A DNA stretch of 64,000 nucleotides from Candidatus Angelobacter sp. (GTDB lineage Bacteria > Acidobacteriota > Terriglobia > Terriglobales > Acidobacteriaceae): contig JAOAPH010000035.1 in the NCBI GenBank assembly GCA_025462835.1, positions 1 through 64,000 on the forward strand, written 5' to 3'. The number at the start of each line of letters is the position of its first letter. The stretch's first letter is position 1. The translations under genes were made by a program, and so were the position numbers. A model generated the notes under the pieces. It had not been told where the DNA came from and did no database searches. It saw only the letters and a program-made list of their open reading frames with translations. Positions 1 to 64,000 of this stretch are shown here, in pieces.

Positions 1-444
1 GGTCTTGTCGGCGGTCTCCTCATCGCCACCCTCCAATACACCGAATACCGCTTCGTCGTCATCGAGCACTCGGTCGAGCTCTACAGCGCCCTCGTTGCCA
101 TCCTCTTCGCCACCTTCGGCATCTGGCTCGGCCTCCGCATCACGCGCAGACGGGAGACGATCGTGGTGAGAGAAGTTCTCGTCCCTGCTTCAGGCCCGGG
201 CGCCGAGCCAGTTTCGCCTTTCGCTCCAAGCACAGCCCAGCAGCAGAGCCTCGGCATCACCGCCCGCGAGCTCGAAATCCTCACCCTCATCGCCCGCGGC
301 CTCAGCAATCGCGAGATCGCTACTCAGCTGTTCGTCTCCGAGAACACCGTAAAGACCCACTGCTCCCGCGCCTTCGACAAACTCGGAGCTGCGCGCCGCA
401 CCCAGGCCGTGCAGCGCGGCAAAGAACTCGGCCTGCTGCCCTGA
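1..444 (+). CDS. Membrane-anchored LuxR-type regulator (5' partial)
   Basis: The reading frame is open from the first base, so the start lies outside the window. The visible part is 147 residues. It begins with two hydrophobic stretches (about residues 1-13 and 26-44) separated by a short polar loop and followed by a basic RRRE stop-transfer segment. The C-terminal 65 residues are a GerE/LuxR helix-turn-helix with the typical ITARELEIL start, GLSNREIA helix and VSENTVKTH recognition segment. The protein is therefore probably a DNA-binding regulator tethered to the inner membrane. No receiver domain is visible. The DUF4199 membrane protein gene starts 119 bp downstream on the same strand, a pairing that suggests joint function (inference). 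Confidence 0.8.
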   Translation, partial: GLVGGLLIATLQYTEYRFVVIEHSVELYSALVAILFATFGIWLGLRITRRRETIVVREVLVPASGPGAEPVSPFAPSTAQQQSLGITARELEILTLIARGLSNREIATQLFVSENTVKTHCSRAFDKLGAARRTQAVQRGKELGLLP

Positions 445-562
445 TCGCGTCACCCAAAAGCACGATTTCCGCTCTACTCCTGCGAAATCATCCAAAAGGA
501 TGATGACATCCGGCCCTGCCAGACCGCATAATGCCATCCGCACTCACACTCAGGAGCCTCAC

Positions 563-1081
563 ATGAAGAAAACCGTCCTCACCTTCGGCCTCATCTCCGG
601 CCTCATCATCTCCGTCCTCATGGGCGGCTCGCTGCTCCTCGCCGACAAGATCGGCTCCGGCCACAGCATGACCCTCGGGTACACCATCATGGTGGCGTCG
701 TTCCTGCTCATCTACTTCGGCATCCGCAGCTACCGCGACAACACCCTCGCCGGCCAAATCTCCTTCGGCCGCGCCTTCGCCTGCGGCATCCTCATCACTC
801 TCATCACCACCGTCTGCTACGTCGCCATGTGGGAAGTTCTCTACTTCAACTTCATGCCCCACTTCATGGACAGCTACTTCGCCGCACAAATCCACAAGGT
901 GCAGTCCGCCGGCCTCGACTCCGCTACCACCGCCGCGAAGGTCGCCGCTATCCAGCACTCCCAGCAGCTCTTCCAGAACCCCCTCGTCAACATGGCCTAC
1001 GCCTCTATGGAACCTCTGCCTGTGGGCCTCCTTATCACCTTGATCTCTGCAGCGCTCCTAAAAGGACGACAGGAAGTGTGA
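563..1081 (+). CDS. DUF4199 family membrane protein
   Basis: A 172-residue integral membrane protein. The ATG at 563 is chosen because CAGGAG lies about 7 bases upstream; an in-frame ATG at 500 would add a polar, unlikely leader. Hydrophobic segments lie near residues 7-27, 36-54, 73-95 and 148-168, which suggests four transmembrane helices. An amphipathic region at about 105-140 carries charged residues. The pattern of short polar loops (GIRSYRDN, then the GQISFGRAF motif before the third helix) matches DUF4199 proteins as I know them from Bacteroidota and Acidobacteriota. The biochemical role is unknown. It follows a membrane-tethered LuxR regulator and may be its partner or target. Confidence 0.75.
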   Translation: MKKTVLTFGLISGLIISVLMGGSLLLADKIGSGHSMTLGYTIMVASFLLIYFGIRSYRDNTLAGQISFGRAFACGILITLITTVCYVAMWEVLYFNFMPHFMDSYFAAQIHKVQSAGLDSATTAAKVAAIQHSQQLFQNPLVNMAYASMEPLPVGLLITLISAALLKGRQEV

Positions 1082-1322
1082 GAAGGAAAAAGACTGGCGG
1101 CAACTGCGTGGGATTATCTTTTTCGCGGATGGCTCATCAAAAGTGATTTCGAACCCGAACACGCCCCAGCTTTTGAGATTTTCCTAGACAAAGAAAGAGC
1201 GTTGGATTGGTCGACTTTTAAATTAGATCTATGTTTGCCGGTTAAACCATTGAACAGAAAATCGAGGTACGTATGAAAAGCTCAGTTTGTTGGACCAGCA
1301 CAACCAATAGGAGGGCCACTGA

Positions 1323-1727
1323 ATGGCAAAAATAACTGGAATCGGTGGGGTCTTTTTCAAAAGCAAGCGGGATCATAAAGCTCTCGCCGTTTGGTATCAA
1401 AAACATCTCGGCATGCCGCTTGAGCCCTGGGGCGGTGCCGCTCTTCGATGGCCGGACGACCGCGCAGAAGACAAAGGCGTTACGGCCTGGCATATTGCCG
1501 ATCCGAAAACTGACTGGTTTAGCCCGAGCGAATCGAGTTTCCAGATCAATTACCGCGTCGATAATCTCTTAGAGATGATCACTCAGCTCAAATCCGCGGA
1601 CATTGAAATAGTAAAAGGCCCCGAATTTCATGAAAACGGAGTTTTTGCCTGGATCATGGATCCGGAAGGAAACAAGGTTGAACTTTGGGAACCAAAAATT
1701 TTCGACGAAAAAAATAAATCGAAATAA
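1323..1727 (+). CDS. VOC family (glyoxalase/bleomycin-resistance-like) protein
   Basis: A 134-residue single vicinal-oxygen-chelate module. The start is well supported by AGGAGG about 9 bases upstream of the ATG. The N-terminus gives the first beta-alpha unit (ITGIGGVFFKS, then AVWYQKHLGM) and the C-terminus gives the typical ending with DPEGNKVELWEP, whose Glu is the usual metal ligand. VOC proteins use a divalent metal for isomerisation, thiol transfer or dioxygenation, and the substrate cannot be read from the sequence. It appears monocistronic: the flanking gaps are 241 bp and about 440 bp. The AT-richer sequence here differs from the GC-rich genes at 1-1081, so this gene may sit on the edge of an acquired segment (inference). 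Confidence 0.8.
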   Translation: MAKITGIGGVFFKSKRDHKALAVWYQKHLGMPLEPWGGAALRWPDDRAEDKGVTAWHIADPKTDWFSPSESSFQINYRVDNLLEMITQLKSADIEIVKGPEFHENGVFAWIMDPEGNKVELWEPKIFDEKNKSK

Positions 1728-1834
1728 TTGGCGCTTTGTCGACATGTCTGGCCACGGCTCTGCGGTGAGGAAAACTTCAATATAATGCTAACCTCGAAAG
1801 AAGCCGCGTTCCGCTCAGCCAGCACTCAGCCAAA

Positions 1835-1871
1835 ACTCAGATCACTGTGCTGACAGTGACTGATTCTGAGT
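1835..1871. repeat. Long stem-loop beside tRNA fragment
   Basis: ACTCAGA plus TCACTG pairs with CAGTGA plus TCTGAGT: 13 base pairs with a 6-base loop and a single 5-base bulge. There is no T-run, so it is unlikely to be a simple terminator. It sits 30 bp before the orphan tRNA 3' fragment and may be part of the same recombination site or an integrase arm site (inference). Confidence 0.5.
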
Positions 1872-1901
1872 GACGGCTGCTGTTCGAGGGCAGCAATGTA
1901 T

Positions 1902-1935
1902 CCAGGGGGTCGGAGGTTCAAATCCTCTCGCCCCG
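1902..1935 (+). other. Orphan 3' end of a tRNA-Pro-like gene (possible att scar)
   Basis: The sequence reads as the 3' part of a tRNA: a CCAG-like end of an anticodon stem, a variable loop with GGGGGTC, a 5-bp T stem (GGAGG/CCTCT) enclosing TTCAAAT, then CGCCCCG as the 3' acceptor strand. The matching 5' half (CGGGGCG and a D arm) is not found upstream, and CCA is not encoded. The GGGTCGGAGGTTC context is typical of tRNA-Pro. Such 3' tRNA fragments arise when tyrosine-integrase elements insert into tRNA genes, leaving one duplicated end. No integrase is visible nearby. The gap at 1728-2166 holds this fragment, the stem-loop at 1835 and one copy of a short repeat; I see no gene in it. Confidence 0.55.
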
Positions 1936-1972
1936 CCTCGATCCCAGTGGCGACGCTCTAGGCAGCTGTTAA

Positions 1973-1994
1973 CAGAAAAGTTCTAATATCGTCC
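1973..1994 (+). repeat. Direct repeat copy 1 (AGAAAAGTTCT type)
   Basis: CAGAAAAGTTCTAATATCGT followed by CC. It recurs with one substitution and a two-base insertion at 2846-2869, so the two copies bracket the DUF1697 gene. Confidence 0.45.
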
Positions 1995-2166
1995 TCTAGG
2001 GCCGACCAGTAATTTTGCCCTTCACATTCAGCAGCTTACGAACTCACCCATATCTTGCTTTTGAAATCGCGGCAAGTAACTTACGCGAGGGGTTGTCATC
2101 GGAAAGAGCGCTGTCTATTAGGTAAATTAGCTATCGCGACCTCTTTGTTCGAAAGTAGTGTGTGTC

Positions 2167-2697
2167 ATGGCATTGGTCGTCTTTCTCCGGGGAGTGAATG
2201 TCGGGGGCCATAAAACTTTCCGACCGAGCCTCCTGGCAAATGAACTGAGTGACTTCGACGTTGTGAATCTTGGCGCCGCCGGAACTTTCGTGGTGCGGAA
2301 ACGAATCAGCCAAGCCAAACTGCGTGCAGAGCTCCTTCGACGATTGCCATTTGTGGCCGAGGTAGTGATCTGCAAGGGTGACGATGTCCTGGATCTGGCA
2401 TCCGGGAACCCGTTTGTGGGTCAACCTGCGGGACCAAAGATCGTTCGGTTTGTGAGCATCTTGGCGAAACGCGGACAGTCTTTGTCTTCAACACCTCTCA
2501 GTCTTCCTGCAGGCGGCGAATGGTCCGTGAAAATCCTTGCCACGAGAGGCCGATTCGTTCTCGGTCTCTACCGGCGCGAAATGAGGACGATTCGCTACCT
2601 TGGCCAATTCGACAAGATCTTCGGTGTCCCGGCAACGACTCGTAATTGGAACACGATAACCGCAATTGCCAAAATCCTGCAGAATGCGAAATCGTGA
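2167..2697 (+). CDS. DUF1697 family protein
   Basis: A 176-residue soluble protein. The N-terminus (ALVVFLRGVNVGGHK, then a DVVNLGAAGTFVV segment) is the signature of the DUF1697 family, small alpha/beta proteins with no established activity that are common in soil bacteria. The ATG at 2167 is preferred because the family begins directly with this motif. An upstream GTG at 2158 would add three residues. No clear ribosome-binding site precedes either start. The gene stands alone between two copies of a short direct repeat and downstream of an orphan tRNA fragment, so it could be a remnant cargo gene of an integrated segment (inference). Confidence 0.75.
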   Translation: MALVVFLRGVNVGGHKTFRPSLLANELSDFDVVNLGAAGTFVVRKRISQAKLRAELLRRLPFVAEVVICKGDDVLDLASGNPFVGQPAGPKIVRFVSILAKRGQSLSSTPLSLPAGGEWSVKILATRGRFVLGLYRREMRTIRYLGQFDKIFGVPATTRNWNTITAIAKILQNAKS

Positions 2698-2845
2698 TTC
2701 AGCCGCGGCCTTCTTCTCGCCCTTCTGTTGTTTTTTGGAATTCTGAGGCCACCGCGTCGCGGCTCTGGCAATGACTGCCAAATCTTCTTATCACAAATTG
2801 CAGCCGAGGCCGGGTTGCAAGGCCTTGATTTCAGTCAGCGTGCTG

Positions 2846-2869
2846 CAGAAAAGTTCTGATATATCGTCC
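2846..2869 (+). repeat. Direct repeat copy 2 (AGAAAAGTTCT type)
   Basis: CAGAAAAGTTCTGATATATC followed by GTCC; the partner copy is at 1973-1994. TATACT follows at 2873-2878 and could be a -10 box for the gene starting at 2952, so the shared block may be promoter DNA rather than an insertion scar. Confidence 0.45.
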
Positions 2870-2951
2870 CCTGTATACTCCTCCCACTAAACTGGCAGCG
2901 AAGAAACGGTCCTGAAGAGACCCGTCGTGGTTTCGACTTAGAAACGGATTG

Positions 2952-3539
2952 ATGACCAACACTCAAATGCAGGGCACGGCAACACTTGACGAGCAGCGCG
3001 CGGAATTCTCACGCAATCGGTTCTTGGCAATGCCGATTGCCGGTGCAATTGCATGGACCTTTGTCGGGATCGCTGGAGCGTTTCTTCCAGTTAAACAAGC
3101 TGCGATAGCTCTGTTCATCGGCACCGGGACGATTTTTTATTTAGCCATCTTCATCGCTCGATTTACCGGAGAAGATGTCCTGGGAAGAACAAGGAAGAAT
3201 AATGCTTTCGACAGGCTGCTTTTTCTAACAGTGTTTATGGCGCTGCTGGTGTACGCGATCGCCATTCCGTTTTTCCTGATCGAGCGTACTTCACTGCCGC
3301 TGACTGTGGGAATTCTTACTGGCCTTATGTGGATACCGTTTTCAGGAATGATCCAACATTGGGTCGGGCTATTTCATGGCGTTGTCCGAACTGTGCTGAT
3401 TGTTGTGGCATGGTACCTCTTTCCGGAGGGTCGGTTCGTCATCATCCCTGCGGTGATTGTCGGCATTTATCTCATCACGATTTACTTTCTGGCCAATCGT
3501 CTGAGATTGCCCAGCGCAAATGCAATACCAGCTCAATAG
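2952..3539 (+). CDS. Small multi-pass membrane protein (DUF7010-like)
   Basis: A 195-residue protein with a polar N-terminus (about 20 residues, including the phrase EQRAEFSRNRFLAMP) and six predicted hydrophobic helices. The helices lie near residues 29-46, 50-69, 88-110, 115-133, 138-157 and 160-180. The arrangement and N-terminal phrase resemble DUF7010 proteins, whose function is unknown; this assignment is from memory and tentative. ATG at 2952 is preferred over the overlapping TTG at 2949. The gene ends 23 bp before the convergent end of the Ser/Thr kinase gene. No partner gene is evident. Confidence 0.6.
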   Translation: MTNTQMQGTATLDEQRAEFSRNRFLAMPIAGAIAWTFVGIAGAFLPVKQAAIALFIGTGTIFYLAIFIARFTGEDVLGRTRKNNAFDRLLFLTVFMALLVYAIAIPFFLIERTSLPLTVGILTGLMWIPFSGMIQHWVGLFHGVVRTVLIVVAWYLFPEGRFVIIPAVIVGIYLITIYFLANRLRLPSANAIPAQ

Positions 3540-3562
3540 TCCTAACGACCCACCACAGACAG

Positions 3563-6229
3563 CTACTCAAAGTTTCCGATCATCCAGATGTCTCCGCCGT
3601 GCGGTCGGAAGCGGTCGAACAGAACCCACTTTCCGTCTGGAGACCACACAGGATAGTCAATCCGACTTACACCATCGGGAAATTCATACACCTTCACTGG
3701 CTTGCCCGAAGTCGCAGGCGATACCCAGAGCGTTTTATGTCCTACAACGTCCATGATCAAAGAATGATCCGGCGAAAAGGACATATGGGAGCCTCCGGCA
3801 ATCTCATTGTTCAACGGAACCGGATCGCCGCCGTTGAGGGACACGCGGTAGGTTTGCGGTTTCCCGCCGCAGGGACACCGGAAGATTACTTCGCCTTCGC
3901 GGGACCAGCGCAAGAAATGTCCGGTCACTCCAATCCTCGACAGTTGGCGCTGATTGCTGCCGTCAGACGCCATCACCCAGACTTCGAGTCTCCCGCTGCG
4001 ATCTGATTGAAACGCAATGTTGGCGCCATCAGGAGAAAAGAAAGGGTTGATATCGAGCGCCGGATCAGACGTCAACTGTTTGACCGAGTTTGTTGTCAGG
4101 GAAAGCATCCAAACGTCCGCATTTCCTGATCGCGACGAGAAAAACACAACCTGCTTGCCGTCAGGCGACCACTGCGGTTGAAAGTCGCCGCCCGGGCCGT
4201 TCGTAATTTGTCGATTCGCGCCGTCCAGTAACGAGTGTATATAAATGTTCATCTCGCCTGAGCGGTCTGAATTGAAGGCGATTTGCGTGCCATCGGGCGA
4301 CCAAGCGCCCCGGCTGTCTTCGCGCGTGCTGGCCAAAACTTCTTCAGGATTGCCAGTGGCTAACCCCGTCTCCGGCGAAACTGGAAGGCGCCATAAGTCG
4401 GCGTTCTGCCGCAAGATGGAAAATCCCAACTGCTTACCGCTCGCGGACATCGCCAGTTGAACATCCTGGCCGGAGCCCATCGTTACCTGTTGAGGAGCGC
4501 CGGTGGCCTGCCCGGTTGCCGATACTCCGATTCGCCAAATGTTCAGTCCGCCGCCCCGGTCAGAGGAAAAGTAAATGTATTTTCCCGATCGCGACCAAAC
4601 AGGATTGAGATCGTGAAACCGGCCCTCGGTGAGTACCGTCACAACGTGAGTGGAGAGGTCCACAACTTTAATGCTGAACTTCGTCCGCTCAAGATCCTGA
4701 AAGACTATGTGCTTCCCGTCGGCAGACCAGCTCGGCTCCAGATGCGCCACGGCTTCCGAATTGTCTGACGTGATCTGTTGGGGATTGTGCCCCTGCGCGT
4801 CAACGATCCATATTCGCCGAGGCCCCGCCATTGAAGCATCCACGGCGATTACTTTTCCATCCGGCGAAAACGACGGATTGAAAGCAGTGCCTAAGAATTT
4901 CTCCTCTTTGCCCGAGGAGAGATCCCTTTTCCAAATATCCCCGCCGTCGTACTGCCCAAAGACATCGCCAGGCTCGAGCTTGCCGCTCGATTGATTAGAG
5001 CGAACGAACAATATCGATTGGCCATCAGGCGTCCATCTCGGCTGGATATCGTCAGAGTTACCCGATGTCAACTGCTGCGGTTCCCCCTGCAGTGGCTTGA
5101 TGAATATCTTTTTGAAGCCATTCACTTCTTTGCTGTAAGCGATGCGACTTCCATCAGGAGCCCAAGAGGGGAATTCATGCAGACCTTCCGTGGTCGTAAG
5201 TTGTGTCAATTTTCCGGCGGTGATCGAGCGCGCCGAATTTCCGCCGAATTGATTGCGCAAAAGATACCCGAGAATAAGGACAGCAATGAGAGCGACCACA
5301 GTCCATATCGGACGCCAGCTTCGCTTGGGTGCTTCCACTTTGACTGTTGTTGTACCTGACTCGATCTCGCGTTTAAGGCGTTTGAGATCAGCGTTAAGTT
5401 CAGCAGCACTTTGGCTGCGCAATTCACATTTCTTTTCCAACGCCTTGTTGATGATCTCTTGCAATCTCGGCGAGATCCCTGGATTCAATCGCATCGGTGG
5501 AACCGGCGGCTGATTGATGATGGCATTGAAGACAGCAGCCGAGGTCGCGCCCTTGAACGGCAGCACTCGGGTGGTCATTTCATATAGCACCACGCCAAAA
5601 GAAAACAGATCGGTGCGGGAGTCCAACTCCTCGCCCAGCGCCTGCTCTGGTGACATATAGGCCACCGTCCCTATCGTCGTTCCTGGAAGGGTGAGGTGCG
5701 AACCGGGCGCTTCGAATGAAGTTGCGTCGTTCGGTCCAGCAACCATGCGGCGTCTTTGTTGTATTGAGGTGGCCAGCCCGAAATCGAGGACTTTTGCCTG
5801 ACCCTTTGCGGTTACGAAGATATTGGCTGGCTTGATGTCGCGATGAATGATGCCCGCTGAATGCGCTGCGTCAAGCGCATCAGTCACCTGAATGCCGATG
5901 TCCAGCAACTGCTCCAGGTTTAGCGGTTTGTTCGCGATCAACGAAGACAGGGTCTGCCCCTGCAACAATTCCATCGCGATAAAGTACTGCCCATCCTGTT
6001 GGCCGATCTCGTAGATCGTGCAGATGTTGGGATGGTTAAGAGTAGAAGCCAGGCGCGCCTCACGGCGGAATCGCTCCAGAACGTCGGGATCTTGGGAAAG
6101 AGATTCGGGTAGGAATTTTAAGGCGACAAAGCGACCCAGACTGGTGTCCTCTGCCTTATAAACCACGCCCATGCCGCCAGCCCCGAGTTTCTCGAGGATG
6201 TTGTAATGAGCTACCGTCTTTCCAATCAT
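3563..6229 (-). CDS. Receptor Ser/Thr protein kinase with PD40 beta-propeller
   Basis: An 888-residue PknB-type kinase. The kinase domain occupies about residues 9-275: glycine loop GAGGMG at 16-21, catalytic Lys38, HRD at 129-131, DFG at 149-151 and a YMSPEQ activation-segment end. A juxtamembrane stretch leads to one transmembrane helix (about 310-327). The C-terminal 560 residues are WD40-like PD40/TolB repeats, recognisable by many copies of WSPDGxxI and FSPDGxxI, and probably form a propeller on the far side of the membrane that senses a ligand or a protein. The start is an ATG; no strong ribosome-binding site is obvious. It is transcribed divergently from the small Cys-rich gene and convergently with 2952-3539. 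It shares N-terminal architecture with the kinase at 6880 (same spacing of all kinase motifs), so the two are recent paralogues in their kinase half. Confidence 0.93.
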   Translation of the reverse strand: MIGKTVAHYNILEKLGAGGMGVVYKAEDTSLGRFVALKFLPESLSQDPDVLERFRREARLASTLNHPNICTIYEIGQQDGQYFIAMELLQGQTLSSLIANKPLNLEQLLDIGIQVTDALDAAHSAGIIHRDIKPANIFVTAKGQAKVLDFGLATSIQQRRRMVAGPNDATSFEAPGSHLTLPGTTIGTVAYMSPEQALGEELDSRTDLFSFGVVLYEMTTRVLPFKGATSAAVFNAIINQPPVPPMRLNPGISPRLQEIINKALEKKCELRSQSAAELNADLKRLKREIESGTTTVKVEAPKRSWRPIWTVVALIAVLILGYLLRNQFGGNSARSITAGKLTQLTTTEGLHEFPSWAPDGSRIAYSKEVNGFKKIFIKPLQGEPQQLTSGNSDDIQPRWTPDGQSILFVRSNQSSGKLEPGDVFGQYDGGDIWKRDLSSGKEEKFLGTAFNPSFSPDGKVIAVDASMAGPRRIWIVDAQGHNPQQITSDNSEAVAHLEPSWSADGKHIVFQDLERTKFSIKVVDLSTHVVTVLTEGRFHDLNPVWSRSGKYIYFSSDRGGGLNIWRIGVSATGQATGAPQQVTMGSGQDVQLAMSASGKQLGFSILRQNADLWRLPVSPETGLATGNPEEVLASTREDSRGAWSPDGTQIAFNSDRSGEMNIYIHSLLDGANRQITNGPGGDFQPQWSPDGKQVVFFSSRSGNADVWMLSLTTNSVKQLTSDPALDINPFFSPDGANIAFQSDRSGRLEVWVMASDGSNQRQLSRIGVTGHFLRWSREGEVIFRCPCGGKPQTYRVSLNGGDPVPLNNEIAGGSHMSFSPDHSLIMDVVGHKTLWVSPATSGKPVKVYEFPDGVSRIDYPVWSPDGKWVLFDRFRPHGGDIWMIGNFE

Positions 6230-6371
6230 GCCGCATACCCCCGCGGTGGTAGCTGATGTTAATTCGATACCCGGGAGCCGTCAAACAAACTTCCCTTCCT
6301 CTGTGCCTCTGTGTCTCTGTGGTGAGTGTTTCTTATTGACATAAGCCACTCAATATAAATATCATTACGCA

Positions 6372-6605
6372 ATGTCCTTCCGCACCTGCATTCAGCTCAA
6401 GACGAACGGTCTGCAATGCCAATCCCCGGCGCTGCGCAATTCCACGCACTGTCATTTCCACCACCAGCACCGCCGCATGAAGCGCCGGCAGATCAATATC
6501 GCCACCCTCGACTCCAACAAGGCCCGCCTCGACGCGTTGCATAAAGTGATGAACGCGGTACTTAACAACAGGATCGATCCCGAGGTTGCAAGGACGCTCC
6601 TCTAA
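6372..6605 (+). CDS. Small Cys-rich protein with C-x9-C-x10-C-x2-H motif
   Basis: A 77-residue protein. Cys6, Cys16, Cys27 and His30 form a compact C/C/C/H pattern at the N-terminus, a probable zinc knuckle. It is followed by a basic stretch (HHQHRRMKRRQ) and a helical tail with LDALHKVMNAVLNN. I associate small proteins with this N-terminal layout with many acidobacterial genomes, often in several copies, but no function is known to me. The basic linker would suit nucleic-acid binding (inference). The ribosome-binding site is weak, and the frame has good codon use and no alternative long frame. It lies between two kinase genes, divergent from one and co-oriented with the other. Confidence 0.55.
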   Translation: MSFRTCIQLKTNGLQCQSPALRNSTHCHFHHQHRRMKRRQINIATLDSNKARLDALHKVMNAVLNNRIDPEVARTLL

Positions 6606-6712
6606 GGCATCAACAGCTCGCAACCCCATTAGGCAGAGGAATTTAGCTCAAAGTGCAATGCTTCCCTATATTTGCAGATCGAAATCTTGTAACTGAAGCA
6701 AGCAAAGTACCT

Positions 6713-6746
6713 TAGCGACGGGGAGGGGAGAGGGGGAGGGTCGCTA
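6713..6746. repeat. Inverted repeat flanking a polypurine tract
   Basis: TAGCGAC at 6713-6719 pairs with GTCGCTA at 6740-6746 around a 20-base G/A-only tract. It lies about 134 bp before the GTG of the kinase at 6880 and could be a terminator of the small gene upstream or a leader structure. Confidence 0.4.
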
Positions 6747-6879
6747 GATATGAGGTAGTAAACAGGAGTAAGTGCTAGGCCGAGAAGCCGATTCTGGACG
6801 GATCACGCCCACCCGGATTCGTTGACTGGCCGCGTTCGCGTCCGTAAGATGTTGCAACTAGAAAGCTGGGTATCTCTGA

Positions 6880-9276
6880 GTGATCGACCAGACCATCTCG
6901 CATTACCGCATTCTCGAAAAGCTGGGCGGCGGTGGCATGGGCGTAGTCTATAAAGCTGAGGACATCGAACTTGGCCGGTTCGTCTCACTCAAATTCCTTT
7001 CCAATGAACTCTCGCGCGACTCGCAGGCACTCGAACGGTTTCGCCGAGAGGCCCGTGCGGCGTCTGCTCTCAACCATCCCAATATTTGCACTATCTACGA
7101 AATCGGCAAACACGGGGCGCAGTCATTCATCGCAATGGAATTCCTCGACGGCGTGACGCTGAGGCATACGATCGCGGGAAAACCGATCGACATCGAAATG
7201 CTGCTCTCGCTGGCCATTGAGATCGCCGACGGTTTAGACGCAGCGCACTCCGAAGGAATCGTCCACCGCGACATTAAACCGGCGAACATTTTCGTGACTA
7301 AGCGCGGCCACGCCAAGATACTCGATTTCGGTTTGGCGAAAGTCACGGCAAATTCGATCTCGTCCACCCAGATTGCGTCGACGAACTCGATGGCGGCTAC
7401 GATGGAAGAACCGCACCTCACCAGCCCCGGTTCTACGCTCGGCACTATTGCCTACATGTCGCCGGAGCAGGCCCGCGCCAAAGAGCTGGACGCGCGTAGT
7501 GATCTGTTCTCCTTCGGCACAGTGCTCTACGAGATGGCGACGGGCGCACTCCCGTTTCGGGGCGGCAGCACAGCGGAGATTTACAAAGCCATTTTGGACA
7601 CTGCGCCAGTTCCGGCTTTGCGGTTGAACCCCGACCTTCCCCCGGAATTGGAACGCATCATCAACAAGGCCCTGGAGAAAGATCGCAACCTGCGCTATCA
7701 GAGCGCGGCCGATCTGCGAACCGACCTTGCTCGTCTCAAGCGCGACATTGAGTCCGGCGGACGCTCATCAAGTGCTTCAGGCACGAATGATATTGTTACC
7801 GCTTCAGCATCTTCGTCTTCCGTAACCGCGAGCGTAGCCGGGCGTTCCCGAAGATTTTGGGCTGTCGGCGTTGTCGCGGTCTTGGTGGTTGCTGCCGCTG
7901 TCGCTGGCACCTACGTTCTGCGCGGAAAACCCGAAACGCAGCAAATCACTTCCATCGCGGTGCTGCCGTTCGTAAATGCGACCTCAGATCCAAATAATGA
8001 ATATTTCAGCGATGGGCTGACCGAAGGACTGATCGGCTCTCTCTCACAACTGTCGAACCTCAAGGTGATGGCGCGTAGCACGGTCTTCCGCTTCAAAGGA
8101 AACCAAAGTGATCCGCAGCAGATCGGGCAGACGCTCAAGGTTGGAGCGGTTCTGATGGGGCGCATAACACAGCATGGCGATGAGTTGGGTGTTCAAGCCG
8201 ATCTGGTCAATACAGCGGATGGAACAGAGCTCTGGGGTTCACACTATTCGCGCAAGCTCGCCGACATCACGCAGATCCAGAGCGACATTACGCATGATTT
8301 TTCCAATCACATGCGCATTCGCATCAGCGGAAATGAAAAAGAGCGGCTGGGACGTGCCGGGACGACGAATCCGGACGCCTATCGTCTTTATCTGGAAGGC
8401 CGCCAACTCTGGTATGGCCGCACGCAAGAGGGCATCAAAAAGAGCATTCAGTTGTTTGAACAAGCGACCGCTGCCGACCCTTCGTACGCGCTCGCCTATG
8501 CCGGACTCGCCGACGCGTACAACGTGGCCCCCAGCTATAACATTGGAATAAGTTCTCGGCAAGCGCGCCTGCTCACAGACGAGGCGACGCGTAAGGCGCT
8601 TGAATTGGATGATCTGCTTCCTGAAGCTCACTGCGCACGGGGCGCCGCGCTCGCGGGGGCTTGGAAGTGGAACGAAGCTGAGCGGGAATTCCAGCGCGCC
8701 CTGGAGTTAAATCCAAATAGCGCACAGACTCATTATTTTTATGGCTTCCTCTTCCTTGTTGCGGAAAAACGCACTGATGAAGCGCTGGATCAATTCCGAA
8801 TCGCCCTATCGCTGGATCCGCTTTCTCCGATCGTGAACACCAATTACGCGGTTACGCTGATGATCGCGCGTCGCTACCCTGAATCGCTCGCCCAGTTCAA
8901 AAAGGTGCTCGAACGGGACCCGAATTTTGTGCCGGCTCACTTCAGACTGTCTGAGCTATACGCCACGACCGGCAAATTCGCCGATGCAATAGGTGAGCTG
9001 CAGAAGGGCACTTCATCTTCCGGCACATGGAGCGCTGACGCGCAAGGCTATAACACGCTCGCGGTCACAAATCCGGCCAAACTTAATAATCTCACCGCCA
9101 CGGCTGTAAGTTACGCTCTCGCGGGCGACCGCAACCGGGCCTTGGAACGTCTCGAAAAGGGACTCGCTGAGGAGGACGCGGAACTTCGGCTTTCAATCCG
9201 CTTTCCGGCGTATGATTCGCTACGTTCCGATCCGCGGTTTACAGAGATCGTGCGCAAGATGGGGTTGCCGCAATAG
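6880..9276 (+). CDS. Receptor Ser/Thr protein kinase with TolB-like N-domain and TPR repeats
   Basis: A 798-residue protein starting with GTG; the start is fixed by alignment to the neighbouring kinase (both begin MI-, then the ILEKLG phrase). Kinase motifs are glycine loop at 16-21, Lys38 (in VSLK, where Ala is usual before the Leu), HRD at 129-131 and DFG at 149-151. A Ser-rich linker (about 290-320) precedes one transmembrane helix (about 325-345). The outer part starts with an IAVLPF...[10 protein letters not shown] segment, as in the TolB/FlgO-like domain often fused to cyclases and kinases, then several TPR units (for example [34 protein letters not shown]) to the C-terminus. The role is probably membrane signalling, with the TPR part binding a partner. 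The zinc dehydrogenase gene follows after 78 bp. Confidence 0.92.
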
Positions 9277-9354
9277 CCGCTGGCACCCCGGCAACGCTAG
9301 AGGCGCATCCCATTTCGCCGCGAAAAGCACTGTAAATACGAACGGAGAACGACA

Positions 9355-10368
9355 ATGCCGAAAATGAAAGTGGCACAGGTACCGAAGGCCGGAGCCGACT
9401 TCGAGATTGTGGAGCGGGAGATCCCGCAGCCGGGTTCGGGGCAAGTCAGGATTCGCGTACAGGCTTGCGGAGTCTGTCACAGCGATCTGTTAACAAAAGA
9501 AGGCCTCTGGCCGGGCATCACATACCCGCGCGTCCCGGGACACGAAGTGGCAGGCATGATCGACGAAGTCGGCTCGGGCGTAACGCAGTGGACGAGGGGC
9601 CAGAGAGTGGGAGTTGGCTGGCACGGCGGGCAGGACGGCACCTGCCTAGCCTGTCGACGAGGCGACTTTGCCAACTGCGCCAACCTCAAGGTCTGCGGAA
9701 TCAGTTACGACGGCGGCTATCAGGAATACATGTTGGCGCCGGTGGAGGCGCTGGCGCAGATGCCGGAGTCGCTCGATGCGGCCGAAGCAGGCCCGCTGAT
9801 GTGTGCGGGAATCACCACCTTCAACGCGCTTCGACACAGCGGCGCCATGCCGAGTGACCTGGTGGCCATTCAGGGGATCGGCGGGCTGGGACACTTGGGA
9901 ATCCAGTTTGCACAAAAGTTCGGCTATAGAGTAGCGGCGATCGGTCGCGGGCCTGAGAACAGCAGCCTCGCAAAAAAGCTGGGAGCGAATCTGTACATCG
10001 ATAGCGCCGCAACAGATGCGGCCGCAGAACTGAAGAAACTCGGTGGAGCTCGCGTAATTCTTGCCACTGCGCCCAGCTCGAAAGCAATGTCCTCGCTGAT
10101 CGACGGACTCGGCGACAACGGTACTTTGCTCGTCGTCGGAGCCGCGCCCGACCCCATCGAAGCCTCGCCCCCTCATCTCATCTCAGGAAGGAAGAGCATC
10201 CAGGGTTGGTCCTCAGGCATCCCCACCGACTCGGAAGACACGCTCCGCTTTGCCGAAATGACCGGAGTGCGTCCGATGATTGAAAAGTATCCGCTGGCAA
10301 AGGCCGGCGAAGCCTACGCCCGCATGATGAGCGGCAAAGCGCAATTTCGAGTCGTGCTCACGATGTGA
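9355..10368 (+). CDS. Zinc-type alcohol dehydrogenase (CAD-like)
   Basis: A 337-residue medium-chain dehydrogenase. GGAGAA precedes the ATG by 6 bases. Catalytic zinc ligands are Cys41 (CGVCHSD) and His63 (PGHEVAG), with a third Cys in GPLMCAGITT. The NAD(P) fold carries GIGGLGHLG at about 169-177. The structural zinc loop is atypical: where relatives have four Cys, here the first is Asp94, with Cys97, Cys100 and Cys108 retained. The overall length and motifs fit the cinnamyl-alcohol-dehydrogenase-like group that reduces aldehydes with NADPH; the true substrate is unknown. It lies between two kinase genes on the same strand, and co-transcription with the upstream kinase is possible given the 78-bp gap. 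Confidence 0.88.
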   Translation: MPKMKVAQVPKAGADFEIVEREIPQPGSGQVRIRVQACGVCHSDLLTKEGLWPGITYPRVPGHEVAGMIDEVGSGVTQWTRGQRVGVGWHGGQDGTCLACRRGDFANCANLKVCGISYDGGYQEYMLAPVEALAQMPESLDAAEAGPLMCAGITTFNALRHSGAMPSDLVAIQGIGGLGHLGIQFAQKFGYRVAAIGRGPENSSLAKKLGANLYIDSAATDAAAELKKLGGARVILATAPSSKAMSSLIDGLGDNGTLLVVGAAPDPIEASPPHLISGRKSIQGWSSGIPTDSEDTLRFAEMTGVRPMIEKYPLAKAGEAYARMMSGKAQFRVVLTM

Positions 10369-10495
10369 GTGTGGAGGGAGATATCGACGCGCGGCGGTCC
10401 GCAATCGCGCTCGCTGCCCGGTCCTGCGAAACTTGTTGAAAGCTCGTCTATGCGCCTGAAAAAGCTGAAATTGCGTCTATAATTTGGCCCAAGTC

Positions 10496-13243
10496 ATGAC
10501 CATCAGTCCAGACACCAGGCTCGGACCGTACAAGATCCTCTCGTCGGTTGGGGCTGGCGGCATGGGCGAGGTCTATCGTGCTTCCGACCCGAGACTAGGG
10601 CGAGAGGTCGCGATCAAGGTGCTGCCTTTCGGACTCTCATCAGATCCCGAGCGTCTGCAGCGTTTTTCACTTGAAGCACGCGCGGCAAGCGCTCTAAACC
10701 ATCCGAGCATACTGACGATCTTCGACATCGGTTCTGACAACGGATCTCCTTATTTGGTCTCAGAGCTTCTGGAAGGCAACACTTTAAGGGAGACTCTGCG
10801 CGTCCAGCATCAGCTCTCCATGCGAAAGGCGATTGATTTTGCAGTTCAGATCGCGGATGGGCTTTCCGCAGCGCACGAAAAAGGCATTGTTCACCGGGAC
10901 TTGAAACCCGAAAACCTGTTTATCTGCAAAGGTGGTCGCGCCAAGATTTTGGACTTCGGCCTGGCAAAATTGACGGAGCCCACCCCCGAAATCGGCTCCA
11001 GCAGCGCCGCCACTCTTTCCCCGTCAACCGAAGCGGGGACGGTGCTTGGAACTGTGGGTTATATGTCCCCCGAACAGGTGCGCGGACTTCCGGCCGATTC
11101 GCGGTCTGACATCTTCAGCTTTGGCGCGATCCTGTATGAAATGCTATCCGGCCAACGCGCCTTTACCGGCGGCTCCTCTGCTGACGTGATGAGCGCAGTG
11201 CTGAAAGACGAGCCCACAAACATCAGGAGCCTGAATCCTCAAGTGCCGCCGGCACTAGAGCGGCTTGTGCAGCACTGTCTGGAAAAGGATGCAGCAGATC
11301 GTTTTCAATCCGCAAAAGATCTTGCTTTCGCTTTGCGATCAATTTCAACCCTCTCTGACGAATCGCTGCGGGCAAGCCATGATGATGCGGGCTCCAAAGC
11401 GGGATCTAAGTTTGCCTGGCGCGTCGCGATAATGGTGGCTCTGGCTATATTGGTGCTGGTGCTAGCTGTTTCGTTCGTCCGCTACAAGTCCGGAGTGCCG
11501 GCCGTCACCAGGACGGTACGTTCGCAACGGCTTACCGATTTTGTCGGCTTGGAAGAATTTCCTGCTATTTCACCGGATGGCAAGTCTGTCGCATTCGTCT
11601 CCGACAACGGTGGGAGGCGCCAACTATGGATTCGATTGCTGCGGGGCGGCGTTCCGCTGCAGATCACGCACGATGATGTAGACCACATCTTTCCTCGATG
11701 GTCGCATGACTCGACGTCCATCATTTATTACACGCCACCGCTGGCGGGCCAGGCACAAGGAATGCTATGGGAGGTTTCAGCGCTAGGCGGCTTTCCCCGT
11801 CAACTTACTCACAGCATCAGCGGAGCCGATATCAGTCATGATGGGAGCAAACTGGTCTTTTTCAGATTGGTGAAGGAGGTGGTTGAGCTCGTCAGCGCTG
11901 AAGGAGACGGGAGCAATCCGCACACTGTGATGCAGTCGCCTCCGAACCGGGAACAACCCAGCTTTGATTTTTCCTTTCCGCGCTGGTCGCCGGACGACAA
12001 GTGGATCGCCTACCAACATGCCAGTGCGATGTGGTCCGACGACATCTACATCATCGCCGCAGCGGGCGGCAGTCCGCGGCAGATCACTCACGAATCCAAG
12101 CTCATGGGAGGATTGGCGTGGACCGCCGACGGTTCCGGCATTGTCTACAGCTCGGCCCGAGGCGGAACTGTCCTTTATCTGCCCGCGCTGCAACTTTGGC
12201 TCATTAAATCAGAGGGCGGAGAGCCCCAGCAACTCACGTACGAAGATGTAGTGTACGAACACCCGGATGTTGCTGGATCCCAGATCGTCGCCAGCCGGCG
12301 GCGCATGCAGATCGACATTTGGAAATATCCTGTGGGCGCGGACCCCGTGCTGAACGTGCGGGAAGGTACGAGAATAACTCAACAAAGCGGTGGGGTTTTC
12401 ACTCCAACGGTTTCGCCGGATGATTCCGAAGTTGCATTCCTGTCCGATAGCGGCGGCCACGGGAACATCTGGGTAAAGAACTTGCGCAATGGCGATCTCC
12501 GCCAGATCACGTTTGAGCAGAATCCCCTGAATACGATAGGGACACCAGTCTGGTCGCCTCGAGCAAATCAGATTGCTTTTGCCACCACACACAATCTGGC
12601 AAATTGGGCAAGTGTTGGATACTCCGTGGTGAATTCCGACGGCAGCAACCTGCATACCGTAGTGCCCACGGGCGCTTGGGCGGCCTGGTCGGGCGACGCG
12701 CGCTTTCTTTATTATGCGGAAGCTTTGCCCACTGTGGCTTCACAGTCCAACCGACTGATGAAGGTTCCCGTAGATGGAGGCGCGCCGGTGGCGGTTCGTA
12801 ATGACGCGGCAACCGGTCCCGCCCCTTCCTTCGATGGATCGTCGCTTTACTACGTGGTTGCTTTGGAAAATCTTAACGGAGGGCTCGACTTCGAGTTGCG
12901 AGTGGCCCGCCCGGAGAATGGCCCGTCGAAGACGCTCGACAGGATCTCAGCCAGCCGGGTGCCGCAATGGCAGGGACTTCATCCCACGCTCTCCCACGAT
13001 GATAAGTGGCTTGCTCTGCCGCTAAACGATAGCTATGGCACGAATATTTGGCTTATCTCTGCGGCTGACGGAAAGCTTCGTCAGGTCACCGATTTCGGGC
13101 AGCGACGGACGTTTATAGTTCGTCGTGTCTCGTGGTCATCGGACGATCGATACATCTTTGCTGCGGTTGCGGAAGGCCAAGCCGATATCGTGCTCTTAGA
13201 TGGCTTGCTTGCGCGCGTTGACGCCAAAAGCCAGAAGCAATGA
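10496..13243 (+). CDS. Receptor Ser/Thr protein kinase with PD40 beta-propeller
   Basis: A 915-residue PknB-type kinase. The ATG at 10496 is chosen; an in-frame TTG at 10484 would add four residues. Glycine loop GAGGMG at 19-24, Lys41, HRD at 133-135, DFG at 153-155. One transmembrane helix lies at about 305-325 after a short linker. The remaining 590 residues contain PD40/TolB-like blades (AISPDGKSVAFVSDNGG, RWSPDDKWIAYQH, VSPDDSEVAFLSD), predicted to form an extracytoplasmic propeller. Its kinase half is more distant from the 3563 and 6880 kinases than they are from each other (LKPEN rather than IKPAN), so the domain combination probably arose or was swapped separately. The leader (10369-10495) holds no other gene. 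Confidence 0.92.
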   Translation: MTISPDTRLGPYKILSSVGAGGMGEVYRASDPRLGREVAIKVLPFGLSSDPERLQRFSLEARAASALNHPSILTIFDIGSDNGSPYLVSELLEGNTLRETLRVQHQLSMRKAIDFAVQIADGLSAAHEKGIVHRDLKPENLFICKGGRAKILDFGLAKLTEPTPEIGSSSAATLSPSTEAGTVLGTVGYMSPEQVRGLPADSRSDIFSFGAILYEMLSGQRAFTGGSSADVMSAVLKDEPTNIRSLNPQVPPALERLVQHCLEKDAADRFQSAKDLAFALRSISTLSDESLRASHDDAGSKAGSKFAWRVAIMVALAILVLVLAVSFVRYKSGVPAVTRTVRSQRLTDFVGLEEFPAISPDGKSVAFVSDNGGRRQLWIRLLRGGVPLQITHDDVDHIFPRWSHDSTSIIYYTPPLAGQAQGMLWEVSALGGFPRQLTHSISGADISHDGSKLVFFRLVKEVVELVSAEGDGSNPHTVMQSPPNREQPSFDFSFPRWSPDDKWIAYQHASAMWSDDIYIIAAAGGSPRQITHESKLMGGLAWTADGSGIVYSSARGGTVLYLPALQLWLIKSEGGEPQQLTYEDVVYEHPDVAGSQIVASRRRMQIDIWKYPVGADPVLNVREGTRITQQSGGVFTPTVSPDDSEVAFLSDSGGHGNIWVKNLRNGDLRQITFEQNPLNTIGTPVWSPRANQIAFATTHNLANWASVGYSVVNSDGSNLHTVVPTGAWAAWSGDARFLYYAEALPTVASQSNRLMKVPVDGGAPVAVRNDAATGPAPSFDGSSLYYVVALENLNGGLDFELRVARPENGPSKTLDRISASRVPQWQGLHPTLSHDDKWLALPLNDSYGTNIWLISAADGKLRQVTDFGQRRTFIVRRVSWSSDDRYIFAAVAEGQADIVLLDGLLARVDAKSQKQ

Positions 13244-13398
13244 ATGAGAATCTCTAATTACGATCTGGCGCCCCGCGAGTCGTGGGCTCAAGAATGTCGA
13301 CAAATTACTCCCTGAGATTGAGTGGGGCTCTCCCTGTCCCAATAACGGCGGATGAGAGCGTATACTCGCTGGCACTTCGCAAACTGAGAGGCGCCATC

Positions 13399-14451
13399 GT
13401 GCAAAATCCAATAAGAATTTTCTGTGCATTGCTTTTCTTTTCCGCAGCAACGCTCGCGCAAACCGCAAAGTTCACTGTGGGCACGGCATCTGCGGGACCC
13501 GGCGAGAAGGTGAATGGGTTTATCGAAGTGCCTGCGGGCACGGACGCCGGCACACGCATTCCCGTCACGGTGATACGCGGCAAGAAACCCGGACCCGTGC
13601 TGGCGCTGGTTAGCGGCGCGCATGGCACGGAATACACATCGATCATCGCCCTGGAGCATGTGATCCAGCACTTGGAGCCGGGCGAAATCTCTGGCACTGT
13701 CGTCGTGGTGCCGCTGGTGAATTTGGAGTCGTTTCATCAGAAAGTGCCGCACGTGAATCCGGTGGATCGCAAGAGTATGAACCGCTTCTATCCCGGCAAA
13801 CTCGACGGCACGCAGACGGAGCGCGCGGCTTACCTGATCACCAAAGAGGTGGTGGAAAAGTGCGATTACCTTATTGACCTGCACGGCGGCGATCTGGACG
13901 AGAGTCTGCGTCCTTATAGTTACTGGTCGAAAACGGGCGATGCGAAGATGGATGCGACGACCAAAGCGATGGTGCTGGCGTTCGGATTGGACCACATCAT
14001 AGTTGTGACCGACCGGCCACGAGATCCGATCGCGTCACGCTATCTTGAGTCCACGGCCAGTACTCGAGGCAAACCGGCGATCACCGCCGAGGCGGGTTAC
14101 TCGGGCACGGTGGAAACAGACGATGTCAACGCACTGGTTGCGGGGTGCGCCAACGTGATGCGCTATCTAAAAATCCTGCCAGGTGAGGCCAAGCCGATAG
14201 ACAGCCCTGTGTGGCTGACAAAGGTAGATACGATTCCCAGTGACGTGGATGGCATCTTCTATCCGCTGGTGAAACGCGGCACTTATGTGGAAGCGGGAAC
14301 CAAAGTCGGCTACGTGACGGATTATTTTGGTAAGACCATCTCCGAGAAAAGCGCGCCAGTCGCAGGTGTGGTGCTGTATGTGTGCGGAGTGCCGTCGATG
14401 AAAAAGGGAGAGTTGATGGCGAATATCGGTGAAGTGGGAAAGCCGGAGTGA
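13399..14451 (+). CDS. Secreted succinylglutamate desuccinylase/aspartoacylase-family (M14-like) protein
   Basis: The GTG at 13399 is chosen, giving 350 residues, because GAGAGG lies about 8 bases upstream and the protein then starts with a signal peptide (hydrophobic IFCALLFFSAATLAQ, cleavage after AQ). A longer frame from 13282 would bury that signal. Zinc-site motifs of the AstE/ASPA branch of M14 are visible: HGTEY (His and Glu ligands) and DLHGGDLDE (His ligand plus neighbours). The C-terminal part has a small beta domain (YPLVKRGTYVEAGTKVGYVTDYFG), typical of the family. It likely removes an acyl group from a small amide outside the cytoplasm. The substrate is not predictable. It is followed by another secreted candidate hydrolase. 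Confidence 0.82.
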   Translation: MQNPIRIFCALLFFSAATLAQTAKFTVGTASAGPGEKVNGFIEVPAGTDAGTRIPVTVIRGKKPGPVLALVSGAHGTEYTSIIALEHVIQHLEPGEISGTVVVVPLVNLESFHQKVPHVNPVDRKSMNRFYPGKLDGTQTERAAYLITKEVVEKCDYLIDLHGGDLDESLRPYSYWSKTGDAKMDATTKAMVLAFGLDHIIVVTDRPRDPIASRYLESTASTRGKPAITAEAGYSGTVETDDVNALVAGCANVMRYLKILPGEAKPIDSPVWLTKVDTIPSDVDGIFYPLVKRGTYVEAGTKVGYVTDYFGKTISEKSAPVAGVVLYVCGVPSMKKGELMANIGEVGKPE

Positions 14452-14555
14452 CGACTCTAGGTCTAATCCACGCGCTCCCTAGGTAGAAAGCATGATTCCT
14501 GATCATCAGCACTGGTCTATATCCTCCAGCATTATCCAGTTGGAGGAAACCAGTT

Positions 14556-14999
14556 TTGTCTTTCTTCCGCGCAATTCGCAACGCAAGGTGGCGCATTGTC
14601 TTGCCGATTGCGTTTGTGGCCTTGATCGCGGGTGCAACTACCAGCGCGGATGAAGCACCTCCCGACGTTTTAACAATCGGCGATATCACCTTCAAAGTGG
14701 AAATGGAGAAGTTTCCCGATTCATTCTCAGGAATGACTTACTTTGAGAAGAAGGTGATCCGCATCGATCCCTCCTCTACGTCCACGCTGCGGCGGAAAGT
14801 TTACCTGCATGAACTGATGCACGTGGCATGGCACGACGGGAAGCTGCCTTACAACAGCCAACAGACCTACACCGAGGACGAGGCCATTGAGTCGCTAGTT
14901 CCGGGACTATTGCGGATATTGGAGCAGAACCCCGAAGCCGTGCAATATCTCCAACACGCCACGCCCAGCCTCAACAAGACAATCGCACAACAAAAATAA
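14556..14999 (+). CDS. Small secreted HExxH protein of unknown family
   Basis: A 147-residue protein starting with TTG, supported by GGAGG 9 bases upstream. An N-terminal basic stretch and hydrophobic core (IVLPIAFVALIAGA, cleavage probably after the following TTSA) form a signal peptide. The mature part contains HELMHVAWH, a zincin-type HExxH motif, about 90 residues in, followed by a DEAIESLVPGLL helix whose acidic residues could give the third ligand. The layout (HExxH, then a helix with an acidic pair) is like phage- and plasmid-encoded ImmA/IrrE-type or M78-type minimal zincins, but no specific family is recognised. It may be a peptidase or only a structural metal site. The first 30 mature residues (the DITFKVEMEKFPDS region) look beta-rich. 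Confidence 0.65.
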   Translation: MSFFRAIRNARWRIVLPIAFVALIAGATTSADEAPPDVLTIGDITFKVEMEKFPDSFSGMTYFEKKVIRIDPSSTSTLRRKVYLHELMHVAWHDGKLPYNSQQTYTEDEAIESLVPGLLRILEQNPEAVQYLQHATPSLNKTIAQQK

Positions 15000-15018
15000 T
15001 AAGAATTTGCGCGGGAAC

Positions 15019-15034
15019 GCTGACGATCGTCAGC
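15019..15034. promoter_or_regulatory. Perfect 16-bp palindrome upstream of epimerase
   Basis: GCTGACGATCGTCAGC is an exact palindrome 19 bp after the stop of the HExxH gene and about 170 bp before the epimerase start. It could be an operator for a dimeric regulator or a short 6-bp hairpin. No T-run follows. Confidence 0.4.
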
Positions 15035-15202
15035 CGCTTGTTCGACCGGCCTTGCCCGCTGCAACAGATTTCTTGGGTTATTTGGCTCTTTCAAAAGTCC
15101 AAAGGCGTGCTCTCTGGCGGTTCGTGCTGATATCGCACGGAACTCCGGACAACGACTGGGAAGCAAAATAGCGTCCAAGACACAAGCACGAGAGCACCCA
15201 GG

Positions 15203-16324
15203 ATGAATCATTCAAAGATTTTGGTTACAGGCGGCGCAGGATTCATTGGATCGCACCTAGTGGATGCGCTGGTGGAGCGCGGCCATGAGGTCCGGATACT
15301 CGACAAATTGATCGAACAGGTACACGGAGCAGACGGGCCGGGCCACTTGAATCGCGAGGCAGAACTGATCCAGGCCGATATCTGCGACGAAGATGCGATT
15401 CGACGCGCGCTGGATGGAGTCGAGGTCGTCTATCACCAAGCAGCCGAGGTTGGCGTTGGACAATCCATGTACGAGCCTGAGCGCTACATGCGCGCCAACA
15501 CCATGGGGACGACGATCCTGCTGGAAGCGATCCGTCAACGCAGAACGCAAATCAAGAAATTGGTTGTGGCGTCTTCGATGTCGATCTATGGAGAGGGTGG
15601 TTACCACTGCAGCCAATGCGGGAATGTTGCTCCTCCGCTACGATCAACGGAACAATTGCGGTTGCGCAAGTGGGAATTGGAATGTCCCCGCTGCAAGAAT
15701 GAACTCCTCCCCGTCGCCACGAATGAAGACAAACCGCTCTTCCCTACCTCTGTTTATGCCATTTCCAAGCAAGACCAGGAACAATTATGCCTGGTGATGG
15801 GGCGGGCCTACGGGGTCCCAACGATCGCATTCCGGTACTTCAATGTGTATGGCACCCGGCAGGCGCTCTCAAACCCGTATACCGGTGTGTGCGCTATCTT
15901 CTGCTCGCGGCTGCTAAATGATCGTCCGCCGTTGGTCTTCGAAGATGGCGAGCAGTCGCGCGATTTCATCCACGTCAGAGACATTGTGCAGGCGAACCTG
16001 TTGGCGCTCGAATCAGATGCTGCGAACTTTCAAGCCCTTAATATCGGCACCGGAGTGGCCACGAGCGTGAACGAGATGTCCAAGATGCTTGCTGAAGGAT
16101 TGGGCAAGGACATTGAGCCGCAGGTCGTGGGCGAGTATCGGCAGGGAGATATTCGCCATTGCGTTGCTGACATTACTCGGGCGAAAACGCTTTTGGGTTA
16201 TGAGCCCAAAGTAGCCTTGAAAGAAGGTCTTAAGGATTTACTTGAATGGGTGAAAGAGCAATCCGCAACCGACTTGGTTGAGCAAGCAAGGCTGGAATTG
16301 ACCGCCCATAATCTTGTCCACTAA
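15203..16324 (+). CDS. NAD-dependent nucleotide-sugar epimerase/dehydratase with zinc-ribbon insertion
   Basis: A 373-residue extended short-chain dehydrogenase. The Rossmann motif GGAGFIG is at 10-16, the catalytic Ser lies in ASSMSIYG near 125-127, and Tyr185/Lys189 form YxxxK. The C-terminal SRDFIHVRDI and NIGTG phrases match UDP-glucose-4-epimerase relatives. Between the Ser strand and YxxxK sits an insertion of about 35 residues with Cys136, Cys139, Cys161 and Cys164 (two CxxC knuckles), which is absent from GalE. I recall this insertion in dTDP-L-rhamnose 4-epimerase/WbiB-type proteins, so a deoxysugar substrate is plausible but unproven. The gene is followed by a strong hairpin shared with the convergent receptor gene. 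No other sugar genes are adjacent. Confidence 0.85.
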   Translation: MNHSKILVTGGAGFIGSHLVDALVERGHEVRILDKLIEQVHGADGPGHLNREAELIQADICDEDAIRRALDGVEVVYHQAAEVGVGQSMYEPERYMRANTMGTTILLEAIRQRRTQIKKLVVASSMSIYGEGGYHCSQCGNVAPPLRSTEQLRLRKWELECPRCKNELLPVATNEDKPLFPTSVYAISKQDQEQLCLVMGRAYGVPTIAFRYFNVYGTRQALSNPYTGVCAIFCSRLLNDRPPLVFEDGEQSRDFIHVRDIVQANLLALESDAANFQALNIGTGVATSVNEMSKMLAEGLGKDIEPQVVGEYRQGDIRHCVADITRAKTLLGYEPKVALKEGLKDLLEWVKEQSATDLVEQARLELTAHNLVH

Positions 16325-16350
16325 AAAAGCCCCTCACGAATGAGGGGCCT
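16323..16350 (-). terminator. Rho-independent terminator between convergent genes
   Basis: GCCCCTCA/TGAGGGGC, an 8-bp stem with a CGAA (minus: TTCG) loop, flanked on the plus strand by AAAAAA. Read on the minus strand the stem is followed by six T, so it ends the receptor gene. On the plus strand the T content is weaker (CTTCTGTT), and it may also help end the epimerase transcript. Confidence 0.85.
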
Positions 16351-16367
16351 TCTGTTGCCTCGGAACG

Positions 16368-19300
16368 CTAGAACGAGAATCGGATAGCAAACTGTATCTG
16401 GCGTGGATCGTGCGCCGACTTTACTTGTCCGAATTCAGGATTCAGGTTGAATCCGTCAAGACTGATGACACTGTTCGGGTTGTAGTAGTTGGCACGGTTC
16501 AGGAGGTTGAAGACTTCCGTTCTGATCGAAAGCTCCCTGCCTTCGCCGAAGACCTTGAATGCTTTCTGAATCGCCATGTCCATAGTTATGTAGGCGGGGC
16601 CGGTGAACGCATTGCGACCTGAAGTCCCGGTGCAGGGTGTTCCTGCGGTTCCTGCGTAAAGCGTGGCACTGCTCGCATAACCGCATTGGGCAAATGGGCT
16701 GATGGTCTTATCGAGAACCTGCGCTGGCAAAACCAAGTTGGTCTGGCTGATGTAGGAATTCGGATCGCCGGTAAGAGTAACGGGGCCAGAGAGTCCAACC
16801 CGCTGCGTCAATTCGCCGAAGACCGGTCCGGAGAAGATAGTGAAGGGCTGACCAGTCTGGGCTGAGAAAATTCCGCTGAGGCCCCACCCGCCGAGCCACT
16901 TCGATTCCTTGAACAATGGAATGTCATAGCTGTAGTCAACGACGACGCGGTGCGAAGAATTGAAGTCCGAAGGACCACGCTCATTGGTCGCCGCGTTATT
17001 GGGATCCTGCGGCTGATTGTAACGAGTGACATTAATCGCAGCAGCGCCGGTGGTGGTCACGCTTTGGGTAAATGTATCGGAGCTGGCGATGGTGCCGTTG
17101 GTTCCGATGTTACCCGCTTGCTTGCCCAGGATGTTTCCGCCCTTGCCGAGCGAGAATCCGAAGGGATTGCCCAGACCGAAGAATTGCAATCCGAATGCCT
17201 GGGTGAAGAGCGGCGTCGGCACCAGGGGAAAGTTTCCGCTCGAGGCGTTGTCCAACGACTTCGACCATGTGTAGGTCGCATTGAAGCGCGCTCCATGCCA
17301 CTGCGCTGCGCGACCTCGAACCATTAAAGAGTGATAGGAAGAGTTCGCGCTGTCGGTCATGGTGAAGATCGGGAAGTAGCTGAAGGTATCGCAAGTAGGT
17401 TGGGTAGCGGTTGCATTTCCGGGTACGGGAACACGAGAGGCGGTGCAAAACCACTCGTTGTTGAATCCTTTGTTCACAACCACCGGCAAACGTCTTCCAG
17501 CATTGCCGATGTATCCCACTTCCATGGTCAGGTTGGCGTTGACCTGTTGTTGCAGGGTAACGCTGGTTTGTCGCGTGTACGGAGTGCTGGAGTGCTGCGT
17601 GTCACGCGCGTATAACGCAAATGGACTGGCAGCGCTTTGAAGCGTCTGATTCAAAGTGGCAGGACTGAGAGTCGAATTTCCGAAGCCGCACTGCTGGCAG
17701 TTGAGGGCGGGACGGATAGGGTTCGGGAAAAAAGTAGGGTCCAGCGTTAAAAAGTTTTGACCATATATGTAACGGGGATCTGCAGTGTTCAGCGGAGTTG
17801 GACGATTGAATAGAAGCTGCGACATGAAATTGACTGGTAGCTGGTCATAAAAGATCCCGGTGCCGGCGCGCAATACTGTCCGTCCCTTATGCGTCTTGCC
17901 GAAAACGTCCCAGGCGATACCGGCGCGGCCGGCAAAATCGCTCATGTCCGGTTTAATGATCTGACCGTTGTTACTGGATTGGCACTGCCAGCCCGGGCTA
18001 ACTGTGTGGTCCTTGGTGACCGCACCCAGAAAAACAGGTGTGATGCCGGCAACCGCGCCAGTTCCACATGTATATCCATAAGGATCAAATACCGTCTTGG
18101 TACCCTGTTGCACCAGACCGTTGGCGGTGGGATCGAAATTCCAGATTTGATCATTCACTTCCTTCGGGACGCCGAAGTATTCGTAACGCCCGCCCAAGTT
18201 GATCGTGATACTAGGCGTGGCGCGCCAGCTATCCTGTGCGTATCCGGCATAGTTCTGCGAATTGAATAGTCCGGTGAAATCGGACTGCTGGTTGAGCGCG
18301 TAGTCAAACGAGGGCTTAAAAAAAGCTTGTTTGCAGGGGCCGCTGACGCCATTCTGATCTGTGACGATGGCGGTATTGCAGGTTTCGCTGTCACTGGTGA
18401 ACTCGCCGACGTTCCCTGAAGCGATAGTCCCGCGGGAGAACCCGCCATTATCAACCTTGTTCTGCAAATATCTGAACTCATATCCGAACTTGAACGCATG
18501 CTTTCCGTGCGACCAAGTGAGGCCGTCGCTAGCCGCCCAAGTGGTGTCACGACGCACGCCGGGTGCGCCGAGGGGCGCTCCAAGACGAGCAAAGGGAAAG
18601 AGGCCATCGAGCGAAGGCAGCATCGGCGTTGCCGGTGTCGTCGCCCAGAACGAATCGTACCAACCGCCGAAAGCTCCCGGCGTGCCCAACGCTGCTCCGC
18701 TGTACTGCGTATCGAGACCGCTGAGTTGGATGGTAGGCATGGCGCTGTTGGGAAGGCCCAAACTCTTGGCATTGAAATTCGCATCTTGCGCTTTTTCCGT
18801 TACGCGAAACTGTGTGATGCCGACGCGCAGTTCGTTGATCATCTTCGGCGAAAAAGAATGGGTATAAGTAACAGCGGCATTCTGGTTTTGCGCGTTTCGG
18901 AATGCGCCGTTGCCAGCGTAGGTGCTGCTCTCAGGCAAAGTATCATCATGAAGCTGATTCAACAGCTGACCGGCGTAACGCAGGTTGAAGTTGTTGTTCT
19001 CAGACTTGGCATAGTCCATGCGTATAAGCGCATTGTGGACGTTGGTGTAGTTTGGCGCTTCGCCCTGAAAAAATTCCAGAACTCCGGGCACGCCGGTAAC
19101 ATTGCTGGTGGGATAAAGCGACAGAATCTTGTTGGCAATCGTGTAATCAGAAGTTGCGCCTAGTGCCCGCTTATCGAACGCAGTGGGCACCCGTTCAAAT
19201 ACCGGAGCGGGATTATCAATGCGTGTGCCTTCGTAGCTGCCGAAGGCGAACAATTTGTCTTTGATGATGGCCCCGCCGAGATTGGCGCCGAACTGCAAAG

Positions 19301-20540
19301 AGTTGTATGCGCTTTTGTTCTTGTCATTGGCGGCGAGGATGGAGGCAGGATTAAATTTGGCATTGCCGCAATTGGCCGAACCGAATGCGCCGACGGCTGA
19401 TTTTCCGTCCAACGGGTTTGTGCAAAATTTGGGGAAGAGTTGATTCGTTGCCGATGTTGCACTGGCAAGGTCCGTAGCAGTATTTACATATTGGTTATAG
19501 CTTGTGGGCGTTCCGGCATTAGCAGAGGGAGGGCCAAACGATTTGCCTATGTCTGATGAGCTCGCGCATCCCGCCGTCGCCGAGTTAACCGATGCAGCAG
19601 TACAAGTGGCTAATGTAAAAGTCTTCACGGGTGAAGAAGTCAGCGATCCCGCGAATGCCGCTGCCTTATCGAATCCGCTACCTTTATATATCGAAAGAGG
19701 GCCATCGGCGTTCAGAGCATCATTGGCAAAATATCCGAAGACCGCACCGTGAAGCTGGTTGGTTCCGCGCCGGGTGACCACGCTGACTACACCGCCAGAA
19801 CCGCGGCCGTATTCGGCGTTCGCAGTCGACGAAGTGACGCGGAACTCCTGAATAGCGTCATTCACCTGAAATGGGATCGCCTGGTTGGTGCTGGAGGCGA
19901 CGTTATCCGAGCCGTCCAAGAGGAAGTTGTTGGATGTAGGCCTTTGTCCGGAAATGCTGAAGCTTGCGCCGGTGAGTGCGGATCCTGCTTCCACGTCATG
20001 CGCGTTGGGAGAGAGCAACCCTAAGACCAGGAAATTTCTGTTGTAGAGCGGCAGGGTGCGCAACTGGTCACCGGTAATGACGCCGCCTATGCTGGTGCTC
20101 GTCGTTTCATTGCGGACTATAGGAGCGTTTTGCGGAGTGGGAAGCGCTGCCGCAGCGGGCGTTATTCCGGGCGCTGTACCTTCTGCGCCAGCGATTGCAA
20201 TGGGAGCTTCACGAAGTGGCGGCAGGATCGAGCGCTCGTCGCCGACGTTGACCGAAATGCCGGGACGTTTGTCGAGTTCGGCGCCTTCCTTACTAGCAGT
20301 TACGATGTAGCCGTCCGCCGGTGGCACTTCGGGGATGGCATAGGAGCCATCCGCAGCGGTCGTAGCGATACGCGTAAAGCCCGTCCCTTTGTTTTCCAGC
20401 AGCACCGTGATCCCGGGCATGGGTTGGCCTTTGCCATCGTAGACAGTTCCCAAGACAACCGCGTTTTGAGCAAAAACGGCAGGTGCAAGAAAGAAGACGA
20501 AAGCGGCCAAGAGGACAAGCCGAAGTGGAATCCTGCTCAT
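16368..20540 (-). CDS. Oar-like TonB-dependent outer-membrane receptor
   Basis: A 1390-residue protein. The ATG at 20540 is chosen because AGGAGA lies about 8 bases upstream and it begins a signal peptide (LVLLAAFVFFLAPAVFAQ). An ATG 63 bp upstream would hide it. Residues 25-110 form a carboxypeptidase-regulatory-like beta sandwich (VLGTVYDGKGQPMPGITVLL), then a plug domain with LPLYNRNF and DGSDNVA motifs, and a long barrel. The C-terminus IRFSF ends in the Phe required for BAM assembly. It belongs to the acidobacterial Oar/TonB-receptor group thought to import large or glycan-like substrates; no SusD-like partner is present. A 6-bp hairpin sits in its leader. Confidence 0.88.
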   Translation of the reverse strand: MSRIPLRLVLLAAFVFFLAPAVFAQNAVVLGTVYDGKGQPMPGITVLLENKGTGFTRIATTAADGSYAIPEVPPADGYIVTASKEGAELDKRPGISVNVGDERSILPPLREAPIAIAGAEGTAPGITPAAAALPTPQNAPIVRNETTSTSIGGVITGDQLRTLPLYNRNFLVLGLLSPNAHDVEAGSALTGASFSISGQRPTSNNFLLDGSDNVASSTNQAIPFQVNDAIQEFRVTSSTANAEYGRGSGGVVSVVTRRGTNQLHGAVFGYFANDALNADGPLSIYKGSGFDKAAAFAGSLTSSPVKTFTLATCTAASVNSATAGCASSSDIGKSFGPPSANAGTPTSYNQYVNTATDLASATSATNQLFPKFCTNPLDGKSAVGAFGSANCGNAKFNPASILAANDKNKSAYNSLQFGANLGGAIIKDKLFAFGSYEGTRIDNPAPVFERVPTAFDKRALGATSDYTIANKILSLYPTSNVTGVPGVLEFFQGEAPNYTNVHNALIRMDYAKSENNNFNLRYAGQLLNQLHDDTLPESSTYAGNGAFRNAQNQNAAVTYTHSFSPKMINELRVGITQFRVTEKAQDANFNAKSLGLPNSAMPTIQLSGLDTQYSGAALGTPGAFGGWYDSFWATTPATPMLPSLDGLFPFARLGAPLGAPGVRRDTTWAASDGLTWSHGKHAFKFGYEFRYLQNKVDNGGFSRGTIASGNVGEFTSDSETCNTAIVTDQNGVSGPCKQAFFKPSFDYALNQQSDFTGLFNSQNYAGYAQDSWRATPSITINLGGRYEYFGVPKEVNDQIWNFDPTANGLVQQGTKTVFDPYGYTCGTGAVAGITPVFLGAVTKDHTVSPGWQCQSSNNGQIIKPDMSDFAGRAGIAWDVFGKTHKGRTVLRAGTGIFYDQLPVNFMSQLLFNRPTPLNTADPRYIYGQNFLTLDPTFFPNPIRPALNCQQCGFGNSTLSPATLNQTLQSAASPFALYARDTQHSSTPYTRQTSVTLQQQVNANLTMEVGYIGNAGRRLPVVVNKGFNNEWFCTASRVPVPGNATATQPTCDTFSYFPIFTMTDSANSSYHSLMVRGRAAQWHGARFNATYTWSKSLDNASSGNFPLVPTPLFTQAFGLQFFGLGNPFGFSLGKGGNILGKQAGNIGTNGTIASSDTFTQSVTTTGAAAINVTRYNQPQDPNNAATNERGPSDFNSSHRVVVDYSYDIPLFKESKWLGGWGLSGIFSAQTGQPFTIFSGPVFGELTQRVGLSGPVTLTGDPNSYISQTNLVLPAQVLDKTISPFAQCGYASSATLYAGTAGTPCTGTSGRNAFTGPAYITMDMAIQKAFKVFGEGRELSIRTEVFNLLNRANYYNPNSVISLDGFNLNPEFGQVKSAHDPRQIQFAIRFSF

Positions 20541-20577
20541 TGTGTTTCTCCTATCCACAGAACCGAAATACAACACG

Positions 20578-20593
20578 AGTGCGCGCACGCACT
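20578..20593. promoter_or_regulatory. Short hairpin in receptor 5' leader
   Basis: AGTGCG/CGCACT with a 4-base loop, 38 bp upstream of the ATG at 20540. It could affect mRNA stability or be an operator half-site pair. The rest of 20541-20757 (217 bp) shows no gene. Confidence 0.25.
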
Positions 20594-20757
20594 GGTGCCG
20601 CAAAACTGCTGCGTCTGCCTCGAGTGCACACAGGCGACCAATTTTTACCTAAATTTCGAGGGGAAACTAATACCACTTTCAGAGGTAAGTAGCTAGTACA
20701 AAAGCGACTTATTTGTTACTAGGGCTGATACCTTTGAAAGCAGGACCGCGAATCCTT

Positions 20758-22020
20758 TTATGAGGCTTCCTGGAAGGCCTTCATGATCTTTGGGGAAATA
20801 AACTTTTCCGGTGCCTTGAAGCCTTCCACTTCCTTCGCTGCCTTAAATTTCTTCCTGGCTTCGCGTTTCAGATTCTCGTCGGTTGCGCCAGCCAAGTAAT
20901 AGCGGGTGAGCATGCTGGCTCCAGCGTAGAAGTTTGCCAGACCCATCTTTTTACCTTGTCCTGTATAGATGTAATTGTTGAGCTGAGATTCAACATCATT
21001 GCCCTCATAAAAGAGAACAATTAGTCTCGAGAGCAATGGGTCGTCGTCGGTGGCGACAGCTTGCGCGGTATCTTTCGATTTCAACTCTGCCATTCCGTCT
21101 GTGGCTTCTTGGTTATGAGAATCCTGACCCAGAACTTCCTGGAAAAACCTGCGTGCTTTCTTGAAATCGCCCTTTGCGAGCGCCTTTTGGCCGTCCGAGA
21201 CATACCGGGCTACATCAATCTTGGGAACTTCCTTGGCTTTGACCGGAGCCGGATTGTTAACCGCAGCTGCGATGGGGGCAGACGAGTTAGCTTTGACGGC
21301 AAGCTGATTCATCTTGCCCACTTGGCCTAACGGATCGCCGGGACCGGAAGGGTTCAGTTTCACAGCCTCTGCATAAGCTGACGCAGCACCGGAAAAGTTA
21401 TTGTTTGCGGCATCTGCAGCAGCCTCTGCCATTTTGGCTTCATAATTGCGGATCTTTGTCAGATAGCCTTGTGCGTCTCCCTGATATTTTCCTGTTACGC
21501 CGCCCAGCGAACCTTTTGCGGACCCGAAATCGCCGCGATTGTAAGCATCAATTCCCTGATCAAGCTTGCCCTTCATCTGCGCGTCTTGATCGGCGTTGTT
21601 TTTCGCAGCGGCGTCGGCGGCGGCTTTGTCTTGCTTCAACTTTGCGATCTCAGCCAACTTTGCTTGCGCATCCGGAACTCGCGGACTTGGCGGTTTAACG
21701 TTGCGGAACTTGAATTCCGCTTGATCGTACTTACCTTCCTGCATCAACCCGACGCCTTCATTAAAATTAAGGTTAAATCGGTTGAGGGCTTTAGTAGCCT
21801 CCGCGGTATAGGTGTCGCACTTGGACTTAGAATCCTTATATCCAGCATCTTCAGAGGCGAGTTGGCAGAAAGCAGCTTTGGCCCCGAAGGTGTCGCCATT
21901 AGTTTCTGCGGCCGTGCCCTTGGCGTAGAGGTCATCCTTCTTGTCAGCGCGCGCGGCGGGCGCAGCGGCAAGAAACACTGCGATAAGCAGAGCGCTAGTT
22001 TGAGCTTTGTACAATTTCAT
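20758..22020 (-). CDS. Secreted TPR-like protein coupled to kinase
   Basis: A 420-residue protein with an N-terminal signal peptide (SALLIAVFLAAAPAARA). The mature part is helical with degenerate TPR units, recognisable by A-rich phrases such as DLYAKGTAAETNG, NEGVGLMQEGKYDQAEFKF, GIDAYNRGDFGSAKG and GQKALAKGDFKKARRFF, and a K/E/A-rich linker. ATG at 22020 is preferred to GTG at 22026. The start lies inside the last 26 bases of the kinase gene upstream, so translation is likely coupled and the two proteins should act together. The kinase's own C-terminal part also carries TPR-like repeats outside the membrane, so an extracytoplasmic complex of the pair is plausible (inference). Confidence 0.75.
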   Translation of the reverse strand: MKLYKAQTSALLIAVFLAAAPAARADKKDDLYAKGTAAETNGDTFGAKAAFCQLASEDAGYKDSKSKCDTYTAEATKALNRFNLNFNEGVGLMQEGKYDQAEFKFRNVKPPSPRVPDAQAKLAEIAKLKQDKAAADAAAKNNADQDAQMKGKLDQGIDAYNRGDFGSAKGSLGGVTGKYQGDAQGYLTKIRNYEAKMAEAAADAANNNFSGAASAYAEAVKLNPSGPGDPLGQVGKMNQLAVKANSSAPIAAAVNNPAPVKAKEVPKIDVARYVSDGQKALAKGDFKKARRFFQEVLGQDSHNQEATDGMAELKSKDTAQAVATDDDPLLSRLIVLFYEGNDVESQLNNYIYTGQGKKMGLANFYAGASMLTRYYLAGATDENLKREARKKFKAAKEVEGFKAPEKFISPKIMKAFQEAS

Positions 22021-24805
22021 CCGCACCCTTCTTATCCATAGCCTGTCCCAGAGTCACGCTTCCAGGCGCGCTTTTGCTGATCTGTATCACTTGCGTCATC
22101 GGCTTGCCATCGGTATCAGTCGCATTGACGGTGTAGTCGCCCGAAGGCAGCGGGATCCGCACCGGGGTTTCCTGATCCACTTGGTATGTATGTTTTCCAT
22201 CTTTTGAGACGATGTTGGTTATCTTCGCCCACGGCGTGGCATTGATCTCCACGTAGGAATCCAGCGGCAATGGAGCAGTCATGACCTTGTATCCGAAGAA
22301 GCCACCGACTACTAACGCGACAGCCAGAACTGCGCCGACGACCTGCTTCATCGGGAAAGGCTTGGATGGCGACACCATGGGCTGGACCATGGTTCGTTGC
22401 ACTGCGGGTGCTGGTGCAGCAGCGGCACCTGCTCCCGTGGAAGCCCCTGCGGACCCCTGAACGATGGTCTTGTTCATGTCCGCGTTGATGTGTTGTTGCG
22501 AGGTGCCGGCCTTGATCTCTCTTTGCAGCGCCTCGAATGCCTTTTGCACCGGCGGGGGCGCCGCGGGTACCAATGCGATGACCGTCTGCAATTTCAGGCT
22601 TGCCGCTGATCCCTGCCTCGCAAGTAATAGCGCCTTGGCGTCCTTGATGGCTTTCTCGACTGCTTCCTTGGCCTGGGTCGCACGCTGGGTCTCGACCTCT
22701 TTCAACAAGCCCTGGACTGGCGCTGATGTGGGATTTGCCTGGAGCAGATCTTTCGCCTTCGTCCAGGCGCCGGTGACATCGCCTTTCAGCATCAGCTTGC
22801 GGGCTTCGAGCACCGAATTCTCAATAGTGCCGAGGCGGTCCTGCTCGGCACGCGCCTTCAGCATGGCGTCATAAAAAGGAGTGGAGCGCAAATAAGATAC
22901 AGGTTGCGACTCTATCAGGGCAACCGCTTCATCCACCTTGCTTGATTTCAGAAGTTGCTGGGCCTCTGCGGCGCACGCGCTGGATTTTTTGCTGAGCTCT
23001 TCCCAACCGGTTTTCGCGTCACTCAAGAGCGACTTGAGTCCTTCGTCAGGAGCTGCCTTGATGGCGTGCTCGAGCAGCGCGACTGCAGGCTCAAAATTCT
23101 GATCGGCGATGAGTTGTTTGGCGTGGCCAGAGACTTTTGCGGAGTCGCCCAAACCCGCCGCCTGACGGATCTCCGGAGCATTCTTGGCGATGTCGGCGAG
23201 AACGGATTCATCGGGATATTTTTTGAGCGCCTCGTCAGTCTTCTGTTGAACGGCTTGCTTGCTTTCGCGATGGAGCGCCAGTTCAATGTCCACTGCAAGG
23301 CGATCGACGGCGATGCGGCGCATCTCCTGCTCGCGTGAGGCAGCCACCATGTTGCGCAGCGAACCGGATTGGGTCACTCCTGGCGTAAGCGACTCTGCCT
23401 TGCGAATCAGTTCGAGAGCAGCAGTAAAGTGTCGTGCGGAAACTTCCTTGCGGGCTTCATCCAAAAGCGCGGTAGTTTCTTTTTGCGATTGAAGTTTCTT
23501 GATCTCAGCGGCAATCGCATCGCGAGTGTTCTTCGCGTTGGTGTCTTTCGGATCGAGCGCAAGCGCGTCGTCGACGGTGTGCAGCGCGGCATCCAAGTCA
23601 CCGTCTTCGCGAAGGTGCTGCGCCTTGAGCAGCGTCTTCTCCAATTGGTCTTTGCGGGCCTTAGCTTGCATCACCAGCTTTTGGAGCTGCAGCAGTTCAG
23701 GGTTGTTCTTGTCGAGCTTCAAGGCCTGATCGGCGTAAGAAACTGCCTCGTCGAGCATCTTGTTGCCAAGAGCTTCTTCGGCACTAGCGCGCAGCTGTCG
23801 GATCTGCTCACCGCGCTGCTGCACAGAAAGAGCAGTCTGCACTTCCTTCATCAGCTCTTTGGCGGTGACGTGCTTCGTGTCAACCTTCAATACCTGCTGC
23901 AGCAGATCCTTGGCCTTGTTAAGTTCAGATTTCGAGAACGCCTGCTTGGCTTGTTCGACGTACTCCAAGACCATGTCCTTTTTCAAGGACTCCTGGATAC
24001 GGGCCAGATCGAAAGCAAAATCCTCTGCGGACGCATAGCGTTCTTCGCGGTCTTTGGTGAGCGCTTTAGTCAGGCACTCTTCCAATTCCGGCGGGAAATC
24101 CTGTAAGTGGTTCTTTAGAGGCGGCGGCACTTCATTCAGGATCTTCAGAATGACGGTGGGCGTCTCATTTCCATCGAACGGCAATGCCCCGGTGAGGAAC
24201 TCGTAGAACAAAACCCCCGCTGACCAAATGTCGGAACGGCCGTCAACGATGTGTCCGTTGAACTGTTCCGGAGACATGTAATTGATAGTCCCGACGATCT
24301 GACCGGTCTTGGTCATGGAATTGTCGGAGATGCGCGCGATGCCGAAGTCCACGATCTTCACGGTGCCGTCTTTCAGCAACATGATGTTTCCGGGCTTGAT
24401 GTCGCGATGTACGATCCCGTGCTCGTGCGCATATTGCAGCCCGCTCAAGATCTGGATCATGATCTCGGTCTTTTCAACGAGCGACATCCGCCGATGCGAA
24501 GTGACCAGGGCCTCCAGTGATTCGCCGGCGATGAACTCCATGGCCATGTACGGATTTCCGTCATGGGTGCCGAGCTCGTAGATGATGACGATATTGGGAT
24601 GCTGCAGTGTGCCCGCGGACTGGGCTTCGCGCTGGAAGCGCTTGAGAAGATCAGGATTTTCGGCAAAACCTCCGGTCATCATCTTGATGGCGACCGGACG
24701 TCCAATACCGGGATCTATTCCCTTGTAAACAACACCCATGCCGCCTTCACCGAGTTTGTCGGTGACATCGTACTTACCAATCTTCTGAATCACGTTCGAC
24801 GCCAT
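21995..24805 (-). CDS. Ser/Thr protein kinase with long TPR/coiled region and C-terminal PEGA-like domain
   Basis: A 936-residue PknB-type kinase. Glycine loop GEGGMG at 19-24, Lys41, HRD near 136, DFG in IVDFGIAR and YMSPEQ are all present, so it should be active. About 500 residues of helical, TPR-like sequence follow (for example SELNKAKDLLQQVLKVD and SYADQALKLDKNNPEL). A transmembrane helix near residue 845 (VVGAVLAVALVVGGFFGYKV) follows, then a 75-residue beta-rich tail (PLDSYVEINATPWAKI) that resembles PEGA domains. Unlike the other three kinases in the window, the membrane helix is near the C-terminus, so the TPR part is cytoplasmic and only the small tail is outside. It overlaps the secreted TPR gene by 26 bp. 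A palindrome at 24951 may control it. Confidence 0.9.
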   Translation of the reverse strand: MASNVIQKIGKYDVTDKLGEGGMGVVYKGIDPGIGRPVAIKMMTGGFAENPDLLKRFQREAQSAGTLQHPNIVIIYELGTHDGNPYMAMEFIAGESLEALVTSHRRMSLVEKTEIMIQILSGLQYAHEHGIVHRDIKPGNIMLLKDGTVKIVDFGIARISDNSMTKTGQIVGTINYMSPEQFNGHIVDGRSDIWSAGVLFYEFLTGALPFDGNETPTVILKILNEVPPPLKNHLQDFPPELEECLTKALTKDREERYASAEDFAFDLARIQESLKKDMVLEYVEQAKQAFSKSELNKAKDLLQQVLKVDTKHVTAKELMKEVQTALSVQQRGEQIRQLRASAEEALGNKMLDEAVSYADQALKLDKNNPELLQLQKLVMQAKARKDQLEKTLLKAQHLREDGDLDAALHTVDDALALDPKDTNAKNTRDAIAAEIKKLQSQKETTALLDEARKEVSARHFTAALELIRKAESLTPGVTQSGSLRNMVAASREQEMRRIAVDRLAVDIELALHRESKQAVQQKTDEALKKYPDESVLADIAKNAPEIRQAAGLGDSAKVSGHAKQLIADQNFEPAVALLEHAIKAAPDEGLKSLLSDAKTGWEELSKKSSACAAEAQQLLKSSKVDEAVALIESQPVSYLRSTPFYDAMLKARAEQDRLGTIENSVLEARKLMLKGDVTGAWTKAKDLLQANPTSAPVQGLLKEVETQRATQAKEAVEKAIKDAKALLLARQGSAASLKLQTVIALVPAAPPPVQKAFEALQREIKAGTSQQHINADMNKTIVQGSAGASTGAGAAAAPAPAVQRTMVQPMVSPSKPFPMKQVVGAVLAVALVVGGFFGYKVMTAPLPLDSYVEINATPWAKITNIVSKDGKHTYQVDQETPVRIPLPSGDYTVNATDTDGKPMTQVIQISKSAPGSVTLGQAMDKKGADEIVQSSN

Positions 24806-24950
24806 GAATGGGCTACCCTTGAAGCGCAGGTTTTAGACAATCTTCAAGCACCTGCGGTTTGATCGTCTTCCACTGCAAACGCCTACTACCTGGAATACAT
24901 TCTCATCGCCAAACGGGGGAGTTACGGGCGATGTCCCGGGGAATCTTAAC

Positions 24951-24977
24951 CAACAACTTAAAAGTTAAGTGTTGTTG
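24951..24977. promoter_or_regulatory. Imperfect palindrome upstream of kinase operon
   Basis: CAACAACTTAA and TTAAGTGTTGTTG face each other with a two-base insertion in the right arm, about 145 bp before the kinase ATG at 24805. It could be an operator. The core CAACTTA also occurs upstream of three TonB-receptor genes. Confidence 0.35.
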
Positions 24978-25133
24978 AAACACACACTTCAACGCCCACT
25001 CCGGTTAGTCGCAGAGAATCACCTGTTGTCATCCGGAGCAATGCGTGTTGAGTAAAGTACCACGAAAATGTGTGAGGCAAAAGAGCATTGTTCATTCTGG
25101 GACTAAGGCGATTTACCGTAATGCGTTGCCACG

Positions 25134-25162
25134 AAAAAAACCGCCGCTAGGGACAGCGGCGG
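25134..25162 (-). terminator. Rho-independent terminator of giant surface-protein gene
   Basis: On the minus strand, CCGCCGCT/AGCGGCGG is an 8-bp GC stem with a 6-base loop followed by seven T. It lies 19 bp past the stop codon of the giant gene and ends its transcript. Confidence 0.9.
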
Positions 25163-25181
25163 GTTGGAATATTCAAATCAT

Positions 25182-28100
25182 CTACTGAACAACTAGTGTC
25201 AACGAGGTTGCCGGTGTTGCGTTCGGGGTCGCGCCGTAATGTGCGGTTAGTCCGGTTGCAGAATTGACGGTCACCGTGTAAGTCCCCGCCGGTGTTCCCG
25301 CATTCTGTAATACCGGAGCGCCTCCGAAGCTGCCGCCTCCACCGCCACCACAGGATGCCTGGAAGGCGACCATCAGCAGCAGTAATCCAAACATCGCCCA
25401 AATCTTCAGCATCTTCTTCCTGCGCGACTTACCGGGCAGTAATAAGAGTCCGACTAAAGGCAGGCCGGAGAAACCAACCATAGTTGCCACCATCGGTGCA
25501 TCGCCACGGTTCATATTTCGCGGCGGTGCCGACATGGCAAAGACCTGACCTTGCGTCGAGCAAAGTACGGTTACCGACTGACCAGTCACCGGACCGGATA
25601 ACGTTGCCGGGCTCGCGCTGCAAGTGATCTGGCTCGCAGAAAGGCTCGGAGCGCCGGTAAATGACAGATTCAGCGGTGTAGTACCCGTGTAGTCAACCGT
25701 GAGGACATTGAATGTCCCCGTTTGTCCCTTATTCACGGTGACTGTGGCGGTACCCGCGGTGCTGGTGCCTGTCTGGGACAAAGGAACAGCGATCGGGCCC
25801 AGAACACCCGTTGCAGGATCGTTCGTCTGGTCGCTGACCGTCAGATGGAGCGTCTGAGCAGTTGTAGTTACTGAGACGTCCAGATTCTCGCCGTTCAGCA
25901 CGCTACCGTCTGGCGTCTTACAGCTTCCCGCTGCCGTGTATGGCGAAGTGCATGTGAACACCTTTACAGTGCCGTCAACGAATTGGCCGGTCCATGTGAA
26001 GGTGAGCACATCAGAGCAGGAGTTGGCGGCGCCATTAGCGGCGGTGCTGCCTTTAGGCGTAAAGCATCCCTGACCGATGTCATTATCAATAATGTTGCTG
26101 CTCAGGGTCACGCTGGTACCGGTCACGCCTTTTCCTGAACTCTGTTGGGATGGTGAAGCACTGGCAAGAATCGTTTGCCCCGGCTTCAATTGCGGCGGAG
26201 TGTTCTTAGGCTCTGAAACCGCGAAAGAATTAGCAGTTGACCCAGTCAACGAAGTCGTCAAGTTGTTATTGAAATTCCCGCAGACGATATTCGCTACCTG
26301 ATCCAATGAACTGGTTATGTCCGATCCCGTGTTTACAGAATAGAGACGCACACGCTCAGAGTTCAGGAAGGAAGTCCCGGTGTAATTGACGCATATCTTT
26401 AGTGGCGTGGTCGAGACGGCTGCCGAAGCCAAGTTGTAATAGGTCGTTGTCGGAACCAGAGTGCTCGCCAGTGAGCCATTGGCCGGCGTAGAGGTTACGG
26501 TAACGAACGAACTTCCCGAAATAGTCACGTTCGGGAAGAATATCGAAACATTGGTGTTGGGAATTCCGCTGATCGGATCCACCGGATTGACGGTTTGTGG
26601 TCCCGGGGGCGTGTTGTTCACGGTAATAGTGGATGCAGCAATTGCCGCCGCACTCAGAGTGTTGTTGCTGGTATCCGGATCCACCTCAACGTTCGTTACG
26701 TTTGTTGCCGTTGTCGAAGTCACGGTTGGCGAGTTGGAGATGGTGCCTGGTTTCGTTGGAGTCATCGAGAAAGTGAAGGACGAGGAAGCTCCGCTGGCGA
26801 TGGAACCGGCCAGCGTACACGTGACGGTCGCCTTGTCACTGCTCGCATTCAACAATGTGACTGCAGTGACAACACAACCCGCCGGAGCGGTGATGGACGT
26901 AACTGAATTGTTCGGCGAGATAGTCACTGCGTTCACGACTTGAACATTGGTCGCCGCCGAGCGTCCTGATGGTACATCGTTATTGTTCGTGACCTTGACA
27001 GTGAAAGCGGCAGAGTTTGCCGGGCCACCAGCTGCCGGGGTCAGCGCCGTAGGAGGCGCGGTTTGTGAAATCACCAGGTCTTCGGCGGCATCCGCAATGA
27101 TGGTAGGAGTGGAAGCTGTGTTGTTAGCGTGCGCGTTGTCGGTGATGTCATTGACCACATTGGTGCCGTTCGTGTATTGCGTGACCACGGCAGAGTTGGT
27201 CAGGGTGGTCTTTTGTCCGGCTGGAACCGCGGAAGGCGGCACATCGGTGACGATTGCAACGTGCGCGACTCCGCCTACTTGCAGAGACGACGCGCTGCAG
27301 GTTGCGGCGACGCAGGTGAAGCCGGTCCCGCCGGCGTCAGCAGCCGAGATCAGATTCACGCGAGCGTCAATCGTATCGGTCAAAGTGATTTGCGATCCGG
27401 CCGGATACGGCCCGTTGTTTGTGATCTGAACGTCATAGCTGACGCGATCGCCAACCAGCACATGCGAAGCAGTTCCGTTGCCGCTGATATTCGTATGCGC
27501 GCCGGGCTGCGGCACCGGAGTCGGCGTAATGGCGACTGAAAGGTCCGCTTGTCCGCGCAGATCTACCGGCCACGAATCTGCGTCCGGAGCAACGTTAGTT
27601 GTTTCACTCACATCGGGCGAACTGATAGTCACTGGATTGGAAATACCGAGCTTGTTCGCCACGAGTACGCTGAGCACCGGCCGAACAGTAAACGTGATCG
27701 GAACACTGGCGCCGACGTCCATCTTTCCCAGATCGCAATTGACGTTGGTGCCGATGCCGACCGCGCATGTGCCGCTCGTGGTGCTGCCTACCGTTGGCCA
27801 CGAAGCGGACACAAATTGAAGATCGCTTGCCGACGGCAACTGGTCTTGCACGCGGATGCCGGTGGCAACACTGGGGCCGCTATTGCTTGCAGTGATGATG
27901 TAATTAAATGTCGGTGTGACGCCCGGCGCGGGAGAAGTCACCGTGACCGGAACGGCCGGTCCGACGATTGCGACGCTGATATCAGAGTCTCGTTGGACTG
28001 TGATCTGGGCGGGGATATTGCTGTTGTTAGCAGGGTTGGTGTCTGTGTTACCGCTGGCGCTGACCGCGGGGTTGAAGGACAAGCTCACGGTCGGCGAACC

Positions 28101-31100
28101 CGCAAGCGGCAGTGTGGCATTCGGAGTAAGGACAAAGCTCACGGTCGCCATGTCGGTTCCCGAGCCTACGGGACCCAGCGAACCGGGGACCGTGCAATGG
28201 ATCGTCTGCGGCGGACCGGCAAGAAGCACAGAACAATTGGTTCCGGAAGTAAACGTCAATGCAGAGGTGCTGGGGGTGGAAGGCAGAACAGAGTCCACCA
28301 CGACATTACTGACAGCGGAACCGAGCGAGAGGTTCTGCACAGTTATGTCGTACTGAATAGCATTATGCTTAGTGACCACGAAGTTGGTTCCCGCTACATC
28401 CGGCAATGACGTAGCCGTCAGGATCGGACGCACCACGATGCCGCCGGACTGAACGACGCCCAAGTCGGCGGTACGGACAACGTTGAATGCCTGCGCGTTG
28501 CCCGAATTGTTCGATGATGTCGGATCATTCCAACCAAGAACATCCACGGGAATCGTTACAGAATCCGTGAATGCGAACGAGGGCGGGTTCTGGGTCGGGG
28601 CGATGTTAGCCACACCAGTTTCGGTAATGGTAATTACTTCCCCACCCTGAATGATTCCAGTAGCCGACTGGCAGACGACGACTGCCGCTGGCCCGGCGGG
28701 AAACACGTTTCCGCCGTTGACAGTGCAAGAACCAATGTTCCCGGGAATCGAACTAGACCAAGTAACCGAGTTCACTTTGTATCCGTAATGAACCAACGAA
28801 ATGGTCTCATCCGGCAGTGTGTGTGTCAGCTTGACTGGATGAGTCAGCGAACCTGCGTCATCACCGACGTTCGTAAATTTGATCGTGTATTGCAACGGAT
28901 CACCATCACCGATGTTCGCGCCTGCTTGGATGGGCGAAGCCAGAGTGGGCGAAGTCGCGACGACCGAGGTAATCTTCACGTCTGACTGCGTCTGAACCGT
29001 ACTGGTAACCGTATTCGACGTATTATCAGAACCAGCTGCGCCGTTCGTACCATTGTCATAAGCCATGGGGGACTGTATGACTGCGGAACCAGTGTATTGC
29101 GCGCTGAGTGCGCCGCCGATCAAAAGCGGGGGTGTAAATGTGATTTTTCCTGTTCGCTGGGCTCCACTCTGCAACGGGGTGGCCTGGTTCGCAACAACGC
29201 AAGACACAGTTCCGGCAGCAGCATTAGGTGTACACGTTCCCAGTCCTGTGCCGATGGCACCTGATTGGCTTCCATCGAAATTGGTGAAATTGTGCGCATT
29301 TGCGGAAAAAGTAAACGTGACCGTTGCGCCCACATCGGCGTCTGGACCAAGACCGCCGGTGTTGTCATTCGCGACGGTGAGCGTATAGGTCACCGGTACG
29401 CCGCTAGTAACAGTTGCTGAGGATTGCGTTAATCCGTTCGTGCCTCCGGAAGCAACTAAGTTTGCTTGTTGCCGCACTTCGGTAACAGCCGCGCTTGTGG
29501 TGGTGTCAGGGTTGGTGGTGTCCGGCGTGGGTTCGATCACTGCCGCGCTAATCGTCGCCGAAAGCAAGCTCACGTTCGTCTTGTTCTGCCCGGGACTGTT
29601 CGTCTGGACGATTCCCGATTCCGGCTGCACAATGACGTTGAATATGTATGTGGTTCCGGTCGGAAGATTCGGAAGCGTGCAAGCCCGCGTTGTCGCAGTA
29701 AAGGTGACATTGCAGACTGGGGCGCCGAGTCCGCTGACCGAATTGCTGGATTGGAACCTGTAATTATGGTCGAAAGTAAGCAGCACACTGACATTAGTGG
29801 CAGTCGAGCCGCTACTCGATACCGTGATCGTATGTGTAATGTTGCCGTCTGAACTGACCGCTGCGGTTGCGTTGGCTGAGACCATGTGCAGGTCAGCGCG
29901 ACGCTCCTCAATAGTGTTTACCGTACTGGAAGTTAGAGTGATTGTCCCGGAACTGTCAAAGTCGCTTGTGGACAAGCTGAGATCCAACTGCGCGGATGCA
30001 TTCAGGACTGCGGTTGCGATCGTGGGGGTACTCACTGCTGCTGGCGTGATGGTCACGTTCACCTGCTGACTTCCGCCAGTGGCAGCAATGGTTGGAATGG
30101 TGCAATTAAGAGGTGCGGTACCGGTGCACGTAAGAGTGACACTTCCAGAGACCTGCGTTACAGAGCCGACCAATGCATATCCCGTTGGCAGATTGAGACC
30201 CAACACCACATTCGTTGCTGGATCCACGCCGGCATTGTTGACGGTCGCTTGGTAGGTGATCGATCCAGTCGAAGCTACCGCTGCCGCGATAAATACGGTA
30301 GGCGGCGTTGTATAGCCTGTGCCTGGTGAGGTCACATTGATCGCAGTCACTGCTCCGGCCGCTACCGTAGCGGTTGCAGTCGCTCCCGTGCCTCCGCCGC
30401 CAACCAAGGCGACACTCGGCGCTACTGAATAGCCTGTACCCGGTGCGGTCACGTTAACTGCAGTCACTCCACCGGCAGCGACTGTAGCTGTCGCTGTGGC
30501 TCCGGTTCCTACCGCAGGATTGGTTTCCACAAATGAAGAGAGCGTCAGCGTGGTTTGTCGTTGAACGTTGGTTGTTAACGGCCCAGCAGTTGTGACACAG
30601 CCGCCGCAAACATTTATTGCGTCAGCAGAAGCGATGCTGGTGATTGATCCAAGATAGTTTGGCCCTTGATTCACGGCAGCAAGAAGAGAAGGTGGCGTGA
30701 CTGAAACCGTTACCGGTATTGCAGTTCCCGCGCCACCGATCGGCACCGTTCCGATATTGCAATCGGGTGCTGTCAATGTGCCGCCACAAGCTCCTCCCGG
30801 TGAACTGGAAACTGGCTTCGTGTTCTGTGGCAAAGAGAGGATGACGTGCGTATTGTCAGCAGGATCGAAACCCGCATTGGCAACGGTGAAGGTGTAATTG
30901 AAACCAGGTGAACTGTTTGACACCGTCGACGGGGCAGAGAAGCCGGAGACAGATAATTGATTCTCGTGGCGAATCACCGGCCCCGGTGAGAGTGTCGCAG
31001 AACTATTTAGGGAGGGGGTATCCGTAGTTCCGCCTGTCGTTGTAATCGCGACTGTGCTACCAAGATTGACAAAGGCTTGTGTGGCATCCAGAGGAGCGAG

Positions 31101-34100
31101 CCCGCTGATCGTGAAACTTTGCGGCCCGGAGATTATCACTGTTGGTGCGGACGTGTATCCGAATCCAACAGTATCCACAGTAATGCCGGTAATGGAACCA
31201 TTAGCGTCGACTGCCGCCGAGGCTGTTGCGCCGGTGCCTCCTCCTCCACTTAGGTCAAGCAAGGTGATGATGGGAGTAGTGTAACCAGCGCCTGGGCTGT
31301 TAACAGTAACTGAAGTTACCGTCCCATTAACATCGATTGCAGCGGTTGCTGAAGCACCGCCCGCGCCGCTGGAAATCACAACTGCCGGGGTTGTGGTGTA
31401 TCCGGAACCTTGGTTATTAACAATGATGGATGTCACGGTGTTGCCTGCCAGCACCGCTGTTGCAGTGGCTCCCGTCCCACCTCCGCCTATTAAAGAAACG
31501 GCCGGCACAGCCGTATAGCCGCTACCTGGGCTGACCACGGTGATCGCGGTCACGTTTCCCGACGCTACCGTGGCGGTCGCTGCGGCACCCGTACCACCTA
31601 CCGCGGCAATCATTGCAGCATCAGGGATAGCACAAACGACATTTGCTCCCGGCGATGCCTGATTGCAGAACGAGGGCATCGTGGTGGCCGTAAACTTCGC
31701 CGTCGAAGGATTGGTAAAGCTCTGCGTGATAGTTACGTTGGTAGCGTTCAGAGGACCATTGTTGGCGTAGTTGACCGTAAAGGTAAGGGGCTGTCCCGCG
31801 CGTACCGGATCGGGGGCTGCGCTGAAGCCTCCATTGTTTGTTACATCGAGATCGGCACCGGGAGCGCGATAGTCCACGTTAATAACAACGTTGGTGCTGC
31901 CCGTCCCCGTGAAAACTTGCGTGCTGTCGCCCGCGGTTCCAGCAGCCGTGACTGAATTCGGCAGAATATTGCTGGCGGCTTGCGTGAAGTGTCCATCGAA
32001 TACGACGTGTCCCGTGGCACCGTTCGCGATGGACGCAATGGGACATGTAACCACACCTCCTCCGGTAACGCAGCCAGTGCCCGCCGCCGGCGTTGTGATG
32101 TTGTCGACCACGAAGTTGGCGGGATATGCGGAGGAAACCACGACATTAGTTGCATCGTTGCCCTGCAAGCTATCGTTCTTCACACTAATGTCATAGGTGA
32201 GAGAGGTGTCGGAACCCTGGTTATATATGTTGCCAGCCGGCACCGTGACATTTGAGATCGCCGTTCCGGTCACGGTCAAATTGATGATGCGGGCGTTGGG
32301 CAGATTGAGCGTGCCGCTCGCGGGATTGCTCGCACTTGGCTTCTCTGCCGACGCAACGGTTCCTTGCAGAGCAATCGGGTTGATTGCGCCAGGGCATGAA
32401 GCTGTGGTGCACTCCGCCGCATTCGTAGGCGTTGCCGAAACTGCAATTACCGTAGAGCCGCCTGCAGTGATATTGCCCAGCGAACAGGTAACGCCGCCAG
32501 GTCCGCCGGAAAGGCTGCCCACGCGGGGAGTCGAACACGTTCCCGACACAGTACCTGAAAATGTGGGCGCGGGACTGATCGTAAGCAGATCATTGCCGCT
32601 GCCGTCATTAGGAATCGGTAAGTCGACAGTTGTCGCCGATGCCGCATTGGCGTTGGTCACTGTCCATTTGTAAGTAATGGAAGTGGGGGATGTGCCATCG
32701 GTTCCGACCGGCAATGGCGGCACCGGGGTGAGTTGCGTGCCGTTGATCGTAAATCCCGGTTGCGTGTTTGAATTGGCCTGCAGCTTGGCGACGAAGGAAC
32801 CCGTTGCAGTCACGGGCGTCGTCTGGAAAGCACTAGAGGTGACTGAAACACTTCCATCCGTTGTTCCCACGACATAGGCTTCTGGCTCAGCCGAGGCCGG
32901 GAACCGTCCTGCCATTCCGGTGATAGCGTCCGTGCCGGCACCGCCGAGGAAGGTGCTATAGACCAAAGCAGTGCCAGTACCGTTTACCCGGGCGACGAAG
33001 CCGTCCTGAGGGCTGGCATTAGTGGATTGCAGCGCATTGATATCAAATAGACCAGCCGCCGTCTGCGTGGTTGTCTGGCCGGCAATATAGGCTTCGCAAG
33101 CGTTTACACCATTGCAGGCGGGATTTACGAAGATTGCGTTTCCGATGGTCGATCCTGTTCCACCTAGATATGCAGAATAGGTGAATGAGGCGCCTCCCGC
33201 GGCGACCTTCGCCACGAACGCGTCTTCCGTCCCGGCAAATCCTCCTGACTGAATCGTGTTTGTCTTGTCAGGAAACTGTGGAACAGAGGCATTGGAAGAA
33301 AGAGTGCTGCCAGTTACATAGGCATTCCCTAGCGCGTCCACTGCAATGGCTTTGCCCTCATCGTCCCCGTCGCCACCCATAAGCGTTGCATACTTGGCTT
33401 TCGCGAGCACTGCAGCGCTGTTAGTTCCGGGTGAGCCAGTTCCGACGGTAGAGCCTGGGTTGCCATGGCAATTGGCGGCGTCGCTATAAGTAAACCCAGT
33501 CCCGCTTGCGGTGACGACTGTGAAAGTCCCGTCGAAATCGTAGCCATTGTTATTCATGCCCACGCCACTTATTGTCACGATGTCATTCACTGCAAATGTG
33601 TTCGCAGCGGTGATCGTTACAGTGCCGGTATTGGCACAACTGGCGACGGTAATCGGAGCGGACTTAGTATTGGCATGAACTACAAAGCCGTCTTGTGTAC
33701 TGCCCTTGGTGGTCTGGGCCGCACCAGCAGTCGTGGGAAAGGTAGCCGAGGCAGTTTTGCCTGTGAGATACACGTCATCTATTCCAGCGGCCACAATGGC
33801 ATTGGCAGCATCACTGCCCGCGCCGCCGAGATATGTGGCGTACTTTAGGTCAGCTATGCTGGCACCGGCCGGATGCAACTTGACCAGGAAAATGTCATCG
33901 GCGCCTGCATTCGTGTTTTGAATACCTCTCCCGAATGATGGTGCAGTTACATCCGTACTGGTTGTCCCTTTGATAAAGCTGAAATCCGCGGAGTTGGTCG
34001 AGCCACTGACATAAATGTCGCCGTTACTGTCCACTGCAATGCCGTTACCGACGTTACTCGTGCCCGAACCAGAGAGGTAGGTGGAGTAATCCAGCGTTGT

Positions 34101-35528
34101 GCCGTCAAAATGCAGCTTCGTGACAAAGACTTCAGGTTGAGCGGCCGTAATGAATGTGGCTGTCGCAGTTGCTCCTGTTCCGCCACCACCGGTAATCGAC
34201 ACAGTGGGCGCTGAAGTGTATCCAATTCCTCCGTTTGTAATAGTGATTAAAGTCACTCTCTTGCTGGTGGTGTTGATGGCGCTGGTTGCCAATGCGCCGG
34301 AGCCGGCACCGCCGCTGATAGTTACCGTTGGCGCAGAAGCGTAGTTGGTAGTCCCCACGTTGGTGATTTGAATTGAACTAATCGGCAAGTGACCGCTGAA
34401 CGCGCCCGTGGTAGTCGGGTAGTCGGTGGAGCTAGTCTGACCAGTGATATAGGCGTTTCCAGCAGTATCTACTGCGATTGCGTTTGCTGTGTCAGATCCG
34501 GTGCCGCCGATAAACGTAAGGAAGCTTAGCGTTGTGCCGGAAGAATTGAGCTTGGCAACAAAGACATCGCCAGCACCGCCCGGACCGCAGGTCGCACAGG
34601 CAGTCGCGCTCTTCGGTGCAAACGGTCCCGCAGTTACAACCGTGCCCGTGATGTATGCATTGCCGCTGCTGTCGACAGCAATCGCCTTAGCCGTAACCAG
34701 GGATGCGGCACTGAGATACGTGGAGTAATTCAAGACGGGATCAATGACCAGTTCTTTGCTGCGGTCATATTCTCCGACACGGAAACTCACGCGATTTCTT
34801 TCCAACTGATATCCGCCCGCGATCTCCACGCGGGAGCCATTCTTTTCCTGATAGATCAGCGGCTTCTTAAATCGTAGTTCGCCGTTTTTTGTTTCTAGAA
34901 CGAGATCGCCCGATGCATCGACGCGAAGCTTCTGTGCCCCACTTACTTTCAAAGCAATCTTGTTAGGGTCGGCGCCGGGAGCAACTACGAAGTCATGTTC
35001 CAGTTGCTGCTGGTTACCGTAGTAAAGAAGATCAATGCCGGGATAGACGCCGGCATATCGGACCTTGGAAAAGTTCTCGATATTGGTACGCCACTTGGCA
35101 GGGTTATTTCCAATGAAGTAATTCGTCTTGCCGGGCAACAGATCGAGTCCGCTCGCGGGTATGTTCGAATGCGCTCCCGCGATCTTGAGCCGGACTACAT
35201 CGCCGTTTTTCCCATTCTTATCGGAGGCTAGCGAAAGTACAGCCTCATTCCCGGTAAGGAATAGGTTATAGCCAGCTCCGCGGGAGACGAATTTCACGCG
35301 AGAATCGAGTTGTCCACCATTCGCTTCAAATGCCAAAGGCAGCCGGCTGAAGGTCGCCGACATTTTGGCCATATCCGCAGCTTTGCCCGAGACACTGGGA
35401 ACGGCTAATGATTTGGAGGCTTTCTCCAATACCTGGGCCGGCAGGAGAACACTGCACGAGCTTAGCGTCAGCAGTAACAGGCTTTTGGAAACGAGCGAGC
35501 GAATGGAAACGGTGGACTTACTTGACAT
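25182..35528 (-). CDS. Giant SBBP/DUF11 repeat surface protein
   Basis: About 3448 residues from the ATG at 35528 (GAGGG 7 bases upstream; a TTG two codons earlier is possible). A signal peptide ([16 protein letters not shown]) is followed by a DUF7948-like domain to about residue 260 ([28 protein letters not shown]). SBBP beta-propeller repeats follow to about residue 910 ([10 protein letters not shown] and related phrases), then an array of DUF11-type Ig-like repeats to about 3000. Near the C-terminus are two hydrophobic stretches separated by GKSRRKK and followed by [11 protein letters not shown] and a final Ig-like strand set. It is likely displayed at the cell surface for adhesion or as a stalk. 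Three blocks of a GxGY repeat interrupt the SBBP and DUF11 units. Its own terminator and a 354-bp gap upstream make it monocistronic. Confidence 0.85.
30280..30516 (-). repeat. GxGY/GGGGTGA repeat block C in giant protein
   Basis: Encodes two units of a roughly 38-residue repeat with the phrases [23 protein letters not shown] and [10 protein letters not shown], placed between the first strand of a DUF11-type unit and its continuation. Confidence 0.7.
31128..31608 (-). repeat. GxGY/GGGGTGA repeat block B in giant protein
   Basis: Encodes four units ([40 protein letters not shown]) separated by Gly-rich GGGGTGATA-type turns and VT-rich strands. The block splits a DUF11-type unit between VVCAIPDAA and [13 protein letters not shown], which together would make a normal unit. 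Confidence 0.7.
34140..34392 (-). repeat. GxGY/GGGGTGA repeat block A in giant protein
   Basis: Encodes two units ([10 protein letters not shown] and [10 protein letters not shown] with GGGGTGATATAT). It lies inside an SBBP propeller repeat, between TTGAFSG and QPEVFVTKL, a junction that is normally only about 10 residues long. Confidence 0.7.
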
Positions 35529-35888
35529 GGTCAAACCCTCGACTTCTTGAACTGGACATGCAAAAAGGAAAATCAGGGGGGCCCACGAGGCACACTTATG
35601 CGTGCAGCGTTTGAAGCAATAAAAATTCAGGGGAGGTAAGCCGTCGGAAGTCTATATCAACTACCGCGACAGTCAATGTTTTTCTTGGGCTTGAATAGCC
35701 TTAAGGCATAAATCAGCAGCGACTACTGCGAAGCACTAAGTCCTTGAGTCGAATACCTGAAAACTCACATTGGCACATCGAGGACAGATACGATAAACTG
35801 CGGCGTCATTCTTTATTGCGCTTGATCACACTTCAAGGTTGCGGGCAATCAGACCTGTCGCGCCAATCGACAGCTTTGGGCTTTATTC
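35529..35888. other. Divergent promoter region
   Basis: This 360-bp gap separates the divergent starts of the giant surface-protein gene and the FHA-cyclase gene, so it must contain both promoters. I see no coding frame, strong hairpin or clear -35/-10 pair I would defend. Confidence 0.5.
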
Positions 35889-37193
35889 ATGGATAAAAAG
35901 AAAACTACTGTCAGCCAGTTGCTTGGGTCCGTGGGCAACCAGGCTGCGGCCGCGGCCGAACTGGAAAAATTCCGGCGCAATATCACCATCCTGTTCACTG
36001 ACATCAAGGGGTCAACTTCCTATTTCGAACGCTACGGAGATGCAGCGGGATTGCTGATGGTCTCCACATGCAATAACGCGATCGGCGATATCGTGCGTGA
36101 GCATGGCGGCAAAGTCATCAAGGAGATAGGCGATGCGGTCATGGCCAGCTATGACGACTGCACTTTGTCGGTCAAAAGCGCCATAAAAATGCAGCAGGCA
36201 ATCTATGAGGACAGTCTCACGAAGCCTGAACAGGACCGCGTGGCCATCCGCATTGGACTGAACTACGGCCCCGGCATTGTCCGTGAGCACGATGTTTTCG
36301 GCGATGTCGTGAATGTCGCTTCACGGGTGGAAAGCGTGGGATCGCCAGAGCAGATCGTCATCTCTGACACGCTGTACGAGCAAGTTGCATCCAGCGGTCA
36401 ATTTAAGTTGCATGCGCTCGGGCGCTTTGCGCTGAAGGGCAAGGGCGAAAACCGCGAGCTTTATGAAGTCCAATGGACGGATCGACTACAGCCACGTCGC
36501 GCTGCTGCGCATACCGTGGTTATGTCCAGTTCAAAGGCCATGGCGGTGCCTCGATTCAAGCTCCTCCGCGTACTTAAAGACGGCAGCGTTGGCGACCAGT
36601 ACAAGCTGAAGAACGACCAGTTGGAAGTAGGCCGGCTTCGCGGGGATGTTCAATTTCCGGAAGACGACAAGATGGCTCCGCTCCATGCGCGCTTCTCTGT
36701 CGAGAAAGATCAGCTCTTCATCGAGGACATCAGCGGAGTTAGCAGCGTGTTCATCGGACTGATCGCAACCTACACCATGCGCGATGGCGACATCATCCGC
36801 ATGGGCGAACAGATGTTCCGCTTCCGCGAAAAAGTGGAAGCAGTGGCGAATGCCGCAGCGCGCGGCACTACGATCATCGATCTATCGGCGACCATGGACG
36901 AGCCGGTTGCAGAATTGATTTTCGTCGGCGCAGACTTCCTCGACACACCTGCGCGTCTGCCGCTGAACGAAGAAGAAATAAGTTTTGGTCGTAGTCGCGG
37001 CACATTCGTCTTCCCAGAAGACCCTTTCATGAGCCGCGCTCACTGCAAGATCTATCATCGCGGAGAAGATTTCTTCGTCGAGGATTTGGGCAGCCGCAAC
37101 GGAACGTTTATAAAAGTCCGCGGCAAAGCGCCGGTGCCAACCGGCGCCACCGTGCTAGTAGGCAGTCAAGTATTCAAACTTGACGTGCAATAG
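35889..37193 (+). CDS. Class III adenylate cyclase with two C-terminal FHA domains
   Basis: A 434-residue cytoplasmic protein. The cyclase domain spans about 29-200: FTDIKGST with metal-binding Asp38, EIGDAVMASY with Asp82 and the preceding adenine-specifying Lys78, and FGDVVNVASR with the conserved Asn and Arg, so ATP-to-cAMP activity is expected. Two FHA-like modules follow. The first (about 225-315) lacks the canonical R/S/N residues and is degenerate. The second (about 340-434) is canonical: SFGRSRG, MSRAHCKI and DLGSRNGT. The second FHA should bind phosphothreonine, linking the cyclase to the Ser/Thr kinases of this region (inference). It is transcribed divergently from the giant surface-protein gene. 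Confidence 0.9.
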   Translation: MDKKKTTVSQLLGSVGNQAAAAAELEKFRRNITILFTDIKGSTSYFERYGDAAGLLMVSTCNNAIGDIVREHGGKVIKEIGDAVMASYDDCTLSVKSAIKMQQAIYEDSLTKPEQDRVAIRIGLNYGPGIVREHDVFGDVVNVASRVESVGSPEQIVISDTLYEQVASSGQFKLHALGRFALKGKGENRELYEVQWTDRLQPRRAAAHTVVMSSSKAMAVPRFKLLRVLKDGSVGDQYKLKNDQLEVGRLRGDVQFPEDDKMAPLHARFSVEKDQLFIEDISGVSSVFIGLIATYTMRDGDIIRMGEQMFRFREKVEAVANAAARGTTIIDLSATMDEPVAELIFVGADFLDTPARLPLNEEEISFGRSRGTFVFPEDPFMSRAHCKIYHRGEDFFVEDLGSRNGTFIKVRGKAPVPTGATVLVGSQVFKLDVQ

Positions 37194-37368
37194 TCTCCTC
37201 GCTCTCATCACATAAATTTTGCGCGTCCGCCACTCTTCATATAAGCCACCGTTCTATGGATTTCCATATCTGGCGCTGAATAATATCCCAATCTAAGTAC
37301 CTCGATTTGCCAAACATCTTTTTGATTCAGCAACTTAGAATCGATTTTGTTGGGCACCTGAATTGCCT

Positions 37369-37381
37369 AATAACAGTTATT
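37369..37381. promoter_or_regulatory. Palindrome upstream of TonB receptor
   Basis: AATAACAGTTATT is a perfect inverted repeat around a central base, 67 bp before the ATG at 37449. CAACTTA stands 32 bp further upstream (37331-37337). It is a candidate operator. Confidence 0.3.
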
Positions 37382-37448
37382 CGGAAATTGTCTTTTATTG
37401 GTACGGTTTTCGGCTCCTCCGTTTTTAACTCCATGAAGGGAAACTCAA

Positions 37449-40400
37449 ATGACCACTAAGTTTAGAGGGTACCGGTTAGCTCTAGCGGTTATCGCCACGC
37501 TGGGCATTCTTTTCTCTCTTACGCTACCGCTGGCCGCCCAGGATGCGACCGGTAAAGTAGTCGGCACGGTGACTGATCCGCAAGGCGCTGTTGTAGCCGG
37601 CGCGAAAGTAACTGTTACGAACACTGCCACCTCGGTCACTCGCGAAGCGACCACGGCTGCTGATGGCACCTTCTTGGTGAACGCATTGCCGATCGGTAAT
37701 TACACGGTAGCAGTACAAAAAAACGGTTTCACGAAAGCCGTCTCACCCGTCCAGCAATTATTTATTAACCAAAACCTACGCATGGATATGAAGCTTGCGG
37801 TAGGTGCCAGCACGGAAACAGTGGAAGTCCAGGCGCAAGCCGCCGGCGTGGAAACCATCAACGCCACCCTCGGCCAATCTGTCACCAGTCGTCCCTTGGT
37901 GAACCTACCCTTGAACGGACGCAACGTTTTTCAGCTCGCGCTCTTGCAGCCTGGAGTTACTGAATCGAATAACCCTGGTAATACCAGCGGCGGGTCGGGT
38001 TTCAGTATTGCGGGTGGGCGTGGAGACTCCGTTACTTATTTGCTTGATGGCGGTATGAACAACAACTTGCTAAACAATGCTCCGGTTTATAACCCCAATC
38101 CGGATGCAATCGCAGAATTCAAGATCCTCACCAGCAACTACACCGCCGAGTATGGACGCAACGGCGGCGGAATCATCAGCGTCGTAACTAAGTCGGGCAG
38201 CAATGGCCTACATGGCAGCGCTTTCGAATTCGTTCGCAACGAAGACTTGAATGCCAATTCTTATTTCAACAAGCAACAGGGATTTCAGCGCGACATCTTG
38301 AAGCGCAATCAGTTCGGCGGCACATTAGGCGGGCCGGTCATTAAGAATAAGGCTTTCTTTTTCGTAGCGTATCAGGTGCAACGTCTTGTGCAGCAGGTTT
38401 CAAATACTCCACAACCGACTTTCACGCCACGTGAGTTGACTGGGGATTTCTCCAAATCAAGCGGTGGTGCTCCAGATCAGAACGTCGTTACGTTCCTCCA
38501 GGCGAATCCGTTCTACCAACCCAATACTGCATTAGCGGCACAGGGCATCATCGATCCCAATAAGATCGACCCGGTCGCAAAAAAGTATATTGCCGCTGGT
38601 CTGATCCCGACCTCAGCCACAGGCATCTTGAACGAACAAGGTCCAGGCAAAGACAACAACACCGAGTTGACTACGAAGTTTGACTTCAACTTCACTGATC
38701 GAGACAAACTTGGAATTACCCTGGGTCGTACTCCAAGATCGGTGGTCGCGAACTATCGCAGTAATGGAAACACGGGCTCAGTGTTCAGCAGCTCTAACAA
38801 ATATCCGATTGCCAACGAAAGCACCAACCTCTTCAGCAGCATAGCGTACACAAAAATTTTCACGTCTAACGTGTTGAATGAAGCCCGCTTCACGGCTCAG
38901 CGCGCGCATGGAATTTCATTTACTCCTGGCGCGACACTGCCTGTTCCTTCTGCTCTAGGCGTCGGCGTCACCCCGGACTTGCCGAATGGACCGCCACGAC
39001 TTGGGTTTGGCAGTGGCATGTCCCTCGGGTTTAGCCCCAATGGACCGCAGGACATCGTCAACAATACCTTTATTTATTCAGATACTGTGTCGTGGACAAA
39101 AGGCAAGCACAACTGGAAATTCGGCTTCAACTTCTCTCCGTACCAGAACAACACTGTCTATGATTTCTACGGCGACGGTGAATTTGACTTCTATGGGACC
39201 GGCGGCGGTAGTTTCTCCCAAAACGATTTCGCAGACTTTCTCATGGGCTTACCGGATGAATATTTCCAATTCGGCAATGCCCCATCGAATATCCGCAGCA
39301 AGTCCTATTACGGGTTCGCGCAAGATGAATGGCACGTACGTCATAACCTGACGCTCACGCTTGGTATTCGGTATGAATACAGCTCACCTAAACTCGATAC
39401 TCAAGGTCGCTCGTTTAGCCTGGCCAAAGGTAAGCAATCCACCGTCTTTACCAAGGCTCCGGTTGGGGTCCTGTTCCCCGGCGATGCTGGCGCTCCCACT
39501 GGTGCCAACTTCCCGGACAAGAACGACTGGGCGCCACGCGTTGGATTTGCGTGGGACCCCTTTAGCAAGGGAAAAACCAGTATTCGCGGGGGTTTCGGGG
39601 TCTTCTACGATGTACTGAAAGGCGAAGATAACCTTCAATTCAATGGTCAGGCTCCTTTCTTTGGCTTTGGCGATATCTTCTTCGACCCGATTGCCAATCC
39701 CGCTGCTTCTCCGGGGTATTTCAACACTCCTTGGACGACTAACAACTCCGGCACTCCGAACTCGTTCCCGTCGAAACCTCCCGCCAGCAATATTGACTTC
39801 GCAGCCGCTGGCTTCACGCCGTTCGGCGGCGGTGGCGTCTACTTCGTTGACCCGAACCTTCGCACTCCTTACACCTATCAGTACAACCTGAGTGTCCAGC
39901 AGCAGCTCCCATCGAGTGTAACTTTCGAGACCAGCTATGTCGGCAGCAGGTCAAAGAAGTTGACATCGTTGGTGGATAGCAACCCATTCGTTTTGGGTAC
40001 CGGCACTCGCACCTTTAACACCGTCCCGGGCGCAAGCTTTGCCCGTCTGGACACCTTCCGCAATGTGTCGAGCGCGTACTACGACAGTATGCAGACGAGC
40101 TTGACCAAACAAAACTCGGACACCGCATGGCTGGGAAATACCTATTTCACACTGGCATACACCTGGGCTCACAACATTGACACTGCATCTGGTTTCCGTA
40201 ACCGAACCAGCAAGGTGTCTTACTATCAACCCAACCGCAATCGTGCTTCGTCAGACTTTGACATCGCGCATCGCATCACCTTCAGCGGCGGATGGGATCT
40301 ACCCCTGGATCGCAAGTGGAGCAACCGCCTTACAAAAGGATGGAGCATTTATCCGATCGTGAGCTGGCGAACTGGCTTCGCGCTGGATGTCTTAGGAGGG

Positions 40401-40898
40401 CTACCCGCTTCCAGCGGAAATTCAGGACCATCAGGAGCTGGTGATCGCGAGTTGGTATATGCCAATCTAGTCGGCGCTACAGCGCAGTTCGATCCTCACA
40501 CGACGCAGACGTTTAGCCTGCCAATTTGTCCGGGTGACCAAGTGCGGGCTGGAACAGGTGCATTCTTTTTCAACCCAACCGTGTTCAACAAATGCTATCC
40601 GAGTACAGGAGCGGTCCAAGCCAATCCCGCTCTGGCTACCTACGGCACACTTCCGCGAAATTTCTTCCGCGGTCCGGGCCGTATCAACGCGGATATGACG
40701 ATTGCAAAGAACACGCAGGTCTATGAAAGATTGAATATGGAATTTAAGGCCGACATATTTAACGTCTTCAACCATGCTGAATTTGACAATCCACAAACAA
40801 ACATCCTTAGCAGCCAATTTGGTCAGGTCACGGGTACCGGAAGCCCTGGAAACCCGCAGCCACGCATTATCCAACTGGCGGTAAAGTTTACATTCTAA
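37449..40898 (+). CDS. Oar-like TonB-dependent outer-membrane receptor
   Basis: An 1149-residue receptor with AAGGGAA before the ATG. A signal peptide (ALAVIATLGILFSLTLPLAAQ) is followed by a carboxypeptidase-regulatory-like domain (VVGTVTDPQGAVVAGAKVTV) at about 35-115, a plug with LPLNGRNVFQLALLQPGV and LLDGGMNNN, the EYGRNGGGIISVVTKSGS segment, and a barrel ending in VKFTF. The domain order is that of other acidobacterial Oar-type receptors. The substrate is unknown. A perfect terminator follows 26 bp after the stop. The next gene is a similar receptor on the same strand, but the terminator separates the two, so they are independently expressed tandem homologues. Confidence 0.9.
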   Translation: MTTKFRGYRLALAVIATLGILFSLTLPLAAQDATGKVVGTVTDPQGAVVAGAKVTVTNTATSVTREATTAADGTFLVNALPIGNYTVAVQKNGFTKAVSPVQQLFINQNLRMDMKLAVGASTETVEVQAQAAGVETINATLGQSVTSRPLVNLPLNGRNVFQLALLQPGVTESNNPGNTSGGSGFSIAGGRGDSVTYLLDGGMNNNLLNNAPVYNPNPDAIAEFKILTSNYTAEYGRNGGGIISVVTKSGSNGLHGSAFEFVRNEDLNANSYFNKQQGFQRDILKRNQFGGTLGGPVIKNKAFFFVAYQVQRLVQQVSNTPQPTFTPRELTGDFSKSSGGAPDQNVVTFLQANPFYQPNTALAAQGIIDPNKIDPVAKKYIAAGLIPTSATGILNEQGPGKDNNTELTTKFDFNFTDRDKLGITLGRTPRSVVANYRSNGNTGSVFSSSNKYPIANESTNLFSSIAYTKIFTSNVLNEARFTAQRAHGISFTPGATLPVPSALGVGVTPDLPNGPPRLGFGSGMSLGFSPNGPQDIVNNTFIYSDTVSWTKGKHNWKFGFNFSPYQNNTVYDFYGDGEFDFYGTGGGSFSQNDFADFLMGLPDEYFQFGNAPSNIRSKSYYGFAQDEWHVRHNLTLTLGIRYEYSSPKLDTQGRSFSLAKGKQSTVFTKAPVGVLFPGDAGAPTGANFPDKNDWAPRVGFAWDPFSKGKTSIRGGFGVFYDVLKGEDNLQFNGQAPFFGFGDIFFDPIANPAASPGYFNTPWTTNNSGTPNSFPSKPPASNIDFAAAGFTPFGGGGVYFVDPNLRTPYTYQYNLSVQQQLPSSVTFETSYVGSRSKKLTSLVDSNPFVLGTGTRTFNTVPGASFARLDTFRNVSSAYYDSMQTSLTKQNSDTAWLGNTYFTLAYTWAHNIDTASGFRNRTSKVSYYQPNRNRASSDFDIAHRITFSGGWDLPLDRKWSNRLTKGWSIYPIVSWRTGFALDVLGGLPASSGNSGPSGAGDRELVYANLVGATAQFDPHTTQTFSLPICPGDQVRAGTGAFFFNPTVFNKCYPSTGAVQANPALATYGTLPRNFFRGPGRINADMTIAKNTQVYERLNMEFKADIFNVFNHAEFDNPQTNILSSQFGQVTGTGSPGNPQPRIIQLAVKFTF

Positions 40899-40923
40899 AT
40901 AGACGTTGCATTTGCACCACTCA

Positions 40924-40952
40924 GGCTGGATCTTCGGATCCAGCCTTTTTTT
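40924..40952 (+). terminator. Rho-independent terminator
   Basis: GGCTGGATC/GATCCAGCC, a 9-bp perfect stem with a TTCG tetraloop followed by seven T, ends the receptor gene at 37449-40898. Confidence 0.95.
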
Positions 40953-41097
40953 ATTTGCCCGCGCCAATCCAGCATCCACCCTCTCCGGCTCGCGCCAATT
41001 CACGCCAGCTCTCGAATAGCGCAACCTTCAGCTCTCGATTCATGCTCCAATTTTTTTAGCAACTTAGCTCTTTGATTGTTCCCCGCGGAGATCCCCC

Positions 41098-44000
41098 ATG
41101 AAACGAGTCGGACTATTCGTTGTTCTTGCACTCTCGTTAAGCATTTTCGCTTTTGCCCAAACTTATGAAGGGCGAATCCTTGGCAGCGTGACTGACCAAA
41201 CCGGAGCCGCTGTCAGTTCCGCCAAAGTGACAATTACTAACATTGCCACGGGACTCACGCGCACACTTACCACAAGCGCATCAGGAGATTATGCCGCTCC
41301 CGCATTGAAGCCCGGCGTGTATAGCGTGACGGCTGAGGCGCCGAATTTCAAGAAATCGGAAAGGACCGGGGTACGACTAGAAGTCGCCAAGGACGCCCGC
41401 ATCGATTTTCAACTCCAACCGGGAGCAGTTTCCGAATCGGTCACCGTCACGGGCGAAGCACCACTCGTGGACACCACCCAGGACACACTGGGTGGAACAT
41501 TTTCTAACAAGGCTATCAACGACCTGCCGCTTAACGGACGCGACTTCCAAAATCTTGTCGTGCTGCGTCCTGGCGTGCAGCGGACTCCGGGCGGGGGATT
41601 TCTCTCCATCAGTTCCAACGGCAATCGTCCCGAGGACAACAACTTTATTGTCGACGGTACCGACAACAACGACCCCTACTACGCCACTACGGTGATCAAT
41701 GCCGAGGGTGTGCAGGGCACACCGGGGACCCTTCTTCCCATTGATGCGATCCAGGAATTCAATATTCAGGAAAACCCGACTGCAGAATACGGCTGGAAAC
41801 CCGGGTCCGTGGTTAATCTGGGAATCAAATCGGGCACCAACGATTTTCACGGCACCGCATATTTGTTCGAGCGCAACAGTGCGCTGGACGCGCGCAACTG
41901 GTTTAACACCAAGCCCGATCCGCAACGTGCGGTGCGGCAACACCAGTTTGGCGGCAGTATTGGCGGGCCTGTCATCAAAAACAAAACTTTTTTCTTCGGC
42001 GCGTATGAAGGCATTCGCGCACTGGTCAGTAACTCCAACCCTATCGAAACGCCTTCCACTGTTACCGCCGCAGGAGGCCCTGATCCCGCTGTCAGCATCC
42101 CCGATGCAATCGCCGACCTTAACGCTCGTGGCATCCCGCTCAGTCCGCTCAGCCAGAATCTATTGGGCACGGGTACATTTACCGGTAACGGACCTTTTCC
42201 CGGACTGTTTCCCGTGAACACAAGCGGCACGAACACGCTTACGGTTGGTTTTCCCAATAACAATCGCATGGACAACGGGATCTTGAAATTTGATCAAACG
42301 ATTAACGAACACAACCAGGCATCAGTCCGATACTTTTACGGCAACAGCCTGCAGACCGAGCAGGACATCGCTGTCGTCCAATCTCAATGGCTCTCGCGAT
42401 CTGATCTCAACGCGCAGGTTTTAGGCGCCAACTGGGTATGGACACCGAATTCGCAATGGGTAAATGAAGCAAAGTTTGGCTGGAATCGCTTCTGGCAAAA
42501 GATCACGACAGCTGACTCCAACAAGCCACCCGGGGACTTCGGCATCAACACCGGAGTGACCGATCCTGCCAATTTCGGCATGCCCACCATCATCATCTCC
42601 AATTTCAACAATCCCACACTCGGCGGAAATCGCTCATGGCCACTCTTTACCGTTCCCAATGAGACATATCAATACGCTGACACCCTTGCCTATACGGCGG
42701 GCAGACACACGTTCCGATTTGGCGGGGAGTTCCGCCATGGCAGCACGGACAACCTCCGTGACCGGTCCGGCAAAAGCCGGATCCGTTTTGAAGGCGGTGG
42801 TGCATTCGCCGGAAGCACGTCGCTCGAAGACTTCCTTGCGGGTTTCCCCTCACGGGGTGACATCTTCGTCGGCAATTCACGCCGGACGGTCACAATCAAT
42901 TCCGTCGGAGCATTTCTACAGGATGACTGGAAAATCACTCCGCGCGTAACAATGAATCTGGGATTGCGTTATGACGCCAGCGGTGTGATCCATGAGGTGC
43001 ACAATCTGTTAGGCAACTTTGATCCAGCTGTTGGACTCCAGCAAGTGGGCGTCAACATTGACAAACCATATAACACTGACTACAACAACCTGGCACCTCG
43101 GTTGGGGATCGCCTGGGATATGTTTGGCACCGGCAGGACCGTCTTGCGCGCCGGAGGCAGCATCATTTACGAGATACCTCACCTCGCGGTATTCCTTGGG
43201 CAGAACGACACCGACAACGCAACCACCCCGGGCCTAAACGTGATTCCAACAGGCGTGAACGGGTCCAACATCAATGGAAACATTGTCTCTTCTTCGGTGA
43301 ACACCACCAATCTCAATTGGACGACAGCCGGACCGGTGTTCAACGTCACCCCGGACTGTGCTGCTAGTCCTTGCGACATTTTGGGCGTAACGAAAGGCCT
43401 GCGCACGCCATATGTAATGACCTACAACGTCAACATACAGCAGGCATTCTCGAATTCCACTTCGCTACAGGTTGCATACGTCGCAAATCTGGGCAGGAAA
43501 CTTTACAGCATTCGCGACATCAACCAGGTGAACCCCAATTCTCCGGCAGAAATCGCCTGTGGCAATTGCCTGCAGGCCGGCCGTCCATTTGCCACCCAAT
43601 TTCCATTTCTGGAGTTCGTCAATTTTCTTGAGAATGGATACAACTCGGACTACCACGGGCTGCAGGTGACCGCGACGCAGCGGTTGTGGAATGGCCTTTC
43701 ATTCGTCGCCGGGTACACATGGGCGCATGCAATCGATCAGGCTTCGCTGAACCGTTCGCCAACGCCTCAAAACAGCTTGAACCTCGCTGGCGAGCGTGGC
43801 AACAGCGACTTGGATATCCGTCACCGTTTCACGTTGGCGTTTAACTACCTGATCCCAGGTAAGGAAGGGTTTGCCCAGTTGCTCAAAGGCTGGCAGGTCA
43901 ATTCCATCGTAACCATTCAAACTGGCACTCCATTTAACGTTTCGGATGGTTTCCTTAATGGCAATGACATTAGCCTCACGGGCGAGCTCACCGATCGCTG

Positions 44001-44472
44001 GAACTTCTTCGGCGATCCGCGCGCATTTGATGCCAGACACGGTACTTCGATCCCCTTCTTCGCTGATGGCACGACCGTTCCCGCGTGCGCTGCGGTTGGC
44101 GATGCGACTACATTGGCCAGCTTTGGCTGCTTTGCCGTTCCGGGAGCTGTAATGGTGCCCCCCGCGCTAGGGACATTTGGAACCATGGGTAGAAATATCT
44201 TCCGTGGGCCTGGTTTGCAAGATTGGGATTTTTCAATCGTGAAGAACTGGCAGGCAGAACGGCTCGCCATTCAGTTGCGCGCAGAATTTTTCAATATCCT
44301 GAACCATCCGAACTTCGCGAATCCGAACGCGGCGGCGCTGGGCTTTATCGATCCATCAGACCCGGGTACTTTTGGATGCGCTTGCGCAACGCCTGATGTG
44401 GGCGGCGCAAATCCGGTGATTGGCACAGGTGGACAAAGGAACATCCAATTGGGTGTTAAGTTCATCTTCTAA
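41098..44472 (+). CDS. Oar-like TonB-dependent outer-membrane receptor
   Basis: A 1124-residue receptor with a clean signal peptide (LFVVLALSLSIFAFAQ). The carboxypeptidase-regulatory-like domain (ILGSVTDQTGAAVSSAKVTI) covers about 25-105, then the plug with LPLNGRDFQNLVVLRPGV and VDGTDNNDP, and the EYGWKPGSVVNLGIKSGT segment. The barrel ends in GVKFIF. Its start follows the CCCCGCGGAG region, which gives a weak ribosome-binding site. It is a homologue of the receptor at 37449 with the same domain order but different barrel loops, so the ligand probably differs. A long hairpin without a T-run follows. Confidence 0.9.
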   Translation: MKRVGLFVVLALSLSIFAFAQTYEGRILGSVTDQTGAAVSSAKVTITNIATGLTRTLTTSASGDYAAPALKPGVYSVTAEAPNFKKSERTGVRLEVAKDARIDFQLQPGAVSESVTVTGEAPLVDTTQDTLGGTFSNKAINDLPLNGRDFQNLVVLRPGVQRTPGGGFLSISSNGNRPEDNNFIVDGTDNNDPYYATTVINAEGVQGTPGTLLPIDAIQEFNIQENPTAEYGWKPGSVVNLGIKSGTNDFHGTAYLFERNSALDARNWFNTKPDPQRAVRQHQFGGSIGGPVIKNKTFFFGAYEGIRALVSNSNPIETPSTVTAAGGPDPAVSIPDAIADLNARGIPLSPLSQNLLGTGTFTGNGPFPGLFPVNTSGTNTLTVGFPNNNRMDNGILKFDQTINEHNQASVRYFYGNSLQTEQDIAVVQSQWLSRSDLNAQVLGANWVWTPNSQWVNEAKFGWNRFWQKITTADSNKPPGDFGINTGVTDPANFGMPTIIISNFNNPTLGGNRSWPLFTVPNETYQYADTLAYTAGRHTFRFGGEFRHGSTDNLRDRSGKSRIRFEGGGAFAGSTSLEDFLAGFPSRGDIFVGNSRRTVTINSVGAFLQDDWKITPRVTMNLGLRYDASGVIHEVHNLLGNFDPAVGLQQVGVNIDKPYNTDYNNLAPRLGIAWDMFGTGRTVLRAGGSIIYEIPHLAVFLGQNDTDNATTPGLNVIPTGVNGSNINGNIVSSSVNTTNLNWTTAGPVFNVTPDCAASPCDILGVTKGLRTPYVMTYNVNIQQAFSNSTSLQVAYVANLGRKLYSIRDINQVNPNSPAEIACGNCLQAGRPFATQFPFLEFVNFLENGYNSDYHGLQVTATQRLWNGLSFVAGYTWAHAIDQASLNRSPTPQNSLNLAGERGNSDLDIRHRFTLAFNYLIPGKEGFAQLLKGWQVNSIVTIQTGTPFNVSDGFLNGNDISLTGELTDRWNFFGDPRAFDARHGTSIPFFADGTTVPACAAVGDATTLASFGCFAVPGAVMVPPALGTFGTMGRNIFRGPGLQDWDFSIVKNWQAERLAIQLRAEFFNILNHPNFANPNAAALGFIDPSDPGTFGCACATPDVGGANPVIGTGGQRNIQLGVKFIF

Positions 44473-44485
44473 CTTTTGCGCGATT

Positions 44486-44514
44486 GCGAGAGGCTCCAGC
44501 GCGGAGCCTCTCGC
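44486..44514 (+). terminator. Stem-loop after receptor gene
   Basis: GCGAGAGGCTCC/GGAGCCTCTCGC forms a 12-bp perfect stem with a 5-base loop 13 bp after the stop. No U-tract follows, so termination may be Rho-dependent, or the hairpin may protect the 3' end. Confidence 0.6.
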
Positions 44515-44583
44515 ACACCGCTCGAGCCAACCGCATTCAATCCGAACTCTTCATAAATTTGTAGAACAATTGGAGCGACTCAA

Positions 44584-45324
44584 ATGGCCATCAGCATGGA
44601 ACCAATTCATCGCGAAGGCAAAGGGCGATACTGGATGGGTTTTGCGGCGGGAGCATTCATCGGCACAGGTGCTGCGATAGTGGCGGCCTATCTGGCCAAT
44701 GTCATCTCCGGACGGGAACGCCATATCTTGCGCTTGGAAGAGAGTATCCAGATTGCGAGACCGGTGTCGGAGGTCTTTCGAGCATGGATCGACCTCGAAG
44801 AACTGCCGCGTTACTTGGAGTACGTCAAAAGGGTCCGCGTCGGTGGTCAGACCTCCTATTGGACCGTGACCGTCGACGGCAAAGATTTCAAATGGCAGGC
44901 GCGAACCGTTCAACTGATTCCCAACGAGGCGATCGGGTGGAAGTCAACCCGCGGCCCGAAACACAGCGGCCGCATGAGCTTCTCGAAAATTGGAGACGAC
45001 ACTCTCATGCACGTCACCATGAACTATGCGCCGCCGCTAGGGAATTTGAGCAGCACCTTTGCTTCGGGCGACGACCGTCTTGAAAGCTACATTACCAAAT
45101 CGCTGCGCGAATTCAAGCATGCGCTGGAGCAACGGTCTTCCGGCGCAGCTTCTGACCCGTCGACGGCGGAGTGGCGCAACAGGCAGGAGAAAGCAACAGG
45201 CACAACTGGCCGCTATAAAGCACCGGAAGCTGGCCCAGTGGGCGACGCCGCAAACACCAGTGAGAAAAGACCAGGCACTGTGGAGTACACGCGTCCGCCC
45301 AATGCTGGATATCCAACGCGTTGA
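44584..45324 (+). CDS. Membrane-tethered SRPBCC (cyclase/dehydrase-like) protein
   Basis: A 246-residue protein. GGAGCG lies 8 bases before the ATG. A transmembrane helix at about 18-38 (GFAAGAFIGTGAAIVAAYLA) is followed by an SRPBCC/polyketide-cyclase-like domain (about 50-185) with the typical IARPVSEVFRAWIDLEELPRY opening and RTVQLIPNEAIGWKS strand. The last 60 residues are polar and low-complexity (Ser, Ala, Gly, Arg) and probably disordered. The fold binds hydrophobic ligands. This branch, annotated as 'SRPBCC family' in many soil bacteria, has no firm function. It stands 35 bp before the SirB1-like gene on the same strand and may be co-transcribed with it. Confidence 0.8.
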   Translation: MAISMEPIHREGKGRYWMGFAAGAFIGTGAAIVAAYLANVISGRERHILRLEESIQIARPVSEVFRAWIDLEELPRYLEYVKRVRVGGQTSYWTVTVDGKDFKWQARTVQLIPNEAIGWKSTRGPKHSGRMSFSKIGDDTLMHVTMNYAPPLGNLSSTFASGDDRLESYITKSLREFKHALEQRSSGAASDPSTAEWRNRQEKATGTTGRYKAPEAGPVGDAANTSEKRPGTVEYTRPPNAGYPTR

Positions 45325-45358
45325 GACGCAATGCTTGCGTCCTTGCGATAATAGTCAC

Positions 45359-46237
45359 ATGGCCCGCGAATCGATTTCGCTGGAAGAGACCCTTCAGGCT
45401 TTCTCAAGCTTGGTATCTCCTCAAATCGAGGACGAAAATATCGATTTGCTTCGCGCCGCTCTCGTCATTGCACAGACTGAATATCCGGAGATCGATAACG
45501 CCCGCTACATTTCCCGGGTGCATGCGTTGGCGAAGCGAGTGATGTCAGGGCCAGACTTGAAGGCTCTAATCGATCGTCCTCCGGAACCGACCGAAACTGT
45601 ACGCGCTATCAATAAAGTACTGTTCGACGAGGAAGGGTTTCGCGGAAATCGCGACGACTATTTCGACCCACGAAATTCTTTTATCAACGACGTACTCGAT
45701 CGGAAACTTGGGATTCCCATCTCGCTTTCCCTGATCTATATGGAAATCGCCAAGCGATTGAGACTGACTCTGCTTGGCGTGGGCATTCCCGGACACTTCC
45801 TCTTGAAACACTATGACGAGCAAGCTAATGAGCTGCTGATCGACGTCTTCGAGGGCGGGAGAATAGTCAATTCGACGGCTTGCCAGCACCGTTTGGACGA
45901 GATATACCACGGTCAGATGAGCCTGCGACCCGAACACTTGGCCGCGATCACGCGTAGGCAGTTGCTCACGCGCATGCTCAATAACCTGCGCCATATTTAC
46001 ATGTCATCGAGGAACTTCCGCAAGGCGCTGACCATGGTGGAACTTACGCTTTGCATGCATCCGCGCTCGCCGGAGGACATCAAGCAGCGCGCAATACTTC
46101 GCTACAATCTGAAACAGTTTTCTGCCGCTGTCCAGGATTTTGAGCTCTACGGCAAGATCGTGCCCGAAGCATCCGACGCGCAAGAAATTCTGCAAACGGC
46201 ATTGGCGATTCGCCGCAGCATGGCCCTGCTGAATTGA
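45359..46237 (+). CDS. SirB1/transglutaminase-like protein with TPR tail
   Basis: A 292-residue protein from the ATG at 45359; upstream in-frame codons from 45059 are shadow sequence of the SRPBCC gene. The N-terminal half is the UPF0162/SirB1 domain with RGNRDDYFDPRNSFINDVLDR-like and GIPISLSLIYMEIAKRL phrases, an inactive transglutaminase-like fold in which His or Cys catalytic residues are not clearly preserved. The C-terminal 100 residues (TRMLNNLRHIYM..., AILRYNLKQFSAAVQDFE) are TPR-like. Related proteins such as YchA have no firmly established role. The 34-bp gap to the preceding gene suggests an operon. Confidence 0.78.
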   Translation: MARESISLEETLQAFSSLVSPQIEDENIDLLRAALVIAQTEYPEIDNARYISRVHALAKRVMSGPDLKALIDRPPEPTETVRAINKVLFDEEGFRGNRDDYFDPRNSFINDVLDRKLGIPISLSLIYMEIAKRLRLTLLGVGIPGHFLLKHYDEQANELLIDVFEGGRIVNSTACQHRLDEIYHGQMSLRPEHLAAITRRQLLTRMLNNLRHIYMSSRNFRKALTMVELTLCMHPRSPEDIKQRAILRYNLKQFSAAVQDFELYGKIVPEASDAQEILQTALAIRRSMALLN

Positions 46238-46262
46238 GTAAGTAATTCCGTACTGATCCCGG

Positions 46263-47054
46263 CTAGGCTCTTGCCTTGGATCCGATGCTCTTGAGCGAGT
46301 TGATCCATTGCGCTACCGCGTCAGCTGCCTTCGCCGCAGAATCGCCATTCTCTTCGATGATCTTGACGATGGCGCTGCCAATCACTGCCGCATCGGCGTA
46401 TTCGCCAACCGCCCGAAAATCTGCTGGGCTGGAGATTCCGAAGCCCACGGCAATCGGTAGCTTTGAGATTTTCCTAATGCGCTTGACCAGTTGTTCTGCG
46501 TCGCCTCTCACATCGGACTGCAACTTCGTGCCGGTCACACCGGTCCGCGAAACCGCATAGATGAATCCCCGCGAAGCGGCTGCGATTTTCTTCAATCGCG
46601 CGTCCGTGCTGGTAGGTGCGGCCAGAAAAATGGTTTGCAGGTTGCGTGAGTGCATGATCTCGCAATATGTCGCGGACTCTTCAACGGTCATGTCGGTCAC
46701 AAGTACGCCATCCACTCCCGCCAATGCAGCTTCCTTGGCGAACCGTTCCATTCCGAAACGCAAGATCGGATTCAAATAAGAGAAGACGATAACTCCGGCG
46801 GAGGGACGCGCTTTGCGAATCTCGCCAGCAAGCGCAAGGACATCGTGCAGTGTTGTCCCGCTCTTCAGTGCGCGTTCACTCGCCCGCTGTATCACTGGGC
46901 CATCGGCCACGGGGTCACTGAAGGGCACGCCGAGTTCGATGACATCCGCACCGGCGTCGATAGCGGCGAGAATCACCGCGCGGCTGGTGGCGAGATCAGG
47001 ATCGCCACAGGTGACGTACACCACTAAACCGGGTCTGGATTTAAATGTGAGCAT
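46263..47054 (-). CDS. trpA: Tryptophan synthase alpha subunit
   Basis: A 263-residue TIM-barrel protein. The substrate and catalytic signatures are present: VYVTCGDPD with the catalytic Asp and VIELGVPFSDP with the catalytic Glu. The phosphate-binding loop GFGISSP is near residue 210 and the AVIGSAIV strand near 230. The N-terminus is short and begins directly at the first strand. It cleaves indole-3-glycerol phosphate to indole and glyceraldehyde 3-phosphate, passing indole to TrpB. It is the last gene of the minus-strand trp cluster and starts 2 bp after the trpB stop. I see no clear terminator after the gene before the convergent SirB1-like gene. Confidence 0.97.
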   Translation of the reverse strand: MLTFKSRPGLVVYVTCGDPDLATSRAVILAAIDAGADVIELGVPFSDPVADGPVIQRASERALKSGTTLHDVLALAGEIRKARPSAGVIVFSYLNPILRFGMERFAKEAALAGVDGVLVTDMTVEESATYCEIMHSRNLQTIFLAAPTSTDARLKKIAAASRGFIYAVSRTGVTGTKLQSDVRGDAEQLVKRIRKISKLPIAVGFGISSPADFRAVGEYADAAVIGSAIVKIIEENGDSAAKAADAVAQWINSLKSIGSKARA

Positions 47055-47056
47055 AG

Positions 47057-48283
47057 TTAGCTTAACGTCAGGTTCTCGCGCAGTATGCCGATGTCTTTAT
47101 CTCCTCGTCCAGAGACATTGACGATGATCACTTCAGATTTCTTCATCTTCGGCGCGCGCTTTGCCGCTTCCACTACTGCGTGCGCTGATTCGAGTGCAGG
47201 GATGATGCCTTCTTGTTGCGAGAGCAGCTTTAGACCTTCGAGCGCTTCTTGGTCAGTGGCGTAAACGTATTCGGCGCGACCGGTATCGTGCAAAGCCGCG
47301 TGTTCCGGCCCGATCGAGGGATAATCGAGTCCAGCGGAAACTGAGTGCGTTGTCGCAACTTGTCCGGCTTCATCCTGCAGCAGATAGGAATAAGTACCCT
47401 GGAGAACTCCGGGAGTGCCACCGGCAAATCGCGCCGCGTGATCGCCCAGCCCCAGCCCGCGGCCACCGGCTTCGACCCCGATCAGCTTTACTTTTTTGTC
47501 CTTTAAGAATTCGTGAAAAATTCCGATGGCGTTCGAACCCCCGCCAACACAGGCGATAATCGCGGTGGGCAATTTCCCTTCGGCTTTCAGGATTTGCGCC
47601 CGTGCCTCGCGTCCGATCACCGATTGAAAATCGCGCACCATCGTGGGATAGGGATGCGCACCAAGAGCACTGCCTAAAAGATAGTACGAGTTGCGTACAT
47701 TCGTGACCCAATCGCGCATCGCTTCGTTGATGGCGTCTTTGAGCGTGCGCGAACCAGCATCCACGCCGTGCACTTCCGCTCCCAGCAAGCGCATACGGAA
47801 GACGTTCAGCTCCTGGCGTCGCATGTCTTCCGTTCCCATGTAGACGACACACTCGAGGCCGAACAGAGCGCAGACGGTCGCCGTGGCTACTCCATGCTGT
47901 CCGGCGCCAGTCTCCGCGATGATGCGTTTTTTACCCATGCGGCGCGCGAGCAGCACCTGGCCAAGGCTGTTGTTGATCTTGTGCGCTCCGGTGTGCAGCA
48001 GATCTTCGCGCTTGAGATAAATCTTTGCGCCGCCCAGGTGCTTCGACAATCGCTGAGCGAAATACAAGGGCGTGGGACGGCCGACATAATGCGTGAGCAA
48101 GCCGCGCAACTCTTTCTGGAATTTCGAATCGAGCTTTGCTTTCGCGTAGGCAGATTCGAGTTCCTCGAGCGCTGCCATCAGCGTCTCGGGAACATATCGG
48201 CCGCCATAGAGGCCGAAGCGTCCGGGAACCTGTTTCGCTCTCACGCTCTTTGAGCCATTGTTCGTCAGCGTTTTCTTACTCAC
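47057..48283 (-). CDS. trpB: Tryptophan synthase beta subunit
   Basis: A 408-residue PLP enzyme of the TrpB1 type. The PLP lysine lies in HTGAHKINN near residue 100, and the glycine-rich phosphate loop GGGSNAIG is at about 245-252. [14 protein letters not shown] at the N-terminus is typical. It joins indole with L-serine to form L-tryptophan. The ATG overlaps the trpF stop by 4 bp (ATGA type), so translation is coupled, and trpA follows after 2 bp. The length equals the family norm. Confidence 0.97.
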
Positions 48284-48966
48284 AGATGTTTGTCCTCAAC
48301 TGGCAATTGATCGGCAGCGCGGACAGCAGCGATGAACGATCGGATCTTCGCGTGGTCTTTCTTGCCAAACTCTTTTTCTACACCCGTGACTACATCCACG
48401 CCCCACGGACGGAAAAGACAGATTGCAGCAACGACATTCTGCGGATCCAACCCTCCGGCGATCACTACCGGGGACCGTTGTTGCAGACTCATCACAAAAT
48501 CGCTGCTTCGCAGCCAATCGAACACCTGGCCGGTGCCGCCCCGCATGATCACGCTCCCGGAATCCACCATCAGGACGTCCACGCATTCTTCGCGCCCGGT
48601 GAAAAAACCAAGCCCTTGTGATTGGCCGGCTTCAGCTGAAATGGATTTCATGATCTTGATACGATTTGCGCCGCTGATTTGGCGCAATTGAGTAACGTAT
48701 TGTGGAGATTCGTCCCCGTGCAACTGCACTCCGGTCAAGCCCGTCTCGCGAGCCACCTTCATTACAAATTCAGCAGGCTCATTCACGAAAACGCCGATCT
48801 TCTCTGTCGATGCGGGCAGTTCGGTAACAATTGCCTTCACGGTTTCCGGCTCCACACGGCGGCGACTGTCCGCGAACAAAAAACCCAGCGCGTCTGCTCC
48901 GGCGTCCACTGCTGCCAGTGCATCCGCCAGATTGGTAGTCCCGCAGATCTTTATCCAAGTCCTCAT
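48280..48966 (-). CDS. trpF: Phosphoribosylanthranilate isomerase
   Basis: A 228-residue TIM-barrel enzyme. The [11 protein letters not shown] opening contains the catalytic Cys, followed by [12 protein letters not shown]; the catalytic Asp lies in the [10 protein letters not shown] region. Near the end, [11 protein letters not shown] and [13 protein letters not shown] supply the phosphate site, the latter being a slightly altered SSGVE motif. It converts phosphoribosylanthranilate to the carboxyphenylamino-deoxyribulose phosphate that TrpC uses. Both ends overlap neighbours by 4 bp (trpC before, trpB after). Confidence 0.95.
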
Positions 48967-49787
48967 CGCGGTGAAGGCTCGCTCGCCTGGGCCATCAACT
49001 GCGTCAGCATCAAGCCCGGATCATCGGCCCTCATCAAAGTTTCTCCCACCAGGAATGCCTGATAAGCAGACGCACCGTCTGCGCCTAACAGCTTACGCAT
49101 GTCCGCGCCGCTTTGGATTCCGCTCTCGGCAACGCGCAGTACATTCTTGGGCAACAAGCTAGCCAGGCGATGATGCACCTCGGGATCGACTTCCAGCGTG
49201 CGCAGATTGCGGCTGTTCACTCCAACGATATCTGCGCCAATGGCCACGGCGCGCGCTAATTCCTTCTCGTCATGCACTTCGCACAACACGTCCAGCCCAA
49301 GCTCACGCGCTTTCTTGTACAGATTGCCCAACTGCGGATCAGGCAGCACCGATGCCATCAGCAGAACTGCATCTGCGCGGTTCAGCCGTGCCTCGTATAG
49401 CTGGTAGTCATCAATGATGAAGTCTTTTCGCAGACACGGCAGATTTGTGGCAGCGGACGCTTCGACGAGATAAGCGAGCGATCCCTGAAAGTAATCTTCA
49501 TCCGTAAGCACGCTCAGCGCGGCAGCACCGGCTCTCTCAAACTGCATGGCCAGTCCACCCACATGAAAAGTGCCGCGCAGAACTCCTTTGGAAGGTGACG
49601 CTTTTTTCAACTCCGCAATGATTGCGACTCCATTGGCCGCAGCCGATTCCAATGACTTGCGAAAACCGCGAGGCGCTGTTGTGATCCGTTCGACCTCGCG
49701 AACAATCTCACGCAGTGGGAGTGCTCGTTGTCGCTCATCGACTCTGCGCCGGGTAGATGCCAGGATCTCATCAAGTTCGGTGGGCAT
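48963..49787 (-). CDS. trpC: Indole-3-glycerol phosphate synthase
   Basis: 274 residues from the ATG at 49787 (the family starts at MPTELDEIL). A further in-frame ATG at 49802 would add five residues; neither has a strong ribosome-binding site. Motifs are IAELKKASPSKG (catalytic Lys and phosphate site), CLRKDFIID (catalytic Lys), LCEVHDEKEL (catalytic Glu), VGVNSRNLRTLEVD and AESGIQSG. It closes the indole ring to give indole-3-glycerol phosphate. It is the first gene of the cluster. trpE, trpG and trpD are not in the window, so the early pathway genes must lie elsewhere. No leader peptide or attenuator is evident in front. Confidence 0.95.
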   Translation of the reverse strand: MPTELDEILASTRRRVDERQRALPLREIVREVERITTAPRGFRKSLESAAANGVAIIAELKKASPSKGVLRGTFHVGGLAMQFERAGAAALSVLTDEDYFQGSLAYLVEASAATNLPCLRKDFIIDDYQLYEARLNRADAVLLMASVLPDPQLGNLYKKARELGLDVLCEVHDEKELARAVAIGADIVGVNSRNLRTLEVDPEVHHRLASLLPKNVLRVAESGIQSGADMRKLLGADGASAYQAFLVGETLMRADDPGLMLTQLMAQASEPSPR

Positions 49788-49802
49788 GGATTCTATAAGC
49801 AT

Positions 49803-50116
49803 ACGAGCAAGAGGGGATTTTCCGCTACCCAGTCATTGCAGATAAGTTGCGGCGGCGGCTCTGCAAGATCTTCTTTACATTTCTTTTACTGCTTTGGCGA
49901 ATCAATCCACAGCAAGTATGGGTCTAATCGTCAAAGGAAGAGATTTTGCACCGATTGAATTCATTTTCGCCGTTGTTTCCGCTATTCAGCGTGCTCCCGT
50001 TCAGCGGGTGGCTGCTGCTGGTTGCGACAACGCTGTTGTGCCAAGTGTTTCCATCTCGCGCGGCATTCCAGCGCCAGCCGACGACTGATCGGGACTAAAA
50101 CAATATTGTTTATACT
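49803..50116. other. Non-coding stretch between trpC and tRNA-Leu
   Basis: This 314-bp gap carries the trp promoter region, if the operon starts here. It holds a perfect palindrome at 50098-50111 next to the tRNA, but no credible frame and no attenuator-like leader. Confidence 0.5.
50098..50111. repeat. AT-rich palindrome after tRNA-Leu
   Basis: AAACAATATTGTTT is a perfect 14-bp palindrome starting 6 bp past the tRNA 3' end (minus direction). It is too AT-rich for a normal terminator but could be a protein site. Confidence 0.4.
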
Positions 50117-50203
50117 TGGTGCCGAAGAAGGGACTCGAACCCCCACACCCTTGCGAGTACGTGGACCTGAACCACGCGCGTCTGCCAATTCCGCCACTTC
50201 GGC
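50117..50203 (-). tRNA. tRNA-Leu (anticodon CAG)
   Basis: Read on the minus strand, acceptor strands GCCGAAG and CTTCGGC pair perfectly. The D arm contains GGCGGAATTGGCAGAC, the anticodon loop is TTCAGGT (anticodon CAG at plus positions 50167-50169), and there is a long class II variable arm as expected for tRNA-Leu. The T loop is TTCGAGT, and discriminator A is followed by an encoded CCA. It decodes CUG. A hairpin lies upstream at 50221-50239. The gene is intact, so any element integrated here left no visible trace. Confidence 0.95.
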
Positions 50204-50220
50204 ACATTGATTACGATGAG

Positions 50221-50239
50221 GACGAGCGGCAGGCTCGTC
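50221..50239. promoter_or_regulatory. Hairpin upstream of tRNA-Leu
   Basis: GACGAGC/GCTCGTC, a 7-bp stem with a 5-base loop, 18 bp before the tRNA 5' end. No T-run. It may be an operator or part of the tRNA leader. Confidence 0.3.
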
Positions 50240-50406
50240 AATCGAAAGGAACTACGCTTCTTTATTATTCAAACAAACTGCGCGACGACTGTCAAACGCG
50301 TGGGCCAGAGATTATCTGGATGCTGAAACAACTCAGTCGGCCAAAGTTGTCATCCAACAGCAACTAGGCTTACGTAATATACTCAACCGCACCGGAGGAT
50401 TCCCCC

Positions 50407-50649
50407 TTGCCTTCGCAGCCAAAAATGGAACAACAGACAAAAATCCCGCCCGACATCAGCACGCAACTGCGCACCTTGGCCCACGATCTGAGCAATTCGA
50501 TCGAGACCATCATGCAGGCCTGCTACCTTCTAAATCAATCCAAACTAGATCCCGAAACGAAGAAATGGGCAGACATGATCGATGCCGGTTCCCGCGATTC
50601 GGCACGGATCAACCGGGAGATTCGCGACATCCTGCGCAGTCGCAGCTAA
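50407..50649 (+). CDS. Stand-alone histidine-kinase DHp-like small protein
   Basis: An 80-residue protein starting with TTG, supported by GGAGG 8 bases upstream; an ATG 18 bp later is the alternative. It consists of one helical hairpin: TLAHDLSNSIETIMQACYLL (about 23-42) resembles the HisKA H-box with His26 followed by Asp-Leu-Ser-Asn, and DPETKKWADMIDAGSRDSARI looks like the second dimerisation helix. There is no ATPase (CA) domain, so it cannot autophosphorylate. It could be a phosphotransfer or dimerisation module, or a decoy for another kinase (inference). No response regulator is adjacent. Confidence 0.6.
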   Translation: MPSQPKMEQQTKIPPDISTQLRTLAHDLSNSIETIMQACYLLNQSKLDPETKKWADMIDAGSRDSARINREIRDILRSRS

Positions 50650-50671
50650 GATTCGCCGGACGCCCGCACCG

Positions 50672-51436
50672 TTATGCCGCCTCAGGGACGATCCTCTCAG
50701 TACGCCGAAGATAGTCCTGAGCATTGCGATATCCCTCGAGCGTCCCGACGTCCATATACAGTTCGCCTGCCGCCACGCCTCGAACGATGCTTCCCGCTGC
50801 GATGTAGGCATTGAGCAAGTCACCGAGATATTCGTCGCTGCGGTGGCGGGCTTCCCAGAGCAACTTCAATTCGTGAAAAGCGTTTCCCGTCGTGGTCACT
50901 GCTCCCCAGACCCAATGCGAATGCGGATTCGGCTTCTTCACTTCGACGCAGCTGACATACCCCTGCGCATCACAAACCACAGCATCAAATTGCGATGGGT
51001 TCACCACCGGGAACAAGAGCAGGTTGGCATCGGCATTCCTGAAATTTTCCGGAGCTAACACTGTCCGATAGGCGTTCTCCGGGAACCATATGGTATCCGG
51101 AAGTCCCAACAATACGCGGTCGTGATGCCGGGCAAAGGGCTCGGCGCGAAAGATCGCGTCGCAGAGGCCTTGCGCTTTCGGCTGCACAGCGTAGAAGATT
51201 TGCGCAGCATATTCCCGCTCGGCGAAATAGCGGACGATGTCGCTTTTTTCAGCCGAGATGACCATGCATATCTGCTCAGCTCCCGCGGCAATCATGCGTT
51301 CCACCAGATATTCAGAAACAGCTTTAGGTCGCTCGACTCCATTGATCACCCGCGACCCCACGGGCAGAAGTTCCTTGGAATATCCCAGTGGCTGAATCCT
51401 TTGCCCGATGCCCGCTGCAGGAACAATGCCGATCAT
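50672..51436 (-). CDS. Sugar-1-phosphate nucleotidyltransferase
   Basis: 254 residues from the ATG at 51436; the ATG overlaps the stop of the upstream glycosyltransferase (ATGA). An in-frame start 21 bp upstream is unneeded. The N-terminus IVPAAGIGQRIQPL with YSKELLPVG is a variant of the GxGxRxxPxTxxxPK nucleotide-binding motif. LLGLPDTIWFP in the middle supplies the metal-binding Asp. The C-terminus keeps the YMDVGTLEGY phrase found in RmlA- and RfbF-type enzymes. It transfers NMP to a sugar 1-phosphate; the sugar is unknown. Its overlap with the glycosyltransferase gene suggests both make one surface glycan. Confidence 0.8.
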   Translation of the reverse strand: MIGIVPAAGIGQRIQPLGYSKELLPVGSRVINGVERPKAVSEYLVERMIAAGAEQICMVISAEKSDIVRYFAEREYAAQIFYAVQPKAQGLCDAIFRAEPFARHHDRVLLGLPDTIWFPENAYRTVLAPENFRNADANLLLFPVVNPSQFDAVVCDAQGYVSCVEVKKPNPHSHWVWGAVTTTGNAFHELKLLWEARHRSDEYLGDLLNAYIAAGSIVRGVAAGELYMDVGTLEGYRNAQDYLRRTERIVPEAA

Positions 51437-52560
51437 TTCACCCACTCCGCTCCCCACTCGGTTCGTTGCTCGTCGAAATCGGTCGCCCTATTGCCCGCGC
51501 GTTCGATCGCGCCCACCAGTTCACTTGCGCGGTGATCACCCGTGTGCTGATCAAGGGTCCGCTCCCGCGCCCTCTCCGCCCGTGATTGCAGATCTGAATT
51601 GCCGGATGTCAGGGCATGAAGCACCGATTCGGTGTCCCTCACGATAAAGATCTCGTCTGCGCCAAAGAATTCGTTGAGCCCTTCCCATTCATCGGTAAGG
51701 ATGGGAGTCCCACATGCTGCTGCTTCAAACAATCTGCCGGATGGGCAGTATCCGTAAGCTGCCATTTCCGCCCTCGTGATGTTCAATGTTGCACCCGACG
51801 AGGAATACAAAGCTGAATGGTCTTGTGGGCCGACATGTTCGTATCGGCGAACATTTGGCGGACAATGGAATCCGGCCTCTCCGTTCTTGGGATACAGTGA
51901 CCCGGCGAGCACGAATACCTCTCCTGGAAGCGCTCTCGCCGGTTCAATAAAAAGCTGCTCCAGTTTCTTCTGCCGGTCGGCCGCGTGCGTGCCCATATAA
52001 CTGAGCTTGCAGTGGTAGGGTCTCGGGATTTCTATGCGGAAATGCATTTCCGGATCCACGCACCCGTAAAGTGCATTCACTTCCCGCGCACCCCAATCGT
52101 CGCGTAGTTCATTAAGCGCACGTCCACCGGTGAATGAGAGATAAAGATCAAAAGCGGGAATCTGGTCGCGACGAAGGTAATCCGTATCTCCGTCTTTCAG
52201 TCGGCCCAGAGTGATAGGCGTGTCCAAATCATAGAAGACATGCAGTGGACGAGAGATCTCCAGCACCTCGTCTGAGATTTGCGCTCCCTGAGGCAGATAG
52301 CTCGCTGTGATCACAGCATCGGATTCGGATGCCGCCAGCAGCGCGCGTGAGCGCACCGCATCCCAATCGGGATAGATCACGAGATCGCAGTAGTCGCAGG
52401 AGGTGAAGTCGCGACGCTTTGCGTAGTAAGGAACATCTTTTTCGAAAAAGGTGACTTGGTGCCCCATGCGATGCAGCGCGCGGAGAATGGCGCGATAGGG
52501 GGTTGCATGGCCGTTGCCCCAGGAGGAAGAAAGGGTCAGTCCAAATATAGTGAGTCTCAC
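51433..52560 (-). CDS. CgeB-like glycosyltransferase
   Basis: 375 residues from the GTG at 52560, which starts at the first strand (VRLTIFGLTLSSSWGNGHA). The longer frame to 52632 has no support. The N-terminal half carries a DUF3880-like sugar-acceptor domain (DLVIYPDWDAV, then FYDLDTPIT). The C-terminal half is a GT-B-type donor domain with NITRAEMAAYGYCPSGRLFEA-like and CGTPILTDEWEGL phrases, as in CgeB and spore-coat-type transferases. The predicted role is transfer of a sugar to a surface polymer or protein. The start-stop overlap with the downstream nucleotidyltransferase shows co-translation. Confidence 0.8.
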   Translation of the reverse strand: MRLTIFGLTLSSSWGNGHATPYRAILRALHRMGHQVTFFEKDVPYYAKRRDFTSCDYCDLVIYPDWDAVRSRALLAASESDAVITASYLPQGAQISDEVLEISRPLHVFYDLDTPITLGRLKDGDTDYLRRDQIPAFDLYLSFTGGRALNELRDDWGAREVNALYGCVDPEMHFRIEIPRPYHCKLSYMGTHAADRQKKLEQLFIEPARALPGEVFVLAGSLYPKNGEAGFHCPPNVRRYEHVGPQDHSALYSSSGATLNITRAEMAAYGYCPSGRLFEAAACGTPILTDEWEGLNEFFGADEIFIVRDTESVLHALTSGNSDLQSRAERARERTLDQHTGDHRASELVGAIERAGNRATDFDEQRTEWGAEWVK

Positions 52561-52630
52561 AGCACGGTTCCCAAGAACGCTCAGACTGCGAGTGAGATGG
52601 CCAGAGTGGAAACGCTGTTGCCGCAAATGC

Positions 52631-52674
52631 AAAGCCCCAGCTGGAAATCGTGAGATTTGCGCCGGGGCCTTTTC
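52631..52674 (-). terminator. Nested stem-loop terminator after OsmC gene
   Basis: The outer arms AAAGCCCC and GGGGCCTTTT pair with a one-base bulge; an inner arm AAATC/GATTT gives a second stem. It lies 29 bp past the OsmC stop on the minus strand and before the glycosyltransferase gene, so it probably separates the two transcripts. Confidence 0.55.
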
Positions 52675-52702
52675 TAAGTCGCGGTTCTACTACCTGGAAA
52701 AA

Positions 52703-53128
52703 CTATTTTTCCAATTTTGCGGACATCGTGATATCGGCTTTAAAAAGTTTCGACACTGGACAACCCGCCTTCGCGTTGTTGGTAGCCGTCTCAAATGCCG
52801 CCTGGTCTGCCCCGGGAACTTTTGCGACTACATCCAAGTGAACCTTAGTGATGGCGAATCCGCCGTCTGTTTTTTCCAGAGTGACGGCGGCCGTGGTGGT
52901 GATGCTGTCCGCTGTGAGATTTGCCGCCCCCAACTGACCGCTCAGTGCCATGGAAAAACAACCAGCATGAGCAGCAGCCAGCAATTCTTCGGGGTTGGTG
53001 CCTATACCGTTTTCAAATCGCGTGCTGAAACTGTATTGAGAATCCCGCAAAACACCGCTGTCAGTGGACACGGTGCCTTTTCCATCTTTCAATCCGCCTT
53101 TCCAGACGGCGCTTCCCTTACGTTGCAT
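52703..53128 (-). CDS. OsmC-family peroxiredoxin
   Basis: 141 residues from the ATG at 53128, with CAGGAGA about 8 bases upstream; an in-frame start 18 bp earlier lacks this. The two redox Cys are present in HAGCFSM (about residue 58) and AGCPVSKLF (about residue 121). The fold begins with RKGSAVWKGGLKDGKG, as in OsmC proteins. It reduces organic hydroperoxides with dithiol donors. The closest known group is OsmC proper rather than Ohr, judging by the AGCFSMALS context, but this is not certain. No OhrR-like regulator is adjacent. Confidence 0.9.
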   Translation of the reverse strand: MQRKGSAVWKGGLKDGKGTVSTDSGVLRDSQYSFSTRFENGIGTNPEELLAAAHAGCFSMALSGQLGAANLTADSITTTAAVTLEKTDGGFAITKVHLDVVAKVPGADQAAFETATNNAKAGCPVSKLFKADITMSAKLEK

Positions 53129-53253
53129 TTGTTTTCTCCTGCACAAAATGTGTCAATAAGCATAACAGCGGAGACAATTGATTGGCAGCCATGGCGACTG
53201 GCGCATTAAAAGTAGCCTTTGATTTTCCGTTCCTGCAAGGCATACTGGACAGC

Positions 53254-53439
53254 ATGGAACCACGCGATCGATTGCGGAAACCCACGGCAACCGATACCGA
53301 TCCGGTGCAATCAACCCCTGCGCAAGGTGAATGTGTGATGCTCTACTGCCCTACATGCGGATCGCGGCTGAAAGACTCGAACTGCAAATTGAAGTGCACC
53401 ACTTGCGGGTTCTTCCTCAGTTGTTCTGATTTCTATTAG
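53254..53439 (+). CDS. Small zinc-ribbon protein
   Basis: 61 residues from the ATG at 53254, or 33 residues from the ATG at 53338, which has AAGGTGA about 6 bases upstream. The conserved part is the last 33 residues: CPTCGSRL, a Cys-Lys-Leu-Lys-Cys step, CTTCGFF and LSCSDFY, giving two CxxC knuckles plus two more Cys. I associate this ending with small zinc-ribbon proteins in several Acidobacteria, but no function is known. It is convergent with the BrkB gene and divergent from the OsmC gene. The translation start is uncertain. Confidence 0.6.
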
Positions 53440-53454
53440 CTCGAGTCTTGAAGC

Positions 53455-54378
53455 CTACGCCGCAGCTGGGTGCCGCCATTGCAGAGTGCGAGCCCGATCT
53501 TCTCGCTGTTTTTTCTCCTCTGTCGCGTGGCCGATCTGTGAGTTCACTTCCGCGCCGATGATGATTGCCGCACCAGTCAAATAGAACCACAGCATCAGGA
53601 TGATCACGGCGCCCAATGAGCCGTAGGTCGCGTTGTAGCTATTGAAATAGTGGAGATAAACGCGAAATCCCAGGGAACCCACGATCCATAGAAACAGTCC
53701 CACGACCGCTCCTGGGCTGATCCAGTACCAAGCTGGATCCTCCAGATTGGGTGCAAAGTAATAAACCATCGCGAACGCCAACAGCATGAAAAAAATAATC
53801 AGCGGCCATTGAACGAGCTTCCATGCCAGCGTGAATGCCGCTCCCAAGCCCATCTTGATGGCAACCGCTTCTCCGATCTGTCCGCCGAAGAGCACCAGGG
53901 TGAGCGCCGCGAGCACGAAAAGTGAGAGCGAGATCGTCAGACCAACGGCAACCACAAATCTTGACTTCAACCAGGAACGCGTCTCGCGGACGCGATAAGC
54001 CACATTCAACGTGGAGACGATGGCACTCATGCCGCTCGAAGCCGCCCAGAGCGCTGCCAGCAAACCGAAGATCAGTTTGCTCCCACTTGCCGCACTGCTT
54101 ACCTGTGACAAGGTCTTCGAAACCAATTCAGACGCTGATCCGGGCATGAGCCGGCCCAGATCTGTCAGCAGAGTATTTCGTAACTGGGAACCCGGCCCTG
54201 CTAAAAAGCCGAGTAATGTCACCAGGAACAAGAGGAGGGGAAATAGCGCCAACAGGAAATAATAGGAGAGGGCGGCTGATCGTATGGCTACGTCATCTTC
54301 GTCCATCTGTTTCCAAATTCTCTTCACGAGCTGAAGAGGAGTGAGCCCTCCCAGCTTCCACAATGAAACCGTCATCAT
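53455..54378 (-). CDS. YihY/BrkB-family membrane protein
   Basis: A 307-residue inner-membrane protein with about six hydrophobic helices (roughly 38-60, 100-120, 139-165, 184-205, 215-235 and 248-270). The N-terminal signature DDVAIRSAALSYYFLLALFPLLLFL and the later SYNATYGSLGAVIILMLWFYL segment are diagnostic of the YihY/virulence-factor BrkB family, whose transport or other role is unresolved. The start is ATG-ATG with GAGGA just upstream, so the second ATG (54375) may be used. A terminator-like hairpin lies 100 bp upstream. Confidence 0.85.
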   Translation of the reverse strand: MMTVSLWKLGGLTPLQLVKRIWKQMDEDDVAIRSAALSYYFLLALFPLLLFLVTLLGFLAGPGSQLRNTLLTDLGRLMPGSASELVSKTLSQVSSAASGSKLIFGLLAALWAASSGMSAIVSTLNVAYRVRETRSWLKSRFVVAVGLTISLSLFVLAALTLVLFGGQIGEAVAIKMGLGAAFTLAWKLVQWPLIIFFMLLAFAMVYYFAPNLEDPAWYWISPGAVVGLFLWIVGSLGFRVYLHYFNSYNATYGSLGAVIILMLWFYLTGAAIIIGAEVNSQIGHATEEKKQREDRARTLQWRHPAAA

Positions 54379-54751
54379 TCCTCACAATGTTGAAAGTTGA
54401 AACGGGCTTTCTGCTTTATGAGAGACCACTGATTCATAAAGGGTTTGCCAAGGACTGCGCCGTTACCAGCTCATTGCCTTCAAGAAAAATGCGACCTCAA
54501 GGGTCGCATTTTTTGTCTCTCATAATTCCGTGCTGAATCAATACGCTTCAGTATCGGCGGGGGGAAGACATATTGAATCGAGGCTCCCCGTGGCTGCCGT
54601 CAGTGCGGTCTGGGGTTGGCAACCAACGGGGAACCCGATCGCAAGCAGCCTAAGTGAATTCGTGAATTCCGAAACGACGATTTTATTTTGTTACGAAAAC
54701 AGGACAGAACTGGAAGGCGATCTGAAAGCCACGAATCGGAGCGCCGCCGTA
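54379..54751. other. Intergenic region with terminator
   Basis: This 373-bp gap holds the bidirectional hairpin at 54485-54514 and no gene I can support. A 77-codon frame at 54530-54763 has no ribosome-binding site and an unstructured product. Confidence 0.5.
54485..54514. terminator. Bidirectional Rho-independent hairpin
   Basis: AAAAATGCGACC/GGGTCGCATTTTTT is a symmetrical stem around TCAA with A- and T-runs on both sides. It can stop transcription from either direction between the divergent BrkB leader and the convergent end of msrA. Confidence 0.8.
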
Positions 54752-55249
54752 CTAGCCAATTGAGCAGTGCGACAACCCGCGTTTTTCCAAATATTGCTGG
54801 TGATAGTCCTCAGCGCGATAAAATTCCTTCGCGGGGGTGATCTCGGTCACAATCGGCTTCGAAAACTTCCCTGACTCTTGCAGTTCCTGCTTTGATGCCT
54901 TCGCCGTGGATTCCTGCTCGGGACTTTGATAAAAGATCGCGGACCGATACTGGCTGCCTATATCCGGGCCTTGCCTGTTCAGAGTTGTGGGATTGTGGTT
55001 CTCCCAGAAGACCTGGAGCAGCCGGTCGTAGCCGACCTGACTCGGGTCGAAGGTGACTTCCACAACTTCTGCGTGGCCGGTCTCATCGGTGCAGACGTCG
55101 TGGTAGGTCGGGTTCTTGGTGGATCCTCCCATGTATCCCACGGCAGTTGCTTTCACTCCGGGGATCTGTCGGAATGCCGCTTCTACGCCCCAAAAACATC
55201 CTGCACCAAACGTTGCTTTTTGTGTGTTCTCAGTCTTTTCCATAGCCAT
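54752..55249 (-). CDS. msrA: Peptide methionine sulfoxide reductase A
   Basis: A 165-residue enzyme. The catalytic Cys is in [12 protein letters not shown] near residue 18, and the surrounding [27 protein letters not shown] motif and the C-terminal [14 protein letters not shown] segment are typical. It reduces methionine-S-sulfoxide in proteins. It ends CSIG after a C-terminal Cys that may be a resolving residue. The start is ATG, with a second ATG two codons later; no strong ribosome-binding site. It stands alone, with a phosphoesterase gene 145 bp upstream on the same strand. Confidence 0.95.
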
Positions 55250-55394
55250 TTGATGTTAAACCCGGAGATTAGTTCCACGCTAGAGCTGCCACACCACTCC
55301 GCCTACTAGCGATTCGCAAGTTTCTGTTACGAATTCCGGAATTAAAACCGGCAACACCTTCCGCGAAACACGAGTCGATAGTGGCGCGATTCTG

Positions 55395-56393
55395 CTATTT
55401 GAAAAACTCGTCCATGTCTGGCGCCGATGCAGCAGCCCCGGGAAATGCTGTGACGCCCAGCGCCTTGAACATAAGCCGCAAGGTGCTCTGGTGCTGAAAG
55501 AAAGTGCTTGATTGAAATCCTGGCTTCGCCTTAGAGCTCACGATCACTGTCGCCACTTGTCCGCCCCCGGACGCAATATCCGAGACCACTGATTCGTCGA
55601 AGGTGATGATCAGCAGACCACTACTTTGAAAGCTTGCATTGGAGACCAGCGGCCCGATATTGGCTGACAGCCAGGCGTCGGCCGCGGCGAGTTTGTCGTT
55701 GTCGCTGCAGGTGATCATGCCAGACGGGCAATCGTGGGCGTTGTGCTGGTTGTCCGGCACGATGTACGAGTAATTGGGAAGTGAATTGCTCTGCAGATCG
55801 GAAGCGAATTGGGTGAACGGCACAATGTTATTGGCTTGTGCGCTGTTGTTGAGCACATCTGAAAAATACGCGAACGGGTTGTGGTGCTTGATATACGGGC
55901 CTTGATCTCCTCCTGTATAGCCGACCGAAGGCAGGCTCATCGCGTAAGCTCGCCATGTCTTTCCCGCCGCCGTTAGCTCCCGGACAACATTGTCATCTGA
56001 CACCGGGCCGGGGAAATCGTCAGTAGTGGCGATTGTGTTCCCTGCCGTCAGGACGAAGTAGTTAGGAAGCGAGGGGTGCGCGTTGGCGAAATAGTTGGTC
56101 GCCAGGCCAAAACTCCGGGCAAGGTTATTCAAGAACGGCATCGATGGATTGCCAATGACTGCTGAATACGAATGGTTCTCAAATACCACCAGCAGGACGT
56201 GATCGTGTGCAACCGATGAACCCGGGGTTGGGTTTGGGGTTGGGGTTGGGTTTGGGTTTGGGTTTGGAACGGGCGAAACAGCTGAGTTCGGCGAAGCAGC
56301 AGAACCACCCCCACACCCGGGAAGTGACACGACAGCAGAGCAAACAAGAACGACCGCGAAAACATTGAGGAACTTCCGCAAATGCGAATTCAT
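55395..56393 (-). CDS. Lipoprotein phosphoesterase (acid-phosphatase/phospholipase C family)
   Basis: 332 residues from the ATG at about 56393 (start MNSHLRKFL). A lipobox-like VVSLPGCGGG follows a hydrophobic signal, so the protein is probably anchored by lipid at its first Cys. A Pro/Asn/Thr-rich spacer (about residues 40-57) leads to the catalytic domain with LLVVFENHSYSAVIG, SLPNYFVLTAGN, DNQHNAHDC and LLIITFDES motifs, which match the phosphoesterase family (PF04185 type) of phospholipases C and acid phosphatases. It should hydrolyse a phosphate ester outside the cytoplasm. The spacer is encoded by a short hexanucleotide-like repeat and could change length by slippage. Confidence 0.8.
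   Translation of the reverse strand: MNSHLRKFLNVFAVVLVCSAVVSLPGCGGGSAASPNSAVSPVPNPNPNPTPTPNPTPGSSVAHDHVLLVVFENHSYSAVIGNPSMPFLNNLARSFGLATNYFANAHPSLPNYFVLTAGNTIATTDDFPGPVSDDNVVRELTAAGKTWRAYAMSLPSVGYTGGDQGPYIKHHNPFAYFSDVLNNSAQANNIVPFTQFASDLQSNSLPNYSYIVPDNQHNAHDCPSGMITCSDNDKLAAADAWLSANIGPLVSNASFQSSGLLIITFDESVVSDIASGGGQVATVIVSSKAKPGFQSSTFFQHQSTLRLMFKALGVTAFPGAAASAPDMDEFFK
56224..56267 (-). repeat. Hexanucleotide-type repeat encoding the spacer
   Basis: A 44-base run of GGTTGG and GGTTTGG-like units (plus strand) encodes the PNPNPNPTPTPNPTPG spacer of the phosphoesterase. Six-base units keep the frame, so slippage would vary spacer length without knocking out the gene. Confidence 0.7.
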
Positions 56394-56747
56394 TATGGAT
56401 GATCCAGTCATGCCGGAATTCCCGGCCAGTCTGCATCTAGGATGCCGCTACTCTCTCCAACGTTTTGTTTAGAAAGAAATGGGATAAATGGAAGTATTTA
56501 GGGCTGTACCGTCTCTAGCCGTTCTGGAATGCGTATGTTGAGCTAGAAACCGGCAGAAACTATGAATTTTAATATTTCGACTTCTCCGAACTACGGAATC
56601 CCGTATTGAACCGCTACTAAGGTTTGCAATTTCAACAACTTACATTGGCCTAAAACTTGCTTTCAGGGTAGTGGAATCAGCAGGTATTTCCTTTTTAACC
56701 GTAACCCCAATAGTTGAATTGCAAAACCTTCCGTAGGAGGAAGTTTA
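56394..56747. other. Divergent leader region
   Basis: A 354-bp gap between the divergent phosphoesterase and TonB-receptor genes. It carries a CAACTTA element at 56636-56642 and an AT-rich segment. I see no coding frame. Confidence 0.5.
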
Positions 56748-59700
56748 ATGAGTCTCATAAATCGCAACACGACACGCGTCCTGGTCGTCTGCTGCTTGAT
56801 CGCTATACTGGCTCAATGCGCATTCGCCCAGACGTCAACGACCGGTTCTATCACTGGCGTCGTCAGGGATCAGAACGGCGCTGCGGTACCCGGCGCGACG
56901 GTGACGGTGACCAGCCCGAACCTCATCCGGCCTCAGTCTGCGACGTCGGCGAACGACGGCAGCTACACGATCCTCAACCTGCCTCCCGGCAAGTACACAA
57001 TTACTTCCGATCCGGGCAAAGGCTTCGCGAAATACGAAGCAACCAATGTTTTCGTCACTCTCGGAAGTACGGCACAGGGCGACGTCAAGCTGCACTTAGC
57101 CGCATCACAGACAGAGGTAACGGTCAGTGCAAATGCTGCTCAGATTGATGTTGGGACCACGACAGCCGGCACGAGCGTCAGCTCGGACCAGTTCTCTTAC
57201 TTCCCAACAGCGCGCACGGTGCAGAACCTCTACAACATTGCACCTGCAGTTACGCGTTCGGGCTTACGCGATGCATCCGGCCGCGACCGCGATCCTTCCG
57301 TCGCCGGCTCGTCAGGACCTGAAAACAACTACATCTTGGACGGCGTGAACACGGCCGATCCTGCATTCGGCGGCAGCGGCGCTAACCTGCCCTTCGAATT
57401 CGTGCAGGAAGTCCAAGTCATGACCGGTGCCTACGGCGCCGAATACGGCAAGTCCACTGGCGGTATCTTCAACGTCATCACCAAGAGCGGCGGCAACGCT
57501 TATCACGGCGATGTTTTTTCATTTTTCTCCCCAGCAGCTGCTGTGCGCGCGGTTAAGAACTTTCCATTCACCGGTTCTGCCGCAAACGGATTCTCTGAAC
57601 AGGATCTGGGCGCGGACCTTGGCGGACCTATCAAGAAAGACAAGCTCTGGTTCTTCGTCGCCGGCAATCCTCAGTGGCGGACGAACCATTATCTGACTCA
57701 GACATTCCACGCCCCAGCCGAAAACAAAGTCACCATTCCGTTCTACGCGGGCAAGATAACCTGGGCCATCAATGACAAGAATACCTTCACGGGTTCCACC
57801 TTTGGAGATTTCACGAAAGTAGACGGATTCCTGGCTACCGGCGCCCTGACGAACGTTTCAGGATTCGGCTCCAGCCCGGACGCTTTCCAGGGAATCCAAC
57901 AAACGGGCGGGCAGAACTATTCATTCCGCCTCAACTCGGTGATCACTCCGCGGTTTATCGCTGAGATCTCCTCCGGGCTCCACTTCCAACGGGCCAACAT
58001 CATCCCCGTCTCTACCTCACTTGCCGCACCCTCCATCTCAGACAATTTCGCGGTGTTGAGCGCAGCTAACACGATTCTGGGCGTGACGCAGACTGGCATT
58101 ACGGACACCGGAAACTTGAATGCTGCGGATGGCAAAACCAAGACTGGGTTCGTTGATTATGTGGATGGACGCGGCGGTTCGCTGCAGCGCGCCTACCTGC
58201 GTGGTCCTGGATTCGGGCTATATCAGAATAGCGATCGCAACCGCTACGATTTCAGCGCTCACCTCCAGAATACCTTCAGCAAGCACAGCTTGAAGTATGG
58301 ATTTGAATGGGGCAAGAACATCTACAACAACATCAACACCTCCAGTGGCGGTCCCCTAACCTACGCAAATCCCAATGGTTATGGGCTGGCCACGCCGGAT
58401 AGCGCGCAAACCATCAATCAGCGTATTTCCAACAGCTTTAGCGTCTGCACGGTTCGAACAAGCACGATCGTTTGCCCAAGCGGTGTCGCCACAGCTATCC
58501 TTCAGTCGCTGCCCGTAACTAGCTTGCCGACAGGCATCACGTCGGTAGTGAAGGGCACGATCACCCAAGCCGAAGCATTCGGCAACCCGTTCATGGTCCG
58601 CACCAGCACGCGCGTTCGCGATTTTGAGCTCCACGCGAACACGTACACGCAGGTTTACTCCAACTACATTCAGGATGACTGGAAGGTTCTCAAGAACGTC
58701 CAGCTCAATCTCGGTTTGCGTTGGGACTTCCAACAGGGCTATGACACAGACGGAAAGCCCTACATCAAGTTGAACCAGTTCTGGCATGACATGCAGCCAC
58801 GGCTCGGTTTGATCTGGGATTTCACCGGCAATGGCAAGGGCAAGTTCAACGTCAGCTACGCGAGATTCATCGAAACGCCGATTCCGCTTGACGTAAACGT
58901 TCGTGCGGGTGGTGGCAACAGCCAGACCGACAAGAACATGAACGTCGATACCTTGAATGGTCCGGCCACAGCCAAAATTGTTTGCTGCGTCAACGGCCTC
59001 GGCGCTGCCAACCTCGGCGCGGAAGCTACTCCGATCGATCCAGGCCTACGGCCGCAGACCGTGGAAGAGTACACCGCGGGAGTGGAATTCTCCCCGGCAC
59101 AGAACATCGTCCTGGGAGTTCGCGGAGTCTATCGCAACTACGTGAACATCATTGAAGACGGCTCTTTCGATGATGGCAACACGTACTTCCTCTTCAACCC
59201 GGGCCGCCGTGGCAACGGCGAGACCACAGAAGACAAGGCTTGCGCCGATCCAACCATCGGTTGTTTCGGACCTGCCCGCCGTTACTATCGTGGTCTTGAG
59301 TTCACGGCAACGAAGCGGTTTTCGAACAACTATCAGTTCATCGCTTCCTACACGTTCTCGAGCCTCGTGGGTAACTACGAAGGACTGTTCCGCAACGATA
59401 ACGGCCAGTCAGATCCGAACATCACTTCGCTGTTCGATCTGGTCAGCCTCTTGGGCAACACCTACGGTCGCTTGCCCAACGATCGTCCGCACCAGTTCAA
59501 GTTCAACGGCTCTTACCAGACACCGTGGAAGCTCCTGGTCAGCGGAAACTTCTACGCTCAATCGGGCTCGCCGTTCAACCAGTTGATTCCGCATCCGGTT
59601 TACGGAAACAACGAAGGGTTCGCGGTTCAAAGAGGAACAGCAATCGTTCCTACCTTGACTGCAAGCCAAGCTGGATTCCCCAACCTTGTGGACAGCATCG

Positions 59701-59960
59701 GGGCTACCCGTACGCCGTTTACAACGAACGTCGATCTCGGGTTTGCATATCCGATCAAGATCGGCGAAAGCAAGGAATTCAAGTTGTCAGCGGACTGGTT
59801 CAACGTGTTCAACGTGCAGCGCGCCGTCACTCTTGATCAAACGTTCTCGCTCAATAGTGGCGTCACGGGTGTTCCTCCGGTCAACAACCCCTACTACGGA
59901 TCGGCGCTTCTGGTTCAGTCGCCGTCGCAGTGGCGGTTTGGTGTGAAGTTCAGCTTCTAG
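56748..59960 (+). CDS. Oar-like TonB-dependent outer-membrane receptor
   Basis: A 1070-residue receptor with a near-perfect ribosome-binding site (AGGAGG about 8 bases before the ATG). The signal peptide ends in ILAQCAFAQ. The carboxypeptidase-regulatory-like domain (ITGVVRDQNGAAVPGATVTV) is followed by a plug with the ILDGVNTADP and EYGKSTGGIFNVITKSGG segments and a barrel ending in GVKFSF. It is the fourth receptor of this family in the window but more distant from the 37449 and 41098 pair. It has a strong terminator just after the stop and lies upstream of an Arg-rich pseudo-receiver gene. Confidence 0.9.
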   Translation: MSLINRNTTRVLVVCCLIAILAQCAFAQTSTTGSITGVVRDQNGAAVPGATVTVTSPNLIRPQSATSANDGSYTILNLPPGKYTITSDPGKGFAKYEATNVFVTLGSTAQGDVKLHLAASQTEVTVSANAAQIDVGTTTAGTSVSSDQFSYFPTARTVQNLYNIAPAVTRSGLRDASGRDRDPSVAGSSGPENNYILDGVNTADPAFGGSGANLPFEFVQEVQVMTGAYGAEYGKSTGGIFNVITKSGGNAYHGDVFSFFSPAAAVRAVKNFPFTGSAANGFSEQDLGADLGGPIKKDKLWFFVAGNPQWRTNHYLTQTFHAPAENKVTIPFYAGKITWAINDKNTFTGSTFGDFTKVDGFLATGALTNVSGFGSSPDAFQGIQQTGGQNYSFRLNSVITPRFIAEISSGLHFQRANIIPVSTSLAAPSISDNFAVLSAANTILGVTQTGITDTGNLNAADGKTKTGFVDYVDGRGGSLQRAYLRGPGFGLYQNSDRNRYDFSAHLQNTFSKHSLKYGFEWGKNIYNNINTSSGGPLTYANPNGYGLATPDSAQTINQRISNSFSVCTVRTSTIVCPSGVATAILQSLPVTSLPTGITSVVKGTITQAEAFGNPFMVRTSTRVRDFELHANTYTQVYSNYIQDDWKVLKNVQLNLGLRWDFQQGYDTDGKPYIKLNQFWHDMQPRLGLIWDFTGNGKGKFNVSYARFIETPIPLDVNVRAGGGNSQTDKNMNVDTLNGPATAKIVCCVNGLGAANLGAEATPIDPGLRPQTVEEYTAGVEFSPAQNIVLGVRGVYRNYVNIIEDGSFDDGNTYFLFNPGRRGNGETTEDKACADPTIGCFGPARRYYRGLEFTATKRFSNNYQFIASYTFSSLVGNYEGLFRNDNGQSDPNITSLFDLVSLLGNTYGRLPNDRPHQFKFNGSYQTPWKLLVSGNFYAQSGSPFNQLIPHPVYGNNEGFAVQRGTAIVPTLTASQAGFPNLVDSIGATRTPFTTNVDLGFAYPIKIGESKEFKLSADWFNVFNVQRAVTLDQTFSLNSGVTGVPPVNNPYYGSALLVQSPSQWRFGVKFSF

Positions 59961-59987
59961 CTGAATCTTGCTACTCTGTTAGCCTTG

Positions 59988-60026
59988 GGGGAAAGGCGGT
60001 TTTCGCGCCTTTCCCCAATTTTTTTT
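59988..60026 (+). terminator. Rho-independent terminator
   Basis: GGGGAAAGGCG/CGCCTTTCCCC, an 11-bp stem with a 7-base loop and an AATTTTTTTT tail, 28 bp after the receptor stop. Confidence 0.95.
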
Positions 60027-60435
60027 AGAGTGATCTGTCTTCTAATACCGTCCTGGTTGATTCTCCGCAACCTGAGTTCCCGCTGCAGCATCAATATGGC
60101 TGTTCAAGACAGGTGGACTGGTCTCAAGGATTTTCTTTGTTGCATGTTTCACAGCCTGGATATACCATTCAATTTGTCTTCGACTAGCCGCACACTCGAG
60201 TGCTGGCATCGTCCGCGCGCCCCCAGGTTCCGGCGCTAGACGGACGAGAAACTTAGTTCAACTTTCGACTCAGCCGTTGCGATTGCTTCAGAGCACTGCT
60301 GAGACGGGTACTCTTAAACAGAACGAAACGCGTAGCGACAATTAACTGAGTACTGCATTTCGCAAGCGTATGGCTCTGGCCACGCCTGTCGGCTCTCCAA
60401 GACAAAAACACACTGCGCAGTAACAGCAAGGAAAA
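60027..60435. other. Non-coding gap before pseudo-receiver gene
   Basis: No supportable gene in these 409 bp. Short frames here lack ribosome-binding sites and conserved features. Confidence 0.5.
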
Positions 60436-61173
60436 ATGGAAAAAGGACCGAACCAACCACAATCACCCGGCGGGGGTCAACGCCGTCGTCGTCGCCGCCG
60501 TGGAGCATCGGGCAAGAAACAGCACGCCGGGCAGCCTAAGCAGTCAAATCAGCCCAGCAACAACTCTCAAACCGCGCGGCCCCAAGGTGGTCGACGCAGC
60601 AATCGCGGACGTCGCGGTGGACCCGCCTTTGTTGGGCCAATGGACCACAGTTATCGCAATGGCCAAACCCAGAATGGGAATGTAAGCGATGCTGGAAACC
60701 GCGGTGGCGGATATCATGTATCGCGCTTTCCCCAGCCTGACATGACCCCGGTTACTGCGCGCGCAGACGCGCCTCCGCGCATCTTCTGCTTCGTTGATGA
60801 TCTGTTCTTTCTCGCTAAGATTCAGGAGACGGCGCGGAAGATCAACGTCAAAGTAGAGTTCGTGAAGGCAGTGGAGCCCATCCTCGACCGTGTCCAGGAT
60901 GAGATCCCTGAAAACGACCGTCCGTCGCTCGTCGTTTTTGACCTGAACAATCTCGGGATCAAGCCATTAACGCTCATTCCCAAGCTTCGTGCGAAGTTGA
61001 AAAAAACGGCATCGATAATCGGGTTCGTCTCGCACCTCCAAGGTGACCTGAAGATGAAAGCGCAGGAGGCTGGATGCGACATGGTAATGCCGCGTTCCGC
61101 ATTTTCACAGAACCTGGCGCAGTTGCTGCGCCGACACGGCGCGCCGGAAGACCTGCACGAAGTCACAGAATAG
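60436..61173 (+). CDS. Arg/Gly-rich protein with CheY-like pseudo-receiver domain
   Basis: A 245-residue protein with two unlike halves. Residues 1-95 are disordered and basic: a run of seven Arg (16-22), then GGRRSNRGRRGG and Gln/Asn/Gly-rich spacers, a composition typical of RG-rich RNA- or DNA-binding tails. Residues 113-235 fold like a response-regulator receiver: RIFCFVDDLFF, then a possible phospho-acceptor Asp in LVVFDLNN, and GFVSHL. The conserved Lys is replaced by Arg (VMPRSAF), so normal phosphorylation switching is doubtful. The function is unknown; nucleic-acid binding by the tail is an inference. AAGGAAA precedes the ATG. It lies after a terminated TonB receptor gene and convergent with the HIT gene. 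Confidence 0.7.
   Translation: MEKGPNQPQSPGGGQRRRRRRRGASGKKQHAGQPKQSNQPSNNSQTARPQGGRRSNRGRRGGPAFVGPMDHSYRNGQTQNGNVSDAGNRGGGYHVSRFPQPDMTPVTARADAPPRIFCFVDDLFFLAKIQETARKINVKVEFVKAVEPILDRVQDEIPENDRPSLVVFDLNNLGIKPLTLIPKLRAKLKKTASIIGFVSHLQGDLKMKAQEAGCDMVMPRSAFSQNLAQLLRRHGAPEDLHEVTE
60481..60501 (+). repeat. CGT/CGC triplet run encoding poly-Arg
   Basis: Seven consecutive CGT or CGC codons encode the Arg run of the pseudo-receiver protein; the run could expand or contract by slippage without a frameshift. Confidence 0.6.
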
Positions 61174-61191
61174 TGTTTCTGTAGAACTGTT

Positions 61192-61530
61192 TTATCCCGG
61201 CGGCCACTTCAGATCGCGTCCGCCGAGCAAGTGTAAATGCAAGTGGAAGACTGACTGCCCTGAGCGAGGGCCGACGTTGTACACGGTCCTGTATCCATCT
61301 TCTATATTTCGCTCGCGGCCTAGCTTTGCCGCAACCAATTGGCAATATCCCAGGATCTCGGCATCTTCTGGGCGGGCTTCCTTCAATCCTTTGATGTGTT
61401 GCTTGGGGATGATAAGCAAATGCGTCGGGGCTTGCGGAGTGATGTCCTCAAATGCAATCACCTTCTCGTCTTCATAAACCTTTTTGGCGGGAATCTTTCC
61501 GGCGATGATGTTGCAAAAAAGGCAATCCAC
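61192..61530 (-). CDS. HIT-family nucleotide hydrolase
   Basis: 112 residues from the GTG at 61530, which follows GAGGGA by 7 bases; a longer frame would add an unrelated N-terminus. The N-terminal DCLFCNIIAGKIPAK contains the CxxC seen in many HIT proteins, and the histidine triad FHLHLHLLGG lies near residue 100. This is the HinT-like branch, which hydrolyses purine nucleoside phosphoramidates. The gene starts 13 bp after the rlpA stop, so the two are probably one transcript. It is a full-length family member. Confidence 0.92.
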   Translation of the reverse strand: MDCLFCNIIAGKIPAKKVYEDEKVIAFEDITPQAPTHLLIIPKQHIKGLKEARPEDAEILGYCQLVAAKLGRERNIEDGYRTVYNVGPRSGQSVFHLHLHLLGGRDLKWPPG

Positions 61531-61543
61531 GTTCGTTCCCTCT

Positions 61544-62284
61544 TCAATCCAGACGTACCAGAAACACACCGCCTTCAGTGGCTTTAGTGTCGTGCGCGAC
61601 TTCAAGCGCGCGCTTGCGGTCATCCTGCGGGGGACGGATTCGAACCCATTCGCCGGTCGGCCCTGTAAATTGGATGACCTTCGAAGCCGTATATTTGCGC
61701 GTCAATTTATCCTTTAGTTTCGCAGCTTCATCGTGATCGGTGAACGCGCCGATCTGGACTGCCCACCTGCCGCCTTGATCCAGCGGCGCCGGCGATTGCA
61801 GAACCTCCATCTTCACCGGCGCTAGACCCATGCGATAGACATCGATCTCCTTGGCCGCTTGCATGGACAGATCGAGAATGCGATCACCGATAAACGGGCC
61901 GCGATCATTGATCCGGAGAACGATCGACTTTCCTGTCTTCAAGTTCGTGACCCGCACGATCGAGTTCAACGGCAAAGTCTTGTGCGCGGCGGTTGGCTGG
62001 TTCATGTCAAAGACTTCACCGTTTGCCGCCTTGCGATTGTGGTATGCCGAACCGTACCAACTCGCGATTCCAGTCTCAACGTAAATGGGTTTGGCGTTCT
62101 TCGGGACTGTGATCTTGCCGTCAGCTGTCGATGTGTCGGAGTCAGCCGTCTGGCTGCTGCCGTCGATCACAGGTGGCGCAGGAACGCGCGCTTGCTGAGG
62201 TTTCTTTCCGCCGCATCCCACAACCGCGGCGCACAGCATAAGCAATAGCGCGAGGTGTGAAAAATTCGAATTCATCTTGAACAT
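61544..62284 (-). CDS. rlpA: Septal ring lytic transglycosylase/RlpA-like lipoprotein
   Basis: 246 residues from an ATG near 62284; the exact start among nearby Met codons is uncertain. A lipobox VVGCGG is present after a hydrophobic signal. The double-psi beta-barrel carries GIASWYGSAYHNRKAANGE and VRINDRGPF motifs, as in RlpA. The C-terminal SPOR domain is visible as GRWAVQIGAFTDHDEA. RlpA cleaves denuded glycan strands of peptidoglycan and localises to division sites through SPOR. It precedes a HIT gene by 13 bp. Confidence 0.9.
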   Translation of the reverse strand: MFKMNSNFSHLALLLMLCAAVVGCGGKKPQQARVPAPPVIDGSSQTADSDTSTADGKITVPKNAKPIYVETGIASWYGSAYHNRKAANGEVFDMNQPTAAHKTLPLNSIVRVTNLKTGKSIVLRINDRGPFIGDRILDLSMQAAKEIDVYRMGLAPVKMEVLQSPAPLDQGGRWAVQIGAFTDHDEAAKLKDKLTRKYTASKVIQFTGPTGEWVRIRPPQDDRKRALEVAHDTKATEGGVFLVRLD

Positions 62285-62377
62285 ACAACTTTGATTATGG
62301 AATGTGGCTGCGGGTGGGTCAATGGATGAGGAATTTGCGCGCACCTAAGTTGGCAATACCGCCGCGGGCTTTGGTTC

Positions 62378-64000
62378 CTAATTTCCCAACCGGGCCGAGC
62401 GCCCGCCTAGTCCAGCCAATTTGCCATCAAGATAGTCGTCGATCCAATCTTGAAGCTGTTCACGTCCGTCATCAAGCCGGGCGAAGCACAAGCCGAAGAC
62501 TTTATTTTCTCTTCTCACCCAAGAAACCACGCCGTCAATGGTGACTTCCTTCCCGCCTGGAGGAGCAACCGTAACCTTGATCTCCTTACCCGACGAAACT
62601 TCCAAGTCACAATTCAGTGACATGCCGCCCGCGCTTAATTCCTGCGTGAGCGCGGGGACTTTCTTCCCGGCAATTTCCACCTCGGCCCGAGTGACGATCG
62701 GGATTCGCACATGGCGTCTAAGCTCTTTTTTCAGCAGCAGGAAGGTAGTGCGAATTCCCCGGACGACGCTGGGTCTATCGAGCGGTAGTCCAAAAGCGCC
62801 ACTCAACATCAGGGGAAAGTTACCGATCTGCTCAGGTTTTTCATAAACTCCGTATAGGACGAGTTCGCTCCGAAGCTTTCCGTCCATGAGAACCGACAAG
62901 TGATTTTTACCCTTGTGGATGGGGACAACCGCACCGGTAAATGACTCACTGCGCAATCGGCTGATCTCGTCGTGGGACACATTCTTGGTGAGAATCCCGA
63001 ATTGCTTAAAACATGAGCGTAGAATTGCGGCGCTGTTTTCCTCCACGTCGTACAGCGCGACGGTGGGCAAATCGGGCATGGCATCTGTCTGATTTCCGGC
63101 GGAGCGAACGCGATTGCGGCCTGTCATTTTTGCCGCATATAAGGCTTCGTCAGCCGCTCGATACAGTTGCTGCAACCCGATACCGTCCTGGGGAAATTCG
63201 GCGATGCCCGCACTGAACGTAGTATGGAAGCCCTGTCCGGACGGAGCTTTGAAGGCTTCCATCCTCCAACTCTCCAGCAGCCTTTCCAATCGCTGTGTTC
63301 CGGCTTCGCGCGCTACACCGTACATGCCAACCACAAATTCTTCGCCGCCCCATCGCGCTATAACGTCTTCTGAGCGTAGCGAGCGGGAAAGCATTTTTCC
63401 GAAACGCTGCAGCACCATATCTCCGGCGGCATGGCCGAATTCATCATTGACGAGCTTGAAGTTGTCGAGATCCAGGATGCAAAAGGTGAACGGCTGTCGC
63501 TGTCGCTCGGCGATCTTCAAGAATTGACTCAACGTCTTGTTGCTCTGCCGGCGCGTGGTCAGGCCAGTGAGCATGTCCGATTCAAAAGTGCTTTTGTTGA
63601 AGTAGTTCCGCTCCAGCCGGTTCCAAACTCTTTCCGACAATTCGGCTGCTGTGAACTCACTCGGAACGAAGTCATCAGCGCCGGCCGCGAAAATGCTGTG
63701 AATCGTGTCCACGTCTGTCTTGGAGCTGACAAGGATCACCGGCAACCAATTCCATCGGTTGTCCACGCGGATGACGCGGCAAAGATCAAGTCCCGAGAAT
63801 TGCGGCATGTCGACATCGAGGACCAGGAGATTGGGCGACTGATCTTCCAGCGTCTCCCAGAATCGCATGGGATCCTGCAAAGTGGAAACGCGAACGCGAT
63901 CTGATTGGATAGCTTCTTTCGCGGCTTTAAGCACCTTCGGAATGTGCGACATCACCAGTACTCGGGCCAGCAGCGCGGATTCCTGACTGAAAATGCGGTC
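62378..64000 (-). CDS. Multidomain diguanylate cyclase with receiver and PilZ domains (5' partial)
   Basis: The frame is open through the right edge (540 residues visible), so the true start is beyond 64000. A GTG at 63955 lies inside a receiver domain (upstream residues LLARVLVMSH continue it) and is not the start. Visible order: receiver with phospho-acceptor Asp in LLVLDVDMPQFSG; GGDEF domain with intact GGEEF and an RxxD inhibitory site five residues before it; a second receiver-like region beginning VALYDVEENSA; and a PilZ domain (RRHVRIP, then ELSAGGM). It should make cyclic di-GMP, sense it through PilZ and be feedback-inhibited. The second receiver lacks a clear Asp. Confidence 0.85.
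   Translation of the reverse strand, partial: DRIFSQESALLARVLVMSHIPKVLKAAKEAIQSDRVRVSTLQDPMRFWETLEDQSPNLLVLDVDMPQFSGLDLCRVIRVDNRWNWLPVILVSSKTDVDTIHSIFAAGADDFVPSEFTAAELSERVWNRLERNYFNKSTFESDMLTGLTTRRQSNKTLSQFLKIAERQRQPFTFCILDLDNFKLVNDEFGHAAGDMVLQRFGKMLSRSLRSEDVIARWGGEEFVVGMYGVAREAGTQRLERLLESWRMEAFKAPSGQGFHTTFSAGIAEFPQDGIGLQQLYRAADEALYAAKMTGRNRVRSAGNQTDAMPDLPTVALYDVEENSAAILRSCFKQFGILTKNVSHDEISRLRSESFTGAVVPIHKGKNHLSVLMDGKLRSELVLYGVYEKPEQIGNFPLMLSGAFGLPLDRPSVVRGIRTTFLLLKKELRRHVRIPIVTRAEVEIAGKKVPALTQELSAGGMSLNCDLEVSSGKEIKVTVAPPGGKEVTIDGVVSWVRRENKVFGLCFARLDDGREQLQDWIDDYLDGKLAGLGGRSARLGN

What the first reader, a model, noticed from the sequence alone, without database searches (positions are those of the whole stretch)
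1835..1935. Orphan 3' tRNA-Pro-like end with an adjacent 13-bp stem-loop
The 3' half of a tRNA, including T arm and acceptor strand, stands without its 5' half. A long stem-loop sits 30 bp away. This is the usual look of an attachment-site duplication left by an integrated and later decayed element.
Basis: partly seen in the sequence, partly recalled or inferred. Interest (0 to 1): 0.5.

Follow-up and report, generated by a model that had tools for sequence, protein, structure and literature searches.

The report
Fossil tRNA-proline docking sites of islands
A broken proline-tRNA end in a soil acidobacterium marks a spot where mobile gene islands once docked, and the repeat beside it leads to a family of recombinases that appear to dock at proline-tRNA genes, a target this enzyme class was not known to use.

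Summary
The fragment is real: window 1902-1935 equals nt 39-72 of the intact tRNA-Pro(CGG) of a same-genus genome, 34/34. The same 3' end recurs in pieces elsewhere in this assembly and in many relatives, some beside integrase genes, so the attachment-site reading is supported. The stem-loop is part of a single-copy 122-nt hairpin (1780-1901) that abuts the fragment; its link to the attachment site is unproven. A second site was missed: 1965-2008 is a copy of a repeat ("R2") that ends in CCGACCA, the tRNA-Pro 3' end. R2 is found almost only in Acidobacteriota. In relatives it forms the far end of islands whose near end is a large serine recombinase gene (SR) running antisense into an intact tRNA-Pro. 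R2 fits the left half of that recombinase's attP: its GTTC motif starts 24 bp from the presumed crossover, against 19 bp in the tRNA T arm, the 5-bp attP/attB shift described for serine integrases. The window thus holds two decayed attachment sites about 70 bp apart, with no integrase beside them. No empty site was found and nothing was tested at the bench. In the window itself this is ordinary decay; the tRNA-targeting serine recombinase is the interesting part.

The parts
1902..1935 (+). tRNA-Pro(CGG) 3' fragment, nt 39-72, orphan; probable attachment-site remnant
   Evidence: 34/34 identity to intact tRNA-Pro(CGG) of same-genus G003; further partial copies in own genome
1965..2008 (+). R2 repeat: proposed far-end (attP-derived) half-site of serine-recombinase islands; GTTC at 1980-1983, shared core CCGACCA at 2002-2008
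1780..1901 (.). single-copy imperfect hairpin of 122 nt that abuts the tRNA fragment; role unknown
   Evidence: no full-length relative in 150 genomes
2840..2870 (+). weak R2-like sequence lacking the CCGACCA end
   Evidence: 14.3 bits, E=0.015 in a 488-kb search
2167..2694 (+). DUF1697 gene, possible cargo between R2 and the R2-like sequence
   Evidence: Pfam PF08002 E=5.2e-6; 85% DNA identity to another genus (G030), 77% to same-genus G001
1323..1724 (+). VOC (glyoxalase-fold) gene, left flank, probably resident
   Evidence: Pfam PF00903; lies among the same two neighbour genes in G031, in another order

Best explanation
The segment is a decayed docking place of genomic islands that use tRNA-Pro genes. 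Two sites survive. (1) 1902-1935 is a tRNA-Pro 3' half of the kind carried by tyrosine-integrase islands that cross over in the anticodon loop. (2) 1965-2008 (R2) is the far-end half-site of islands driven by a large serine recombinase (SR). SR would recombine R2-X (attP; X is the 3' end of its own gene) with the tRNA-Pro 3' end (attB) at CCGACCA. The tRNA stays intact at the near end and R2 is left at the far end. SR would read GTTC of the tRNA T arm in attB and GTTC of R2 in attP. Islands pile up in tandem; deletion then leaves bare sites, as here. Shown by sequence: fragment identity, repetition, R2 conservation, SR-tRNA overlap, SR-R2 geometry, 5-bp offset. Inferred: that SR is the enzyme, the crossover point, the tyrosine-island origin of the fragment, and the order of events in this window.
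For: Fragment and copies. R2 conserved in relatives. SR carries Resolvase, Recombinase and zinc-ribbon domains. Of 19 SR loci put through ARAGORN, 15 (14 distinct) overlap an intact tRNA-Pro of anticodon CGG, GGG or TGG, and 2 more overlap a tRNA-Pro fragment. In 9 of 13 SR loci R2 lies on the far side of SR in tRNA orientation. All 9 SR-bearing genomes are R2-positive against 14 of 91 others, p=4e-7; within the family 9 of 9 against 13 of 51, p=3e-5. An intact SR gene reads straight into R2 in L257. GTTC starts at position 24 in R2 and 19 in tRNA-Pro, matching the zinc-domain motif positions 16-24 (attP) and 11-19 (attB) of LI integrase (PMC3783163, passages).
Against: No empty site, no activity data. 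SR of this type was not found in the own assembly (best 29% identity). Four of 13 SR loci lack a far-side R2; three have only 8.8, 2.6 and 0.1 kb of contig there, but G061:C11 (a decayed copy) does not fit. Two of the nine fitting pairs are 36 and 64 kb apart and need not be one island. Related genomes inflate the p-values. The right half-sites show no clear motif match. Window sequence after R2 does not clearly match SR or tyrosine-integrase ends (best 1 of 300 shuffles among 16 comparisons). The fragment lacks TTCGGGA on its left and ACCA on its right, which other copies have.
Confidence: 0.75

Rival explanations
1. Only tyrosine-integrase islands are involved; R2 is one of their far ends and SR is a passenger at the same hot spot.
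For: Tyrosine integrase genes or remnants lie next to tRNA-Pro fragments, and in G019:C19 (L135) directly after R2; in L266 and L308 an integrase remnant follows R2. Fourteen R2-positive genomes lack SR of at least 45% identity.
Against: R2 tracks SR across genomes and in orientation; an intact SR frame runs into R2; R2 shares only CCGACCA with the tRNA, whereas the tyrosine-type far ends seen carry the tRNA half from the anticodon loop.
Confidence: 0.15
2. R2 is mainly a protein-coding remnant (the recombinase C-terminus WSALADDFRTF) or another conserved repeat and not an attachment site.
For: Antisense frame open in 39 of 41 distinct copies; 42% synonymous changes against 23% on average in column shuffles, reached by 6 of 300.
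Against: Most copies have no SR coding frame next to them; they end at the tRNA 3' sequence and sit at island ends. Coding and attachment roles can coexist.
Confidence: 0.07
3. The 34-nt piece is a plain tRNA pseudogene made by local deletion, with no island involved.
For: Both its edges differ from the other fragments, and I found no empty site.
Against: Repeated fragments beside integrase genes or remnants in own genome and relatives, and R2 about 30 bp downstream.
Confidence: 0.03

Closest known systems
tRNA-targeted genomic islands with tyrosine integrase (Islander type, PMC4383910, passages)
   Same: tRNA 3' fragments mark island ends; tandem arrays; integrase gene beside the tRNA; some integrases read across attP
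   Different: SR islands share only CCGACCA between the two ends, so a tRNA-fragment search would miss R2; [quoted passage not shown]
Large serine integrases of the LI/A118 kind (PMC3783163, passages)
   Same: Resolvase, Recombinase and zinc-ribbon domains; zinc-domain motif 5 bp farther out in attP than in attB
   Different: attB is the 3' end of tRNA-Pro genes and the recombinase frame runs into the tRNA; activity untested
Integration-dependent repressors of Mycobacterium abscessus prophages (PMC8092301, passages)
   Same: Integration changes the C-terminal end of an element protein, with attB at tRNA 3' ends
   Different: There the protein is a repressor and the integrase a tyrosine integrase; here it would be the serine recombinase itself
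Integron gene cassettes and tycheposons (both recalled, no call)
   Same: Short stretches with one or two genes between repeated recombination sites
   Different: No integron integrase or attC was looked for; island decay explains the short stretches equally well

Membership tests
tRNA-targeted genomic island (Islander signature) | displaced tRNA 3' fragment | tested here: met
   window 1902-1935
tRNA-targeted genomic island (Islander signature) | intact cognate tRNA on the same replicon | tested here: not met
   no tRNA-Pro among 33 typed tRNA hits of the 83.6% complete assembly; an intact one exists in same-genus G003
tRNA-targeted genomic island (Islander signature) | integrase gene between tRNA and fragment | tested here: not met
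   none of the 7 PF00589 hits of the own genome lies on the window's contig C5; the window is at most a remnant of an island
large serine integrase island (in relatives) | Resolvase + Recombinase + zinc-ribbon recombinase | tested here: met
   PF00239, PF07508 and PF13408 in three SR proteins
large serine integrase island (in relatives) | zinc-domain motif 5 bp farther from the centre in attP than in attB | tested here: met
   left halves only: GTTC at 24 in 70 of 77 R2 copies (many fetched by a pattern holding GTTC), at 19 in 15 of 15 tRNA-Pro beside SR
large serine integrase island (in relatives) | recombinase gene at one end and partner att half-site at the other | tested here: met
   9 of 13 SR loci
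large serine integrase island (in the window) | recombinase gene present | tested here: not met
   best SR hits in the own genome 29% and 27% identity, on other contigs
large serine integrase island (in relatives) | integration and excision activity | not testable with these tools
   needs bench assay
prophage | R2 present in viral contigs | tested here: not met
   0 matches of the strict pattern in viral contigs; phage genes inside the islands were not searched

The most novel reading that the evidence does not exclude
A family of large serine recombinases in Acidobacteriaceae uses tRNA-Pro genes as attB, reading the GTTC of the T arm as zinc-domain half-site. Integration also swaps the recombinase's C-terminal tail: R2-coded WSALADDFRTF when R2 is joined to the SR gene, tRNA-coded WSGREDLNLRPPG when integrated. 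That swap could act as an integration-state switch.
Probability: 0.6. Interest if true: 0.65.

Novelty: new variant of a known kind. Interest (0 to 1): 0.5.

Why it matters
Serine integrases are prized for genome engineering, and in 2014 were stated not to be known to specify tRNA genes (PMC4383910, passages). A family whose attB is a conserved tRNA end would widen the known target range of this enzyme class and help explain tandem island arrays at proline-tRNA genes in abundant soil bacteria. It also gives a searchable end mark (R2) for islands that tRNA-fragment methods would miss.

Tried and rejected
Rfam cmscan of 1700-2100: two weak chance-level matches. Stem-loop as terminator: one minus-strand match, shuffles mean 0.7. 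Hairpin as multi-copy element: only short matches besides itself in 150 genomes, best E=7e-4 over about 30 bp. VOC gene as island cargo: rejected, since it stands among the same two neighbour genes in G031. Empty site in relatives: none found. Window sequence after R2 as an integrase 3' end: not convincing. R2 as chance: rejected. R2 in viral contigs: none.

A first count of GTTC in R2 gave 0 copies because my pattern was one base short; one search corrects it. Integron-like single-gene cassettes were considered: several intervals between sites hold one or two genes, but tandem islands with internal deletion explain them equally well.

Papers: passages read from PMC3783163, PMC4383910, PMC12884075, PMC8092301 and PMC5900883. 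All others were seen only as search listings. No listing that I saw describes serine recombinases at tRNA-Pro, but the library is open-licence PMC only, listings were capped, and the three papers that hold all terms were not opened.

Full report
Observation. Window 1902-1935 holds 34 nt identical to the 3' part of tRNA-Pro(CGG) (nt 39-72) of a same-genus genome, G003. The 5' half, discriminator and CCA are missing, and ARAGORN calls no tRNA here. The window is contig C5 of an 83.6% complete assembly. The assembly holds further partial copies on C37 (two), C63 and C44.

Hairpin. The stem-loop is real and larger than described: 1780-1901 folds as one imperfect hairpin, and its right arm ends at the base before the fragment. 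It has no full-length relative among 150 genomes. I leave its role open.

tRNA-Pro as hot spot. 52 of 61 genomes (own included) carry the 34-mer with up to 3 mismatches, up to 7 copies per genome. Many of the copies fetched are intact tRNA-Pro genes; others are fragments. Fragments in G001:C40 and G019:C28 lie beside a tyrosine integrase gene, and in G019:C19 one does with R2 between. In the own genome the C37 copy at 21289 is followed by a 106-aa frame whose residues 27-83 match the PHROGs integrase family phrog_1 (E=7.2e-6; no Pfam match). Related frames lie beside tRNA-Pro sequence in other genomes (L051, L219). Many of these fragments start in the anticodon loop (TTCGGGA), as expected of anticodon-loop crossover. 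The window fragment starts just after that loop, so its left edge is damaged or was overwritten by the hairpin.

A second site. About 30 bp downstream begins 1965-2008, a copy of a repeat that I call R2. Its core is GTTC(T/G)AAAATCGTCNNCTAGGGCCGACCA. A sequence-only model finds R2 in 30 of 100 genomes at E<=0.05. At E<1e-5 all positive genomes but one are in the window's own family, and none of the 14 genomes of the sister family has any match. A strict R2 pattern hits 65 stretches of the GTDB-based genome collection: 64 carry Acidobacteriota names, one a Margulisbacteria name. It hits no viral contig.

What R2 belongs to. In G026 an island begins at intact tRNA-Pro(CGG) with a 499-aa serine recombinase gene on the opposite strand. 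Its frame runs into the tRNA and ends WSGREDLNLRPPGPEPGALPG. R2 lies about 16 kb away in tRNA orientation. Relatives of this protein occur in 27 of 150 genomes at E<=1e-20. Of 19 SR loci put through ARAGORN, 15 (14 distinct) overlap an intact tRNA-Pro with anticodon CGG, GGG or TGG. Two overlap tRNA-Pro fragments, one more distant homologue lies beside tRNA-Gln, and one beside no tRNA. The sequence after the tRNA is similar among them; it encodes the SR C-terminus.

Geometry. Thirteen SR loci of 45% identity or more, partial ones included, lie in genomes also scanned for R2. In nine, R2 is on the same contig, on the far side of SR, in tRNA orientation: G026 twice, G081, G033, G035, G061:C6, G065:C64, and at 64 and 36 kb in G067 and G019. 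G061:C1, G018:C25 and G065:C50 have 8.8, 2.6 and 0.1 kb of contig on that side and no R2 there. G061:C11, a decayed copy, does not fit. All nine SR-bearing genomes are R2-positive (E<1e-5) against 14 of 91 others, p=4e-7; within the family 9 of 9 against 13 of 51, p=3e-5. These tests ignore relatedness of genomes.

Half-site rule. In LI integrase the zinc-domain motif occupies positions 16-24 of attP half-sites and 11-19 in attB (PMC3783163, passages). With GA of CCGACCA taken as crossover dinucleotide, GTTC of R2 starts at position 24 in 70 of 77 distinct copies. GTTC of the tRNA T arm starts at 19 in 15 of 15 tRNA-Pro genes beside SR. Many of the 77 copies were fetched with a pattern that contains GTTC, so 70 of 77 overstates the independent evidence; the 5-bp offset itself does not depend on that. 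I chose the dinucleotide because it fits the rule. The right half-sites show no motif that I could match by eye.

Joined form. In Granulicella sp. UBA5172 an intact SR gene reads straight into R2 and ends WSALVDDFRTFWGSDL..., while a second SR C-terminus in the same genome runs into tRNA-Pro(CGG). R2-X is the junction expected of a circle or of tandem islands. R2's antisense frame is open in 39 of 41 distinct copies, with 42% synonymous changes against 23% on average in column shuffles (6 of 300 reach it). That hints at selection on the tail but falls short of proof.

Named example. Edaphobacter modestus DSM 18101 carries tRNA-Pro(GGG), SR (482 aa, ending at a TAG inside the tRNA part), a helix-turn-helix gene (PF01381), five further reading frames of 70 codons or more, and R2, within about 9.5 kb.

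The window again. SR of this type was not found in the own assembly (best 29% identity), so R2 here looks like a leftover. DUF1697 at 2167-2694 lies between R2 and a weak R2-like sequence at 2840-2870 (E=0.015). It is closer to another genus (85%) than to same-genus G001 (77%), so it may be cargo; this is suggestive only. The VOC gene on the left is probably resident.

Verdict. The window holds two decayed sites, one a tRNA half and one R2. [quoted passage not shown] I saw no later contrary report in the listings, which is a limited search.

Noticed in passing
L136, L171, L172, L134, L135 (G035, G065, G019): Units of 95-97 bp between two CCGACCA ends (R2-R2 or tRNA fragment-R2) are alike in sequence in three genera, like a minimal non-coding cassette. 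The window's stretch between fragment and R2 is not alike.
   Followed up: partly
L124, L125, L126, L127, L175: Single genes or gene pairs (for example nitroreductase plus a second gene, VOC, Sel1 repeats) lie between tRNA-Pro 3' ends and R2 or between two R2 copies, with no recombinase in the interval by eye.
   Followed up: partly
L232 (G085:C14): A more distant SR homologue (38% identity) lies beside tRNA-Gln(TTG), so the wider family may use other tRNA genes.
   Followed up: no
L305:2830-2858: The only non-acidobacterial R2 pattern match is in a Margulisbacteria MAG, where flanking sequence on both sides looks like an inverted repeat.
   Followed up: no
own assembly G000: No tRNA-Pro among 33 typed tRNA hits; in relatives several tRNA-Pro ends and R2 copies sit near contig ends, so assemblers may break at these repeats.
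   Followed up: partly
window 6358-6766: A stretch with about 76-77% DNA identity to two places in same-genus G001 (C42 and C51), possibly a repeated gene or element.
   Followed up: no

Follow-up and report, generated by a model that had tools for sequence, protein, structure and literature searches.

The window, the whole stretch of 64,000 nucleotides that was analysed, carries a giant open reading frame on its minus strand (Table 1). The N-terminus of the predicted protein was signal-like, and a long DUF11 array followed downstream of the SBBP propeller. Its C-terminus (about 25182-25500, minus strand) was hydrophobic, basic and Cys-Gly-rich, and ended in a short beta-like tail. This stretch was common to the protein of the nearest relative, RYN_13, and resembles a terminus for anchoring or sorting. 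At 56224-56267 in the window, a short tandem repeat, GGGTTT, was present in 7 copies.

Table 1. The giant ORF and the features within it (positions in the window).
Feature	Position	Strand	Residues	Basis
ORF, 3450 aa: signal region, DUF7948, SBBP propeller, DUF11 array, hydrophobic C-terminal stretch	25182..35534	-		
DUF7948 domain	34734..35330	-	69-267	Pfam PF25778, E 2e-66
SBBP beta-propeller region, hosting block 1 (limits approximate)	32655..34733	-	~268-960	Pfam PF06739, 4 stretches
Block 1, two GxGY units, register A, in a propeller loop	34146..34382	-	385-463	Profile, 26.6 + 46.4 bits
Block 2, four units, register B	31125..31610	-	1309-1470	Profile matches; AlphaFold
Block 3, two units, register B	30276..30515	-	1674-1753	Profile matches; AlphaFold
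DUF11 unit split by block 2	30978..31862	-	1225-1519	Longer DUF11 match without block
DUF11 unit that block 3 splits close to the N-terminal strand	29955..30569	-	1656-1860	DUF11 match without block

The repeat unit is about 39 residues long and comprises three beta strands: a V-T-x-I strand, GxGYTxxPTV and GGGGTGATATA, the first two reading VTxITVTN and GxGYTxxPTVTI when fully written. This pattern is a feature of a module found in phage virion proteins, and the units of the window share it. The Gly, Tyr, Pro and Ala positions were (nearly) invariant in phages and bacteria. A profile built from 207 phage-only units, and thus independent of the window gene, detected eight units in the ORF at 18-46 bits each. 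No shuffled version of the whole protein (n = 500) scored above 8.5 bits. The original prediction, eight copies divided as two, four and two over three blocks, was exact, and the positions that it gave (34140-34392, 31128-31608 and 30280-30516) lay close to the refined limits. In the rest of the window's own genome no other gene with the repeat was found, and the only further match was at E 0.7.

The units were arranged in two registers. Block 1 (units at residues 385-422 and 427-460) began with strand 1 and ended after strand 3, giving the strand order 1-2-3, 1-2-3 (register A). Blocks 2 and 3 began with strand 3 and ended after strand 2, giving a repeated order of 3-1-2 (register B). Block 2 contained a leading half unit (residues 1309-1326) and units at 1328-1364, 1367-1401, 1406-1444 and 1448-1470, and block 3 a leading half unit (1674-1688) and units at 1690-1727 and 1729-1757. 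The leading halves covered profile positions 21/24-38, and the final unit of both blocks stopped after strand 2, at profile position 23/26. Read from the sequence, blocks 2 and 3 are therefore exactly four and two complete, circularly permuted units, and both registers sum to whole units. This is expected if what is kept is not a particular starting point but a closed six-stranded object.

Bacterial blocks were compared for the number of units. Two units were present in 41 of 51 blocks and an even number in 45 of 51; these blocks were found with a query of 100 residues (2.5 units), which disfavours single units. Among the two-unit blocks (n = 43), 28 ended after strand 3 and 15 after strand 2. 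Most of the latter had a strand-3-like stretch directly ahead of the first unit, e.g., ATAQCVYDPTQNGA. In phages the blocks ranged from 1 to 24 units, so that two is not a strict number there.

The hosts had been named as an SBBP propeller unit for block 1 and DUF11 units for blocks 2 and 3, and Pfam confirmed both. There was no PF06739 match inside block 1, and the best SBBP stretch lay outside it. There was also no PF01345 match inside the blocks; the DUF11 match broke at block 2 and began after block 3. Removal of block 2 in silico raised the DUF11 score from 23.5 to 26.8 bits, now above the Pfam cut-off, and extended the match from profile positions 8-76 to 8-111. Removal of block 3 raised the score from 32.6 to 36.9 bits and moved the profile start from 13 to 10. 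The joined flanks at sites 2 and 3 thus scored higher, which supports the original proposal that the host phrases on the two sides of a block make up a normal unit. Removal of block 1 gave only a small gain in the SBBP match, because the SBBP model is short.

Homologues of the DUF7948/propeller part were found in 198 of the 398 genomes of the window's family. Among the matches listed, most alignments stopped at about residue 380, just ahead of block 1 (residue 385). In 28 aligned homologues, i.e., all aligned except the RYN_13 orthologue, site 1 was empty and occupied by an ordinary short loop. The DUF11 arrays of other genomes aligned through sites 2 and 3 with the blocks absent, these arrays being not strictly position-matched between genomes.

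A genome of the same genus (G001) contained a syntenic 3831-aa DUF7948-SBBP-DUF11 protein that lacked any unit. Two local alignments between this homologue (L231) and the window protein skipped residues 1284-1752, the part that holds blocks 2 and 3. The presence of blocks at all sites in all genomes, which had been named as evidence against insertion, was not what was found, given this block-free homologue and the 28 empty sites. Taken at the level of sequence comparison, the blocks are insertions in host folds, and the original proposal of an independent module placed in host loops agrees with these empty sites.

The flanking genes in G001 were highly similar to those of the window, a cyclase/FHA-like protein (named by eye) being 94% and a kinase-like protein 86% identical. 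The giant protein itself was only about 35% and 28% identical in the aligned parts. A gene 28-35% identical to its syntenic homologue between neighbours at 86-94% indicates either very fast evolution or replacement. If the whole giant gene was replaced by a homologue already holding the blocks, the insertions happened elsewhere. The contrast in identity is in line with such a replacement, which we nevertheless regard as unlikely: fast evolution of a surface protein gives the same divergence, and the donor was not found among the 398 family genomes.

Two more genomes bore on the history. In G002, the syntenic neighbour was 91% identical and site 1 was empty; the contig breaks, so that only this site was visible. 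In G004, the syntenic neighbour was present and the contig breaks there. On the other hand, RYN_13 (neighbour 99% identical) contained all three blocks with 2, 4 and 2 units in the same places. The insertions are therefore not recent. Between the window and RYN_13 the blocks were 55, 77 and 87% identical (blocks 1-3), host parts 73-93% and DUF7948 92.5%. The simplest history is that the three insertions predate the split from RYN_13 and postdate the split from the more distant G001. Loss of the blocks in G001 and G002, instead of gain, is possible, in G001 because the aligned parts are so divergent.

The fold of the blocks was predicted with AlphaFold. Block 3 with its flanks gave six strands with pLDDT of 94-98 over the block, and block 2 gave twelve strands in four units with pLDDT mostly 83-96. 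The prediction of the block together with its flanks succeeded for the block, a confident six-stranded module, but the DUF11 host in the block 3 model was poor (pLDDT mostly <55). Predicted phage structures matched at 1.1-1.5 A over 77-80 residues, the structures on both sides being predictions. One alignment that combined DUF11 units with phage blocks was kept out of the folding, since its DUF11 rows were wrongly placed.

These results also bear on whether the blocks simply belong to the host fold, as divergent propeller blades or DUF11 strands that happen to resemble a separate repeat. Block 3 was conserved like its host between the window and RYN_13 (87% versus 83-87%), as such parts would be. 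However, the same sequence family occurred inside unrelated phage sheath and head proteins, homologues with empty sites existed, block 3 was predicted confidently as self-contained, and the Pfam host matches improved without the block. This explanation is largely refuted, and we consider it very improbable.

No known family accounted for the repeat. Pfam-A and NCBIfam gave no family above the curated cut-off, and the module domain is absent from these catalogues, with no Pfam and no NCBIfam model. Searches of solved structures by sequence (consensus and profile) returned nothing, and a PDB structure search with the models gave no convincing relative, the best matches being E 2.5 with probability 0.14 for block 3 and E 1.3 for block 2. 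An Ig-type beta sandwich was considered for the predicted model and rejected on these E values and the lack of a Pfam Ig match. A literature search by sequence or description, with subscription papers mostly outside its scope, found no paper naming the repeat.

Outside the gene, the module was widespread in phages. It was found in 357 phage records, mostly of cyanophages (consensus query, E limit 1; best E about 7e-4). Viral contigs contained it in at least 508 stretches. A tblastn search of phages with block 2 at E 1e-5 gave no match. The PHROG families with the module included virion structural, head closure, baseplate, hub-lysozyme and fibre proteins. The tail sheaths of Persinger, Alux-21 and M29 contained a two-unit block of about 85 residues, and the Vibrio MAR and Wolbachia WO sheaths, which are 59-60% identical to that of Persinger, were without it. 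Coliphage vB_EcoM-ep3 is another phage with the sheath block, its sheath aligning to the whole of the Persinger sheath. The T4-like tail sheath of Stenotrophomonas phage Smp14 (L204:2269-4242) contained two units at a site other than that in the small myophage sheaths. The original proposal, which knew such sequences in scattered large proteins but not as repeated insertions of this kind, was too narrow in scope: tail sheaths and further virion proteins of phages have insertions of the same type.

Among bacteria, the module was present in 47 of the 398 genomes and 19 of the 79 genera of the window's family, and in 20 of 297 in a phylum-wide search. One frame of 3828 aa (G460:C51:220179-226421) contained nine separate module matches, the most among the genomes listed in the latter search. 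Another DUF7948-SBBP-DUF11 giant (L142) contained a block at a different place in the propeller, and further hosts were a multicopper-oxidase-like protein (L149) and a pectate-lyase-like family (L131). In this last family (L131-L136, L138, L144, L147, L148, genus g60 and others), one two-unit register B block was located at the same place in many genomes. A plasmid search did not find the module.

It had also been suggested that the module spread within one gene. A single block may have entered and then been copied to the other two sites by intragenic recombination. Blocks 2 and 3 are both in register B, have similar 5' junctions and start with whole units that lie close to each other (normalised score 0.74), which agrees with copying between these two. 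Block 1, on the other hand, is in the other register and nearer to units outside the gene, its second unit being nearest to those of the SBBP protein L142 (0.78) and phages. The DNA identity between blocks was not above that of units in general, in a unit-by-unit comparison whose free end gaps inflated some cells and gave false 100% values for short units. With units this short, a tree of the blocks would not be reliable. The idea of spread within the gene is thus weakly supported for blocks 2 and 3 and disfavoured for block 1, and copying to all three sites from a single entry appears rather unlikely.

We interpreted the blocks as a portable inserted module, and hold this with high confidence. 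Two three-stranded units would fold together into a compact six-stranded domain of about 78 residues, which would have entered the window gene at three points, each time in a surface loop of a folded host. Being self-contained, and with ends that probably lie close together, the module would leave the folding of its hosts intact. The heritable piece would be the two-unit block, with block 2 as two times two, and would start at strand 1 or strand 3 by circular permutation. Since phage virion proteins are decorated by the same module family, the module was probably acquired through exchange between phages and bacteria. The module may serve as an outward-facing accessory decoration, giving the secreted giant protein a weakly adhesive or spacing surface. 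This account, with the insertion history and the two-unit piece, is probable, slightly less so than the portable module by itself. The more general notion, that an unclassified six-stranded two-unit fold is an insertable element exchanged between phages and bacteria and is accepted in either register because its ends meet in both, has a little under an even chance.

The adhesion or spacer role is tentative, with clearly less than an even chance. It is suggested by analogy with phage sheath beta domains and by the unrelatedness of the host proteins. Specific ligand binding or catalysis would be an alternative to decoration, and the (nearly) invariant Gly, Tyr, Pro and Ala across phages and bacteria might be read in its favour. 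These positions are of the turn type, however, with no conserved charged or polar set among them, and the hosts are functionally unrelated, so that we find such a role quite improbable.

Insertion of whole domains into loops is well known, but few clear natural cases show filled sites next to empty ones in several unrelated hosts. The module would serve as a natural experiment on the folds that accept an insertion. It would also give domain catalogues an entry that is lacking for hundreds of phage and bacterial proteins, and it links bacterial surface proteins with the decoration of phage virions.

Among known systems, SBBP (PF06739) and DUF11 (PF01345) are the host folds of the blocks, and the blocks match neither model. 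PHROG 701, 460, 708, 19630, 1922 and 5342 (virion structural, head closure Hc2, baseplate, hub and fibre proteins) contain the same repeat and matched the block 2 sequence at E 1e-28 to 1e-10. These families are named for their phage hosts, and the repeat itself is no named domain there. In phage sheaths, extra beta domains sit at a distance from the tube, and a part in adhesion or stability has been proposed for them (PMC9230969). Like the module, the Ig-like accessory domains of phages are small, beta-type and horizontally exchanged, and are added to sheath and other virion proteins off the conserved core (PMC9230969). The module differs from them in sequence and in being built of two units of three strands; antibody chains were among its best PDB matches, yet at E 2.5 or worse. 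In bacteria it also occurs as an insert within propellers and DUF11 arrays. Finally, in the domain mosaicism of phage proteins, fragments are shuffled between otherwise unrelated proteins (PMC10684548). The fragment in the window differs in that it is also found in bacterial surface proteins, several times in a single gene and in two circular registers.
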